Source: Rhodospirillales bacterium
Lineage (GTDB): Bacteria; Pseudomonadota; Alphaproteobacteria; ATCC43930; CGMCC-115725
Assembly (NCBI GenBank): GCA_028291405.1
Contig: JAQGID010000046.1
Span: forward strand, 1 to 53,126
Direction of reading: 5' to 3'
DNA length: 53,126 bases
Made by a program: the position numbers and the translations under genes. The notes beneath the pieces are model-generated. The model was not told the DNA's origin. It saw nothing but the letters and a program-made list of their open reading frames with translations, and did not search any database. Of this stretch, positions 1-53,126 are shown one piece after another. Numbering within the stretch: position 1 is the first letter of the stretch; every line of letters starts with the position of its first letter.

Positions 1-9
1 TCGCTTCGC

Positions 10-159
10 TCACGCCGCGAATCCCTGTCTCGCGCGCCCGCGACCGGCCGGCTTCCCCTCGATGTCCAGCGTCGTCTCCACCCTGTCTCCGGCCTGGTCC
101 GCGATCGACATCCCCTCGTCGACGGCAGCCAATATGCTCTCGTGCCCATGCCGGGCCAC
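10..159 (-). CDS. possible small hypothetical protein (49 aa)
   Basis: A short reading frame opens with GTG three codons after an in-frame TGA and ends at a TGA close to the window edge. The predicted product is acidic in the middle (segments such as GHESILAAVDEGMSIADQAG) with a basic, glycine-rich tail. No family is recognised and no strong ribosome binding site is seen. It may be a real small protein or chance coding in GC-rich DNA. The bases between it and the next gene hold nothing I can identify. Confidence 0.25.
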   Translation of the reverse strand: MARHGHESILAAVDEGMSIADQAGDRVETTLDIEGKPAGRGRARQGFAA

Positions 160-256
160 GCTAGTTCAGACCACAATTCCCGGCGAGTTTCAAGCAAGTG
201 CCTGCAGCGGTTTGCAGCCCCGCCCGCCGATGGTGCAGCCCCGCCTCGGACTACGC

Positions 257-1555
257 CTAGACGGTGAAAGCAGCCGACCTCGCCGGCTTGGCGCTGGGCG
301 GGGCGTCGCCCTCGTCCGGCGCCGTCTCGGGCATGAAGATCGCGAAGAAGACGAGGGCGCAGACGGCAATCGCCGCGAGCGCGAGAAACCCGACCGGATA
401 GCCGAAGCCTTGCACGACGAAACCTGCGACGAGGTTGCTGAGACCGGCGCCGATTCCAACCGACAGCGCGGTCAATCCCTGCGCCAGGTTGAAGCGTCCG
501 GTGCCGCGCATCAGGTCGGCGGCGATGATGATCGAGATGACGCCGAAGATGCCGGCCGCGACGCCGTCGAGCAGCTGGATCGCGACGACGCCGACCGGGC
601 TCGTGGTGAACGAGAAGAGGATGCCGCGCACCGGCAGCACGGCGAGGGCGACGAGGAAGATCCGCTTGCGGCCGATGCCATGCCGCATCGCCTTTCCGAC
701 CGTCCAGGCGACGCCGACCATGACCAGCTGCGCTGCGATAATGCAGGCGCTGAGCGCCGCGGTATCGGCGCCGGGATGCGCCTTCGCCAGCACCTGGCCG
801 GCGAGCGGCAGCATCGCGGCGTTGCCGAAATGGAAGAGGACGACCGATGCGAGAAAGACGATGAGGTCGCGCCTCTCGAACAATTCGCGCAGCGGCAGCG
901 GTTGGCGTTCGGTTTCGCCGCCGCGGGCGAGTTCGTGATCGATTTCCGCGGGGTCGATCAGCATCACCACCGCGGCGCTCGCGACGGCGAAGCCGCAGAC
1001 CAGATAGAAGATCCAGTCATAGCCGATCGACTGGCCGAGGACGCCGACGGCGGCCGCCGCGACGAAATTGCCGGCGTGGTTGAAGCCCTCGTTGCGGCTG
1101 ATGCGGCCGGGCAGCAGCCGGCGCCCGACGATGCCGAGGCTGAGCGCCGCAAGCGCCGGCGGGATCACCGCCGACGCTGCCCCGAGGACGACCTGGCCGG
1201 CGATGACGACCGGCAGGACCGGAAAGAATGCAATCAGCAGACAGGCGGCGGCGATCATCAGTCCCGAGGCGGCGACGAGCAGCCGCTTGACCTTCGCTCG
1301 ATCGACCAGCAGGCCGGCGGGAATCTGGCAGGCCGCGGCTGCGATGCTGCTCGCCGCCATCGCGATGCCGATTTCGCCAGCCTGCCAATGTTGGCTGCCC
1401 TTGAGGAAGACGGCGAGATAAGGGCCGAGCCCGTCCCGCACATCGGCCATCAGAAAATTGATGCCATCGAGGCCGCGCCGGCTGCGCCGCGACGGCGACT
1501 GCGCATCGCCGTCCGGCCCCGTCCGTCGTCCATCATCCGTCGGTTGATCTCTCAT
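257..1555 (-). CDS. MFS transporter
   Basis: A membrane protein of about 432 residues of the major facilitator superfamily. Roughly twelve hydrophobic segments are visible, in two groups of six separated by a basic/acidic loop rich in E and R near the middle (region around HELARGGETERQPLPLREL). The N-terminal segment GINFLMADVRDGLGPYLAVF resembles the first helix of drug/metabolite MFS exporters that lack a known substrate. A GTG four codons upstream could also start translation; neither start has a clear Shine-Dalgarno sequence. It lies downstream of the ABC transporter cluster on the same strand, about 90 bases away, so it may be the last gene of that operon. The substrate cannot be inferred. 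Confidence 0.82.
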   Translation of the reverse strand: MRDQPTDDGRRTGPDGDAQSPSRRSRRGLDGINFLMADVRDGLGPYLAVFLKGSQHWQAGEIGIAMAASSIAAAACQIPAGLLVDRAKVKRLLVAASGLMIAAACLLIAFFPVLPVVIAGQVVLGAASAVIPPALAALSLGIVGRRLLPGRISRNEGFNHAGNFVAAAAVGVLGQSIGYDWIFYLVCGFAVASAAVVMLIDPAEIDHELARGGETERQPLPLRELFERRDLIVFLASVVLFHFGNAAMLPLAGQVLAKAHPGADTAALSACIIAAQLVMVGVAWTVGKAMRHGIGRKRIFLVALAVLPVRGILFSFTTSPVGVVAIQLLDGVAAGIFGVISIIIAADLMRGTGRFNLAQGLTALSVGIGAGLSNLVAGFVVQGFGYPVGFLALAAIAVCALVFFAIFMPETAPDEGDAPPSAKPARSAAFTV

Positions 1556-1654
1556 CCGGCTTCGCACGGCAGCGATATCTCGTCAACGGAGGATTCTGAC
1601 GATACGATTGCACAACGCGAAGGTCCCGGTGTGGGATCCAGAGTGGTCGCTGCG

Positions 1655-2512
1655 TCAGGCCTGCATGCCCCAGCGCCGCACCGTGCGGCGCTCGACGATG
1701 CCGAAGACGAGGTTCTCGACGGCGAGGCCGATGATGATGACCATCAGCAGTCCGGCAAAGACGTTCGCCGTCTCCAGCATGTTCTTGTTCTCGTAGATGT
1801 ACCAGCCGAGCCCGCCGCCGCCCGAGGCGACGCCGTAGACCATCTCGGCGGCGATCAGCGTCCGCCAGGCGAAGGCCCAGCCGATCTTGAGCCCGGCGAG
1901 GATGCTGGGGAAGGCGGCGGGGAGGAGTATCCGCAAAACCAGCGACAGGCCGCGCAGCCCGTAGTTGCGGCCGACCATGCGCAGCGTCGTCGAGACGGCG
2001 CGGAATCCGGCGTGGGCGTTGAGCGCGACCGGCCACATCACCGAATGGATGAGGACGAAGACGAGGCTCGAGGCGCCGAGCCCGAACCAGATCAGCGCCA
2101 GCGGCAGCAGGGCGATCGCCGGCAGCGGGTTGAACATCGAGGTCAGCGTGTCGAGCAGATCGTTGCCGATCCGCGAGGTCATCGCCGCCACCGCCAGCAG
2201 GAAGGCGAGGGCGATACCGATCGCATAGCCGACAAGTAGCACACTGAGCGAGGCCCAGGCGCGCGCCAGCAGGCCGCCCCTGACGATGCCCTGCCAGAAC
2301 GCCTCGAGCGTCGCGTCCAGCGTCGGGAAGAGCAGGGCGTTGTCGAGCACACTCGTATAGATCTGCCAGGCCGCGGCGAGGGCGACGATGATCGCGACCT
2401 GCCGCAGCCAGGCGAGGTTGTAAAGCCTTTCCCATAGGCGCAGCGGCCGGCCGACGACGGCGGCGTCGCCGGCTGCGACGCTCTCGTGGATGAAGTCCTG
2501 GCGCAGCGTCAC
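1655..2512 (-). CDS. ABC transporter permease, SsuC/TauC/NrtB type
   Basis: Inner-membrane permease of a nitrate/sulfonate/taurine-type ABC importer, about 285 residues. Six hydrophobic helices are visible. The conserved cytoplasmic loop that contacts the ATPase is present (region GRNYGLRGLSLVLRILLPAA followed by FPSILAGLKIGWAFAWRTLI). The start is a GTG whose bases overlap the stop of the ATPase gene (GTGA), so the two are translationally coupled. The frame stays open far upstream but only as a shadow of the oxidoreductase and ATPase genes. Its partners are the adjacent ATPase and the solute-binding protein two genes further upstream. The family is certain; the substrate is unknown. Confidence 0.93.
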   Translation of the reverse strand: MTLRQDFIHESVAAGDAAVVGRPLRLWERLYNLAWLRQVAIIVALAAAWQIYTSVLDNALLFPTLDATLEAFWQGIVRGGLLARAWASLSVLLVGYAIGIALAFLLAVAAMTSRIGNDLLDTLTSMFNPLPAIALLPLALIWFGLGASSLVFVLIHSVMWPVALNAHAGFRAVSTTLRMVGRNYGLRGLSLVLRILLPAAFPSILAGLKIGWAFAWRTLIAAEMVYGVASGGGGLGWYIYENKNMLETANVFAGLLMVIIIGLAVENLVFGIVERRTVRRWGMQA

Positions 2513-3306
2513 TGGCTCGCCTCCGCCGCGATGTCTTCCTCGGCGAAGAGCAGACGGAGGATCGTCTCGGACAGCATCGCCCCGCTCAGCGCATGGATCT
2601 CGTCCTTGCCGCCGCTGCCGAGCTCGGCCTTGACCCGCCCGGGATGCGGCGAGAGCAGCAGGATTCGGTTGCCGAGCTTGATCGCCTCGGGGACCGAATG
2701 GGTGACGAAGAGCACGGTGAACCGCGTCTCCTCCCAGAGCTGCAGCAGATCGTCCTGCATCTTGCGCCGGGTCAGCGCGTCGAGCGCGGCGAAGGGCTCG
2801 TCCATCAGGATGATCTGCGGCTCCATCGCCATGCCGCGCGCGATCGCGACACGCGCCTTCATGCCGCCGGACAGCGTATGCGGATAGGACTCGCCGAACT
2901 TCTCCAGCCCGACCTTGGCGATGTAATGCCGTGCCCGCTCCTGCGCGGCGCGACCGGCGAGGGTGCCGCTGGCGGTCAGCGCGAAAACGACGTTCTCCTG
3001 CACCGTCTTCCACGGCAGCAGCTGGTCGAACTCCTGGAAGACCATGACGCGGTCGGGGCCGGGTCGCGTGATCTCGCTTCCGGCAAGGGTGATGCTGCCC
3101 TCGGTCGGCCGGATATAGCCGCCGACCGCCTTCAGCAGGGTCGACTTGCCGCAGCCCGACGGGCCGAGGAGGACGTAGCGGTCGGAGCGGAAGACCGAGA
3201 AGTCGACGCGATAGGTGGCGGTGACGAGAGTCTCGGCAGTCTTGTACTGCAGCGTGACGCCGCGCGTGACGAGCAGCGGCCCAGCCGAACTCCCGTCCGC
3301 CGCCAT
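2509..3306 (-). CDS. ABC transporter ATP-binding protein, SsuB/TauB type
   Basis: Cytoplasmic ATPase of 265 residues that energises the neighbouring permease. Walker A is GPSGCGKST (near residue 53), the signature is LSGGM (near 145), and Walker B is ILMDEPFAALD with an H-loop THSVPEA. These match the nitrate/sulfonate/taurine importer ATPase family in sequence and length. It is preceded by 6 bases after the oxidoreductase gene and overlaps the permease start by 4 bases, so it sits in the centre of one transcription unit. No extra regulatory domain is seen at the C-terminus. Confidence 0.95.
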   Translation of the reverse strand: MAADGSSAGPLLVTRGVTLQYKTAETLVTATYRVDFSVFRSDRYVLLGPSGCGKSTLLKAVGGYIRPTEGSITLAGSEITRPGPDRVMVFQEFDQLLPWKTVQENVVFALTASGTLAGRAAQERARHYIAKVGLEKFGESYPHTLSGGMKARVAIARGMAMEPQIILMDEPFAALDALTRRKMQDDLLQLWEETRFTVLFVTHSVPEAIKLGNRILLLSPHPGRVKAELGSGGKDEIHALSGAMLSETILRLLFAEEDIAAEASQ

Positions 3307-3312
3307 CGCCGA

Positions 3313-4236
3313 TCAGGTGCCGGAAGTCTTTGCGGCGAGCGACGCCGAGAGCGCATCCACCGTTGCCCGCCACTCGGTGTCCGTCGCCTTCTTGAGCGCC
3401 GGCTGTTCGGCGACGACGTCGGCGACCCAGTCCTGGCGGTCGGCGATCGCGGTCGCCATCAGGGGCTCGAGACCGGTGCTGGCGACGGTATCGGCGACCT
3501 CGCGCATCTCGGCGGCGCGGCGGCGGCCGTGCTCGACGACGCGGCCGATCAGATAGCCCGCCTGTTTCTCCCAGTCGATCGACGGATAGCTCTGGTCGAG
3601 CGAGGCGACGATCGTGTCCTCGACGCCGTAGCGCCGCGCTGTCATGAAGCATTCGACGGTGATCGCTTCGAGCCCCTTGATCATGATGCTGCGGCACATC
3701 TTGATCGCCGAGGCCTGGCCGATCGTCTCGCTGCCGATCTCGAGCTTCATGCCGGCCGGACCGAGCAGCTCGGCGATCTGGCTCGCCGCCTTGCCGCCGA
3801 GCAGGATCGGCACCTTCAGCCCATGCGGCGGCACCGGCGCCATGACCGCGGCCTCGACGTAGCTGGCGCCGGATGTCTCGACCGCCGCGGCGTTGGCGCG
3901 CTTGGTGTCGGGCGAGACCGAGTTGATGTCGAGGAAGATCTGGCCGGGCTTCATATAGCCCGCGGCCTCGCTGGCGACGTCGCGCGCCGAGACGGCGGTG
4001 ACCGCCGAGATGACGACGCGGGCACCCTTTGCCGCCTCGGCGGCCGATTTGCACGGCTTGGCGCCGATCTCCTGCGCCCGTTCCGGCGAGGTCGTCGTCG
4101 CGCCGGTATCGCCGAACAGGATGTCGTATGTCGCGACCTCGTGCCGCCCCGAGGCGAGGAAGCCGCGGGCGAAGATCTGCCCGACCTCGCCGAAGCCGAT
4201 GAGGGCGATGCGGATGGCGTTGGTCGCGGTGTCCAT
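3313..4236 (-). CDS. NAD(P)-dependent 6-phosphogluconate dehydrogenase-like oxidoreductase (DUF1932 type)
   Basis: Predicted beta-hydroxyacid dehydrogenase of 307 residues. The N-terminal Rossmann motif is IALIGFGEVGQIFARGF, and the conserved substrate-side segment follows (VEAAVMAPVPPHGLKVPILL). The catalytic lysine region is ASAIKMCRSIMIKG. The C-terminal half matches the all-helical DUF1932 domain found in this subgroup rather than the larger gluconate enzymes. It lies between the solute-binding protein and the ATPase genes of a transporter, which suggests that it oxidises the imported compound or a breakdown product. The actual substrate is inferred from context only and remains open. Confidence 0.88.
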   Translation of the reverse strand: MDTATNAIRIALIGFGEVGQIFARGFLASGRHEVATYDILFGDTGATTTSPERAQEIGAKPCKSAAEAAKGARVVISAVTAVSARDVASEAAGYMKPGQIFLDINSVSPDTKRANAAAVETSGASYVEAAVMAPVPPHGLKVPILLGGKAASQIAELLGPAGMKLEIGSETIGQASAIKMCRSIMIKGLEAITVECFMTARRYGVEDTIVASLDQSYPSIDWEKQAGYLIGRVVEHGRRRAAEMREVADTVASTGLEPLMATAIADRQDWVADVVAEQPALKKATDTEWRATVDALSASLAAKTSGT

Positions 4237-4251
4237 TGGCTGTAAATCCTC

Positions 4252-5253
4252 TCAACTGCCCGGCAGGGAATGCGCCTCGCTGAAGAAGACGTCCTTCCAC
4301 GAGGTCACCGGGTGTTTCACGATGCCGACTTTGTTCATGAACGAGGCCATGGCGTAGACGCTCTGCGGCGCGATGGTGTAATCGACGCCGGGCGCGGAGA
4401 TCGCCTCGAGGATCTGCTCGACGGGAGTCGTCTCCTTGGTGACGCGGATATAGAGCTCGGCGGCGGCGCGCTTGTCGGCGGTGATCTTCTCGTCGGCTTC
4501 CTTCAGACCATCCATCACCGCCTGGAAGAGCTTTGGATTGGCGTCGTGGAATTTCTGCGTCGTGTAGAGGAGACCGTTCGACAGCGGCTGGTCGAGCACG
4601 TCGCTCGTCTTCAGCACCGAGCGGATGCCGGGCGCCTTCAGCTCGACCTGCTGATAGGGCGGGGCGCTGAAATGGCTGTCGATCTCGCCCTTGCCCGAGA
4701 GCAGCGCCGCGACGGCATCGGGATGGCCGCGCGAGATCGTCAGCGGGTCGAGCTTGGCGTAATTGTCCTGGCCGAATTCCTTGGCGACCGCCATCTCGAG
4801 GACGATCGCCTGGCCCGAGGCCTTGACGGTCGGCAGCGCGATTTTGTTGGCGTCGGTGAAATCCTTGATCGAGTTGATCTTGGGATCGCGCGTCACGAGG
4901 TCGAAGGGCAACGAGCCGAAGGCGCAGACCGCCTTCATCGGCAGCGCGGTTGCCGCCTTGTCCCAGATCACCATGAAGGCGGGGATGCCGCTCGATGCGA
5001 AATCGAGATTGCCGGAGAGCAGCGCGTCGTTCATCACGCCGCCGCCCGATACCGTGCGGATCTCGACCGCGACGTCGCCGAGCCCGGCCGCCTTGGCGTG
5101 CTTCTCGATGAGATGGCCATCGTCGGCGACGAGGAAGGGCAGCCAGGCGAGACCGGGTTGGATCGCGATGCGGACCTTATTCGCCTCCGCCCGCGCCGCG
5201 CCGCTCGCCAGCACGGCGATCGCCAGCGCCAAGCCCGCCATCCTCATCCGCAT
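4252..5253 (-). CDS. ABC transporter substrate-binding protein (NMT1/SsuA-like)
   Basis: Periplasmic binding protein of about 333 residues, the receptor for the permease/ATPase pair downstream. It opens with a signal peptide (MRMRMAGLALAIAVLASG, cleavage expected after ...AARA) and continues with VRIAIQPGLAWLPFLVADD, the typical first strand of NMT1/SsuA-like receptors. The start was chosen at the ATG following a GGGGG-rich Shine-Dalgarno sequence; the frame extends 22 codons further upstream without a better site. The ligand may be an aliphatic sulfonate, nitrate-like or pyrimidine-type compound, but the pocket cannot be read from sequence. The next gene begins 15 bases after its end. Confidence 0.92.
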   Translation of the reverse strand: MRMRMAGLALAIAVLASGAARAEANKVRIAIQPGLAWLPFLVADDGHLIEKHAKAAGLGDVAVEIRTVSGGGVMNDALLSGNLDFASSGIPAFMVIWDKAATALPMKAVCAFGSLPFDLVTRDPKINSIKDFTDANKIALPTVKASGQAIVLEMAVAKEFGQDNYAKLDPLTISRGHPDAVAALLSGKGEIDSHFSAPPYQQVELKAPGIRSVLKTSDVLDQPLSNGLLYTTQKFHDANPKLFQAVMDGLKEADEKITADKRAAAELYIRVTKETTPVEQILEAISAPGVDYTIAPQSVYAMASFMNKVGIVKHPVTSWKDVFFSEAHSLPGS

Positions 5254-5382
5254 GATTCGTTTCCCCCTGCCACCCCTGCGTTGGGCGAAATGCGTAATGC
5301 AAAAGGCGAGGCCTATCAAGCGGCCGGCGTGGGCATATCCACGATGTCTCTCTCCCGCCTAAGAGCGTGCGAGGGAATTTCC

Positions 5383-6441
5383 TCAAATCTCCCGCGCCTT
5401 CGGCAGGATCTCCTTCTGGAAGACCTCCAGCGAGCGCATCACGTCGCGATGCGCCAGCGAGCCGAAGTCGACGATCATCGCGACCTGGGTGATCCCCATG
5501 TCGCGCATCTGCTTCAGCCGGTCGAGGACTCGATCGGGCCCGCCCATCAGGACGCGGTCAGGGAAATAGACGTCGAACGAGGCTTGTTTCTGATATTCCT
5601 CGCGGGCGGCATAGCCTTTGTAGGCGACCGGGTCGGGCGCCTTGCGTGCCGCCTCGACGCCGGCCGAGGTGTACTCGCGCATCGGCTGCTCAACGAGCGA
5701 CTGCAGCCTTGGAAGATTATCGGTCTCGAGGAAATGCGCGTGGTAGGCGGTGCAGACCTCGTGGTCCTCGACGAGTCTGCCGGCTTTGCGCAGCGCATCG
5801 GTATACCAGGTGATGCGTTCCTTCGCCGTCGCCGAATCGACGTGATAGGCGACGTAGAGGAGGTTGTGGCCCTGATCGGCGGTCCAGGCGAAGCTCTCCT
5901 GCGACAGGAAACACGCGACCCAGATCGGCGGGTGCGGCTTCTGGACGATCGGCGGCAGGATGCTGAGCCCGTCGATATTCGGCCGGAAGCGCGATTCGAA
6001 GGTCAGGCTGGGCTCCGACCAGGCGCGCTTCAGGAACTCGACGCCTTCCTCGACGCGCTCGCGCGATTCCTGCATCGGAACCCCGAAGGCGTCGAACTCG
6101 TCGCGGATGAAGCCGCGGCCGATGCCGAGATCGAAACGGCCTTTCGAGAGCTGGTCGAGGGTCGCCCCCATCTCGGCGACGCGGACCGGGTCGTTGAGCG
6201 GCAGCACCGTGGCACCGGTGCCGAGGCGGATGCGCGAGGTCTTCGCGGCGAGGTAGGAGAGCAGCGCGTAATTCCCCGCGCAAAGCCCGCCGTGGCGGAC
6301 GAAATGGTGCTCGACGATCCAGACGTAGTCGATGCCGATCGCGTCGGCGAATACGACCTGCTCGATGATGTTGTCGAGATGCGTGGCGGCGTCGCGCGTC
6401 CCGGGCAGATATGTCGGCAGGTAGAAAAGGCCGAATTTCAT
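5383..6441 (-). CDS. LLM-class flavin-dependent oxidoreductase (bacterial luciferase-like monooxygenase)
   Basis: Cytoplasmic flavin-dependent monooxygenase of about 352 residues. The start MKFGLFYLPTYL follows a GGGAGG ribosome site at good spacing; an upstream ATG in frame would add 38 residues not seen in the family. The beta-barrel motifs of luciferase-like enzymes are present: VWIVEHHFVRHGG, RIRLGTGATVLPLNDPVRVA, and FDLGIGRGFIRDEFDAFG. It is the first gene of a minus-strand cluster ending in an ABC importer, with about 130 bases before the binding-protein gene. Such clusters commonly oxidise and then process an imported small molecule. FMN use is known for the family; the substrate is not inferable. 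Confidence 0.92.
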   Translation of the reverse strand: MKFGLFYLPTYLPGTRDAATHLDNIIEQVVFADAIGIDYVWIVEHHFVRHGGLCAGNYALLSYLAAKTSRIRLGTGATVLPLNDPVRVAEMGATLDQLSKGRFDLGIGRGFIRDEFDAFGVPMQESRERVEEGVEFLKRAWSEPSLTFESRFRPNIDGLSILPPIVQKPHPPIWVACFLSQESFAWTADQGHNLLYVAYHVDSATAKERITWYTDALRKAGRLVEDHEVCTAYHAHFLETDNLPRLQSLVEQPMREYTSAGVEAARKAPDPVAYKGYAAREEYQKQASFDVYFPDRVLMGGPDRVLDRLKQMRDMGITQVAMIVDFGSLAHRDVMRSLEVFQKEILPKAREI

Positions 6442-6598
6442 CCACGTTCCTCCCTGGTCGGTTGTCGCCGGCCTGCAGCCTGGCTTCCGCGGCGAGTGTA
6501 GGCACGGCGAGCTGCTGCGGCCAAGTGCCGCCCGCGCTAGCGCATTTTTAATCAAATCGTCGGATGATCGCCGGATCGTACCGCCGCGGGATCAATCC

Positions 6599-7642
6599 AT
6601 GCGCAGCCCTGCCGCATTCGTCGCACTGATCGGCGCTCTTCTGTTCGCCGCCCCGACCGTCGCCGGCGAGGCGCGCAGCGGCTCCGGTATCGTCGTCAGC
6701 GCCGCGGGCGACATCCTCACCAACGACCATGTCATCGCCGAATGCTCGGCGATCCGGCTGAAGGGCGCCGGCTACGACGGCGAGAGCGCGCGGTTGCTGG
6801 CGCGCGATCCCGCCGACGATCTGGCCCTGCTGCGCGCCGCGTCCAAGCCGGCCGCCTTCGCCGTCTTCCGCGACGGGCGCGGCATCCGCTCCGGCGACCA
6901 GGTCGTCGCGGTCGGGTTCCCCCTGCCCGGGCTCCTCGCGTCCGAGGCGAACGTGACGGTCGGCGGCGTCAGCGCGCTCGCCGGGCTGCGCGACGACATC
7001 CGCTATCTTCAGATCACCGCACCGGTCCAGCCGGGCAGCAGCGGCGGCGCCCTGCTCGATCTCGCCGGCAATCTCGTCGGCGTCGTCAGCTCGAAGCTCA
7101 ACGGGCTCAAGGTCGCGCAATCGAGCGGCGACATTCCGCAGAACATCAATTTCGCGGTGAAGAGCGACGTCGCGCGCCTCTTCCTCGACGGCAAGGGCGT
7201 CGACTACGCGACGGCGCCGTCGAGCGCGATGCTGTCGCCGGCCGACATCGGCGAGCGCGCCAAGCTCTTCACGCTGCGGATCGACTGCCCCGGCGGAGCG
7301 GAGACGACCGCCGCAAACCCGGCTTCGGCGCAGAAGCCGACGTCTTACGTGTCGGCGGTCGGCCTCGAGCTGCGCAAGATCAACTACAGCCGCGGCATCG
7401 AGAACGGCGTGCCTCAGCTTGTCATCGTCGGCGAGGTCGCCAATCTCTCGCAGATCGCCCGCGCCGTTCCCAAGCTGCGGATCGTGCTGCGCGACCGCGA
7501 CGGCAAGGATCTCCAATCCGTCAATTTCACCGTCGCCTGGCCGAGCCTGCCGCCTGGCGGCAGCGCACCCTTCCGCAAGATCATCCCGGCGCCGAGCGCC
7601 GCTGCATCGAAGGCGTTGGTGACGTTCGGCGATCCCGGCTGA
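6599..7642 (+). CDS. secreted trypsin-like serine protease with C-terminal DUF3426-like domain
   Basis: Exported protease of 347 residues. A signal peptide (hydrophobic stretch AAFVALIGALLFAAPTVAG) is followed by an S1C/DegP-like fold with a complete triad: His44 in TNDHVIAEC, Asp74 in PADDLALLR and Ser148 in QPGSSGGALL. No PDZ domain follows. Instead, residues from about 245 to the end (VPQLVIVGEVANLSQ, VPKLRIVLRDRDGKDLQS, LPPGGSAPF) look like the DUF3426 beta-sandwich usually found behind zinc-ribbon membrane proteins. It is divergent from the monooxygenase cluster, and its stop directly abuts the stop of the convergent aas gene. The protease call is firm; the C-terminal match is from pattern memory. 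Confidence 0.85.
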   Translation: MRSPAAFVALIGALLFAAPTVAGEARSGSGIVVSAAGDILTNDHVIAECSAIRLKGAGYDGESARLLARDPADDLALLRAASKPAAFAVFRDGRGIRSGDQVVAVGFPLPGLLASEANVTVGGVSALAGLRDDIRYLQITAPVQPGSSGGALLDLAGNLVGVVSSKLNGLKVAQSSGDIPQNINFAVKSDVARLFLDGKGVDYATAPSSAMLSPADIGERAKLFTLRIDCPGGAETTAANPASAQKPTSYVSAVGLELRKINYSRGIENGVPQLVIVGEVANLSQIARAVPKLRIVLRDRDGKDLQSVNFTVAWPSLPPGGSAPFRKIIPAPSAAASKALVTFGDPG

Positions 7643-10600
7643 TCAGCCGGCGACGCTGACATCGGCCGCGGCGGCGGCTGCGCCGCGCTCGGCAACCAGC
7701 CGCTCGACGGCCGGATAGTCGACTTTGCCGGTGCCGAGCAGCGGCAGACGCTCGATGACGACGATCGCCTTCGGCACCGCGATTTCGCCGAGCCCGTGAC
7801 TCTTCGCCGCCGCAAGAAGCGCGGCACGGTCGGCTTCAGCCCGGTCGGTGACGAGGACCAGCGCTTCGCCGCGCCGTGCATCGGGCTGGACGACGACGGC
7901 GTGGTGCTGATCCGGCCAGAGCTGGACCGCGACCTCCTCGATGGCGGCCAGCGAGACCATCTCGCCGGCGATCTTGGCGAACCGCTTGGCACGGCCGAGG
8001 ATCGTGACGAAGCCGGCGGCGTCGAGCGAGACGATGTCGCCGGTGTCGTACCAGCCAGCCGGCGGCGTCTCGAAGACGCCGGGGTAGTCGACGCGGAGAT
8101 AGCCTTTCATGATGTTGGCGCCGGCGACGGCGAGGCGGCCGCCCTCGGCGATTCCCGGCACGGGATCGATGCGATGCCGGATGCCCGGCAGGAAGCGTCC
8201 GACGGTGCCGGCGCGGTAGTGCATCGGGGTGTTGATCGTCAGCACGGGCGCCGTCTCGGTCGCGCCATAGCCTTCGAGGATGCGCAGCCCGAATTTCTCG
8301 CCCCACGCCCGCCGCGTCTCGGGGCGGACCCGCTCGGCGCCGGCGATAACGTAGCGAACGCTGTAGAAATCATAGGCGTTCGCGACGCGGGCATAGCCGG
8401 CGAGGAAGGTATCGGTGCCGAAGATGATCGTCGAGTTGGTGTCGTAAACCAGCTCGGGGATGATCCGGTAGTGCAGCGGCGTCGGATAGAGGAAGCTCCT
8501 GACCCCCGCCAGCACCGGCAGCAGCAACCCGCCCGTCAGGCCGAAGGAGTGAAAGAGCGGCATCGCGTTGAAGACCGAATCGCTCGGATTGAAGTCGAGG
8601 ACGGCGCCGAGCTGCTGGCGATTGGCGAGGAAGTTGGCGTGGCTAAGGACGACACCCTTGGGCGTTCCCTCCGAGCCGGACGTGAAGAGCACCGCGGCGG
8701 CATCGTCGGGGCTGGGGCTACCGCTGCGTCGGCGATAGACGCTGCGGGCGAAGCGCGCGGCGGCGAGGCCGCGGAGCCGCTCGACGATGCCGATCGCGGC
8801 CGCGATGTCCTCGAGATAGACGAGGCGGACGCTCTCGGCGAGCGTCGCCGCCGCGGCTTCCAGCTTCGCCGCGGCGAGAAAGCGGCGCGAGGTCAGCACG
8901 GTGTCGAGCGTCGCCGCCCGGCAGGCCGCCTGCATCGCTGCGACGCCGCTCGCGAAGTTCAGCAGGGCGGGGACGCGCCCGGTCGCCTGCAGGGCAAAGA
9001 AAGTCGCGGCGAGACCGACGGAGTTGGGCAGGAGCACGCCGATCCGGCCGCCGGTCGGCGCCAACGGCGCGAGGCGCCGACCGAGGACGAAGCTGCCGGC
9101 GACGAGCCGGTCGTAGGTGAGCGTGCGGCGCTCGATGTCCTCGATGATGATTTGACGGCGGCCGTGCACGGTGCGGGCGTCGAGCATCGCCTCGAACAGG
9201 CTCTGGCGATGGTTAGTCGTCTCGAAGATCAGATCCGTCATGATGTCGTAGAGCTCGAGCCCGATCGTCTGGCGCCGGACGCGGCCGCGCAGCGCCGGGT
9301 CGACGACGATGGCGCGTGGCTCGAGGATGGTTATGGTGATCCGCGGAAAGAGGCGCAGCCGGACCTTGCCGCGGAGCCGCGAGAACGGCGTGTATTGCGC
9401 ACCCTCGACGCGGATCGGCAGCAGCGGCGCGCCGGCCTTGTCGGCGATCATGCCGGGGCCCTCGTAGATCTTCATCAGCGCGCCGGTGACGGTGATGCGC
9501 CCCTCCGGGAAGATGACGCAGCGGCGGCCTTCGCCGACCAGCTTCATCAGCTTGCGCGTCGCCATCGGGCTGCGCGAATCGACTGTGACGGTCTCGACGA
9601 GGCGGAACAGCGCCCGCGCCCACCAGCGCTTCGCGACGCTCGTGTCGACGACAAAGGTCGGCCGGCCGGGCACGAAGGCGGCGATCAGCGCGCCGTCGAG
9701 GAAGGAGACGTGATTGACGATGATGACGGCGCGCGGTCCCGCCTTCGAGACGTTCTCGATGCCCTTGACCTCGACGCGATAGAGCAGGCGGAAGAGCGCC
9801 GCCGTGGCGGTCATGACGAGAGCGCCTGGCAGCAGGCGGCAGATCCGGACGGCGACGATCAGGTTGAGCAGCGCCACCGTCAGGAAGACTTGCGGCACGG
9901 TGAAATGCAGCGTGAGGAGCAGCATCGTCGCGAGCGCCGCCGCGACCATGAAGAGCGCGTTCCAGATGTTGTTCGCGGCGATGATGCGCGAGCGGTGGCT
10001 CGACGCGGTGCGCGTCTGCAGCAGGGTATAGAGCGGCACGATGAAGATGCCGCCGCAGGCGGCGACCAGGATGAGGTCGACGAGGATGCGCCAGCCGTCG
10101 AAGGTCGCGAGGAAGCCGGCGATGCCGACGAGCGCATCGCCGTGCGGGGGTACGGCGCTGCTGGCATAGAAAAGGTCGATCGTGAAGAGGCTGATGCCGA
10201 GCGCGGCGAGCGGCACGAAGCGGACGCTGACCTTGCCCTTGAGCAGCGCGTTGCAGATCAGCGAGCCGATCGCGATGCCGACCGTGAAGGCGATGAGGAG
10301 CAGGGTCACGACCGCGTTGTCGCCGCCGATGACGTCCTTGGCGAAGTTGGGGAACTGCGACAGGAAGGTCGCGCCGACCAGCCAGAACCAGGAGATGCCG
10401 AGGATCGCCAGGAAGAGGTCGGAGCGCTGTCGCGCATAGCGAAGCATCTCGGCGGTATCGGCGAAGATGTTGAAGCGGAGCGTCAATGCCGGCGCCTCGG
10501 CCGCGGCGCGCGGGATGAAGAGTGCCGCGACGAAGCCGGTGACCGCCACCGCGAGGAGCGCGGTCGAGATCGCCGCGATGCCGAAATCCATCAGGATGAG

Positions 10601-11101
10601 GATGCCGCCGGCGATCGTGCCGAGCAGGATCGCAAGATAGGTCCCGGCCTCGATCAGCCCGTTGCCGCCGAGCAGCTCGTCCACCGCGAGATGCGCCGGC
10701 AGGATGCCGTATTTGATCGGCCCGAAGAAGGTCGAGTGGACGCCCATCAGGAACAGCACGGCGAAAAGCAGTCCGACGCTGCCGGTGACGAAGCCGGCGA
10801 CGGCGATCGCCATGAAGACGATCTCCGCCGCCTTGATCACTAGGATCAGCTTCTGCTTCTCGAAGCGGTCCGCGATCACCCCGGCGGTCGCGGAGAACAG
10901 GAAGAACGGCAGGATGAAGAGCCCGGCGGCGAGCGTCGCCATGATCTGGCTGTTGAGCCCGGCCGCCGCGGCGAGGCGATAGGTCACCAGGATCACCAGC
11001 GCGTTCTTGAACAGGTTGTCGTTGAGCGCGCCGAGGAACTGGGTGACCATCAACGGCAGGAAGCGGCGCGTCCCGAGAAGTGCGAATTGGGCGTGCGGCA
11101 T
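7643..11101 (-). CDS. aas: fused lysophospholipid transporter / acyltransferase / acyl-ACP synthetase (LplT-Aas)
   Basis: Very large inner-membrane protein, about 1152 residues, combining three activities that E. coli splits between LplT and Aas. Residues 1-400 form an MFS-type flippase (RRFLPLMVTQFLGALNDN). A PlsC-type acyltransferase follows, with an HX4D motif in NHVSFLDG near residue 460. Then comes an AMP-forming synthetase with FTSGSEGTPKGV near 805 and GYGATETAP near 950. Together they import lyso-phospholipids and re-acylate them. The chosen start (MPHAQFALL) fits the family N-terminus and follows GGGAG; an ATG 11 codons upstream overlaps the TetR stop and would couple the two genes. 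Regulation by that TetR protein is likely. Confidence 0.93.
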   Translation of the reverse strand: MPHAQFALLGTRRFLPLMVTQFLGALNDNLFKNALVILVTYRLAAAAGLNSQIMATLAAGLFILPFFLFSATAGVIADRFEKQKLILVIKAAEIVFMAIAVAGFVTGSVGLLFAVLFLMGVHSTFFGPIKYGILPAHLAVDELLGGNGLIEAGTYLAILLGTIAGGILILMDFGIAAISTALLAVAVTGFVAALFIPRAAAEAPALTLRFNIFADTAEMLRYARQRSDLFLAILGISWFWLVGATFLSQFPNFAKDVIGGDNAVVTLLLIAFTVGIAIGSLICNALLKGKVSVRFVPLAALGISLFTIDLFYASSAVPPHGDALVGIAGFLATFDGWRILVDLILVAACGGIFIVPLYTLLQTRTASSHRSRIIAANNIWNALFMVAAALATMLLLTLHFTVPQVFLTVALLNLIVAVRICRLLPGALVMTATAALFRLLYRVEVKGIENVSKAGPRAVIIVNHVSFLDGALIAAFVPGRPTFVVDTSVAKRWWARALFRLVETVTVDSRSPMATRKLMKLVGEGRRCVIFPEGRITVTGALMKIYEGPGMIADKAGAPLLPIRVEGAQYTPFSRLRGKVRLRLFPRITITILEPRAIVVDPALRGRVRRQTIGLELYDIMTDLIFETTNHRQSLFEAMLDARTVHGRRQIIIEDIERRTLTYDRLVAGSFVLGRRLAPLAPTGGRIGVLLPNSVGLAATFFALQATGRVPALLNFASGVAAMQAACRAATLDTVLTSRRFLAAAKLEAAAATLAESVRLVYLEDIAAAIGIVERLRGLAAARFARSVYRRRSGSPSPDDAAAVLFTSGSEGTPKGVVLSHANFLANRQQLGAVLDFNPSDSVFNAMPLFHSFGLTGGLLLPVLAGVRSFLYPTPLHYRIIPELVYDTNSTIIFGTDTFLAGYARVANAYDFYSVRYVIAGAERVRPETRRAWGEKFGLRILEGYGATETAPVLTINTPMHYRAGTVGRFLPGIRHRIDPVPGIAEGGRLAVAGANIMKGYLRVDYPGVFETPPAGWYDTGDIVSLDAAGFVTILGRAKRFAKIAGEMVSLAAIEEVAVQLWPDQHHAVVVQPDARRGEALVLVTDRAEADRAALLAAAKSHGLGEIAVPKAIVVIERLPLLGTGKVDYPAVERLVAERGAAAAAADVSVAG

Positions 11102-11126
11102 GGGGCGGGTCTCCCGTCGGAATGCG

Positions 11127-11699
11127 TCAGGCATCGGGCGTCAGGGCGCGCCAGCAGGCGGCCGAGAGGGCGGCGGCCCTGGCGGTCATCGTGCCGCGCA
11201 GCCGACCATAGATCTGGAACGTGGCAGTCTGGAGCACGATTCCCATGACGATCGCGGTGGCGAGGTCGGGGTCGATCAGTGGGATCTCGCGCCGCTGCAC
11301 GCCCGACGCGACTGCGGCGCGGACGATTTCGACCGGATTCGCCATCGCCGGCGTGAGCTTTTCGACCTGGCCGTGCTGCGCCAGCAGAAGGAAGCGGAAG
11401 AGCGTGCGGTCGCTGTCGAAGAGCCGGCAGAATCCGGCGACCATCGCGTCGAGCTTGGCGCGCAGCCCGGCGGCCGCAGCCTGGAGCTCATCGAGCGTCG
11501 CAGCGAACGCCCCGTAATGCCGAGAAAAAAGCGTCCAGACGAGCTCGTCCTTGCCAGCGTAATGACGGTAGAGCGCGCCCTCTGAGACGTCGGCGGCGAG
11601 CGCAATGTCGCGGATCGTCGTCCCGGCGACGCCCTTCTCGACGAAGAGAAGCAAGGCCGTCGTCTCGATCCTCTCACGCGTTTTGGTGCCGTCGCGCAT
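11127..11699 (-). CDS. TetR family transcriptional regulator
   Basis: DNA-binding repressor of 190 residues. The N-terminal helix-turn-helix is clear (TTIRDIALAADVSEGALYRH, roughly residues 27-46, then YAGKDELVWTLF), followed by a helical ligand-binding domain with little conservation. Its 3' end overlaps the upstream candidate start of the aas gene, so the regulator and the lipid-repair protein are one operon. A partial palindrome of TetR-operator type lies just upstream of its start codon, pointing to autorepression and co-control of aas, perhaps by fatty acids or acyl derivatives (inference). Confidence 0.92.
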   Translation of the reverse strand: MRDGTKTRERIETTALLLFVEKGVAGTTIRDIALAADVSEGALYRHYAGKDELVWTLFSRHYGAFAATLDELQAAAAGLRAKLDAMVAGFCRLFDSDRTLFRFLLLAQHGQVEKLTPAMANPVEIVRAAVASGVQRREIPLIDPDLATAIVMGIVLQTATFQIYGRLRGTMTARAAALSAACWRALTPDA

Positions 11700-11713
11700 C
11701 GCTTGATATAATG

Positions 11714-11731
11714 AGTGAACGTTCGCTCACT
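11714..11731. promoter_or_regulatory. candidate TetR operator
   Basis: The 18-base sequence AGTGAACGTTCGCTCACT is an imperfect palindrome (7 of 9 base pairs match) about 15 bases ahead of the tetR start codon. A CATTAT-like -10 element on the minus strand lies between it and the start. The core GAACGTTCG resembles many TetR operators. Location and symmetry support it as the autoregulatory site of the tetR-aas operon. The roughly 196 bases from here to the lipoprotein gene hold no other gene I can support. Confidence 0.6.
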
Positions 11732-11927
11732 TTACTGCCGCGCCGCCGCCGTGGTCAAGCGGCAGATCGCCGCGAACGACCCCAATTCGTTTTAGGCATC
11801 GGCCTATGACGAGAACGCATGTCGAGTATGTCGCCGTCGCGCCCATGTCTCTGCGGGAAGGTGTCGCGTTCCGACTTGGCAGGCGACGCCCCGACAATTC
11901 CATGGCCCCCAGGGCGAGGAGGTATCC

Positions 11928-12266
11928 ATGCGTTGGATGATTATGCCGATCGTGCTGAGCATCGCCGCTTGCGCGCAAATGTCCGAGCCGTCGACGCGAG
12001 TATCGATGGCAAAGGCGCAGACGACGGAGACAACATGGCAGGATGGGCAGGGAAGAACGCTTTCCGCTGCCGACATGGAGCAGGCGTATCGCGCGTGCCA
12101 GAACCAGCAGTTCCGCCCCCAGCGGGCGGCGGCGGCGATGAATCTGCCGCTCGAGGATGAGTTTGACCGGTTCGCCCTCTCCGATCCGGAGTTCGATGTC
12201 TGCATGCAGTCCTTCGGCCTTCACCGCGTCGACGCGCCGGCGGATCAGAAACCCGTCCCGGGCTGA
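11928..12266 (+). CDS. hypothetical lipoprotein (112 aa)
   Basis: Small predicted lipoprotein. The N-terminus MRWMIMPIVLSIAACAQ carries a short hydrophobic stretch and a lipobox (IAAC), so Cys15 should be lipidated. The start is fixed by a strong AGGAGG ribosome site five bases ahead of the ATG. The mature part is polar, has two further cysteines (in YRACQNQQF and FDVCMQSF) that could form a disulfide, and ends in proline. The motif pair LSAADMEQAYRAC / DPEFDVCMQSFG looks like a small conserved family of unknown role. It is convergent with the large oxidoreductase gene, 11 bases apart. Confidence 0.75.
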   Translation: MRWMIMPIVLSIAACAQMSEPSTRVSMAKAQTTETTWQDGQGRTLSAADMEQAYRACQNQQFRPQRAAAAMNLPLEDEFDRFALSDPEFDVCMQSFGLHRVDAPADQKPVPG

Positions 12267-12277
12267 GGGCCGGCCCG

Positions 12278-15200
12278 CTACTCGGCGGCGGCGGCTCCGA
12301 TCGTCGGCGAGCGAAAGAGCGCCAGCATGCGGGCCTCCTCGGCCTTGACTGCGGCTAGGTTCGCCGCCTTGACATGGCCGAAGCCGCGGATGCCTTCCGG
12401 CAGGCGGGCGATCGCCACCGCAAGCCGGTGGTTGTCGCGGTCGAGCCCGCTCAGCAGCGCCTCGATCACCGCTTCGTACTCGCCGATGAGGCGCCGCTCG
12501 GTGCATCGCTCCTCGCTGTATCCGAAGATGTCGAAGGCCGTGCCGCGCAGGAACTTGAGCCGCGCGAGCAGCGCGAAGCTCCGCATCATCCAGCGTCCGA
12601 AGCGGCGCTTCTTGAGACGCCCGGTCCGCGGGTCGCGCGCCGCGAGAAGCGGCGGCGCCAAATGGAATTGCAGCGTGTAGTCGCCCTCGAACTGCTCCGC
12701 GAGGCGGCGCCTAAAGCTGCCGTCGCTATAGAGCCGCGCGACCTCGTACTCGTCCTTGTAGGCCATCAGCCGATAGAGCGAGCCCGCCACCGCTTCTGCC
12801 AGGCTGTGCCGGCCGGTGCACTCGCGCTCGACCGCCTCGACGCGCCGGACCATGGCCTCGTAGCGCGCGGCATACGCCGCATCCTGATACGACGTCAGAA
12901 GCTCGACGCGGCGCCGGACGATCGCGTCGAGCCCGACGGCGATCGGCCGCTCCGACTGGGGTGCCGCGGCGCGCTCGAACGCGACCCGGTCGAGAGCGGC
13001 GCGGCGCCCGAAGGCGAAGGACATGCGATTGAACTCGAGCGCGGCGCCGTTCAGCTCGATGGCGCGCTCGATCGCCGCCGACGAGACCGGGACCAGCCCC
13101 TTCTGGAAGGCGAAACCCAGCAGGAAGAGATTGGTCGCGATCGAATCGCCGAGAAGACGTGTCGCGATCGCCGTCGCATCGAGGAACTCGGCGGCATCGC
13201 CGCCGGTCGCCTCGACGATCTGACGCCGCATCTCCTGCGCCGGAAAGGCGAGATCGGGGTCGCGCGTGAAGGCGCCGGTGATGGTGCGATGCGCGTTGAC
13301 GATGGCGCGCGACTTGCCGAGCCGTAGCTTCGTCAGCGCCTCGGCGCTCGCCGCGACGACGAGGTCGCAGCCGAGCAGGAGATCGGCGTCACCGGACGCG
13401 ATGCGGACGGCGTGCAGCGCGCCCTCGGCCTCGGCGAAGCGCACGTGGCTGAAGACGGCGCCGCCCTTCTGGGCGAGGCCGGTCATGTCGAGGACGGTGA
13501 CGGCGCGCCCGTCGATATGCGCCGCCATGGCGAGCAGGGCGCCGATCGTGACGACGCCGGTGCCGCCGATGCCGGCGACCAGCAGCCCGTAGGGCTCCGC
13601 CAGCGACGGCAGGTCGGGTTCGGGCAACGGGTCGGATGCCGTCGCCGTGATGGCAGCGCGCTCCGGCTTGCGCAGCGTGCCGCCGTGCACGGTCACGAAA
13701 CTGGGGCAGAAGCCGTTGACGCAGGAATAGTCCTTGTTGCAGCTGAACTGATCGATCGCGCGCTTGCTGCCGAGCTCGGTCTCGACCGGCACGACCGAGA
13801 GGCAGTTCGACTGCGTCGAGCAATCGCCGCAGCCTTCGCAGACGGCTTCGTTGATGAAGACCCGCTTCTGCGGATCTTCGAGCTTGCCGCGCTTGCGCCG
13901 GCGGCGCTTCTCGGCGGCGCAGGTCTGATCGTAGACCAGCACGGTGACGCCGGCGATCTCGCGCAGCTGGCGTTGCACCGCATCGAGCTCGCTGCGATCG
14001 TGGATCTCGACCCCGGCGGCGAGACCGGCGCGCGTCGCGTATTTCTCCGGCGCATCGCTGACGACGACGATCTTGCGGACGCCCTCGGCGTCGAGCTGGC
14101 GCGTCAGATCGGCGACCGTGAGAGTGCCGTCGACGGGCTGGCCGCCGGTCATCGCGACCGCGTCGTTGTAGAGCAGCTTGTAGGTGATGCTAACGCCCGA
14201 GGCGATCGCCGCGCGGATCGCCAGAATGCCGGAGTGGAAGTAGGTGCCGTCACCGAGATTGGCGAAGATGTGCTTGGTCTCGGTGAAGGGCGCCTGGCCG
14301 ATCCACGACGCGCCCTCGCCGCCCATCTGGGTGAAGGTCGCGGTCTCGCGGTCCATCGCGACCGCCATGTAGTGGCAGCCGATCCCGGCGGTCGCGCGGC
14401 TGCCCTCCGGCACGTTCGTCGAGGTGTTGTGCGGGCAGCCCGAGCAGAAATGCGGCGCGCGCTCCAGCGTCGCGGCGTGCGTCGCGAGCTGGCGCTCCTT
14501 CGCCTCGAGGAAGGCGAGGCGGTCGGCGATGCGCGAGCTGGAGTGAAAGCGGGCGATGCGCTGGGCGATCACGCGGGCGATCTGCGCCGGGGTCAGCTCG
14601 CCGGTCGACGGCATGATCCAGTCGCGGTTCTCGTCGAACTTGCCGACGATGCGCGGCCGGACGTCCTCGCGCCAGTTGTAGAGCTGCTCCTTGAACTGGT
14701 TCTCGATGACGGCGCGCTTCTCCTCGATGACCAGCACCTCCTCCAGCCCCTCGGCGAACTGGCGGATGCCCTCGCGCTCGAGCGGCCAGCTCATGCCGAC
14801 CTTGTAGAGGCGGATGCCGATCGCCGCGGCGTGCGCCTCGTCGATGCCGAGATCGTCGAAGGCCTGGCGGACGTCGAGATAGGATTTGCCGGTCGTCACG
14901 ATGCCGAGACGCGGCCGCGGACTGTCGATGACGATCCGGTCGAGCTTGTTGGCCCGGGCGAAGGCCAGCGCCGCGTAAAGCTTCCACTTGTGCAGCCGGT
15001 ATTCCTGCTCGAGCGGCGCGTCCGGCCAGCGAATGTTGAGCCCGCCCGGCGGCATCGCGAAATCCTCCGGCAGGACGATGCGCGGCGCGGTGGGATCGAC
15101 GATCACCGAGGCCGAGCTGTCGACCGTCTCGGTCACCGTCTTGAGGGCGACCCAACAGCCGGAGTAGCGCGACATCGCCCAGCCGAGCAGGCCGTAATCG

Positions 15201-15754
15201 ATGATCTCCTGGACACCGGCCGGGTTGAGCACCGGGATCGAGGCGTCCATGAAGGCGTATTCAGACTGGTGCGGCAGCGTCGACGATTTACAGGCGTGAT
15301 CGTCGCCGGCGAGCAGTAGCACGCCGCCCTTGGCGGCGCTGCCGGCGGCGTTGCCGTGCTTCAGCACGTCGCCCGAGCGGTCGACGCCCGGCCCCTTGCC
15401 GTACCACATCGCGAAGACGCCGTCGTATTTGGCGCCGGGAAACAACCCGACCTGCTGCGAGCCCCAGACCGCCGTCGCGGCGAGGTCCTCGTTGACGCCG
15501 GGCTGGAAGGTGATGCGGTTCTGCTCGAGGAATTTCCGGGCGCTCCAGAGCGCCTGGTCGACGCCGCCGAGCGGCGAGCCACGATAGCCCGAGATGAAAC
15601 ATGCAGTCTCGAGCCCGGCGGCGGCGTCGCGCTGACGCTGCATCATCGGCAGCCGGACCAGCGCCTGGGTGCCGGTCAACAGGACCCGGCCGCGCGTCAC
15701 TGAATATTTGTCGTCGAGCGAGACGTTATCGAGAAATCGTGCCGCGAGCGCCAT
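12278..15754 (-). CDS. indolepyruvate:ferredoxin oxidoreductase family protein (fused alpha/gamma type)
   Basis: Single-chain 2-oxoacid:ferredoxin oxidoreductase of about 1158 residues, which decarboxylates aryl- or branched 2-oxoacids to acyl-CoA with thiamine diphosphate and iron-sulfur clusters. The N-terminal pyruvate-binding region is seen in CFISGYRGSPLGGVDQALW. The ThDP domain is near residue 500 (NLGDGTYFHSG). A ferredoxin-like cysteine cluster lies near 641 (CEGCGDCSTQSNC). The gamma-type domain starts near 725 (VAGIGGTGVVTIGALLAM), and a long C-terminal region matches DUF6537. The start MALAARFLDN follows GAGG; an upstream ATG would add 17 residues. It stands alone with no ferredoxin gene beside it. 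Confidence 0.93.
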   Translation of the reverse strand: MALAARFLDNVSLDDKYSVTRGRVLLTGTQALVRLPMMQRQRDAAAGLETACFISGYRGSPLGGVDQALWSARKFLEQNRITFQPGVNEDLAATAVWGSQQVGLFPGAKYDGVFAMWYGKGPGVDRSGDVLKHGNAAGSAAKGGVLLLAGDDHACKSSTLPHQSEYAFMDASIPVLNPAGVQEIIDYGLLGWAMSRYSGCWVALKTVTETVDSSASVIVDPTAPRIVLPEDFAMPPGGLNIRWPDAPLEQEYRLHKWKLYAALAFARANKLDRIVIDSPRPRLGIVTTGKSYLDVRQAFDDLGIDEAHAAAIGIRLYKVGMSWPLEREGIRQFAEGLEEVLVIEEKRAVIENQFKEQLYNWREDVRPRIVGKFDENRDWIMPSTGELTPAQIARVIAQRIARFHSSSRIADRLAFLEAKERQLATHAATLERAPHFCSGCPHNTSTNVPEGSRATAGIGCHYMAVAMDRETATFTQMGGEGASWIGQAPFTETKHIFANLGDGTYFHSGILAIRAAIASGVSITYKLLYNDAVAMTGGQPVDGTLTVADLTRQLDAEGVRKIVVVSDAPEKYATRAGLAAGVEIHDRSELDAVQRQLREIAGVTVLVYDQTCAAEKRRRRKRGKLEDPQKRVFINEAVCEGCGDCSTQSNCLSVVPVETELGSKRAIDQFSCNKDYSCVNGFCPSFVTVHGGTLRKPERAAITATASDPLPEPDLPSLAEPYGLLVAGIGGTGVVTIGALLAMAAHIDGRAVTVLDMTGLAQKGGAVFSHVRFAEAEGALHAVRIASGDADLLLGCDLVVAASAEALTKLRLGKSRAIVNAHRTITGAFTRDPDLAFPAQEMRRQIVEATGGDAAEFLDATAIATRLLGDSIATNLFLLGFAFQKGLVPVSSAAIERAIELNGAALEFNRMSFAFGRRAALDRVAFERAAAPQSERPIAVGLDAIVRRRVELLTSYQDAAYAARYEAMVRRVEAVERECTGRHSLAEAVAGSLYRLMAYKDEYEVARLYSDGSFRRRLAEQFEGDYTLQFHLAPPLLAARDPRTGRLKKRRFGRWMMRSFALLARLKFLRGTAFDIFGYSEERCTERRLIGEYEAVIEALLSGLDRDNHRLAVAIARLPEGIRGFGHVKAANLAAVKAEEARMLALFRSPTIGAAAAE

Positions 15755-15949
15755 GCAGGACCTCGTCCGGGCGACGGGCGGAGCCGGCCGCGCCGAAAGC
15801 AACACCAGGAGCTTATAAACTTAGGCTGGCGCGGCGCCGCGTACAATCGGCCCGCTCATCCCTGCGCCAAATCGCAACCTTCGTACGCCCTTGCCTGCGC
15901 GACGGATGATGATCGTGCGGCGCCAGAGATCGGACTGAAATCTTCGGTC

Positions 15950-16417
15950 CTAATTGCCGGCGGCGACCGGGTTGCCGGGGCTTATCCCGGCGGGGCCGGG
16001 ACCCTCGCCAGGGCGCGGCGCGGTCACTTTCGCCGCCAGCGTCTGCTTCTGGTTGACGCGCCGGCCGAGATAATTCCCATCCGCGCCGTAATAGCGGGTG
16101 ATCTCCTGGGTGACGCGCTGCGCCCGTCCGAGATAGTTGTCGCTGGGGTCGTAGAAGCGAATCGAGAGGCCACGCCGTCGCGCATAGGCCTCGAGTTGGT
16201 GGTCGCCGTCGTAGTACCGCATCGTCTGCCCGTCGAGGAACGGCAACACGCGGTGCATGATCTTGCCGGGATCCGCCTGATCCCGGGCGATATCGTCGGG
16301 CGCATCCTGCTGGATCTTGGCCTGACGATCGGCGGGCTGACGTTGCTGCGCAACCGCCGGTGCCGCGAGCGGCAAGGCGACGAAGGCAATGGCGAGGAGG
16401 CGGGGCAAGGATAACAT
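15950..16417 (-). CDS. hypothetical exported protein with tyrosine/aspartate repeats
   Basis: Predicted secreted protein of about 155 residues. The chosen start gives a clean signal peptide (MLSLPRLLAIAFVALPLAAP, cleavage after ...AVAQ); a frame extension of 26 codons upstream exists but lacks a secretion signal at its start. The mature part contains three spaced copies of a short motif: MRYYDGDHQLEAYA, IRFYDPSDNYLGRA and TRYYGADGNYLGRR. These resemble short beta-hairpin repeats (aromatic-aromatic-D/G ... G-x-L). The tail is rich in G and P. The family is not recognised; a periplasmic or envelope role is likely. The 195 bases between it and the oxidoreductase start show nothing else. Confidence 0.65.
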   Translation of the reverse strand: MLSLPRLLAIAFVALPLAAPAVAQQRQPADRQAKIQQDAPDDIARDQADPGKIMHRVLPFLDGQTMRYYDGDHQLEAYARRRGLSIRFYDPSDNYLGRAQRVTQEITRYYGADGNYLGRRVNQKQTLAAKVTAPRPGEGPGPAGISPGNPVAAGN

Positions 16418-16580
16418 CGCGCGGGAAACGTGCGAGAGCCGGGCAGAGTTCCGCGTGCGGTTCCCCCAATTCGGCAATCCGAGGCGGCGGAGCACTGGCT
16501 TTCCCGCCGCTATCGGATCAGCTGAGCCTTGACCGGCCCGCCATCGGCAGAGCGAAGGCCCTTATCAGAGACCGCGTATT

Positions 16581-16715
16581 TTAGAGACCGCGGCCCCAAT
16601 GGAAGCGTTCGTCCGACGCGTCGCTCGCGGCGGCTTTCAGAATGGTGTCAAGAAATCGGCGAAGCTCGATCCGGAGAAGCTGCGCGAGGGTGAGGCCGGC
16701 TGTCATCGTCGTCAT
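16581..16715 (-). CDS. possible small protein (44 aa)
   Basis: A short frame starts with ATG behind a GGAG site at 7 bases and ends with TAA. The product begins MTTMTAGLTLAQLLRIELRR and continues as an amphipathic helix (FLDTILKAAASDAS). It is divergent from the D-lactate dehydrogenase gene and shares its upstream region, where a GntR-type palindrome lies. Similar short helical proteins are often unannotated; no family is recognised. Support comes only from the start signal and sensible composition. Confidence 0.35.
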   Translation of the reverse strand: MTTMTAGLTLAQLLRIELRRFLDTILKAAASDASDERFHWGRGL

Positions 16716-16799
16716 GGCGTTCTCCAGGTCGTAATCTGTTGCGCCGCACAATATGGCAGTGGGGCTGACCTTCCGTCAAGGCTTCTTGTATTGTGCATT

Positions 16800-16809
16800 T
16801 GGTATACCA
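16800..16809. promoter_or_regulatory. candidate GntR/FadR-type operator
   Basis: The perfect 10-base palindrome TGGTATACCA, in the context TTTGGTATACCAGG, matches the TGGTNNNACCA pattern bound by FadR-subfamily GntR repressors such as LldR, GlcC and PdhR. It lies in the intergenic region between the divergent 44-residue frame and the FAD-linked dehydrogenase, about 120 bases ahead of the latter's start. Control of lactate or glycolate oxidation by such a regulator is well established elsewhere. No regulator gene of this family is seen nearby. Confidence 0.5.
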
Positions 16810-16926
16810 GGTTTGCGCTCGCCGGCGGCCGAGATCGGCGGCAGGTCGATCCGGGTGCATCGCGTTGCTCTCAGCGGTGATGCGCAGTACCGTCGCGGCG
16901 CAACTCTCCCCGCGGAAGGCGAGGCA

Positions 16927-18336
16927 ATGTCCGTCCAAATGCTGCGCAACGATCGGGCCGATCCGTCGGCGGTGGCGCTCGTCGTCGACCGTCTGCGGGC
17001 CCGCTTCGGCGACCGCCTCTCGACCGCAGAGGCGGTGCGGCGCCAGCACGGCAAGGACGAGTCCTATCATCCGCCGGTCCCGCCTGATGCGGTGTTCTTC
17101 GCGCAAACGACCGAGGAGATCGCCGAGATCGTCAAGCTCTGCGCGTCGCACAAAGTGCCGGTCATCCCCTATGCCGCTGGCACCTCGCTCGAGGGCCATG
17201 TCGCGGCGCTGCGCGGCGGCATCTCGATCGACGTCAACCAGATGAACCGCATCCTGCGCGTCTCGGTCGCCGATCTCGACGTCACCGTCGAACCGGGCGT
17301 GACCCGCAGGCAGCTCAACGAGCATCTCCGCGATACCGGGCTCTTCTTTCCGATCGACCCCGGCGCCAATGCCTCGATCGGCGGCATGACGGCTACGCGC
17401 GCCTCGGGAACCAATGCGGTCCGCTATGGGACGATGCGCGAGAACGTGCTGGCCGTGTCCGTGGTTCTCGCCGACGGCCGCGTCATCCGGACGTCGCGGC
17501 GCGCCCGGAAATCAGCGGCAGGTTACGATCTGACGCGGCTTTTCGTCGGCTCGGAGGGGACGCTCGGCGTCATCACCGAGGTGACGCTGCGCCTCTACGG
17601 CATCCCGCAGGCGATCTCCTCGGCAATGTGCTCCTTCCCCAGCGTCGATGCCGCCGTCGACACCGTCATCCTGACGATCCAGAGCGGCATTCCGGTCGCC
17701 CGCATCGAACTCGCCGATCAGCTCCAGATGCAGGCAATCAACAACCATTCCAAGCTCGGCCTGCCGGTCGCGCCGACCCTCTGGCTCGAGTTCCACGGTA
17801 CCGACGCCGGCGTCGCCGAGCAGGCCGAGATGGTGCAGGCGATCGCCGCCGAGCACGGCGGCAACGACTTCCAATGGACGACGCGACCCGAGGACCGCTC
17901 GAAATTATGGCAGGCGCGCCACGATGCCGCCTATGCCAACAAGACCCTGGCGCCGAACAAGGATCTGTGGGCGACCGACGTCTGCGTCCCGATCTCGCGC
18001 CTCGCCGAATGCATCCACGAGACCCAGCGAGACCTCCAGGGTTCGCGCATCCTGGCGCCGCTCGTCGGCCATGTCGGCGACGGCAATTTCCACCTGACGC
18101 TGCTGCTCGACCCGAGCGATCCCGAAGACGTCGCCGAGGCCAACCGGATCAACACGAACCTCGTCGCCCGTGCCCAGGCGATGGACGGTACCTGCACCGG
18201 CGAGCACGGCGTCGGCTACGGCAAGATCGATTATCTCGAAGCCGAGCACGGCGAGGCGCTCGATGTGATGCGGACGATCAAGCGGGCGCTCGATCCCGAC
18301 AACATCATGAATCCAGGTAAGATCGTTCGCGTGTGA
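16927..18336 (+). CDS. FAD-linked oxidase, D-lactate dehydrogenase (cytochrome) / glycolate oxidase GlcD-like
   Basis: Flavoprotein of about 469 residues oxidising a 2-hydroxyacid, most likely D-lactate, with electrons passed to cytochrome c or quinone. The N-terminal PCMH-type FAD-binding domain shows VIPYAAGTSLEGH near residue 79 and IDVNQMNRILRV. The C-terminal FAD-oxidase domain shows GHVGDGNFH near 381 and CTGEHGVGYGK near 423, both diagnostic. The start MSVQMLRN was chosen because the frame upstream runs through the control region with the GntR-type palindrome. No glcE/glcF partners are adjacent, which favours the single-subunit D-lactate dehydrogenase form. Its stop is close to the convergent peroxiredoxin gene. 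Confidence 0.9.
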   Translation: MSVQMLRNDRADPSAVALVVDRLRARFGDRLSTAEAVRRQHGKDESYHPPVPPDAVFFAQTTEEIAEIVKLCASHKVPVIPYAAGTSLEGHVAALRGGISIDVNQMNRILRVSVADLDVTVEPGVTRRQLNEHLRDTGLFFPIDPGANASIGGMTATRASGTNAVRYGTMRENVLAVSVVLADGRVIRTSRRARKSAAGYDLTRLFVGSEGTLGVITEVTLRLYGIPQAISSAMCSFPSVDAAVDTVILTIQSGIPVARIELADQLQMQAINNHSKLGLPVAPTLWLEFHGTDAGVAEQAEMVQAIAAEHGGNDFQWTTRPEDRSKLWQARHDAAYANKTLAPNKDLWATDVCVPISRLAECIHETQRDLQGSRILAPLVGHVGDGNFHLTLLLDPSDPEDVAEANRINTNLVARAQAMDGTCTGEHGVGYGKIDYLEAEHGEALDVMRTIKRALDPDNIMNPGKIVRV

Positions 18337-18355
18337 GGCCCGGGCGATGCGACGG

Positions 18356-18910
18356 TCAGGCGGCGTCATTCGTGCGCTGCGCCTCCCGGAGGTACGCGAT
18401 CAGATGATCGGGATCGGTGACGGTGTAAGGATCGTCGTCCTCGCCCGCATCGTTGATGCCGGGTTCCTCGAACCATTTCTCGACCGCTCCGTCGTCGACG
18501 ACCATCGTGTAACGCCAGCTGCGATAGCCGAAGCCGAGATGCTCCTTGTTGACCAGCATTCCCATGCGCCCGGTGAATTTGCCCGAGCCGTCGGGGATGA
18601 ACCTGACGTTCTTGATCTTAAGGTGCCGCGCCCACTGGTAGACGACGAAGGCGTCGTTGACCGATATGCAATAGACCTCGTCGATGCCGAGCCGGCGAAT
18701 CTCGGGATAGATCGCGTCGAAGGCCGGGCATTGGCGATTGGAGCAGGTCGGGGTGAACGCGCCCGGCAGCGAGAACACGACGACGCGGCGTCCCTGGAAG
18801 ATCTCCTCGCTGCGGACGTCCTGCCATCGGAACGGGTTCTCGCCTCCGATGCTCTCGTCGCGGACACGCGTTTTGAAGACAATACCGTATGGCACTTTGC
18901 GGATTTCCAT
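18356..18910 (-). CDS. peroxiredoxin, Prx5-like
   Basis: Thiol peroxidase of 184 residues reducing hydrogen peroxide or organic peroxides. The family motif VVVFSLPGAFTPTCSNRQCP contains the peroxidatic Cys56 and a second cysteine, Cys61. The partner strand VYCISVNDAFVVYQWARHL and IPDGSGKFTGRMGMLV fit the Prx5 subgroup. The start MEIRKVPYGIVF lies 8 bases behind GGAG; the frame extends 30 codons upstream without such a site. The acidic C-terminus (INDAGEDDDPYTVTDPDHLI) is longer than in minimal Prx5 enzymes. There is no fused glutaredoxin domain. It is divergent from the SDR gene, with about 200 bases of shared upstream DNA holding no other gene. Confidence 0.92.
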   Translation of the reverse strand: MEIRKVPYGIVFKTRVRDESIGGENPFRWQDVRSEEIFQGRRVVVFSLPGAFTPTCSNRQCPAFDAIYPEIRRLGIDEVYCISVNDAFVVYQWARHLKIKNVRFIPDGSGKFTGRMGMLVNKEHLGFGYRSWRYTMVVDDGAVEKWFEEPGINDAGEDDDPYTVTDPDHLIAYLREAQRTNDAA

Positions 18911-19118
18911 CAGCAATTCTCCGATCGATGTGTGGGAAAGAGGCGCTTCGCGCTCCGATAGCTTTTCAACGAGGAGCGGATGGCGCCGTTCCGCTCCCAA
19001 TCGCGACGACTTCGACCGGACGAATCGTCGCCGTGACGTTGAAATTAATCGGCGCCATGATGTTGCCAGAACTCGATCGTGGCCTCGGTGTTTCTAAAAA
19101 AAGAGCGTGAGGGACATC

Positions 19119-19898
19119 ATGACGGCAAAGCTGAACGGCAAGATTGCCATCATCACGGGTTCGGATTCCGGCATCGGCCAGGCGATCGCGGAGGAGTTCG
19201 CCAAGGAAGGCGCCGACGTCATGGTCGTCTACCTGGAAGACCGGGGCGGCGCCGAGGAGACGCGCCAGCGCGTCGAGGCGGCAGGCCGGCGCGCGATCGT
19301 CAGCCATACGGACGTGCGGAAAGAGCCGAGCGTTGCCAAGCTCTTCGAAGAAACGGAGACCAAGCTGGGAACGCCCTACATCTTGGTCAACAACGCAGGC
19401 GTCGGTGGCCCCGGCGTCGAGGTTGCCGAAACCACCACCGAGGAATGGGAGGATATTCTTCGGACCGATCTCTACGGTCCCTTCTTCTGCTGCCGCCGTT
19501 TCGTCGCCCAGCGGCGGGACGCCGGCGGCAAAGGGAAGATAATCAACATCAGCTCGGTCCATGAGGAGATCCCCAGTCCCGGCAATGCTGCCTATGGCGC
19601 CGCCAAGGGCGGCTTGCGCAATCTCACCCGCAGCCTGGCCCTTGAGCTCGCGCCGCACCGCATCAACGTCGTGAACATCGCCCCGGGCCTGGTGCGGACG
19701 CCGCTGACGCAGCAGCGCATCGATGATCAGCAGGCGCGGCAGGAGGCATTCCTGCATATTCCGTTGCGGCGCGCGGCGGAGCCTTGGGAGATTGGGCGCC
19801 TGGCGGCCTATCTCGCGTCGGAGGACGCCGACTACATCACCGGCCAGACCTTCACCATCGATGGTGGGCTGGAGATGAACTGGGGGCAGGGCGCCTGA
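19119..19898 (+). CDS. SDR family oxidoreductase (glucose 1-dehydrogenase-like)
   Basis: Short-chain dehydrogenase of 259 residues, NAD(P)-dependent and cytoplasmic. The cofactor motif is TGSDSGIGQ near residue 14, then NNAGVGG, and the catalytic Tyr159-x-x-x-Lys163 (AAYGAAKGG) with a preceding serine in INISSVHEEIP. The C-terminal YITGQTFTIDGGLEMNWGQG is typical of glucose/ribitol dehydrogenase-type SDRs. The start was taken at the ATG behind GAGGG; a GTG four codons upstream is less likely. It stands alone, four bases from the convergent hypothetical gene. The substrate is unknown. Confidence 0.9.
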   Translation: MTAKLNGKIAIITGSDSGIGQAIAEEFAKEGADVMVVYLEDRGGAEETRQRVEAAGRRAIVSHTDVRKEPSVAKLFEETETKLGTPYILVNNAGVGGPGVEVAETTTEEWEDILRTDLYGPFFCCRRFVAQRRDAGGKGKIINISSVHEEIPSPGNAAYGAAKGGLRNLTRSLALELAPHRINVVNIAPGLVRTPLTQQRIDDQQARQEAFLHIPLRRAAEPWEIGRLAAYLASEDADYITGQTFTIDGGLEMNWGQGA

Positions 19899-19902
19899 CG
19901 CT

Positions 19903-20463
19903 CTAGCCGGCCGCTTCGCCTTCCTTTGCGGCGGCCGCGAGATCTGCGTCCGACAAGACTGGGACATCCGGGTCCGCGGCGCTCCGATCGCCGGGGGCAA
20001 AGTGCAACCGTTCCATGTAGGGCGTCGGCTTCTTGCGCCGGTAGTCCAGGAACTCCTTCGCATAATACGCTCGCGCCTGCTCGACGTCCTTCGCACCGAT
20101 GACGATGTCGTGCATCAGGTTGAGGGCGAGAAAATTTGCCTGCTCGTCATGACAGCGCGCCGATACCTCGCCGGCGGTTCGCTCAACAACCACGCTGCCG
20201 TCAAAAGCGACAAGCGGCGTGACCTTCTCCACCGGTACCCGATAGTCGATGACGGATTCGACGGCGTCGATGTGAGGTGCCGGGAAATTATGCTGGTAAA
20301 AGGCCTTGGAGGCGACGATCCGCTTCCACGGCCCCGGCTTGTACCAGATCAGCTCGCTTTCGCTGACCTCGTCCGGTTCGCCATACCGGTCGATGACCAG
20401 CCGGGCCGGCTCGCGCGACTCCTCGGGCCAATCCGCCATGCGCTGAGATCCCTTTCCGGTCAT
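19903..20463 (-). CDS. conserved hypothetical protein (about 186 aa)
   Basis: Soluble protein whose sequence is strongly patterned and without signal or membrane segments. Recognisable blocks are ARLVIDRYGEPDEVSES, WYKPGPWKRIVASKAFYQHN, AGEVSARCHDEQANFLALNL and a basic end YRRKKPTPYMERLHF. I recall the same blocks in unannotated alphaproteobacterial proteins, so it is probably a conserved family of unknown function. Two starts are possible: the ATG used here, behind GGAG, and one eight codons later (MADWPEESRE) behind AAGGGA. It is divergent from the class I fumarase with about 190 bases between; nothing else is seen there. Confidence 0.8.
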   Translation of the reverse strand: MTGKGSQRMADWPEESREPARLVIDRYGEPDEVSESELIWYKPGPWKRIVASKAFYQHNFPAPHIDAVESVIDYRVPVEKVTPLVAFDGSVVVERTAGEVSARCHDEQANFLALNLMHDIVIGAKDVEQARAYYAKEFLDYRRKKPTPYMERLHFAPGDRSAADPDVPVLSDADLAAAAKEGEAAG

Positions 20464-20650
20464 AGAGGAATTCTCCGTAAGAGGCGAGAGCCGGACTCGA
20501 TTGCAATGGATCGAGGCTCGCGGCCGATCGACCTTCGTTTTTTTCCAACGAGCTGCCATGGCCATGGTTCCCGACGCGAGGACCGATCGCCGCTCCGCCT
20601 TGACGCCGTCGCGCGAAAGTTGTTTCTGCCGCGCCGAGGAGACTTGACCC

Positions 20651-22264
<1,614 letters not shown>

Positions 22265-22283
22265 CGGAAGGAGGTGTGCCGAC

Positions 22284-22667
22284 ATGGCCCCCCGCACCCC
22301 CGATTCGTCCGAGATCGCGCATATCGTCGACTTGCTGCGTCCCTGGGCGGCGGTTGCGGCGCGGCGGATGTTCGGCGGGATCGGGCTGTTCCGCGACGGC
22401 GTGATGTTCGGCCTGATCCTCCGGGAGACGCTCCATTTCAAGACCGACGAGGTCAACCGTGGCGACTACGAGGCGGCCGGAATGGCGCCGTTCTCCTATG
22501 CGCGAAACGGCCGTCCCGCGGTCGTGACGTCCTATCACGCGGTGCCGCTCGATCTCCTCGACGACGGCGACGAGTTGCTGGTCTGGGCAGGGCGCGCCTA
22601 TGATGCCGCGTTGCGCGGCCGCAAGCCTGCCCCGCGGCGCCGTCGCGAAGCCGGCGAGCAATCGTGA
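22284..22667 (+). CDS. TfoX/Sxy N-terminal domain protein
   Basis: Small protein of 127 residues matching the N-terminal domain of TfoX/Sxy competence regulators: VAARRMFGGIGLFRDGVMFG, then FKTDEVNRGDYEAAGMAPFS and VPLDLLDDGDELLVW. Only this single domain is present; the C-terminal helix-hairpin-helix part of the enterobacterial protein is absent, as is usual for alphaproteobacterial versions. It starts behind GGAGG 19 bases after fumA, so the two are probably co-transcribed. A function in competence is not established for single-domain forms. The basic C-terminus (RGRKPAPRRRREAGE) may bind nucleic acid. Confidence 0.88.
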   Translation: MAPRTPDSSEIAHIVDLLRPWAAVAARRMFGGIGLFRDGVMFGLILRETLHFKTDEVNRGDYEAAGMAPFSYARNGRPAVVTSYHAVPLDLLDDGDELLVWAGRAYDAALRGRKPAPRRRREAGEQS

Positions 22668-22699
22668 GCAAGGACCTTGCCCCCTTTCGTGAATGACTG

Positions 22700-23236
22700 A
22701 TGTTTGACCCTTCTGGCGGCGATCTCGCGGCGCTGATCCGGGGCGAGAAGGGAGCGTGGAACGGTTTCGTCCGCCGCTACGCCGGGCTCATCGTCGCGGC
22801 GGTGCGCGGCGTCACGCAGGACGGCGGCGATGTCGAGGATCTCGTCCAGGAAGTCTTCGTCCGCCTGTGCAAGGACGGCTACCGGCTGCTCAAGACCTAC
22901 GATCCGGCGCGCGCCGGCCTGACGACCTGGCTGACCATCGTGGCGCGCAGCACGGCCCGCGACGCGCAGCGCCGCCGCCGAATCCAAGGGGTGCCGATGG
23001 ATTCGGTGCCCGAGGCGGCCCTCGCGGTCGCCGCGGTCGAACCCATCGAGCATCTCAAGTATCCGGCCGATTTGCTGTCGCCGCGGCAGCGCGAGATCCT
23101 GACCATGCTTTACGACCAGGAGATGGACGTCGCGGAGATCGCGGCGGCGCTGAAGATCGACGCGCAGACCGTGCGCAGCATGCATCACAAGGCGCTGCAG
23201 CGGCTGCGCGCGCATTTCGGGCCGGTCCAGCCTTAG
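22700..23236 (+). CDS. ECF-type RNA polymerase sigma factor
   Basis: Alternative sigma factor of 178 residues. Region 2 is seen in DVEDLVQEVFVRLCKDGYRL and the helix TYDPARAGLTTWLTIVARST; region 4 is SPRQREILTMLYDQEMDVAE and ALKIDAQTVRSMHHKAL. Regions 1 and 3 are absent, as expected for the extracytoplasmic-function group. It is followed by a putative membrane anti-sigma factor and a periplasmic sensor in the same direction. The set therefore resembles CnrH/CnrY/CnrX-type signalling. The inducing signal is not known. The gene follows the TfoX-like gene by 32 bases. Confidence 0.9.
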   Translation: MFDPSGGDLAALIRGEKGAWNGFVRRYAGLIVAAVRGVTQDGGDVEDLVQEVFVRLCKDGYRLLKTYDPARAGLTTWLTIVARSTARDAQRRRRIQGVPMDSVPEAALAVAAVEPIEHLKYPADLLSPRQREILTMLYDQEMDVAEIAAALKIDAQTVRSMHHKALQRLRAHFGPVQP

Positions 23237-23310
23237 CGGCGGTTCGCCACTGGGTCGGCGGGGATGTTTTCGCGATTACGGCGAAAGAATGATAAGAAGG
23301 AGCGAAGACG

Positions 23311-23856
23311 ATGACGGGAATCTCGGAAGGCATGGCTGACGCCCAGGCGCTGTGGCGCATGTGGAAGGCGGCGGAGAGCGGTGCCGACGGCGGCCGTGCC
23401 GCAACGGCCTTGCCCGATGGGCTGACGTTGGCCGCCTTTGCCGAGGGCAGGCTCGCCGGCGCCGAACATGCGGCGGTTGCAGCCTTCCTTGCCAAGGATG
23501 CCGATCTGGCCGCCGATGTCGCCGCCGCGACGACGCTGGCGCCGGTCGAAGACACGGATCCGGATTTGGCGAGGGTCATCGCTCGGGCCGAGGCGCTGGT
23601 CGCCGCGCCAAGCGACGCGATCGTACCGTTTCGCAGGCCGGCCGCCGGCGGCACGAGCTGGCGCCTCGCGGCGCGCTGGGGCAGCCTCGCCGCCAGCCTC
23701 GCGGTGGTCAGCTGGCTGGGCTTCGCACTCGGCAACGATGCCTACGGCAGCCTGACCACGCTCGAGCTGCGCGCCGTCGCCCCAGCCGGCGCCGCCGATG
23801 AGCTGCTCGACCCACCGGCCGGTTTCTTCGAGCCCGGCGAGGCGAGCGGCACGTGA
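23311..23856 (+). CDS. putative membrane anti-sigma factor
   Basis: Protein of 181 residues with a cytoplasmic N-terminal half, one probable membrane helix (LAASLAVVSWLGFALG near residues 128-143) and a short outside tail. The N-terminal block TLAAFAEGRLAGAEHAAVAA resembles the anti-sigma/zinc-finger-like segment that holds an ECF sigma factor, although the zinc-binding HxxxCxxC pattern is absent. Position between the sigma gene and the sensor gene, with the sensor start overlapping this stop, supports the assignment. The start follows AAGGAG. The role is inferred mainly from context and topology. Confidence 0.7.
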   Translation: MTGISEGMADAQALWRMWKAAESGADGGRAATALPDGLTLAAFAEGRLAGAEHAAVAAFLAKDADLAADVAAATTLAPVEDTDPDLARVIARAEALVAAPSDAIVPFRRPAAGGTSWRLAARWGSLAASLAVVSWLGFALGNDAYGSLTTLELRAVAPAGAADELLDPPAGFFEPGEASGT

Positions 23857-24362
23857 CGGAGGCCATCGCCGCGGCGCCGCGGCCCCGCCGATGGCGCTCG
23901 CGACTGCCGTTGATCTTGCTGGCGCTGTCGCTCGCGCTCAACTTCTTCTTCATCGGCGGCGCCTTCTGGCTGAAATCCCAGGCGCTGCGTGCGCAAATGA
24001 CGCCGCCCGAGCGGGCGCGGCTGGTCGCCCGTCAGCTCTCGCTCGACGACAATCAGCGCGCCGCCTTCGACGAGTTCATCAAGACCGCCCGGCAGCGCAC
24101 GAGAGAGCTGCGCGAAGCCAATAAGCCGCTCATCGAGCAGGCGTGGGGCGAACTGGCGAAAGCGAACCCCGACGAGGCGCTGCTCGATCGGCTCGCCGGG
24201 GCATCGGCCGACAACCGGCGTCGTTACCAGGTCGATCTCGCGCATGCGCTGCGCGGTTTCCTCGCGACACTTTCGGACGAGCAGCGCCGTACCTTCGTCG
24301 ACCTTCTGCGCCAGCGCCAGAACCGCAACATGCCGCCCTTCATGCGCCAGCTCGTTGAATAG
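23853..24362 (+). CDS. periplasmic heavy-metal-sensor-like protein (CnrX/ZraP/CpxP type)
   Basis: Membrane-anchored periplasmic protein of 169 residues. One N-terminal helix ([20 protein letters not shown]) is followed by a long helical hairpin rich in Q, R and E, with [20 protein letters not shown] and [17 protein letters not shown], typical of the LTxxQ-like CnrX/ZraP fold. No Cys or His-rich site is evident, so a metal ligand is uncertain. It starts at GTG inside the previous stop (GTGA overlap), implying tight co-expression with the anti-sigma gene. Probable task: sense envelope metal or stress and release the sigma factor. Confidence 0.8.
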
Positions 24363-24463
24363 CGGCGCGGTGGCAGAAACGCGTGGGCGTCCTGCCGTCC
24401 CGCATTGAACCTCTGTCGCCTCGCCACATATCCCGGTATCAGGTGACCAGCGAGAGGGCGGCG

Positions 24464-25873
24464 ATGACCAGTTCCGAGGCGACGCGGATCGAAAGCGACA
24501 CCATGGGCGAGGTCGCGGTGCCCGCCGATCGCTATTGGGGGGCCCAGACGCAGCGCTCGCTGGAGAATTTCCGGATCGGCGGCGAGGTGATGCCGGCGCC
24601 GCTGATCCGCGGCCTCGGGATCGTCAAGCAGGCGGCGGCCGAGGCGAATATGGCCCTCGGCAAACTCGATCCGGGGCTCGGCAAGGCGATCGCCGCCGCC
24701 GCCGCCGAGGTCGCCTCGTTGAAGCTGCTCGAGCATTTCCCGCTGGTGGTCTGGCAGACCGGCTCGGGGACGCAGAGCAACATGAACGCCAACGAGGTGA
24801 TCGCCAACCGCGCGATCGAGCTGCTCGGCGGCGTCATCGGCAGCAAGCGGCCGGTACATCCCAACGACCACGTCAACCTTGGACAATCCTCGAACGATAG
24901 CTTCCCGACGGCGATGCACATCGCGGCGGTCGAGGAAGTCGCCCATCGCCTGCTGCCGGCGCTGCGCCGGCTGCACGAGGCGCTGACGGCGAAAGCCGCG
25001 GAATTCTCGGAGATCGTCAAGATCGGCCGCACGCATCTCCAGGATGCGACGCCGCTGACGCTCGGCCAGGAGTTCGGCGCCTATGCGACCCAGATCCGCC
25101 TCGGGATCGCCCGTGTCGAGACTTGCCTGCCGCGGCTCTATCCGCTGGCCCAGGGGGGCACCGCTGTCGGCACGGGCCTCAATACTTTCGCCGGCTTCGA
25201 TGCCGAGTTTTGTGCCGCGGCGGCGCGCCTGACCGACCAATCCTTCGTGCCGGCTGCCGACAAATTCGAGGCGCTGGCGGCACATGACGCGCTGGTCGAG
25301 CTGTCCGGCGTCCTCAACGTCCTCGCCGTGTCCGCGATGAAAATCGCCAACGACATCAGGCTGATGGCTTCGGGTCCGCGCTGCGGCTTCGGCGAGCTGC
25401 GCCTGCCGGAGAACGAGCCGGGCTCGTCGATCATGCCGGGCAAGGTCAACCCGACCCAGTGCGAAGCGCTGACGATGGTCGCGGCGCAGGTCATGGGCAA
25501 TCACGTCGCGACCACCATCGCCGGCAGCCAGGGTCACCTCGAGCTGAACGTATACAAGCCCGTCATCATCGCGAACGTGCTGCGCTCGATCCGCCTCCTC
25601 GCCGACGCCTTCGCCAGCTTCACCGAGCATTGTGTCGTCGGCATCGTGCCGGATCGGGCGCGCATTGCCGAGCTGCTCGACCGCTCGCTGATGCTGGTGA
25701 CCGCGCTCAGCCCGCATATCGGCTACGACAAGGCGGCGAAGATCGCCAAGCAGGCGCATCGCGACGGGACGACGCTGCATGAGGCGGCGCGTGCGCTCGG
25801 CTTCGTCGCGCCCGCGGACTTCGACCGCTGGGTCCGGCCGGAAGCCATGCTCGGGCCGGAATCCGCCGATTAA
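24464..25873 (+). CDS. fumC: fumarate hydratase class II
   Basis: Oxygen-stable, cluster-free fumarase of 469 residues. The superfamily signature [13 protein letters not shown] is present near residue 325, with the other conserved blocks [14 protein letters not shown] and [18 protein letters not shown]. The N-terminus [21 protein letters not shown] is the classical FumC opening, and the start was set at the ATG behind GAGAGGG. Length is normal. It sits in the conserved alphaproteobacterial neighbourhood with the RHH_4 protein directly after it. The class I fumA gene upstream makes the pair redundant in reaction. Confidence 0.96.
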
Positions 25874-25906
25874 GGACGAAGCGGCCGCGCCGGCGTTCGA
25901 GAGGTG

Positions 25907-26164
25907 ATGGCAACACAGATCAAGAAACGATCGGTCGTTCTGGCCGGCCACCGTACCAGTATCTCGCTCGAGGCGGAATTCTGGTCTGCGCTGCGCGCCC
26001 TGGCGACGACGCGCGGCGTCTCGGTGAACGGGCTCGTCGCCGAGATCGATGCCGCCCGCGACTCCGCCCAGCCGGGCAACCTCTCCAGCGCGCTGCGCCT
26101 CTTCGTCCTCGATTGCTGCCGCCGCGGCGAGCTGCCGCTGGACGAGGCGTCGGCGGCCGGCTAA
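25907..26164 (+). CDS. ribbon-helix-helix domain protein (RHH_4)
   Basis: Small DNA-binding-type protein of 85 residues. The segment KRSVVLAGHRTSISLEAEF followed by WSALRALATTRGVSVNGLVA is the RHH_4 family pattern, with the basic beta strand and two helices; it ends NLSSALRLFVLDCC. It follows fumC by 33 bases and starts at ATG (a GTG one codon upstream is possible). The last four bases overlap the end of the convergent AsmA gene. Its DNA target is unknown; proximity to fumC and DUF4169 genes is conserved in related genomes. Confidence 0.9.
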   Translation: MATQIKKRSVVLAGHRTSISLEAEFWSALRALATTRGVSVNGLVAEIDAARDSAQPGNLSSALRLFVLDCCRRGELPLDEASAAG

Positions 26165-29100
26165 GGCGAGGCCGTCGTGCCGCGGTGGGTGAGATAGGCT
26201 TCGATCGCATTGATGTCGAAGACCTTGCGCGGCGCATCGATACTGCCGTCGAGGGTCAGGGCGAAGGGCGGCACATCGCCGTGGTCGGTCAGGTGGAACT
26301 CGATGCGGCTCTGCACCGACCAGCCCGGCAGGTCGATCGCGATCCTGGCGCGCGCCGTGGCATGGCCGGCGACCAGCGCGAAATCGTCGCTGAGGACGAT
26401 GCCATCGGTGATCCGAAAGCTCCCGCCCAGACTCTGGTAAGGCGTCTTCCCTGCCGACAACCCGCGGGTCAGCGCGAAGATATCGGTCGGGCCGGTACCA
26501 TCGAGCCGAGCGGTCAGCGCTTGAAGGTCGATCCCGGACAGCGTCCCGCCGTTGCTCGTCAGCCTCGCCGTGCCATTCAGCCCCCCGACCAGCTCGGCGA
26601 GGCTGCCGCCTTGCGTCGCGACGCTCAGGTCGAGATCGCCGCGACCGGCGAGCGGGGTCGCGCCGATTGCGGCTCCGAGCAGCGAGTTGAGATCGGCACC
26701 CTGGAGCGCGAGCTTGGCGGCCGCGCGGTTGCCGACGCTCGCCAGGCTGGCCTTGCCGGTCAGCGCGCCGCCGAAGATCGTGCCGCTCAACCCGCCGATC
26801 TCGAGCGTGTCGTCGCGCAGCGTCAGCATGGCCTGCGGCTGCGCGATCGCCGCCGCGCCATAGCTCAGCCGGTCGCCGCGCAGCGCGAAATCGGCGTCGA
26901 CGAGACCAAGCGACGTGAGATCGATCGGCGTCGTCGACCAGCCCGAGGCGGGCGCAGTCCCGGCCGCCGCAAGCCGAATGAAGCTCGGCAGGTCGAGCAG
27001 TGCCGTCTGCCGTGCCGGCAGAAAGCGGTCGATCGCGAGATCGCCGAAGACAAGCGTCGCGCCGAGCTTCGGTCGCGCCGTCGCCAGGTCGAGATCGGCG
27101 GCGCCGCCGACGGTCAGCGCACCGAGCGACACGGCGAGATCGTCGAGCGACAGCTTGGCCGGTGCACGCCGCAGCTTGCCGGCGGCGGTCACCGCGCCAG
27201 GATCGCCGCCCGCCGGCTGGTAGGCGATGCCAAGCGTGCGGGCCAACCGAGACAGGCTGGGGTGGCTTGCCTCAAAGGCGATGTCGAGATCGGGCGCGTC
27301 GCTGCCGCCGATCTCGCCGCTGAGGTGGAGCGTGCCGCCGAGTGCCGTGACGCCGAGGTCGATCGCCGTCGCGCCGGCATCGCTGGCGAGATCGCCGCTG
27401 ACGCTGAAGGCGCCGCCGAGGCGCCAGGCAAAGGCAATCTCGGGGTCGATCAGGCGGATGACATGCGACAGCTCTGTCCCCTTTGCCGAGACAGTGGCGC
27501 GCCAGGCGAGATCCTTGCTGCCGATGCCGGTGACCAGCCCGCTCGCCGTCGCGGAAGCGTCGGCGAGTTCGGCGATGCTCGCCTCGCGCAGCGTCAGCTC
27601 GCCGTTCTGCAGGATGGCCGCCGCGTGCAGCCCGCGGGCCGGCTGGCCGTGCCAGGTCAGCGTCGCGATCGTCGCGTCGACGTTGGCGTCGAATCCGGCG
27701 AGGAGGGCGGTGCCCGTCGCGGCGCTCGGCAGATAGGCATCGAGGTTGAGCTGATCGATCGAGAGCCGCGCGCCGACGGCGAGGCGCTGGCGCAACGCCA
27801 GCGTCGCGGCGCCAGTGAGGCGCGACGCGTCGACCGTGAGATCGAGGTCGCCGATGTCGACCCGGTCGGGATGGGTCGTGAAGCGGCTCGTCAGCGTCGC
27901 CTTGCGCAGGCGATCGGCCGGGATGCTCGTCGCGTCGACGCCGAGCCAGCGCAGCAGCTCGCGCAAATTGTCGGTGCCCGTGTCGAGAGTGCCGCGGAAC
28001 TCCGGCTGGCCGTTCGCCACGGCGAGCTGACCGTCGAGCGTGACCGCCGAGTTGCCGGGCAGGATCCCGGCAAGCCGCTCGATCGCAACGGCGCCCTCGG
28101 CGGCACTCGCCTGCAGCCGGGCGTCGCGGATCACGCCGCCGCGCCAGCCGAGCGCGGCGGCGGCGAGGTCGAGCTTGACGCGCAGCCACGGCGGCGGGGA
28201 CATGGCGGTCGAGGGGTCGATCGTCGCGGCGCCGACCAGCCGGTCGAGATCGAGTCGATTGAACCGGAGCGACAGGTCTACGCCGTGCGTCCCCGCGAGC
28301 GGCAGGACCAGCGATCCGTCGCCGCGCGCATCGTCCAGCGCGAGCGTCAGATCGTCGAGACGAATCTGGCCGGCATCGGCCTTGACATGCGCCGTCCCCT
28401 CGAGCCGATGTCCGGGCGACCATTGGCTCAATCCGCTCCGCGTCAGAACGGCGGCGAGATCCTCGCTCGTCGCCTTCACGGATGCGTCGAGCGAATAGCT
28501 GCCATCTGCCGTCCTGGCGGTCTCGCCCGACAATTCGATCCGCCCCGCGGGCCGTGCGAGCGTCAGCGCGAGGGCGAAACCGCCGGGCCCGTCGCTGCGG
28601 TCGAGAGCGAGCGAGAAACTCGGCGCAAGGCCGCGGCTGCGGAAACTGCCCGTCGCGTGCAGCGCGCCGGTCGGTCCGCGCTTGAGCTCGAGGGCGATCG
28701 TGTCGACCCGTTCGCTCGCGGCCCCAGCGCGATAGAGGACCGTGCCGTTGACGATTTGCAGCGTGTCGATCGCCAGCCCGTCGCTCGCGATGCTTTGCCG
28801 CCAATCGCCGCCTGCCGCGTTTTCGCCGGAGAGATCGAGAACCGGATCGATCAGCGTCACGTTGCGCAGCACGATGCGGCCGGCGAGGAGCGGCAGCGGC
28901 GCGAGCCGTGCCTCGAGCCAAGCCGCATGCAGCATTTCGGACTTGCCGCCGTTCCGCCGCTTCGTGTCCGCCGCGTCGACGCGGATATCGGCGGCAGTCA
29001 GGTGCGGCGTCGGCAGCAGCGCGAAGGTCAGCGGCCCGGCGATCTCGATATCGCGGCCGATGGCGCGGTGCATCTCGGCGATCAGGATATCGCGATAGGC

Positions 29101-29184
29101 GGCGGGATCGACGAAGCGCGGCGCCACCAACAGGGCGCCGACCAGAACGAGCAGCGTTGCTCCGACGGCGATCAGCTTACGCAC
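26161..29184 (-). CDS. AsmA family protein
   Basis: Large envelope protein of 1007 residues. It has an N-terminal membrane helix ([19 protein letters not shown]) and then the AsmA opening FVDPAAYRDILIAEMHRAIG, with GRDIEIAGPLTFALLPTPHL. The long middle part consists of repeated beta-strand blocks, such as LSGETARTADGSYSLDAS and LHLSGEIGGSDAPDLDIAF, consistent with a bridge-like lipid-transfer groove. The C-terminal end (LDGSIDAPRKVFDINAIEAYL) is typical. The start is GTG, close behind GAGGAG. Proteins of this family help move phospholipids to or assemble the outer membrane. It is divergent from the DUF4169 gene. Confidence 0.93.
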   Translation of the reverse strand: MRKLIAVGATLLVLVGALLVAPRFVDPAAYRDILIAEMHRAIGRDIEIAGPLTFALLPTPHLTAADIRVDAADTKRRNGGKSEMLHAAWLEARLAPLPLLAGRIVLRNVTLIDPVLDLSGENAAGGDWRQSIASDGLAIDTLQIVNGTVLYRAGAASERVDTIALELKRGPTGALHATGSFRSRGLAPSFSLALDRSDGPGGFALALTLARPAGRIELSGETARTADGSYSLDASVKATSEDLAAVLTRSGLSQWSPGHRLEGTAHVKADAGQIRLDDLTLALDDARGDGSLVLPLAGTHGVDLSLRFNRLDLDRLVGAATIDPSTAMSPPPWLRVKLDLAAAALGWRGGVIRDARLQASAAEGAVAIERLAGILPGNSAVTLDGQLAVANGQPEFRGTLDTGTDNLRELLRWLGVDATSIPADRLRKATLTSRFTTHPDRVDIGDLDLTVDASRLTGAATLALRQRLAVGARLSIDQLNLDAYLPSAATGTALLAGFDANVDATIATLTWHGQPARGLHAAAILQNGELTLREASIAELADASATASGLVTGIGSKDLAWRATVSAKGTELSHVIRLIDPEIAFAWRLGGAFSVSGDLASDAGATAIDLGVTALGGTLHLSGEIGGSDAPDLDIAFEASHPSLSRLARTLGIAYQPAGGDPGAVTAAGKLRRAPAKLSLDDLAVSLGALTVGGAADLDLATARPKLGATLVFGDLAIDRFLPARQTALLDLPSFIRLAAAGTAPASGWSTTPIDLTSLGLVDADFALRGDRLSYGAAAIAQPQAMLTLRDDTLEIGGLSGTIFGGALTGKASLASVGNRAAAKLALQGADLNSLLGAAIGATPLAGRGDLDLSVATQGGSLAELVGGLNGTARLTSNGGTLSGIDLQALTARLDGTGPTDIFALTRGLSAGKTPYQSLGGSFRITDGIVLSDDFALVAGHATARARIAIDLPGWSVQSRIEFHLTDHGDVPPFALTLDGSIDAPRKVFDINAIEAYLTHRGTTASP

Positions 29185-29303
29185 ACACTCTCCTCGTCGA
29201 CCATTAGCTTCCGGAACTTTGCAGGAGCGCCGTGTCGCATTAGACTGTTTGCGCTGAACCGCGCGGCGGCGCGACGCGCCCGCCGATGCCGAAGGGGCCG
29301 ACC

Positions 29304-29477
29304 ATGGCAGAGATCGTCAATCTCAACCAGTTCCGCAAGCAACGTGCGCGCAACGCGGCCGAGCTTCGTGCCGGGGAAAACCGCCGGAAGTTCGGTCGGA
29401 CCAAGGAGGAGAAGTCGAGCCTGCAGCGCGAGCGCGAGAAGACCGAGAAGGAGCTCGACGACAAGCGCCTCGAGTAA
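29304..29477 (+). CDS. DUF4169 family protein
   Basis: Very small, highly charged protein of 57 residues. The opening MAEIVNLNQFRKQRARNAAE and then ENRRKFGRTKEEK are the family hallmark, followed by a lysine/glutamate-rich helix. Function is unknown. The start ATG was chosen behind AAGGGG; an ATG six codons upstream exists. In alphaproteobacteria this family usually lies near fumC, an RHH_4 protein and SspB, exactly as in this window. The roughly 120 bases to the divergent AsmA gene hold no other gene. Confidence 0.92.
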   Translation: MAEIVNLNQFRKQRARNAAELRAGENRRKFGRTKEEKSSLQREREKTEKELDDKRLE

Positions 29478-29499
29478 GGCTGGCGTTGACCGCCATGCG

Positions 29500-30018
29500 T
29501 CAGCCATGCCGCGCCGCGCGGCGAAAGGCTATCAGCGTGGCCTCGTTGAAACAGACGAAGATCACTTCTTCGATCGCCGTTTCGCCGGCGAGGAATGCGC
29601 GGGTCTCGGCGAGCGCGATACCGGCGGCGTCGTCGAGCGGAAACCGGTAGATTCCGGTCGAGATCGCCGGAAACGCGATCCGTCGCAAGCCATGCGCAAC
29701 GGCGAGGGCCAACGAGTTGCGGTAGCAGCTCGCCAGCGCCTCGCGCTCGCCGTAGCCGCCACCACGCCACACCGGGCCGACCGTGTGAATGACTCGGCGT
29801 GCCGGCAGGCGATAGGCCTGGGTGATCCGCGCCTCACCGGTCGGGCAGCCGCCGAGTGTCGTGCATTCGGCGAGAAGCTCCGGTCCAGCGGCACGGTGAA
29901 TCGCGCCGTCGACGCCGCCGCCGCCGAGCAGCGATGAATTCGCGGCGTTGACGATTGCGTCGGCGGCGATTTGCGTAATGTCGCCGGTCTCGATCGTAAT
30001 GCGGTCGGGAGTCTGCAT
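29500..30018 (-). CDS. macrodomain protein, O-acetyl-ADP-ribose deacetylase-like
   Basis: Single macrodomain of 172 residues that binds and hydrolyses ADP-ribose derivatives. Key blocks: IETGDITQIAADAIVNAANS at the start, LLGGGGVDGAIHRAAGPELL with the conserved glycine loop, IHTVGPVWRGGGYGE, and IAFPAISTGIYRFPLDDAA. These match the YmdB/MacroD type. The ATG follows no strong ribosome site. It is convergent with the DUF4169 gene and lies upstream of nothing but a 74-base gap before the cpdB stop. A role in removing ADP-ribose from proteins or metabolites is known for the family; the cellular target here is unknown. Confidence 0.93.
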   Translation of the reverse strand: MQTPDRITIETGDITQIAADAIVNAANSSLLGGGGVDGAIHRAAGPELLAECTTLGGCPTGEARITQAYRLPARRVIHTVGPVWRGGGYGEREALASCYRNSLALAVAHGLRRIAFPAISTGIYRFPLDDAAGIALAETRAFLAGETAIEEVIFVCFNEATLIAFRRAARHG

Positions 30019-30092
30019 GCCGCATGGTTCATCAATGGGTCGAAGCGAAGCACTTTAGCCGTTCTCTCGGGCACGGCAAGACGGTGGGCAGC

Positions 30093-32078
30093 TCACGCGA
30101 TCGTCATCTCGAAGCGGGCGAAGCCGTTGCCGAGGTCGCCGGCCATGCGGATCTCCGGATGGCCGGCGAGATCGGCCGCGGCGGCGAGCGCCGTCTCGAA
30201 ACCCACGGTCAGCGCCTTGCCGTTGCCCGTCAGCCGCCACGTCCCGGCGACGCTCGGATCGATGCTGCCCTGTGCCTCGATATAGCGCGACACCGCGTCC
30301 CGGTTCGTATCCGGGGCGTCGAGGATCACGCTCGATCCGTCGAGGCCGGGAAACCTGCCGCCGCCGGCGGCGCGGAAATTATTGGTGACGACGATGAACT
30401 CCTGCGCCGGGTCGATCGGCTTGCCGTTCCAGCGCAGATCCTTGATCCGCCGTGCGTCGGGTTCGACCACCCGCCCTGCCGAATCGTAGCGGCCCGGCTG
30501 GGTGACGTCGATGCGGTAGGTGACGCCCTTGATGACGTCGAAATTATAAGCCGGGACGCGCGGGTTCACGAGATCCTGGACGTGCCGCTCCGCCGGATCG
30601 ATCTCGAGGAAGATGCCGGCGGCGCGTTCGAGCCATTCCTGGACGACCGCGCCGCTCACCCGCACCGCCTGGACGGTGTTGGGGTAGAGGTAGAGATCGG
30701 CGACGTTCTTGAGCGCGATCGGGCCCGCCGCAATGACGGTATAGGCATCGGGACCGCCGAAGGTGCCGGCGCGGAACGGCGCCGCAGCGGAGAGTAGCGG
30801 CAGCCCTTCGTGCGGCGTTCCGGCAAGCAGCGGTTTGGCATACCAAAGCTGTGCGAGATTGACTACTTCGACCGACGGGTCGTCGATGACCAGCGCGAGA
30901 TAGCTGGTCAGCGGCGCCGTCGTCCGGCCGATCGGCTGGCCCATATAGGCCACCGTCGCGCGATGCTCGGCCGCAGCGGAGTCGATGATCGCCGGCTTTG
31001 CTTCCGCGAGGGCGACGGGCTTGCCGCCGTCGCGACGATAGATCGGCTGCGTCGTGCTGCGCGAGGCGGCGACGGTCCAGCGTTCGGCGCGGCGTTCGAG
31101 GGTGAGATCGACGATGCCGAGATGGCTGCCCCAGAAGCCGGGCATCACCGCCGGGACGCCGTTCAGCGTGCCGCGGACGGGATCGAGCCCGGCACGTCGC
31201 GCATAATCGGAGCCGGGAAAGATGCGGTGCGAATGGCCGGTCAGGATGGCGTCGATGCCGGGCAGGGACGCCAGGTAGAACGCGGCGTTCTCGTCGCCAC
31301 CCTGGCGCGGTGCTGTCGCGATGCCTGAATGACAGAGAGCAACGATGATGTCGCTGCGCGCCCGCAATGCCGGCAGTTGTCGCGTCGCCGCCTCGACGAT
31401 GTCGGCCGTCGTCACGCGTCCGGCGAGGCGCGACTTGTCCCAGACGACGATCTGCGGCGGAAGGAACCCGATGATGCCGATCCTGACGCGCTGGCGGGTG
31501 CCGTCGTCGGCAAGCAGGTCGCGCTCGAGCACGGTCCAAGGCGGCACGAGCGGGCTTCCATCGGCCCGTGTCACATTGGCGCTGACGTATGGGAATGCTG
31601 CGTCGGCGAGGGCACGCTCGAGAAATTCGAGCCCGTAGTTGAACTCGTGATTCCCGAGCGTCGCCGCGTCGTAGCCCATCAGATTCATTGCGCGAAACAT
31701 CGGGTGGATCGCGCCGGGCGGCAGCCCCTCGCGCAGCGCGACGTAATCGGCCAGTGGGTTGCCTTGGATGAGGTCGCCGTTGTCGAGCAGCAGGGTATTC
31801 GCCGCTTCGCGGCGGGCGGCATCGACGAGCGTCGCGATCTTCGCGAGACCGACGGTGGCGTCCGGCTTGTCGTGGAAATAATCGTAGTCGTAGATGCAGC
31901 CGTGGAGGTCGGAGGTTTCGAGCAGTCGCAGCCGAATCGTCGGAAGGCCGGTGCCGCGAGCGGCGATCGCGCCCGTGAGCGTCATGGCGCCGATGAGTCC
32001 GGCGCCGGCGAGCAGGCTACGGCGGGTGAGTCCGTGCGGCGCGCTCGGGGAAGTGGAGATCGTCTCCTCGGGTCCCAG
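30093..32078 (-). CDS. cpdB: 2',3'-cyclic-nucleotide 2'-phosphodiesterase/3'-nucleotidase, Tat-exported, CTG start proposed
   Basis: Periplasmic metallophosphoesterase of about 661 residues. Metal-binding motifs are LLETSDLHG, LLDNGDLIQGNPLADY, LGNHEFNYG and LTGHSHRIFPG, and the CpdB-type C-terminal 5'-nucleotidase domain includes LYLYPNTVQAVRVSG. A twin-arginine signal is clear (GLTRRSLLAGAGLIGAMTL). No ATG, GTG or TTG precedes this signal in frame; the first ATG lies within it. The best candidate is CTG, six bases behind GGGAGG, giving 19 residues before the RR pair, a normal Tat length. Start and ribosome site lie inside a hairpin just after the sspB stop. A sequence error is the alternative. 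Confidence 0.85.
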   Translation of the reverse strand: MGPEETISTSPSAPHGLTRRSLLAGAGLIGAMTLTGAIAARGTGLPTIRLRLLETSDLHGCIYDYDYFHDKPDATVGLAKIATLVDAARREAANTLLLDNGDLIQGNPLADYVALREGLPPGAIHPMFRAMNLMGYDAATLGNHEFNYGLEFLERALADAAFPYVSANVTRADGSPLVPPWTVLERDLLADDGTRQRVRIGIIGFLPPQIVVWDKSRLAGRVTTADIVEAATRQLPALRARSDIIVALCHSGIATAPRQGGDENAAFYLASLPGIDAILTGHSHRIFPGSDYARRAGLDPVRGTLNGVPAVMPGFWGSHLGIVDLTLERRAERWTVAASRSTTQPIYRRDGGKPVALAEAKPAIIDSAAAEHRATVAYMGQPIGRTTAPLTSYLALVIDDPSVEVVNLAQLWYAKPLLAGTPHEGLPLLSAAAPFRAGTFGGPDAYTVIAAGPIALKNVADLYLYPNTVQAVRVSGAVVQEWLERAAGIFLEIDPAERHVQDLVNPRVPAYNFDVIKGVTYRIDVTQPGRYDSAGRVVEPDARRIKDLRWNGKPIDPAQEFIVVTNNFRAAGGGRFPGLDGSSVILDAPDTNRDAVSRYIEAQGSIDPSVAGTWRLTGNGKALTVGFETALAAAADLAGHPEIRMAGDLGNGFARFEMTIA

Positions 32079-32097
32079 GGGAGGCCCTCCCGGGACC
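32071..32097 (-). other. inverted repeat between sspB stop and cpdB start
   Basis: Outer arms GGTCCC and GGGACC enclose inner arms GGGAGG and CCTCCC with a two-base bulge. The structure begins one base after the sspB stop codon. No run of T follows, so it is not a standard intrinsic terminator. The left arm contains the only Shine-Dalgarno-like sequence for cpdB, and the CTG start candidate lies in the right arm. It may therefore hide the cpdB start until ribosomes finishing sspB open it, or may stabilise the sspB message. Confidence 0.6.
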
Positions 32098-32098
32098 G

Positions 32099-32608
32099 TT
32101 ACTTCTTGCGGAACGCGTCGAGGGCGACGACCTCGCCGGGCTTCTTCTCCTCGCTCGCCGAAGGCTTGCCCGCTGCCGAATCGTCCTTGGCGGCGAGCGC
32201 CGGCGATTTCGCGGCCGGAAGCTTGGGCTTGCCGGCGATATCGCTCGGCTTGACGCTCTCCTGGAATTGCAGGCCCCATTTCACCGACGGGTCGGCGAAA
32301 GCGGTGATCGCGGCCAGGGGGATGGTCAACCGCTCCGGCCGGTTCTTGAAGGAGAGGGTGACCGAGAACGTATCCTCGCCGACCGTGAGGTCCCAGAACT
32401 GGTGCTCGATCACGACCGTCATGTCGTCGGGATATTTCTCGCGAAGATAGTCGGGCACCTCGACGCCGATCGCCTGCGTCTTGAAGGTGACGTAGAAATG
32501 GTGGTTGCCCGGCAGGCCATGTTGCGCAGCGCGCGACAGCGCCTCGCGGACGACGCCGCGCAGCGCGGTCTCGACCATTTCGTCATATTTCAGAATATCT
32601 TTCCCCAT
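32099..32608 (-). CDS. sspB: ClpXP protease specificity-enhancing factor SspB (alpha-type)
   Basis: Adaptor of 169 residues that binds the SsrA tag and hands tagged proteins to ClpXP. The N-terminal block MVETALRGVVREALSRAAQH and the fold segments HFYVTFKTQAIGVEVPDYL and FWDLTVGEDTFSVTLSFKN match the alphaproteobacterial SspB family. The polar, alanine-rich linker ends in the conserved ClpX-binding tail (VVALDAFRKK). The ATG has only a weak ribosome site. It lies about 70 bases downstream of the tmRNA gene on the same strand, so tag and adaptor may share a transcript. A hairpin follows its stop. Confidence 0.95.
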   Translation of the reverse strand: MGKDILKYDEMVETALRGVVREALSRAAQHGLPGNHHFYVTFKTQAIGVEVPDYLREKYPDDMTVVIEHQFWDLTVGEDTFSVTLSFKNRPERLTIPLAAITAFADPSVKWGLQFQESVKPSDIAGKPKLPAAKSPALAAKDDSAAGKPSASEEKKPGEVVALDAFRKK

Positions 32609-32679
32609 ATCTCAGATTATCACCGTCACCGTCACCGGTCATCGGTCAAATTAGGGCAAATGCGGGCTCGCAGTATGAG

Positions 32680-32967
32680 AAGTGGGGGGCTTCTGTTGCC
32701 CGGTGCCCCCCGAACCGCGAGTTACTCGATGGCTTTTACTCCGTTAGGAGTTAGGCCGCGAGAGCCTCATGTGCAACGTTGTCGTTGGCACGTAGTGTGT
32801 GACCCGATAACGGCGGTATCATGCCGAGCACCCAATGCCCCTTTGCCATGCCCGTCGATCCTGTTCGCCCCCATAGCGGTAGAAATTTGGTGGAGGCGCC
32901 GGCATCGCAGCCGGGTCCGGAACATCTATTTTGAGCACCAGTTTAGCGCCATAACCTGTTTCCAGGC
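32680..32967 (-). ncRNA. ssrA: transfer-messenger RNA, circularly permuted two-piece form
   Basis: The acceptor piece comes first (about 32967 to 32888), beginning with a CCTG-GAAA-CAGG hairpin and ending in an encoded CCA. A 15-base spacer (32887-32873) follows, then the coding piece starting GGGGGCGAACAGG. The first seven bases of the coding piece (GGGGGCG) pair with CGCCTCC just before ACCA, forming the tRNA-like acceptor stem, with one G-U pair. This order is the permuted arrangement known in alphaproteobacteria. The tag frame lies inside the coding piece. The last helix (GGGGGGC...GCCCCCC) ends near 32684; the exact 3' end is a guess. The RNA rescues stalled ribosomes and tags the unfinished protein. 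Confidence 0.95.
32751..32789 (-). other. tmRNA tag reading frame (ANDNVAHEALAA)
   Basis: Codons GCC AAC GAC AAC GTT GCA CAT GAG GCT CTC GCG GCC TAA encode ANDNVAHEALAA and a stop. With the alanine carried by tmRNA the full tag would be AANDNVAHEALAA. The AND opening and the LAA end are the features recognised by SspB and ClpX. The central VAHEA part is variable between species. Confidence 0.93.
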
Positions 32968-32973
32968 CTCTTT

Positions 32974-33002
32974 AAGATAGGGGCTTCGGTCACCCGTATC
33001 AA
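32974..33002 (-). promoter_or_regulatory. sigma-70-type promoter of ssrA
   Basis: TTGATA (33002-32997) and TATCTT (32979-32974) are separated by exactly 17 bases on the minus strand. A transcript starting about seven bases further on would begin at the acceptor-piece hairpin, which agrees with the expected 5' end of the permuted precursor. The divergent oxidoreductase gene starts 71 bases away on the other strand. Confidence 0.75.
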
Positions 33003-33073
33003 GCGTTCGGTCTTTTCGTCTTGCCGTTGCGGATCGAGCGTGAGAAGCAAGCGGCGACGTCGGGGAGGATAAG

Positions 33074-34087
33074 ATGCGCGCATTCATCATGCCGGTCGGC
33101 TGCAAGTCGAGCGGCGAGTTGCGGCTGGTCGAGCGAGCCGACCCGCGGCCCGGCCACGGCCAGGTCGTCGTCCGCATCCGCGCCGCCTCGTTGAACTACC
33201 GCGATCAGTCGATCGTCGCCGGTCGCTATTTCGGCGGAACGCCCGACCACGACATGACCCCGCTCTCCGACGCTGCGGGCGAAATCATCGCGGTCGGCGA
33301 GGGCACCGGCCGCTTCAAGCCGGGCGATCGGGTGGCGGCGACCTTCTCGCAAATTCCGCCGTCCGGACCCCGCTCCGCGCCGCCGGTGCCGCTCGGCTCG
33401 CCGCTCGACGGCGTGCTGGCCGAGCAGGTCGTGCTCTACGAGGACGGCCTCGTCGCGGTGCCCCCGGATTATTCCTTCGAGGAGGCGGCCTGCCTGCCCT
33501 GCGCCGGCGTCACCGCGTGGAACGCGCTCATGGTAGCCGGACGGCAATTGGTTCCCGGCGACACGGTGCTGGTGCTCGGCACCGGCGGCGTCTCGATGTT
33601 CGCCCTGCAATTCGCGATCGCGGCCGGAGCACGCGTGATCGCGACCTCGTCGAGCGACGAGAAGCTGGCGCGACTCGTGGCTCTGGGAGCGTCGGACGGC
33701 ATCAACTACAAGCGGACGCCCGATTGGGAGAAGGAGGTCCTGCGCCTGACCGGCGGGCGCGGCGCCGATTGCGTCGTCGAGGTCGGCGGTGCCGGCACGC
33801 TGGCGCGCTCGTTCCAATCGCTCGCGACCGGCGGCAAGGTCGCGCTCATCGGCGTCCTGACCGGGCCCGGAGGAGATACCAACCCACAGCCGCTGATGCG
33901 CAAGCGCGCCAGCCTGCACGGGATCTTCGTCGGCGACCGCGCGATGTTCGAGCAGATGCTGGTGGCGATCAAGGTGACCCGGATCAAGCCGATCGTCGAC
34001 CGCGTCTTCGCCTTCGAGGAGTCGGTCGCGGCCTTCGCCTACCAAGCGTCCGGCGCGTTCATCGGCAAGGTCGTGATCCGGCTCTGA
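33074..34087 (+). CDS. zinc-independent MDR family NAD(P)-dependent alcohol dehydrogenase / quinone oxidoreductase
   Basis: Medium-chain oxidoreductase of 337 residues. The N-terminal GroES-like domain has ASLNYRDQSIVAGRYFGG and SDAAGEIIAVGEG; the Rossmann motif is VLVLGTGGVSMFALQFAIAA with GARVIATSSSDEKL. The cysteine and histidine ligands of the catalytic zinc in classical alcohol dehydrogenases are missing, and the structural-zinc cysteine cluster is absent, so a quinone- or enoyl-reductase-type chemistry is likely. Its start lies behind GGGGAGGA. It is divergent from ssrA and followed by thyX. The substrate is unknown. Confidence 0.9.
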   Translation: MRAFIMPVGCKSSGELRLVERADPRPGHGQVVVRIRAASLNYRDQSIVAGRYFGGTPDHDMTPLSDAAGEIIAVGEGTGRFKPGDRVAATFSQIPPSGPRSAPPVPLGSPLDGVLAEQVVLYEDGLVAVPPDYSFEEAACLPCAGVTAWNALMVAGRQLVPGDTVLVLGTGGVSMFALQFAIAAGARVIATSSSDEKLARLVALGASDGINYKRTPDWEKEVLRLTGGRGADCVVEVGGAGTLARSFQSLATGGKVALIGVLTGPGGDTNPQPLMRKRASLHGIFVGDRAMFEQMLVAIKVTRIKPIVDRVFAFEESVAAFAYQASGAFIGKVVIRL

Positions 34088-34171
34088 TTTCACGGGAGGC
34101 GACCGCCGCGATGGTCGCCGCGGCTCGTGGGCGATGGTAGGATCGCGCTTTCGTCTCGCCGAGGATATCGA

Positions 34172-35113
34172 ATGCCCGTCACCCAGGACCAGCGCTCCGA
34201 GATCGACGCCTTGCGCGGCACGGCGCAGCCGACGCGGCGTGCCACCGTCGCGTCTCTCGAGGAGATTCTTTACGAGCCGATTACCGTGCTCGATCACGGC
34301 TTCATTCGCGTCATCGACTACATGGGCGATGATTCGGCGATCGTCCAGGCGGCCCGCGTTTCCTACGGCAAGGGCACCAAGAAGCTGCTCGAGGACGCGG
34401 GGCTGATCCGCTACCTGATGCGGCACTGGCACTCGACGCCGTTCGAGATGGCCGAGATCAAGTATCACGTGAAGCTGCCAATCTTCGTCGCGCGGCAATG
34501 GATCCGCCACCGCACCGCGAACGTCAACGAATACAGCGCGCGCTATTCCAAGGTGCAGGACGAGTTCTACATCCCGGCGCCCGGCCAGCTCGGGATCCAG
34601 TCGAGCGCCAATCGCCAGGGCCGCGGCGCCGTCCTCGACGAGGCCCAGGCGGCGAAGGTGATCGACCTGCTGCGCGAGGATGCCGTGCGCAATTACCGCA
34701 ACTACGCTTGGATGCTCAACGAGGACGATGCCGGTGCGCCGCTCGACGCCGACCGCTCGGGGCTGGCGCGGGAATTGGCCCGGATGAACCTGACGCTCAA
34801 TACCTATACCGAGTGGTATTGGAAGACGGATCTCTACAATCTGATGCATTTCTTGCGGCTGCGCGCCGACGCGCATGCGCAATACGAGATCCGCGTCTAT
34901 GCCGAGGCGATGCTCGACACGCTCAAGCGCTGGGTTCCGCACACTTATGCTGCCTTCATGGATTACCGCATGGGTTCGGCACAAATCTCGGCGACCGGGC
35001 TCGGCCTCATCCGCCGCATGCTGGCCGGCGAGCGCGTGACCCAGGAGGCCAGCGGCCTTTCGAAACGCGAATGGCGCGAGCTGATGGAGGTCCTCGGCCT
35101 GCCATCCGCCTGA
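34172..35113 (+). CDS. thyX: FAD-dependent thymidylate synthase ThyX
   Basis: Flavin-dependent thymidylate synthase of 313 residues, converting dUMP to dTMP with methylene-tetrahydrofolate and NADPH. The diagnostic ThyX motif is [14 protein letters not shown], preceded by the substrate-binding block [20 protein letters not shown]. Helical segments [20 protein letters not shown] and [20 protein letters not shown] complete the fold. The start [10 protein letters not shown] lies behind GAGGAT; the frame extends 15 codons upstream. It is about 80 bases after the oxidoreductase gene. No thyA is seen in the window, so this is probably the cell's thymidylate synthase (inference). Confidence 0.96.
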
Positions 35114-35123
35114 CCTGTGCGGT

Positions 35124-35585
35124 TCAAGTGGCGGTGACGTGGGTGCGGAAGGCGAGCGGGTCGGCGATATTGGCGAGGGTCTCGGTGCCGCCGCCGGTGC
35201 CGTGGATGGTGACCGCACCGTAGCCGAGAATTCGGCCGAGGATGCTCTGGTCGACGTCGACGCTCTCGACCTTCGACATGTTCATCTCGATCGTATGGCG
35301 GCGCAGGATGCCGCGCTTGTAGATGATCCGCCGATCGCTGACCGCGAGCTCGGTGAAGAACCGCTCGATGAAGCCGCGCAGCCAGGCGACGAGGGTGACC
35401 ACCGCGGAGATCGCCGCGACGATGAGGACGACGCCCGAATATTCCGTCGCGACCCGCTGCGAGACGATGCCGAGGGCGACGGTCAGAACGAGGAGCAGTA
35501 TCGCCGGCACGTAGACGCGCCAGTGCAAACCGGTCTTGTAGATCACGGTCTCGTCCGGTTGCAGGACCTTGGTGACATAGCTCAT
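35124..35585 (-). CDS. PH domain-containing membrane protein (bPH2 type)
   Basis: Membrane protein of 153 residues. Two hydrophobic helices (VYVPAILLLVLTVALGIVS and VVLIVAAISAVVTLVAWL) are followed by a bacterial pleckstrin-homology-like domain: LAVSDRRIIYKRGILRRHT, VESVDVDQSILGRILGYG and VTIHGTGGGTETLANI. The family is often called YdbT/bPH2 and its role is unknown; it may help organise the membrane. It is convergent with thyX, 10 bases apart. No ribosome site of note is seen at the ATG. Confidence 0.9.
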   Translation of the reverse strand: MSYVTKVLQPDETVIYKTGLHWRVYVPAILLLVLTVALGIVSQRVATEYSGVVLIVAAISAVVTLVAWLRGFIERFFTELAVSDRRIIYKRGILRRHTIEMNMSKVESVDVDQSILGRILGYGAVTIHGTGGGTETLANIADPLAFRTHVTAT

Positions 35586-35714
35586 GTCCGACGTTCTCCG
35601 CTGGCCGCAATCGAAGCGTTAACGTCACGCCGTGGTTTTCCGCAAATCCGGACGCGAGAAAGCGGCGCCGCTCTCGGCCTGCCCGCCGGCTCCACGGCCG
35701 TGGTACAATGAACG

Positions 35715-36515
35715 ATGTCCTGGATTTTCCGAACGGCGCTCGCGATCGGTCTGCTTGTTGCCTTGCCGGCCGCCGGCGAGCCGGTCACGCTGCGCTACAC
35801 CGCGACCTGGGCCGGGCTGCCCGCCGCCGAGATCCATCTCCGGCTGGACGAAGGAAAGGTGGAGTTCCGCTCGCAGATCGATATCAAGACCGAGGGGGCG
35901 CCGCGCTGGTTCACCCGCTTCCGCGCGCGCGGCATCAGCGAGGGTGCGGTCGCCGCCGATGGGCTTGCCGCGCCCAGTCGCTACGACGCGTATTACGATC
36001 TGCGCTCGCGCAAGGACAAGCGGATCAGCATGCATTTTCTGCGGGACGGCGCCTCTTTCATCGCCGAGCGAGGCGCCGAGGACAGCACGGAGAAGCCGCA
36101 GATCGCGGTCGAGGACCGCACCGGCGTCGTCGATCCGCTGACCGCGCTGAACCGCATGCGCGAGGCGATCCTGACCGGGCTGGCGCAGCGCGGCAAATTC
36201 ACCATCCCCGTCTATGACGGCAAGCGCCGCTTCGATGTCGAGAAGCTCGGTTTGACGAGCGAAACGGCGAGGATCGGTGGCGTCGAGCAGCGCGTCCTTC
36301 ATCTTCGACTGGTGCTGCTGCCGGTCGCCGGCTTCAAGGACAAGGATCCCGAGGGCCAGCCGGACAGTGGGCCGCGGGCGATGGACGTCTTGTTCAGCGA
36401 CGACGGCGAGGTCATGCCGCTGCGCATGGAGGTCCAGGTCGGCTGGTTCACGATGGCGGTGAGCTTGGCGCAGCGCTGCGAGGCGATGGCGCCCTGCAAG
36501 GTGGCGTTCGAATGA
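35715..36515 (+). CDS. DUF3108 domain-containing exported protein
   Basis: Predicted periplasmic protein of 266 residues. A signal peptide (WIFRTALAIGLLVALPAAG) leads into the DUF3108 fold: VTLRYTATWAGLPAAEIHL, DIKTEGAPRWFTRFRARGIS, YDLRSRKDKRISMHFL, then VEDRTGVVDPLTALNRMREA and FTIPVYDGKRRFDVE. The function of the family is unknown, though it is widespread in Gram-negative envelopes. It is divergent from the PH-domain gene with about 130 bases between, and followed by a small exported protein gene. No operon partner of known function. Confidence 0.9.
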   Translation: MSWIFRTALAIGLLVALPAAGEPVTLRYTATWAGLPAAEIHLRLDEGKVEFRSQIDIKTEGAPRWFTRFRARGISEGAVAADGLAAPSRYDAYYDLRSRKDKRISMHFLRDGASFIAERGAEDSTEKPQIAVEDRTGVVDPLTALNRMREAILTGLAQRGKFTIPVYDGKRRFDVEKLGLTSETARIGGVEQRVLHLRLVLLPVAGFKDKDPEGQPDSGPRAMDVLFSDDGEVMPLRMEVQVGWFTMAVSLAQRCEAMAPCKVAFE

Positions 36516-36600
36516 GCGGATTCGGTCGTCTCTCGCTTGCCTCGAAGAGCGAGGCGGCCCATATCGAGGGCGGCATGTCGCGAGGAGAAACGGAGGAGTC

Positions 36601-36858
36601 ATGACGAGTCTGCGTATCGCGGCAATCTCGGCCGCCCTCTTGCTTGCCGCCGGCTCCGCCGTTCCGGCGAGGGCAGCAAGCGGCACCAGCCTGACGTCCA
36701 AGAGCCTGTGGTCGACGATGGACAAATGCACGAAGACGGCGCGCGAGCTGTACCCGGACGACACCGCGGACGGGCTCGCGAAGCGGGACGCCTATGTGCG
36801 CACCTGCCAGCGGGATAGTCGGGTGCCGATCCGCGAGGGGCAGGCGCCGAAGCAGTAG
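36601..36858 (+). CDS. small exported hypothetical protein (85 aa)
   Basis: Secreted protein of 85 residues. A signal peptide (hydrophobic ISAALLLAAGSAVPARA) precedes a polar mature part with two cysteines, in WSTMDKCTKTARELYPDDTA and VRTCQRDS, likely forming a disulfide. A clear GGAGGA ribosome site lies six bases ahead of the ATG, which supports it as a real gene. No known family. It lies between the DUF3108 gene and uvrB, same strand. The composition resembles other small helical periplasmic proteins. Confidence 0.75.
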   Translation: MTSLRIAAISAALLLAAGSAVPARAASGTSLTSKSLWSTMDKCTKTARELYPDDTADGLAKRDAYVRTCQRDSRVPIREGQAPKQ

Positions 36859-36940
36859 CAGGCGGATATTCGGCACGGCAATCGCGCCGGCGCAGCCCGG
36901 TGCACTGGCAACTCGCGGCCTTTGACATTATCTTAGCGCG

Positions 36941-39108
<2,168 letters not shown>

Positions 39109-39112
<4 letters not shown>

Positions 39113-39891
39113 TCGATTCGCAACGCGTCCCGGCCCGAGCCGCGCTCGTCACCGGTGCCGGGCAGCGCATCGGCCGCGCCATCGCGCTGGGACTTGCCGC
39201 CGATGGCTGGGCTGTTGCGGTTCACTACCACGGCTCGCGCGCGGCGGCGGAAGCGGTGGTCGCCGAGATTGCCGGTGACGGTGGCACGGCGGTCGCGCTC
39301 GCAGCCGATCTGCGCGACGAGGCGGCGGTCCGGCAATTGGTCGATCGCGCCGCGGCGGCGCTCGGCCCGCTCTCCTGTCTCGTCAACAACGCCTCGGTCT
39401 TCGAAAACGACACGGCGCTCGGCGCGAGCCGCGAGTCGTGGGACCTGCATCTCGAGACGAATCTGCGTGCGCCTTTCGTGCTGATGCAGGAATTCGCCAG
39501 CCAGTTGCCGGCCGCGGCGGAAGGCGGAGTCGTCGTCAACATGCTCGACGAAAGGGTGTGGAAGCTGACGCCCTATTTCATCTCCTACACGCTGAGCAAA
39601 GCGGCGCTGTGGACGCTCACTCAGACGATGGCGCTCGCGCTGGCGCCGCGCATTCGCGTCAACGGGATCGGGCCCGGACCTGCGCTGCCGAGCGTGCGCC
39701 AGACGCCCGAGCAATTCGCCCGGCAATGCGCCCAGTTGCCGCTGCGCCGCGGCACGTCGCCGGAGGAGATCGTCGCGGCCGTCCGCTTCATCATCGCGGC
39801 ACCCTCGCTGACCGGACAGATGATCGCACTCGACGGCGGCCAGCATCTCGGCTGGGCACAGGAGGCAGCACGGCCAACTCCCGAAGAGTGA
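39109..39891 (+). CDS. SDR family oxidoreductase, pteridine-reductase (FolM)-like
   Basis: Short-chain dehydrogenase of 260 residues, close in pattern to dihydromonapterin/pteridine reductases. The cofactor motif is [20 protein letters not shown], with [11 protein letters not shown] and [10 protein letters not shown] following. The catalytic Tyr and Lys lie in SYTLSKAAL. The active loop [18 protein letters not shown] is like FolM (the D-x-x-W-x-x-x-P pattern). The start is TTG inside the uvrB stop (TTGA overlap), so the genes are translationally coupled. A function in reduced folate or pterin supply is inferred. Confidence 0.88.
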
Positions 39892-40353
39892 GCGGCGGTT
39901 CGCGTACGCCGCTGCGAAGGCATTCAGACCGCCTCCGGAACGTAACATTTCGAGCATGCGCGCTAAGCGTTGGAATTCGCCTCACAAATTCCTCGTCGCG
40001 CGCGCCGGGCATTCGTCGATTGCCAGTTGTTCACAGGAGGTCGTAAGAGGTTAACCGAGTCGGGCTGAATCCGTTCATTCACCGATTGTTACAATGAATT
40101 GAAGTTCTGTTTACGCTTGACATCGATTAAATCGAGCGTTTTCAATGGATTGGTAAATTTGCACAGATTTTGTGCAAACCGAGAGATCGCTTGGATTGGC
40201 GCGCGCTGAATGCCACAGCACCATCCTTTTCAACAGAGTTTTCCACAGGTCCCGTGGATATCCCGGAGCGGCGCTTCAGGCGCGCGAACACCGCGCTGCG
40301 CCATGCCAAGAGTTCATTGAAGGAAATACCGGGGGACGTCATCTTTGCTGGTG
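39892..40353. promoter_or_regulatory. uvrC upstream region with two palindromes
   Basis: A 460-base gap that is clearly AT-richer than its neighbours. It holds TTGACA (40117-40122) directly followed by the perfect palindrome TCGATTAAATCGA (40123-40135), and a 21-base palindrome with arms TTTGCACA and TGTGCAAA around GATTT (40158-40178). The first sits where an operator would overlap a -35 box. Short frames in the region have no convincing start signals or known relatives. No LexA-type box is visible. The region most likely carries the uvrC promoter and binding sites for one or two dimeric regulators. Confidence 0.5.
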
Positions 40354-42519
40354 ATGATGATGACAGATGACACCGATTTATCCGTCACCGAGCCGACGCC
40401 CGCGGCCGACGAAACCGACGGCGCGGGCGGGCGCCGCGGCAGCCTGACGAACGGCATCGCGGTCATCCGCGAGATCGTCAAGACGCTGCCGCAACTGCCG
40501 GGCGTCTATCGCATGCTCGATGCCAAGGGTGACGCTGTCTATGTCGGCAAGGCGCGCAACCTCCGGCACCGCGTCGTCAACTACACGCATGTGGCCGACC
40601 TCTCGAACCGCCTCCGTCGCATGATCGCCGAGACGGCGTCGATGGAGATCGTCGTCACGCATACCGAGGTCGAGGCGTTGCTGCTCGAGATCAATCTGAT
40701 CAAACAGCTGATGCCGCGCTACAACGTATTGTTGCGCGACGACAAGTCGTTTCCGTATATCGAACTCGCCGGCGGACATGCGTTTCCGAAGCTTTCCAAG
40801 CACCGCGGCGCGCGGGCGGCGGATAGCGACTATTTCGGCCCCTTCGCGTCTGCCGGCTCGGTCAACCGCACGCTGATTGCGCTGCAGCGTGCGTTCCTGC
40901 TGCGGTCGTGCAGCGACAGCGTCTTCGCGACCCGCTCACGGCCCTGCCTGCTCTATCAGATCAAGCGCTGCAGCGCGCCCTGCGTCGGGCGGATCGATCC
41001 CGAGAGCTACGGGCTGCTCCTCGGCGAGGCGCGCAGTTTCCTCACGGGCCATAGCCGCGAGGTGCAAACCGAGCTCGCGCAGCGCATGCAGGAGGCCTCG
41101 GCCGAACTCGACTACGAGGCGGCGGCGATGATTCGCGATCGGATCCGCGCCTTGACGCATGTCCAGGGGCAGCAGGACATCAACATCGAGAGCGTCGGCG
41201 ACGCCGACGTCATCGCGGCGCACCAGGACGGCGGCCACACCTGCGTCCAGGTCTTCTTCTTCCGTGGCGGACAGAACTGGGGCAACCGCGCCTATTTCCC
41301 GACCCACGACCGACAGCTGCCGCTCGACGAGGTGCTGTCCTCCTTCATCGGCCAGTTTTACGACAACAAGCCGCCGCCGAAGCTCATCCTGTTGAGCCAG
41401 CCGGTTGCCGAGGCGGGGTTGCTCGCCGAGGCGCTGTCGCTGCAGGCCGGCCGCAAGATCGAGCTGCTCGTGCCGCGGCGCGGCGACAAGGCGCGGATCG
41501 TCAAGCACGCCCTCAACAACGCGCGCGAGGCGCTCGGCCGCCGTCTGGCGGAGAGCGCGACGCAGCGCACGCTGCTCGACGGCGTCGCTCAGGTCTTCGG
41601 CCTCGCCGCGCCGCCCCGTCGCATCGAGGTCTACGACAACAGCCATATCCAGGGCACGAATGCGATCGGCGCGATGATCGTCGCCGGTCCCGACGGGCTG
41701 ATGAAGAATGCCTATCGCAAGTTCAACATCCGCGGCGATGGGGCAGGGGCATCGGTGGCGCTCGACCTTTCCTCCCTTGAGGGGGAGGATGTCCGAAGCC
41801 AAGGGCTTCGGTCAGGTGGGGGGACCGGCGCGGAGCGCCAAGAAAATTCCTTGGCCGATGTCCCGGCGATGATGTCGCCGGCCGGCAACCCCCCGCCCGT
41901 CAGCGCTAACGCGTTGCCGACCTCCCCCTCAAGGGGGGAGGATCAAACGGGAGAGGCGAGTGCAAGTGTCCCGCTCGTGCCCGGCGACGACTACGGCATG
42001 ATGCGCGAGGTGTTGCAGCGGCGCTTTGCGCGGGCCCTCAAGGAGGATCCGGATCACGAGCGCGGCGGCTGGCCGGATCTCGTCCTGCTCGACGGCGGCG
42101 CCGGCCAGCTCTCGATCGCGCTCGCCGTCTTCGCCGAGCTCGGCATCACCGACGTCTGCGTCGCGGCGATCGCCAAGGGGCCGGACCGCAACGCCGGCCG
42201 CGAACGGTTCTTCATGCCGGGACGCGCCCCGTTCAGCCTGGAGCCGCGCGATCCCGTTCTCTACTTCCTGCAGCGACTGCGCGACGAGGCGCACCGTTTC
42301 GCGATCGGCACGCATCGCGCCAAACGCGCCAAGGCGATCGGGCAATCGCTGCTCGACGACGTGCCCGGTATCGGGATTCGCCGCAAGAAGGCGCTGCTGT
42401 TGCATTTCGGTTCGGCGCGGATGGTGGCGCGTGCCGGGCTCGCCGAGCTCGAGCGCGTCCAGGGAATCTCGAAGGGAGTGGCGAAAAAGATTTATGAGCA
42501 TTTCCACGTCAGTGGCTAG
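40354..42519 (+). CDS. uvrC: excinuclease ABC subunit UvrC, with internal repeat insertion
   Basis: Endonuclease subunit of nucleotide excision repair that makes the two cuts beside a lesion, about 721 residues. The GIY-YIG domain begins [20 protein letters not shown]; the cysteine block is [16 protein letters not shown]; the UVR domain is [20 protein letters not shown]; the RNase H-like half begins [20 protein letters not shown]; helix-hairpin-helix motifs end the chain ([17 protein letters not shown]). Between KFNIRG and [12 protein letters not shown] about 80 extra residues occur where the family has only a few. They are largely encoded by a palindromic repeat element. Several start codons in tandem (TTG, ATG x3) precede; the first ATG is used. 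Confidence 0.95.
41770..41942. repeat. palindromic repeat element inserted in frame in uvrC
   Basis: A 173-base element bounded by inverted copies of TCCTCCC(CCC)TTGAGGGGGAGG; the left copy lacks three C. Inside, CCGAAGCC/GGCTTCGG forms a hairpin, and GGGGGGACCGGC faces GCCGGCAACCCCCC, so the whole could fold as a long branched stem. It resembles intergenic palindromic units I recall from alphaproteobacterial genomes. It is read through without a stop in the uvrC frame, adding a polar linker (for example [17 protein letters not shown]). It is the only copy in this window, and no target duplication is clear. Confidence 0.75.
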
Positions 42520-42567
42520 AATGGCGAATTGCGTCTCGCATAAAGCTGGCGGGGCGGGACGGGACCC

Positions 42568-43179
42568 ATGCTGACCAGCCTGCCGAACCTGCTCACCATC
42601 TCGCGGATCGCGGTCATCCCGGTGGTGGTCGCGAGTTTCTATCTGCCGGATTTCTGGTCGCAGTGGCTCGCCTGCGGCCTCTTCATCGCGGCCTGCATCA
42701 CCGATTGGCTCGACGGCCATTTCGCCCGCCTGTGGGAGCAGCAATCAGAGATCGGCCGCTTCCTCGATCCGATCGCCGACAAGCTGCTGGTGGCGGCCGC
42801 GCTCTTCATGCTGGCGGCAACGGGCCGCATCGCCGACTGGACGATCTTGCCGGCGCTCGTGATCCTGATGCGCGAGATCCTGGTTTCCGGCCTCCGGGAA
42901 TATCTCGCCGGGCTGCGCGTCAGCGTTCCGGTGTCGCGCCTCGCGAAATGGAAGACCGGCATCCAGATGACGGCGATCGGGTTTCTGCTCGTCGGCGAGG
43001 CGGGGCCGCGATTCCTGCCGGTCCAGGGAATCGGCGAGCTGCTGCTCTGCATCGCGGCGCTACTCACCCTGGTCACCGGTTACGATTACCTTCACGCCGG
43101 GCTGCCGCATATGACGGACGAGCGTCCGGCACCGCGCCCGCCGTCTATCAAGGCCATCAAGCCCAGCCGCGTGCTCTGA
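42568..43179 (+). CDS. pgsA: CDP-diacylglycerol--glycerol-3-phosphate 3-phosphatidyltransferase
   Basis: Inner-membrane enzyme of 203 residues making phosphatidylglycerol-phosphate, the committed step to anionic phospholipids. The CDP-alcohol phosphotransferase motif DG(x)2AR(x)8G(x)3D(x)3D is complete in WLDGHFARLWEQQSEIGRF followed by LDPIADK. Hydrophobic helices surround it (SLPNLLTISRIAVIPVVVAS, and WTILPALVILMREILVSGL). It follows uvrC by 48 bases, a conserved order in alphaproteobacteria. The C-terminus ends in a basic tail (PRPPSIKAIKPSRVL) slightly longer than in E. coli. Confidence 0.94.
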   Translation: MLTSLPNLLTISRIAVIPVVVASFYLPDFWSQWLACGLFIAACITDWLDGHFARLWEQQSEIGRFLDPIADKLLVAAALFMLAATGRIADWTILPALVILMREILVSGLREYLAGLRVSVPVSRLAKWKTGIQMTAIGFLLVGEAGPRFLPVQGIGELLLCIAALLTLVTGYDYLHAGLPHMTDERPAPRPPSIKAIKPSRVL

Positions 43180-43186
43180 GGCTGGG

Positions 43187-43690
43187 ATGCGGATCTTCGG
43201 CCTCGCCGGATGGAGCGGCAGCGGCAAGACCAGCCTCCTCGTCCGCCTGCTGCCCGAGCTCAACCGCCGCGGACTGCGCGTCTCGACGCTGAAACATGCG
43301 CATCACGGTTTCGACGTCGACCAGCCCGGCAAGGACAGCTGGGAGCATCGCAACGCCGGCGCCGTCGAGGTCATGGTCAGCTCGACGCGGCGCTGGGCGC
43401 TGATGCACGAGCATCGCGGCGCGCCTGAAGCGAGCCTCGACGAGCTCCTGACTCATATGACGCCCGTCGATCTCGTGATCGTCGAGGGCTACAAGGCGCA
43501 TCCGCACCCCAAGCTCGAGGTGCACCGTGCCAGCGTCGGCAAGACGCTGCTCTGTCATGACGATCCCGATGTCGTCGCCGTCGCGGCCGATACGCCGCTC
43601 GCCGGTCTGACGATCCCGGTCCTGCGGCTCGACGACACGGCGGGGATCGCCGACTTCGTCCTCGCGCATTTCCGCCTCGCGGCCGCCTGA
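43187..43690 (+). CDS. mobB: molybdopterin-guanine dinucleotide biosynthesis protein B
   Basis: GTP-binding accessory protein of 167 residues for attaching GMP to molybdopterin. The P-loop is GLAGWSGSGKTSLLVRLLP at the start, followed by LKHAHHGFDVDQPGKDSW and the family block VDLVIVEGYKAHPHPKLEVH. It begins 7 bases after pgsA and its stop overlaps the moeA start by one base (TGATG), placing it in a cofactor operon. No mobA is seen in the window. Confidence 0.94.
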   Translation: MRIFGLAGWSGSGKTSLLVRLLPELNRRGLRVSTLKHAHHGFDVDQPGKDSWEHRNAGAVEVMVSSTRRWALMHEHRGAPEASLDELLTHMTPVDLVIVEGYKAHPHPKLEVHRASVGKTLLCHDDPDVVAVAADTPLAGLTIPVLRLDDTAGIADFVLAHFRLAAA

Positions 43691-44943
43691 TGGCCCAACT
43701 CAGCAACGATTGCTTCGCCTTCGGCGGCGAGCTGATGACCGAGGCGGCGGCGCTCGAAATCCTCCGCAGCCGGGTTCTGCCGCTGCCCGAGAGCGAGAGT
43801 GTCGGGCTCGTCGCCGCGCTCGGCCGCGTCCTCGCCGTCGACGTGGTGGCGTCGCGCAACGTGCCGCCGCACGACAATGCCGCCGTCGACGGCTACGCGC
43901 TCTTCCATGCCGATCTCGCCGCCGAGGCGGAGACGGTCCTGCCCGTCGGCGGGCGGGCCGCGGCCGGTCATCCGCTGGGGCGCGTTGCGCACCGCGGCGA
44001 GGCGATCCGCATCTTTACCGGAGCGCCGATGCCGGACGGTCCCGATACCGTGATGATGCAGGAGGACTGCATCGAGGAGTCCGGGAGCGTCAGGCTGCGC
44101 CCCGGCATCAAGCTCGGCGCCAATCGTCGCCGCGCCGGCGAGGACATCATGTCCGGCCATGTCGCGATCCCCGCCGGACGCCGGCTGCGCGCCCAGGAGA
44201 TCGGCGTCGCCGCATCGCTTGGCGTCGCCGGGCTCTCCGTCTACCGCCCTCTGCGCGTCGCGATCGTCTCGACCGGCGACGAACTGCGCGAGCCCGGCGC
44301 CGCGCTGCCGCCCGGCGCCATCTACGACGCCAATCGCTACGTCATCGCGGCGTTGCTGCGCGGGCTGGGCTGCGCCGTCAGCGATCTCGGGATCCTGCCC
44401 GATGACCGCGCGGCGATCCGTGCCGCGCTCGCCTCCGCCGCCGCCGACCATGACCTCGTCGTCAGCTCGGGCGGCATGTCGACCGGCCAGGAAGATCACG
44501 TCAAGGCGGCCGTCGAGGCGCAAGGCGCGCTGCATTTCTGGCGGCTCGCGATTCGTCCCGGCCGTCCCGTCGCGCTCGGCCAGATCGGCCGCGTCCCGTT
44601 CGTCGGCCTCCCCGGCAACCCGGTCGCGGTCATGGTGACGTTCCTGACCCTGGCGCGGCCGCTGATCCTCCGCCTCGCCGGCGCCACCGACATCTTGTCG
44701 CGGGGCTACACCGTGCGCGCCGGCTTCGACTACAAGAAGAAGCTGGGCCGTCGCGAGTATCTTCGGGTCCGGCTGGAGCGCAGCGATGCCGGCTGGCTCG
44801 CGCGCAAATTCCCGCGCGACGGCGCCGGCATCCTGATCTCGATGGTCGAATCCGACGGGCTGCTCGTCGTCTCGGAGGCGGTGACCAAGCTCGCCGTCGG
44901 CGATCCCGTCGAGTTCCTGCCGTTTCGCGAGCTGCTCGACTGA
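43690..44943 (+). CDS. moeA: molybdopterin molybdotransferase MoeA
   Basis: Enzyme of 417 residues that inserts molybdate into adenylylated molybdopterin. Typical blocks: VASRNVPPHDNAAVDGYAL, VGGRAAAGHPLGRVAHRGEA, IRIFTGAPMPDGPDTVMMQE, then the MoCF-binding segment VAIVSTGDELREPGAALPPG and VVSSGGMSTGQEDHVKAAVE, and VGLPGNPVAVMVTFLTLARP near the end. Length is normal. The start overlaps the mobB stop. About 670 bases and a minus-strand hypothetical gene separate it from moaD. Confidence 0.95.
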   Translation: MAQLSNDCFAFGGELMTEAAALEILRSRVLPLPESESVGLVAALGRVLAVDVVASRNVPPHDNAAVDGYALFHADLAAEAETVLPVGGRAAAGHPLGRVAHRGEAIRIFTGAPMPDGPDTVMMQEDCIEESGSVRLRPGIKLGANRRRAGEDIMSGHVAIPAGRRLRAQEIGVAASLGVAGLSVYRPLRVAIVSTGDELREPGAALPPGAIYDANRYVIAALLRGLGCAVSDLGILPDDRAAIRAALASAAADHDLVVSSGGMSTGQEDHVKAAVEAQGALHFWRLAIRPGRPVALGQIGRVPFVGLPGNPVAVMVTFLTLARPLILRLAGATDILSRGYTVRAGFDYKKKLGRREYLRVRLERSDAGWLARKFPRDGAGILISMVESDGLLVVSEAVTKLAVGDPVEFLPFRELLD

Positions 44944-44992
44944 TTCGCCACTGTGCCTCTCTGCCTCGGCCCGGCACGATGGCGCCTTTCGA

Positions 44993-45370
44993 CTATCGGC
45001 GTCTGGGCGGCGGTGAATTGGAGAAGGTCGTGAATGGCCCGATGCTACCGGTCGTGAAGCCGATTCGCGGCTGCTGCATTGGGCGCCGCTCGAATCTGGG
45101 CGCCGTTTGGCGGAACTCGAACTCGGGCCGGGCGAAACGATCATCGATCGAGTGTCGACGCGTCGCAAAGAAAGCATCTCCTCGGCCTCTGCGTCCCGAG
45201 AAGAACTCGTCGCAAGTGCGACCCTGTCCGTCGAACGCCCGCTCCGACCGGATGATACGGCCGTCCGGCAAGAAGACGTCGCAGCGGTGTGCGTCCGCTG
45301 CGCCGCCAGAAGCGGCGACGAGCATGAGGGCGGCAACGGGTATATAGATAATCTGCGCCACCGGACGCAT
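44993..45370 (-). CDS. hypothetical exported protein (125 aa)
   Basis: Predicted periplasmic protein. A signal peptide (MRPVAQIIYIPVAALMLVAA, cleavage near ...GAADA) is followed by HRCDVFLPDGRIIRSERAFD and GQGRTCDEFFSGRRG, with two cysteines that may pair, and then an arginine-rich tail with IGFTTGSIGPFTTFSNSPPP. The start is supported by GAGG eight bases ahead of the ATG; the frame continues upstream without such a signal. No family is recognised. It interrupts the otherwise plus-strand cofactor genes. The 245 bases between it and moaD hold no further gene, only the divergent promoters. Confidence 0.65.
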   Translation of the reverse strand: MRPVAQIIYIPVAALMLVAASGGAADAHRCDVFLPDGRIIRSERAFDGQGRTCDEFFSGRRGRGDAFFATRRHSIDDRFARPEFEFRQTAPRFERRPMQQPRIGFTTGSIGPFTTFSNSPPPRRR

Positions 45371-45615
45371 GGTTTTCCTCACCGTGACAGCTCGCGATGA
45401 AAACATCGCGGTCTCCGAGGTTATTCCTCCTGCAAGACCAACATTCCCGGATCGGCCCGGTTCCCAAGCATCCGAGGTGCCAGATTGGGCGGTTCCCGGC
45501 ATCGAACCGCCACCCGGTGTGATCCGTCGCTCTTCTTTTCGCAGCGAAAAGTGCCTATTTCTATTTTCTATTTTCACACACTCTCAAGCTAATGTCCTTG
45601 AACGGAGTTGGTCCT

Positions 45616-45867
45616 TTGAAGCTTCTCTATTTCGCCTGGCTGCGGACCAAGATCGGAATCGCCGAGGAACAGATCGATCTGCCGCCTGAGGTCCGCGACG
45701 TCGGCGCATTGCTGCGCTGGCTGCAGGGTCGCGGCGCCGGCTTTGCGGAGGCGCTCAAGGATCTCTCGGTCGTGCGCGTTGCGGTCAATCAGGACTACGT
45801 CAAGTTCGATCACAAGCTGCGGCCGGGCGACGAGGTCGCGCTATTCCCGCCGGTCACCGGAGGCTGA
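45616..45867 (+). CDS. moaD: molybdopterin synthase sulfur carrier subunit MoaD
   Basis: Ubiquitin-like sulfur carrier of 83 residues whose C-terminal Gly-Gly (LFPPVTGG) is thiocarboxylated to donate sulfur to molybdopterin. The N-terminus LKLLYFAWLRTKIG and the segment VNQDYVKFDHKLRPGDEVAL are typical. A TTG start is chosen because it follows GGAG at seven bases and matches the family length; an ATG eight codons upstream has no ribosome site. moaE follows after 4 bases. Confidence 0.93.
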   Translation: MKLLYFAWLRTKIGIAEEQIDLPPEVRDVGALLRWLQGRGAGFAEALKDLSVVRVAVNQDYVKFDHKLRPGDEVALFPPVTGG

Positions 45868-45871
45868 CGAA

Positions 45872-46333
45872 TTGATCCGGGTCCAGCGCGAGGATTTCGA
45901 CATCGGAGCGGAGATCGCGGCGCTCACTGCCGGCCGCCACGCGATCGGCGGAATCGCGAGCTTCATCGGGCTGGTGCGCGACGTCGCAGGCGACACGACG
46001 GTCGGGGCGATGACCCTCGAGCACTATCCCGGGATGACCGAAACGAAGCTCGCCGAGATCGAGGCGGAGGCGCACCGGCGCTGGCGCCTCGACGCGTCGC
46101 TGATCATCCATCGTTATGGGCGACTCGAGCCGGGCGACCGCATTGTGCTGGTCCTAACCGCGGCGGCGCACCGCGAGGCGGCGCTCGCCAGCTGCGGCTT
46201 CCTGATCGACTGGCTGAAGACCCAGGCACCGTTTTGGAAACTCGAGGAAACCGGATCCGGCGACCGCTGGGTCGCGGCGCGCGACGCCGACGAGGATGCC
46301 GCGCGGCGGTGGCGCGACGAGCAGGGCCAATGA
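45872..46333 (+). CDS. moaE: molybdopterin synthase catalytic subunit MoaE
   Basis: Catalytic subunit of 153 residues that pairs with MoaD to convert precursor Z into molybdopterin. Family blocks: GGIASFIGLVRDVAGDTTVG, TLEHYPGMTETKLAEIEAEA, IIHRYGRLEPGDRIVLVLTA, and the lysine-containing active segment WLKTQAPFWKLEETGSGDRW. A TTG start is used, behind GGAGG, shortly after moaD. The C-terminus is slightly extended and charged. A strong hairpin follows the stop. Confidence 0.94.
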   Translation: MIRVQREDFDIGAEIAALTAGRHAIGGIASFIGLVRDVAGDTTVGAMTLEHYPGMTETKLAEIEAEAHRRWRLDASLIIHRYGRLEPGDRIVLVLTAAAHREAALASCGFLIDWLKTQAPFWKLEETGSGDRWVAARDADEDAARRWRDEQGQ

Positions 46334-46334
46334 A

Positions 46335-46373
46335 CTCCTCTCCCCGGCCGCAGGTCTCGGCGGGGGAGAGGAG
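46335..46373. terminator. strong hairpin after moaE (terminator-like or palindromic unit)
   Basis: An 11-base perfect inverted repeat, CTCCTCTCCCC and GGGGAGAGGAG, with a 17-base loop, starts immediately after the moaE stop. There is no T-run on either side, so it is not a classical intrinsic terminator. It lies between the convergent moaE and ilvE genes and could act on both strands, or be a short palindromic repeat unit. Confidence 0.55.
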
Positions 46374-46395
46374 CCCAGGAAGCCGTGTGCGCGGA

Positions 46396-47271
46396 TTAAG
46401 CCCTTCCGACCAACTTGTCGAACGCGCCGATCAGCCGATTGGTGACCGGCCCCGGGGTGAAGCTATAGTCGCCGATCTCGCCGACCGGCGTGATCTCGGC
46501 CGCCGTGCCGGTGATGAACACCTCGTTCGCCTGGGCGAGCTCGTCCGGCCAGATCGCGCGCTCGACGACCTTGATCTGATTGTCGCGGGCGAGACCGATG
46601 ACAGTCTGGCGCGTGATGCCGTCGAGGAAGCAATCTGGGGTCGGCGTATGCAGCTGCCCGTCGATCGCCAGGAAGAGGTTGGCGCCGGTCGCTTCCGCGA
46701 GCTGGCCGCGCCAGTCGAGCATCAGCGCATCATCATAGCCCTCGGCCTCGGCATCGTGCTTGGCGAGCGTGCAGATCATGTAAAGCCCGGCCGCCTTCGC
46801 CGCGGTCGGGGCGGTATTCGGCGCCGGCCTCGCCCATTTCGCCCATTTCATGCGGATGCCCTTGACGCGCGCTTCGGGCGAGAAATACGACGGCCATTCC
46901 CAGATCGCGATCGCGACGTGGATCTTGGTGGCCTGCGCCGCGACGCCCATCTGCTCCGGGCCGCGCCAGGCGACCGGCCGGACATAGCCGTTCGGGATGC
47001 CGGTCGCCTCGACCGTCTCGTTCGTCGCGTCCATCAATTCCTCGAGCGACAGCGGCAGCTCGAAACCCAGCATCCGCCCGGAATCGATCAAGCGCTGCGA
47101 ATGCTCGCGCAGCTTGAAGACCTTGCCGTCATAAATCCGCTCGCCTTCGAAGACGCAGCTGGCGTAATGCAGCGCATGCGTCAGAACGTGGATCTGCGCA
47201 TTGCGCCACGGCACCAGCCTGCCGTCGAGCCAGATGACGCCGTCGCGGTCGTCGAAGGGAAGGATGGACAT
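46396..47271 (-). CDS. ilvE: branched-chain amino acid aminotransferase
   Basis: PLP enzyme of 291 residues for the last step of valine, leucine and isoleucine synthesis. The opening ILPFDDRDGVIWLDGRLVPW and HALHYASCVFEGERIYDGKV are typical of fold-type IV enzymes. The PLP lysine lies in APTAAKAAGLYMICTLAKH, and the class IV signature includes EATGANLFL and DGITRQTVIGLA. The start MSILPFDD lies 9 bases behind GAGG; a TTG five codons upstream is less likely. It is divergent from a MarR regulator and shares its upstream palindromes. Confidence 0.95.
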   Translation of the reverse strand: MSILPFDDRDGVIWLDGRLVPWRNAQIHVLTHALHYASCVFEGERIYDGKVFKLREHSQRLIDSGRMLGFELPLSLEELMDATNETVEATGIPNGYVRPVAWRGPEQMGVAAQATKIHVAIAIWEWPSYFSPEARVKGIRMKWAKWARPAPNTAPTAAKAAGLYMICTLAKHDAEAEGYDDALMLDWRGQLAEATGANLFLAIDGQLHTPTPDCFLDGITRQTVIGLARDNQIKVVERAIWPDELAQANEVFITGTAAEITPVGEIGDYSFTPGPVTNRLIGAFDKLVGRA

Positions 47272-47291
47272 GGGCGAATTCCTCAAATATC

Positions 47292-47323
47292 TCTCTAGAG
47301 ATGCGACACGTTAGAATGTGTCG
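47292..47323. promoter_or_regulatory. palindromes between ilvE and marR
   Basis: Two inverted repeats lie in the 96-base gap between the divergent genes: the perfect TCTCTAGAGA (47292-47301), near the ilvE start, and CGACAC with GTGTCG (47304-47323, 8-base spacer). A third candidate, GTCA and TGAC around ACATGTC, spans the marR start codon. Their place suggests operator sites for the MarR protein or the neighbouring response regulator. Confidence 0.45.
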
Positions 47324-47367
47324 TGATGATGGTCCAGCTCGTAACATTCGACCAAAAATAAGTCAAC

Positions 47368-47889
47368 ATGTCTGACATAAAAACTGCCGCAAACCCGCTT
47401 TTTCTCCGCGAGGACGAGCTCCGCCAGGGGATCGAGCTGCTGTTCTACGCCTATCGCGACTTCACGTCAGAACCGGATGCGATTCTGGCGCAATACGGCT
47501 TCGGTCGGGCGCATCATCGCGTCGTCTATTTCGTCGGCCGCCACCCCGAGATGACGGTCACCGAGCTGCTCGGCATCCTCAAGATCACCAAGCAGAGCCT
47601 GAGCCGCGTCCTCAGCCAGCTCGTCGAGCAGGGCTTCGTCAAGCAGCGCGCCGGCGAGCGCGATCGGCGGCAACGGCTGCTCGAGCTCACGGCCAAGGGC
47701 ATCGAGCTCGAACGGCAGCTTTCGGAGACGCAGCGGGCGCGAGTCGCCAATGCCTATCGCGAGGCCGGGGCCCAGGCCGTCGAAGGGTTCCGCAAGGTGA
47801 TGCTCGGGATCATCGGCAGCGTGGACGACCGCGCCCGCTTCGAACGCCCCCGTTTCGAGGCCGGCCGGCCGGCCCCCGGGCGACGGTAA
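47368..47889 (+). CDS. MarR family transcriptional regulator (PetP-like)
   Basis: Winged-helix regulator of 173 residues. The DNA-binding part runs from FGRAHHRVVYFVGRHPEMTV through LGILKITKQSLSRVLSQLVE to QGFVKQRAGERDRRQRLLEL, the wing. The C-terminus is proline- and arginine-rich. It is followed 35 bases later by an OmpR-type response regulator and a kinase; the MarR-regulator pair resembles the petP-petR genes of Rhodobacter. It is divergent from ilvE, whose promoter region it may also control. Confidence 0.9.
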   Translation: MSDIKTAANPLFLREDELRQGIELLFYAYRDFTSEPDAILAQYGFGRAHHRVVYFVGRHPEMTVTELLGILKITKQSLSRVLSQLVEQGFVKQRAGERDRRQRLLELTAKGIELERQLSETQRARVANAYREAGAQAVEGFRKVMLGIIGSVDDRARFERPRFEAGRPAPGRR

Positions 47890-47923
47890 CGACAGGCCTG
47901 ACGGCGCACGGTATAGTGCGATC

Positions 47924-48616
47924 ATGGAGCAGGCCGAACCGCATCTCCTGGTCGTCGACGACGATGCGCGGATCCGCGAGCTGTTGCGCCGCTACCTCGC
48001 CAGCACCGGCTTCCGCGTGACGACGGCGAGCGACGCTGCCGAGGCGCGCGCCAAGCTCGCGAGCATGGAGTTCGATCTCGTCGTCCTCGACGTCATGATG
48101 CCCGGCGAGAATGGCCTCGATCTGACGCAGTCTCTGCGTTCGACCAGCCGCACCCCGATCCTGCTGCTGACGGCGATGGCCGAGCCGGAGGACCGCATCG
48201 CCGGGCTGGAACGCGGCGCCGACGACTACCTCGTCAAGCCGTTCGAGCCGCGCGAGCTGGTGCTGCGCATCCGGAACGTGCTGCAGCGCGTCACGGCGGG
48301 CGCCCGGGAGACCGCGCCCAGTCGTTACCTGCGCTTCGGCGCCTTTCGCTTCGACGTCGAGCGCACCGAGCTCTATCGCGGCGCCGAGCTGATCCATTTG
48401 ACCACGGCGGAGGCGGCGCTGCTGTTCTCGCTGATCGACCGGCCGAACGAGCCGGTGTCGCGCGAGGAGCTGGCGACCGAGGCGCAGTTCAGCGGCAACG
48501 TCCGGACCGTTGACGTGCAGATGACGCGGCTGCGGCGCAAGATCGAGCACGATCTCAAATTCCCGCGCTATCTGCAGACGGTGCGGGGGACGGGCTATGT
48601 CTTCAAGCCTGACTGA
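47924..48616 (+). CDS. OmpR-family response regulator (PetR-like)
   Basis: Two-component regulator of 230 residues. The receiver domain has the acid pair DDD near residue 12, the phospho-acceptor Asp56 in DLVVLDVMMPGENG, a threonine in LLLTAM and Lys105 in DDYLVKPFEPRELV. The winged-helix output domain follows from about 130 (FGAFRFDVERTELYRG) to the end (VDVQMTRLRRKIEHDLKFPR). It overlaps the next gene, the partner kinase, by 20 bases. The target genes are not stated by the sequence; the nearby ilvE and cytochrome maturation genes are candidates. Confidence 0.94.
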   Translation: MEQAEPHLLVVDDDARIRELLRRYLASTGFRVTTASDAAEARAKLASMEFDLVVLDVMMPGENGLDLTQSLRSTSRTPILLLTAMAEPEDRIAGLERGADDYLVKPFEPRELVLRIRNVLQRVTAGARETAPSRYLRFGAFRFDVERTELYRGAELIHLTTAEAALLFSLIDRPNEPVSREELATEAQFSGNVRTVDVQMTRLRRKIEHDLKFPRYLQTVRGTGYVFKPD

Positions 48617-49979
48617 CGGGCGGCCGGCGTCGGCGCCCGGCCAGACCCGGCGCGCCGCCAGCGTTGCGCCGCCGCGTAACGTGATCAAGCGGGTCCTGCC
48701 GCGCTCGCTGTTCGGCCGCTCGCTGCTGATCATCGTGATGCCGCTGATCCTGCTGCAGGTGATCTCCACCTGGATCTTCTACGATCGCCATTGGGCGACC
48801 GTGGAGCGGCGTCTATCGACCGGCGTCGCCGGCGATATCGCGCTGGTGATCGACAGCATGGGCGATTTCGCAGAGCAGGGTGCCACCGCACGGCTCTTCG
48901 CGGTCGCGGGCGCCACCACCGAGCTGAACTTCAGCTTCGAGCCGGACGGCAGCCTGCCCGACGCGGCGAAGGGTGTCGGCGGCAACAAGGCGCTGCACGC
49001 CGCCTTGCGAGACCGCATCCAACGACCCTATCGTGTCCTGCCGAGCGCCGATCCGCGGCGCCTCAGCGTTGCCGTGCTCCTGCCGTCCGGCGTGCTGTAC
49101 GTCGCGGTCCCGCTTGAGCGGCTCTATACCTCGACGACTTATGTCTTCGTGCTGTGGATGGTCGGTTCCTCGCTGATCCTGTTCGGCGTCGCCACCATGT
49201 TCATGCGCAACCAGGTCCGCTCGCTGCGCCGCCTGGCTTACGCCGCGGAGAGTCTTGGCAAGGGCCGCAACGTGCCGAACTTCAAGCTCGAGGGCGCGAC
49301 CGAAATCCGTCAGGCGGCGGCGGCGTTCCTCGTGATGCGCGACCGCATCCAGCGCCAGATCAGCCAGCGCACCGAGATGCTGGCCGGCGTCAGCCACGAT
49401 CTGCGGACGCCGCTGACCCGGATGAAGCTCGCCCTCGCGCTGCTCGGCGAGGGGCAGGCGATCGATGAGCTGCAATCCGACGTCTCCGAGATGGAGAAGA
49501 TGGTGCAGGGCTATCTCGAGTTTGCGCGCGGCGAGGGGGCCGAGGTGCCGGTCGAGGCCGACCTGCCGCTGCTGCTCGAGGAGATCGTCGCGCAGAACCG
49601 CCGCGACAACGGCTCGATCTCGCTCACGGCGCCGCCCGATTACGCGATGCTGCTGCGGCCCAACGCGCTGAAGCGCTGTATCGCCAACCTCGTCAGCAAC
49701 GCCCGACGCCACGGCAGCCACGTTTGGCTTACGGCGCTGCCCGGCCGCGACGGCATCGACATCTTGGTCGACGACGACGGGCCCGGCATCGCGCCCGAGT
49801 ACCGCGAGGCAGTCTTCCGCGCCTTCTTCCGCATCGACTCCTCGCGGAACGTCACGACCGGCGGCGTCGGCCTCGGTCTCACCATCGCCCGCGACGTGGC
49901 GCGCGGCCACGGTGGCGAGCTGACCCTCGAAGCCTCGCCGCAGGGCGGCCTCCGCGCCCGCGTCCATTTGCCGAGCTGA
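48597..49979 (+). CDS. membrane sensor histidine kinase (EnvZ-like)
   Basis: Kinase of 460 residues with two membrane helices (SLLIIVMPLILLQVISTWIF near 45-65, and YVFVLWMVGSSLILFGVATM near 185) that enclose a periplasmic sensor of about 115 residues. A HAMP linker follows, then the phospho-acceptor His267 in MLAGVSHDLRTPLTRMKLAL. The ATPase boxes are NLVSNARRHG, DDDGPGIAPEYRE and TTGGVGLGLTIARD. This order and length match the EnvZ/OsmY-type OmpR partner kinases. Its start lies within the end of the regulator gene. The signal is unknown. Confidence 0.93.
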   Translation: MSSSLTDGRPASAPGQTRRAASVAPPRNVIKRVLPRSLFGRSLLIIVMPLILLQVISTWIFYDRHWATVERRLSTGVAGDIALVIDSMGDFAEQGATARLFAVAGATTELNFSFEPDGSLPDAAKGVGGNKALHAALRDRIQRPYRVLPSADPRRLSVAVLLPSGVLYVAVPLERLYTSTTYVFVLWMVGSSLILFGVATMFMRNQVRSLRRLAYAAESLGKGRNVPNFKLEGATEIRQAAAAFLVMRDRIQRQISQRTEMLAGVSHDLRTPLTRMKLALALLGEGQAIDELQSDVSEMEKMVQGYLEFARGEGAEVPVEADLPLLLEEIVAQNRRDNGSISLTAPPDYAMLLRPNALKRCIANLVSNARRHGSHVWLTALPGRDGIDILVDDDGPGIAPEYREAVFRAFFRIDSSRNVTTGGVGLGLTIARDVARGHGGELTLEASPQGGLRARVHLPS

Positions 49980-49986
49980 CGGCGCG

Positions 49987-50559
49987 CTATTTGCAGCTTT
50001 TAGGGATCGGGGTCGCGGGCGAATACCGCACCACCAGACGGCGGTCCGGCGATACGTTCTGCAGCGGCACCTGCTCGGCGAGCGGCCGCCGCGGATCGTC
50101 GTACTGGTCCGGCAGGTAGTCGAGCGTCGGCCCGGCGAAGCCGAGAAAGCTCGCCTCGATCGTCTCGTCGGACGCCTGCCAGAACCGGTCGACGAAGCTA
50201 CCGCGGTCGCAGCCCAAGGCGGCGCTTCCGTATCGATCGCCGAGCGTCGCGAGGACCTTCGCGAAGATCGCCGGCGTCGCATATTGCCGGCGGCGTTCGA
50301 GCAGGACGTGGGCGAGACGCCGTGTTCGCTTGTCCATCTGGAAATAGACACGGAAGGTCTCGCCGGCGAACGCCACGTCTGTCAGCACCACCTCGGCATA
50401 GCTGTCGCCGAACTCGATCGGCGGCTGCAGAACGTGTGCGCTCGCGCCGTAGGCGGCGGCAAGCTGCGACGCCGTCATGCCCCATTGCGCCTTGTCCCAC
50501 CCGGCCGCCGCGGCCGGCGCCGCGACGAGCGACAGAAAGATGACGAGCGGCTTCAGCAT
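49987..50559 (-). CDS. exported hypothetical protein (190 aa)
   Basis: Predicted periplasmic protein of 190 residues. The signal peptide is MLKPLVIFLSLVAAPAAAAG. The mature part begins WDKAQWGMTASQLAAAYGAS, a pattern I recall from small envelope proteins with a helix followed by a beta-sheet (EFGDSYAEVVLTDVAFAGET, then FRVYFQMDKRTRRLAHVLLE). Two cysteines are present, in ALGCDRGSF and at the end (PKSCK). The function is unknown. It is convergent with the kinase gene and divergent from ccmB, standing where ccmA would be expected in many genomes. Confidence 0.75.
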   Translation of the reverse strand: MLKPLVIFLSLVAAPAAAAGWDKAQWGMTASQLAAAYGASAHVLQPPIEFGDSYAEVVLTDVAFAGETFRVYFQMDKRTRRLAHVLLERRRQYATPAIFAKVLATLGDRYGSAALGCDRGSFVDRFWQASDETIEASFLGFAGPTLDYLPDQYDDPRRPLAEQVPLQNVSPDRRLVVRYSPATPIPKSCK

Positions 50560-50653
50560 GGGCTGGACGACTTTCCGCGGCTAGGACGAGGCGAGGACAC
50601 CGCCCCGCCGCGATGTGGTATTCAGGATCGTCCTCGACCAATCTTCGGAAAAG

Positions 50654-51349
50654 ATGGCGTTCGCAACCCAATCCGTCAGCCTCGGCCGCAGCTTTCTTTT
50701 GTTGGTCTACCGCGATCTGCGCCTCGCAATGCGGCAAGGCGGCGACGCGGCGATGGTGGTCGCCTTCTTTGTGCTGACCGTCATTCTTTTCCCCTTCGGC
50801 GTCGGGCCGGAGCCGGCGCTGCTGGCGCGGATCGGCTCCGGCATCGTCTGGGTGACGGCGCTGCTGGCAGCGCTGCTCTCGCTCGATCGGCTGTTTCTCG
50901 CCGATTACGAGGACGGCAGCCTCGAGGCGCTGGCCCTGCAACCGCTGCCGCTCGAGCTCGTCGTGCTCGCGAAATGCCTCGCGCATTGGCTGGTGACCGG
51001 CCTTCCTCTGGCCGTGACGGCGCCGCTCCTCGGGCTGCTTCTCGGGATCGCGCCGGCGGGCTACGGCGCACTCGTCCTCGGGATGGCGCTCGGGACGCCC
51101 AGCCTCAGTCTGATCGGCGCGATCGGCGCCGCGCTGACGCTCGGGGCGCGGCGCGGCGGCGTCCTGCTTTCGCTGCTCGTCCTGCCGCTTTACGTGCCGG
51201 TGCTCATCCTCGGCGCCGCCGCCGTCGAGGGGGCGGTTTCCGGTCTCGGTGCGACACCCCATCTCTTGGTTCTCGCCGCGATCGCCCTCGCGGCGCTGCC
51301 GATGACTGCACTCGCCGGCGCTGCGGCGATCCGGCAGGCGTTAGAGTAG
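50654..51349 (+). CDS. ccmB: heme exporter protein CcmB
   Basis: Membrane permease of 231 residues, part of the CcmABCDE complex that releases heme-loaded CcmE for cytochrome c maturation. The N-terminal segment SLLLVYRDLRLAMRQGGDAA-like opening (RSFLLLVYRDLRLAMRQGG) and FFVLTVILFPFGVGPEPALL are typical; six hydrophobic helices follow, and LLSLDRLFLADYEDGSLEAL is the family signature. The start was placed at MAFATQSVSL; the frame opens 13 codons upstream. The usual partner ATPase gene ccmA is not adjacent. ccmC follows after 50 bases. Confidence 0.93.
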   Translation: MAFATQSVSLGRSFLLLVYRDLRLAMRQGGDAAMVVAFFVLTVILFPFGVGPEPALLARIGSGIVWVTALLAALLSLDRLFLADYEDGSLEALALQPLPLELVVLAKCLAHWLVTGLPLAVTAPLLGLLLGIAPAGYGALVLGMALGTPSLSLIGAIGAALTLGARRGGVLLSLLVLPLYVPVLILGAAAVEGAVSGLGATPHLLVLAAIALAALPMTALAGAAAIRQALE

Positions 51350-51399
51350 GGAGTCTTTAACGTGCGCTGCGACCTCGGTTTGCGCTAGAACAACGGGCT

Positions 51400-52170
51400 A
51401 TGAACCGCTTCGCCAACCCGACCCGCTTCATGCGCATCAGCGCCGCCGTTCTGCCGGCGATCGGCTGGCTGACGGCGCTCCTGCTTGTCGTTGGCCTAGT
51501 CCTGGCGCTGTTCGTCGCGCCGCCCGACTATCAGCAGGGCGAGAGCGTCCGGATCATGTTCATCCATGTACCGGCGGCTTGGATGGCGCTCTTCGTCTAC
51601 GCCAATCTCGCCCTCGCCAGCGCCGCCGGGCTGATCTGGCGCCATCCTCTCGCCGAGATCGCGGCGCAGGAGGCAGCGCCCCTCGGCGCGGCCTTCACCC
51701 TCGTCTGCCTCGTCACCGGCTCGCTCTGGGGGCAGCCGATGTGGGGCACCTGGTGGGTGTGGGACGCGCGGCTGACCTCGGTCCTGGTGATGTTCTTCCT
51801 CTATCTCGGCTATATCGCGCTGGTGCACGCCTTCGACGACCCGACGCGCGGCGCCCGCGCCGGCGCGATCCTCGCGATGGTCGGCGTCGTCAATCTGCCC
51901 ATCATCAAATTCTCGGTCGACTGGTGGAACACGCTGCACCAGCCGGCGAGCGTCTTCCGGCTCGGCGGCCCGACGATCGTGCTGTCGATGCTGCTGCCGC
52001 TCCTCGTCATGGCGATCGCCTTCACAATCCTGTTCTTCTGGCTCTGGCTCGTACGCATCCGCAGCGCGATCGTCGCCCGCAAGCTGCGCTCGCTGCGCCT
52101 GGCCGGCGCCGACGATTTTGCGCAGCTCGACGCCTCCGGCGGAAAGCCGGCCGGCTCGTATCCATCTTGA
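51400..52170 (+). CDS. ccmC: heme-handling protein CcmC
   Basis: Inner-membrane protein of 256 residues that loads heme onto CcmE. The tryptophan-rich WWD-type motif is QPMWGTWWVWDARLTSVLVM, the hallmark of heme-handling proteins, flanked by two conserved histidines in FIHVPAAWMALFVY and WWNTLHQPASVF. Six hydrophobic helices are visible. The C-terminus is long and polar. It is followed 12 bases later by ccmD. Confidence 0.96.
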   Translation: MNRFANPTRFMRISAAVLPAIGWLTALLLVVGLVLALFVAPPDYQQGESVRIMFIHVPAAWMALFVYANLALASAAGLIWRHPLAEIAAQEAAPLGAAFTLVCLVTGSLWGQPMWGTWWVWDARLTSVLVMFFLYLGYIALVHAFDDPTRGARAGAILAMVGVVNLPIIKFSVDWWNTLHQPASVFRLGGPTIVLSMLLPLLVMAIAFTILFFWLWLVRIRSAIVARKLRSLRLAGADDFAQLDASGGKPAGSYPS

Positions 52171-52182
52171 GCGCGTAGGCGC

Positions 52183-52368
52183 ATGGAGAATTTGACGCAC
52201 TATTTCGCAATGGGCGGTTATGCGGCCTTCGTCTGGCCGGCCTACGCCGTCGCCTTGATCGTGCTCGGCGGGATGGCGCTGCAGAGCCTGCGCGCCTATT
52301 GGCGCAATTTGCGGCAGCTCGAGACGCTGCAGCAGGAACGGCCGGGCCGCCGCCGAGGTGCGCGATGA
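52183..52368 (+). CDS. ccmD: heme exporter protein CcmD
   Basis: Small membrane protein of 61 residues that joins CcmC and CcmE. It has the expected short N-terminus (MENLTHYFAMGGYAAFVWPA), one membrane helix (YAVALIVLGGMALQSLRA) and a basic C-terminal tail ending RPGRRRGAR. Its stop overlaps the start of ccmE (ATGA). Confidence 0.93.
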   Translation: MENLTHYFAMGGYAAFVWPAYAVALIVLGGMALQSLRAYWRNLRQLETLQQERPGRRRGAR

Positions 52369-52832
52369 CCCGCAAGCGCCGCCGGCTCACCGCCGTCCTG
52401 GCCGGGCTGGCGACGCTCGGCCTTGCGACCTTCCTCGTCCTCACCGCCTTTAGCGACAACCTTGTCTTCTTCTACAGCCCGAGCGATCTGAAGACCAAGC
52501 ACGTGCCGTTCGAGCGCCAGCTGCGCATCGGTGGCCTCGTCGAGGAGCACAGCGTCAAGCGCGAGGCGGACGGGAAGACGATCGACTTCCGCGTCACCGA
52601 CGGCAGCAACACCGTGGCGGTGACGTTCACCGGTGGGCTTCCCGATCTTTTCCGCGAGGGCCAGGGCGTCGTCGCCGAAGGAGTGCTGCGGCGCGACGGC
52701 AGCTTCCTCGCCTCGAACGTGCTCGCCAAACACGACGAGAAATACATGCCGCCCGAGGTCGCCGATGCGCTAAAGCGGTCCGGGCATTGGCAAGAGACCA
52801 GCGCATCGGGCAACGCGGAGGCGCGCAAATGA
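52365..52832 (+). CDS. ccmE: heme chaperone CcmE
   Basis: Periplasmic heme chaperone of 155 residues, anchored by one N-terminal helix (LTAVLAGLATLGLATFLVLT). The OB-fold body is visible (RIGGLVEEHSVKREADGKTI, VTFTGGLPDLFREGQGVVAE), and the covalent heme ligand is His123 in LAKHDEKYMPPEV, with Tyr127 as the expected axial ligand (HxxxY). The start overlaps ccmD by four bases, and its stop overlaps ccmF (ATGA). Confidence 0.96.
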   Translation: MTRKRRRLTAVLAGLATLGLATFLVLTAFSDNLVFFYSPSDLKTKHVPFERQLRIGGLVEEHSVKREADGKTIDFRVTDGSNTVAVTFTGGLPDLFREGQGVVAEGVLRRDGSFLASNVLAKHDEKYMPPEVADALKRSGHWQETSASGNAEARK

Positions 52833-53126
52833 TCGCCGAGATCGGCCACTACGCTCTTGTCCTGGCTTTGCTGCTGGCGCTGCTGCAGTCGAGCCTGCCG
52901 CTCTATGGGGCGTCGCGCAATCGGGTGCCGTTCATGGCGCTGGCCGACAACACGGCGGTGGCGCAGCTGGTGCTGGTCCTCACCGCCTTCCTGGCGCTGA
53001 TGCACGCCTACGTGACCTCGGATTTCTCGCTGCTCAACGTCGCCCAGAACAGTCATTCGATGAAGCCGATGCTGTACAAGGTGACGGGCGTTTGGAGCAA
53101 CCACGAGGGCTCGATGCTCCTGTGGG
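52829..53126 (+). CDS. ccmF: heme lyase CcmF, 5' part (cut by window end)
   Basis: The first 99 residues of the membrane heme lyase that attaches heme to apocytochrome c. The opening MIAEIGHYALVLALLLALLQ and the block SSLPLYGASRNRVPFMALAD are typical. The segment VTGVWSNHEGSMLLW at the edge precedes the WWD domain. The remaining roughly 550 residues lie outside the window. The start overlaps the ccmE stop. Confidence 0.94.
   Translation, partial: MIAEIGHYALVLALLLALLQSSLPLYGASRNRVPFMALADNTAVAQLVLVLTAFLALMHAYVTSDFSLLNVAQNSHSMKPMLYKVTGVWSNHEGSMLLW

Follow-up and report, generated by a model that had tools for sequence, protein, structure and literature searches.

A palindromic repeat lying in frame in a UvrC loop of an uncultured alphaproteobacterium, and its possible kinship to DUF559-bearing elements

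The Rickettsia palindromic elements (RPEs) were reportedly described by Ogata et al. in 2000 and 2002. According to the available parts of PMC2229807 and PMC10969869, they are palindromes of ∼105–150 nt that occur both between genes and in frame within conserved genes. In-frame copies of GTAG and CGTC REPs have been reported from free-living bacteria, many of them in repair genes (Di Nocera 2013, PMC3733652), and the accessible text of that paper suggests that intragenic REPs inserted neutrally where a linker or loop is flexible. Its main text, as far as it was available, mentions proteins of the excinuclease ABC complex as well as UvrABCD, and does not contain the word uvrC. MITEs with in-frame ORFs, namely ERIC/RU-1, YPAL/RU-2 and the Coxiella QMITEs, are described in the available portions of PMC2229807, PMC2759123 and PMC5896051. 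In-frame palindromes are therefore already known, as RPEs and as intragenic REPs (PMC3733652), while for the repeated use of one site a single published example was found in the text at hand; PMC3733652 has, in its accessible part, one same-site REP case, in recB of two Xanthomonas. Since that paper already covers palindromes that lie in frame in repair genes, and in genes of free-living bacteria, the original prediction that such an event would be a rarity in this setting was too strong.

The element considered here, R1, lies in the middle of uvrC in a window of 53,126 nucleotides (the whole stretch of DNA that was analysed, from a draft Rhodospirillales genome). The gene (40345..42519, forward strand, as are all the parts of it located below) is a 724-aa ORF recognised by TIGR00194 in two stretches (507.7 bits). 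R1 occupies 174 nt (41768..41941), as indicated by blastn copies, the reading frame and a covariance model score of 153.4 bits, this copy being among the 13 from which the model was built. The left terminal arm (41770..41788), itself palindromic and about three C short of the canonical form, and the right terminal arm (41921..41941) were recognised from their complementarity and from comparison of copies; 41770-41788 and 41921-41939 are 95% complementary, and the window contains two instances of the arm pattern (three or fewer mismatches) where 0.01 would be expected. Between the arms, the fold and the consensus fold both give inner hairpin A (CCGAAGCC/GGCTTCGG, 41790..41814), the right side of a middle stem (41889..41897) and inner hairpin C (CAGCGC/GCGTTG, 41898..41919), and the consensus fold places the left side of the middle stem (GGTGGGGGG) at 41815..41823. 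For the single strand of 41765-41947 the fold energy is −120.3 kcal/mol (z −7.57), which 0 of 200 shuffles equalled, and the block is the top outlier among 663 tiled 160-nt windows once GC is regressed out. The uvrC frame has no stop across the element, whose peptide in that frame ends ...PTSPSRGE. Presumably, the stretch 3′ of the gene (42568-44943) holds a CDP-alcohol phosphatidyltransferase-like gene and then mobB-like and moeA-like genes. The self-complementary block with inverted ends and an open frame that had been read from the letters is thus borne out; no known RNA family in Rfam matched in 41500-42200.

R1 sits in an enlarged loop of 84 codons (41731..41982, residues 463-546, KFNI to GDDYG), delimited from the loops of relatives, PDB 3c65 and a pLDDT of about 25. 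By sequence alignment, PDB 3c65 has 4 residues at the equivalent loop. A gain of roughly 80 residues had been proposed; the loop is indeed of that size, but only about 58 of its 84 residues are the element, which on the sequence would be read as that many extra UvrC residues, and the remainder is lineage-specific linker. PF08459 matches UvrC in two stretches, the better of which begins at residue 547, and the loop sits inside the RNase H-like domain, not between two separate domains as had been supposed. The accompanying expectation of a disordered loop fared better: in an AlphaFold model of low overall confidence (mean 62.3, 12 sequences), residues 462-547 form a coil with pLDDT below 50 and no secondary structure, flanked by a strand and a helix.

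The covariance model gave 38 strand matches, representing 21 places, in the window's own genome (G000), which adds 20 further places to the uvrC copy, as the original reading required. The congener holds one match and weaker ones occur elsewhere, with any match at all in 15 of 41 genomes; these counts are lower bounds because only part of the first-look candidates was scored (71 of 7134 in G000). Canonical R1 measures 162 nt, exactly so in five measured copies, with ends resembling TTTCCTCCCCCCTTGAGGGGGAGG...CCTCCCCCTCAAGGGGGGAGG and a consensus fold (13 copies) of 41 pairs, two of them with changes on both sides. In a coding-potential test, two of 22 R1 stretches were intragenic, namely those in uvrC and in a CbiC fusion; the 22 were blast-derived, counting both halves (L011 and L018) of one copy, C56, including L025, which is absent from the covariance-model list, and leaving out the model place C362:7905-8016. 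Both host genes use one and the same strand and frame of R1, and 14 of 15 copies have no stop in that frame. No target-site duplication was seen by eye in the flanks of 15 copies. At L007:1476-1511, the end of one R1 copy and its flank are tandemly duplicated over 18 nt (GATTTACCCTCCCCCCTT twice).

In form and behaviour R1 resembles the RPEs, as a dispersed palindrome with in-frame copies in genes, its canonical length being slightly above 100–150 nt. It works like them, as originally proposed, but to call it an RPE would go beyond the evidence. The host is different, and R1 is GC-rich. R1 also has a DUF559-bearing relative, whereas none is mentioned for RPEs in the available parts of PMC2229807 and PMC10969869. 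Compared with intragenic REPs, R1 is a long composite that lacks the GTAG and CGTC terminal tags. Its ends read TTTCCTCC...GGAGG, followed in most cases by A-rich flank, in place of a GTAG tag, and are without the CGTC tag, 8–9 bp stem and CCA tail of CGTC REPs. R1 is short, contains no full gene and has terminal inverted repeats; it shares its size, the usual terminal inverted repeats and the occasional in-frame fusions with the MITEs named above, as far as their published descriptions were available. It differs from them in that no target duplication was seen and in that its putative gene-bearing partner carries DUF559 and no known transposase.

Among the 39 family genomes searched for UvrC, 33 had a readable loop, which ranged from 6 to 84 aa. 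The linker of the present protein was not shared by relatives, as the original prediction required, and R1 is absent from their UvrC, yet repeats of other families occupy the same loop in several of them. Hairpin repeats were found in eight of the 33 genomes, two of them weak. Six loops reached z ≤ −4.5 (G000, G001, G014, G025, G032 and G034), while those of G019 and G031 hold weaker, motif-bearing hairpins that were scored as repeats by eye or family match despite a weak whole-linker z (for G031, −2.6 in one test and −0.5 in another). Long loops in G033 and G061 were considered and rejected, as they do not fold as hairpins. All 16 internal insertions of at least 15 aa share one gap in an alignment of 35 proteins (624 core columns). 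Outside the genome set, the motif was readable in 66 of the best 80 UvrC loci from a longer list; 55 of these 66 have a loop of 6–7 aa, and among their testable long loops none fell below z −2.1, except in one record with the loop of G019. The inserts are themselves dispersed, with 57 strand matches in their own genome for G001, 88 for G014 and 29 for G032. They need not each be a separate family, because those of G014, G025, G034, G031 and, in part, G001 have a sequence core in common; judged by sequence, the loop has received at least four families, namely R1, this group, that of G032 and that of G019. Within two pairs of sister genomes, G000/G001 and G025/G032, the repeats at the loop differ.

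Other proteins show the same reuse of loops. The second intragenic R1 copy lies in a gene that joins an N-terminal domain, which we take to be DUF429-like, to CbiC. NCBIfam lists this domain as an unknown domain of a MobB fusion. Across nine loci, the linker carries repeat-like inserts in G000 (z −8.8), G001 (−3.3), G014 (−1.1, called a repeat by eye or family match despite the weak whole-linker z), G015 (−3.6) and G011 (−4.7); not all of these are different families, since G001 and G015 have a CTCTCCGCCCC core in common. The linker is short in G006, and the genes are unfused in G010, G005 and G003. As a side observation, the fusion is present in some family genomes only, its linker often with a palindromic repeat (L195-L203). 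Among 60 copies of non-R1 families (37 from G014, 8 from G032 and 15 from G001), six were flagged as intragenic, in genes for an aldolase/SDR, an Lhr-like helicase, CtaA, GlyS, a molybdopterin enzyme and UreF, at an in-gene score cut-off of 0.15 that we chose and below which L245, L262 and L280 fell. L262 is nevertheless spanned by one family profile; it is a CofG-CofH fusion of G014 with two palindromic repeats in its linker.

The GlyS and CtaA loops were selected from G014 alone and then checked in relatives. In G020 the GlyS loop is occupied by a hairpin (z −6.1) unlike that of G014, and the remaining 25 among 27 readable loops measure 1–12 aa; seven further insertions of at least 15 aa (z −2.2 or higher) fall elsewhere in the protein, so that in GlyS only the hairpin inserts share one gap. 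The CtaA loop of G016 contains a CGTC-type palindrome (CGTCATTCC...GGAATGACG; z −8.6) with 81 strand matches in its genome, and that of G019 a repeat-like insert counted by eye or family match (z −0.4), while the remaining 22 of 26 readable loops span 8–16 aa. A 25-aa CtaA loop in G008 was rejected, having no hairpin. In G016, G019 and G020 the frames are open on either side of the loop.

We consider it very probable that a copy of R1 inserted in frame in the UvrC RNase H-like domain, at a loop that tolerates differences in length and is probably disordered, and that the copy was tolerated there. Because the GlyS and CtaA loops hold other repeats in some relatives, repeats probably fall in many places and are kept where a loop permits them. 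Intragenic copies would persist mainly where an open frame meets such a loop, and as survival depends on these two features the inserted peptide is probably neutral. A function for the insert in UvrC is improbable. Palindromes of several families appear to have added new segments to the same loops of proteins in this uncultured group, a countable natural experiment on the protein sites that accept new sequence.

The rival that survives best, though we find it improbable, is that the UvrC loop received a single hairpin in an ancestor, over which gene conversion or recombination later wrote the abundant repeat family of each lineage. Overwriting would explain why the sister genomes G000/G001 and G025/G032 (SH-aLRT 99 for each pair) carry differing inserts, and would suit both the core shared by several inserts and a tree that requires only five changes of hairpin presence, three of them forced by well-supported branches. 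It sits poorly with the short, hairpin-free loops interleaved within the same genera, and with the CtaA cases, which span three genera while the other members examined have loops of 8–10 aa. Selection is a good deal more doubtful: UvrC and nucleotide excision repair might be tuned by the greater length of the loop or by a hairpin in the mRNA, and repair genes do recur, both in the list of PMC3733652, as far as accessible, and here (UvrC and the Lhr-like helicase). The available text of that paper even raises, as speculation, a contribution of REP inserts in repair genes to the making of mutators. Yet the inserts belong to different families, CtaA, GlyS, UreF and cofactor genes show the same pattern, and the UvrC loop is predicted as low-confidence coil. 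An assembly or binning artefact is hardly credible, for although the draft genome has 461 contigs and assemblies break at repeats, the block lies in frame within a 53-kb contig between conserved protein on either side, and other genomes hold similar inserts. Tolerated insertion of R1 is retained as the preferred reading.

The R1 copy C56 of G000 (L018:1099-1567, ∼469 bp) points to how the repeat may spread, since a DUF559 gene (PF04480, 132.5 bits) lies between its halves. It is a gene-bearing element that shares the ends of R1 in the same genome, as MITEs have, and DUF559 is a putative nuclease. In G009, from another genus of the family, a 67% identical DUF559 protein lies between R1-type ends (L067:1500-2044); such elements are known from these two genomes only, at one copy each. 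R1 might, with less certainty than its insertion in UvrC, be a non-autonomous, MITE-like relative of this longer element, and the putative nuclease might drive its spread. A Y1 transposase (RAYT) was considered as mobiliser and set aside, as PF01797 has no match in G000 (96.75% complete) or G001; it matches in 5 of 21 genomes and 5 of 14 controls. REPtrons, in the accessible description (PMC3733652), likewise have a nuclease-type gene between palindromes that are also dispersed alone, but theirs is a Y1 transposase and that of the R1-type element belongs to the DUF559 family.

The 32 nt that lie just inside the left middle stem are, in 12 of 13 solo R1 copies, closer to the DUF559 3′ end than to any of 174 other windows of the C56 element; the lead is narrow for L008 and L015 and is lost in L016. 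The uvrC copy shows this resemblance in the 32 nt after the left side of its middle stem. The right inner edge stands out as DUF559-like in four of the 13, the uvrC copy not among them. From such edge homology, DUF559 may have borrowed the repeat instead of fathering it.

DUF559, which we take to be akin to Vsr-like nucleases, is associated with repeats beyond this family as well. A plasmid collection yielded no match to R1 and 43 records matching DUF559, several of the genes being annotated there as endonuclease domain-containing proteins. From these records, 19 genes were hand-picked for variety, the first 12 before and the last 7 after their flanks had been viewed, with some sharing a strain or genus. 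Flanking inverted repeats (score 14 or more) were found at 11 of the 19, against 4 of 1455 control intervals (five 45-kb stretches) and none among 54 short genes; Fisher values are indicative only, because the 1455 intervals overlap and come from five plasmids. No inverted flanks reached the cut-off at the other eight (two from Azospirillum, and one each from Sphingomonas p1, Shinella, Sinorhizobium K101, Methylobacterium, Picosynechococcus and Synechocystis). It is possible, though we hold it only tentatively, that DUF559 putative nucleases mark a class of mobile element not yet described, in which inverted hairpin repeats enclose the gene. Many of the solo palindromes scattered in Alphaproteobacteria, Deinococcus and cyanobacteria, among them R1 in uvrC, would then be non-autonomous descendants of this class that have entered proteins again and again at loops able to accept them. 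We infer that DUF559 elements may mobilise such palindromes; if so, a mechanism testable in vitro would be available for many palindrome families that are now orphans. A search of open-licence papers returned no title on repeats in the UvrC loop, nor on DUF559 with repeats.

The inverted repeats at DUF559 measure 114 nt in Sinorhizobium meliloti, 56 nt in Deinococcus psychrotolerans and 40 nt in Pseudanabaena. The S. meliloti flank recurs at no fewer than 39 places on its own plasmid and has matches in 269 records, while those of Pseudanabaena and Deinococcus occur at 8 and 3 places on theirs. On Sphingomonas plasmids (L357, L360), DUF559 genes lie between sufB and sufC and within a transhydrogenase operon.
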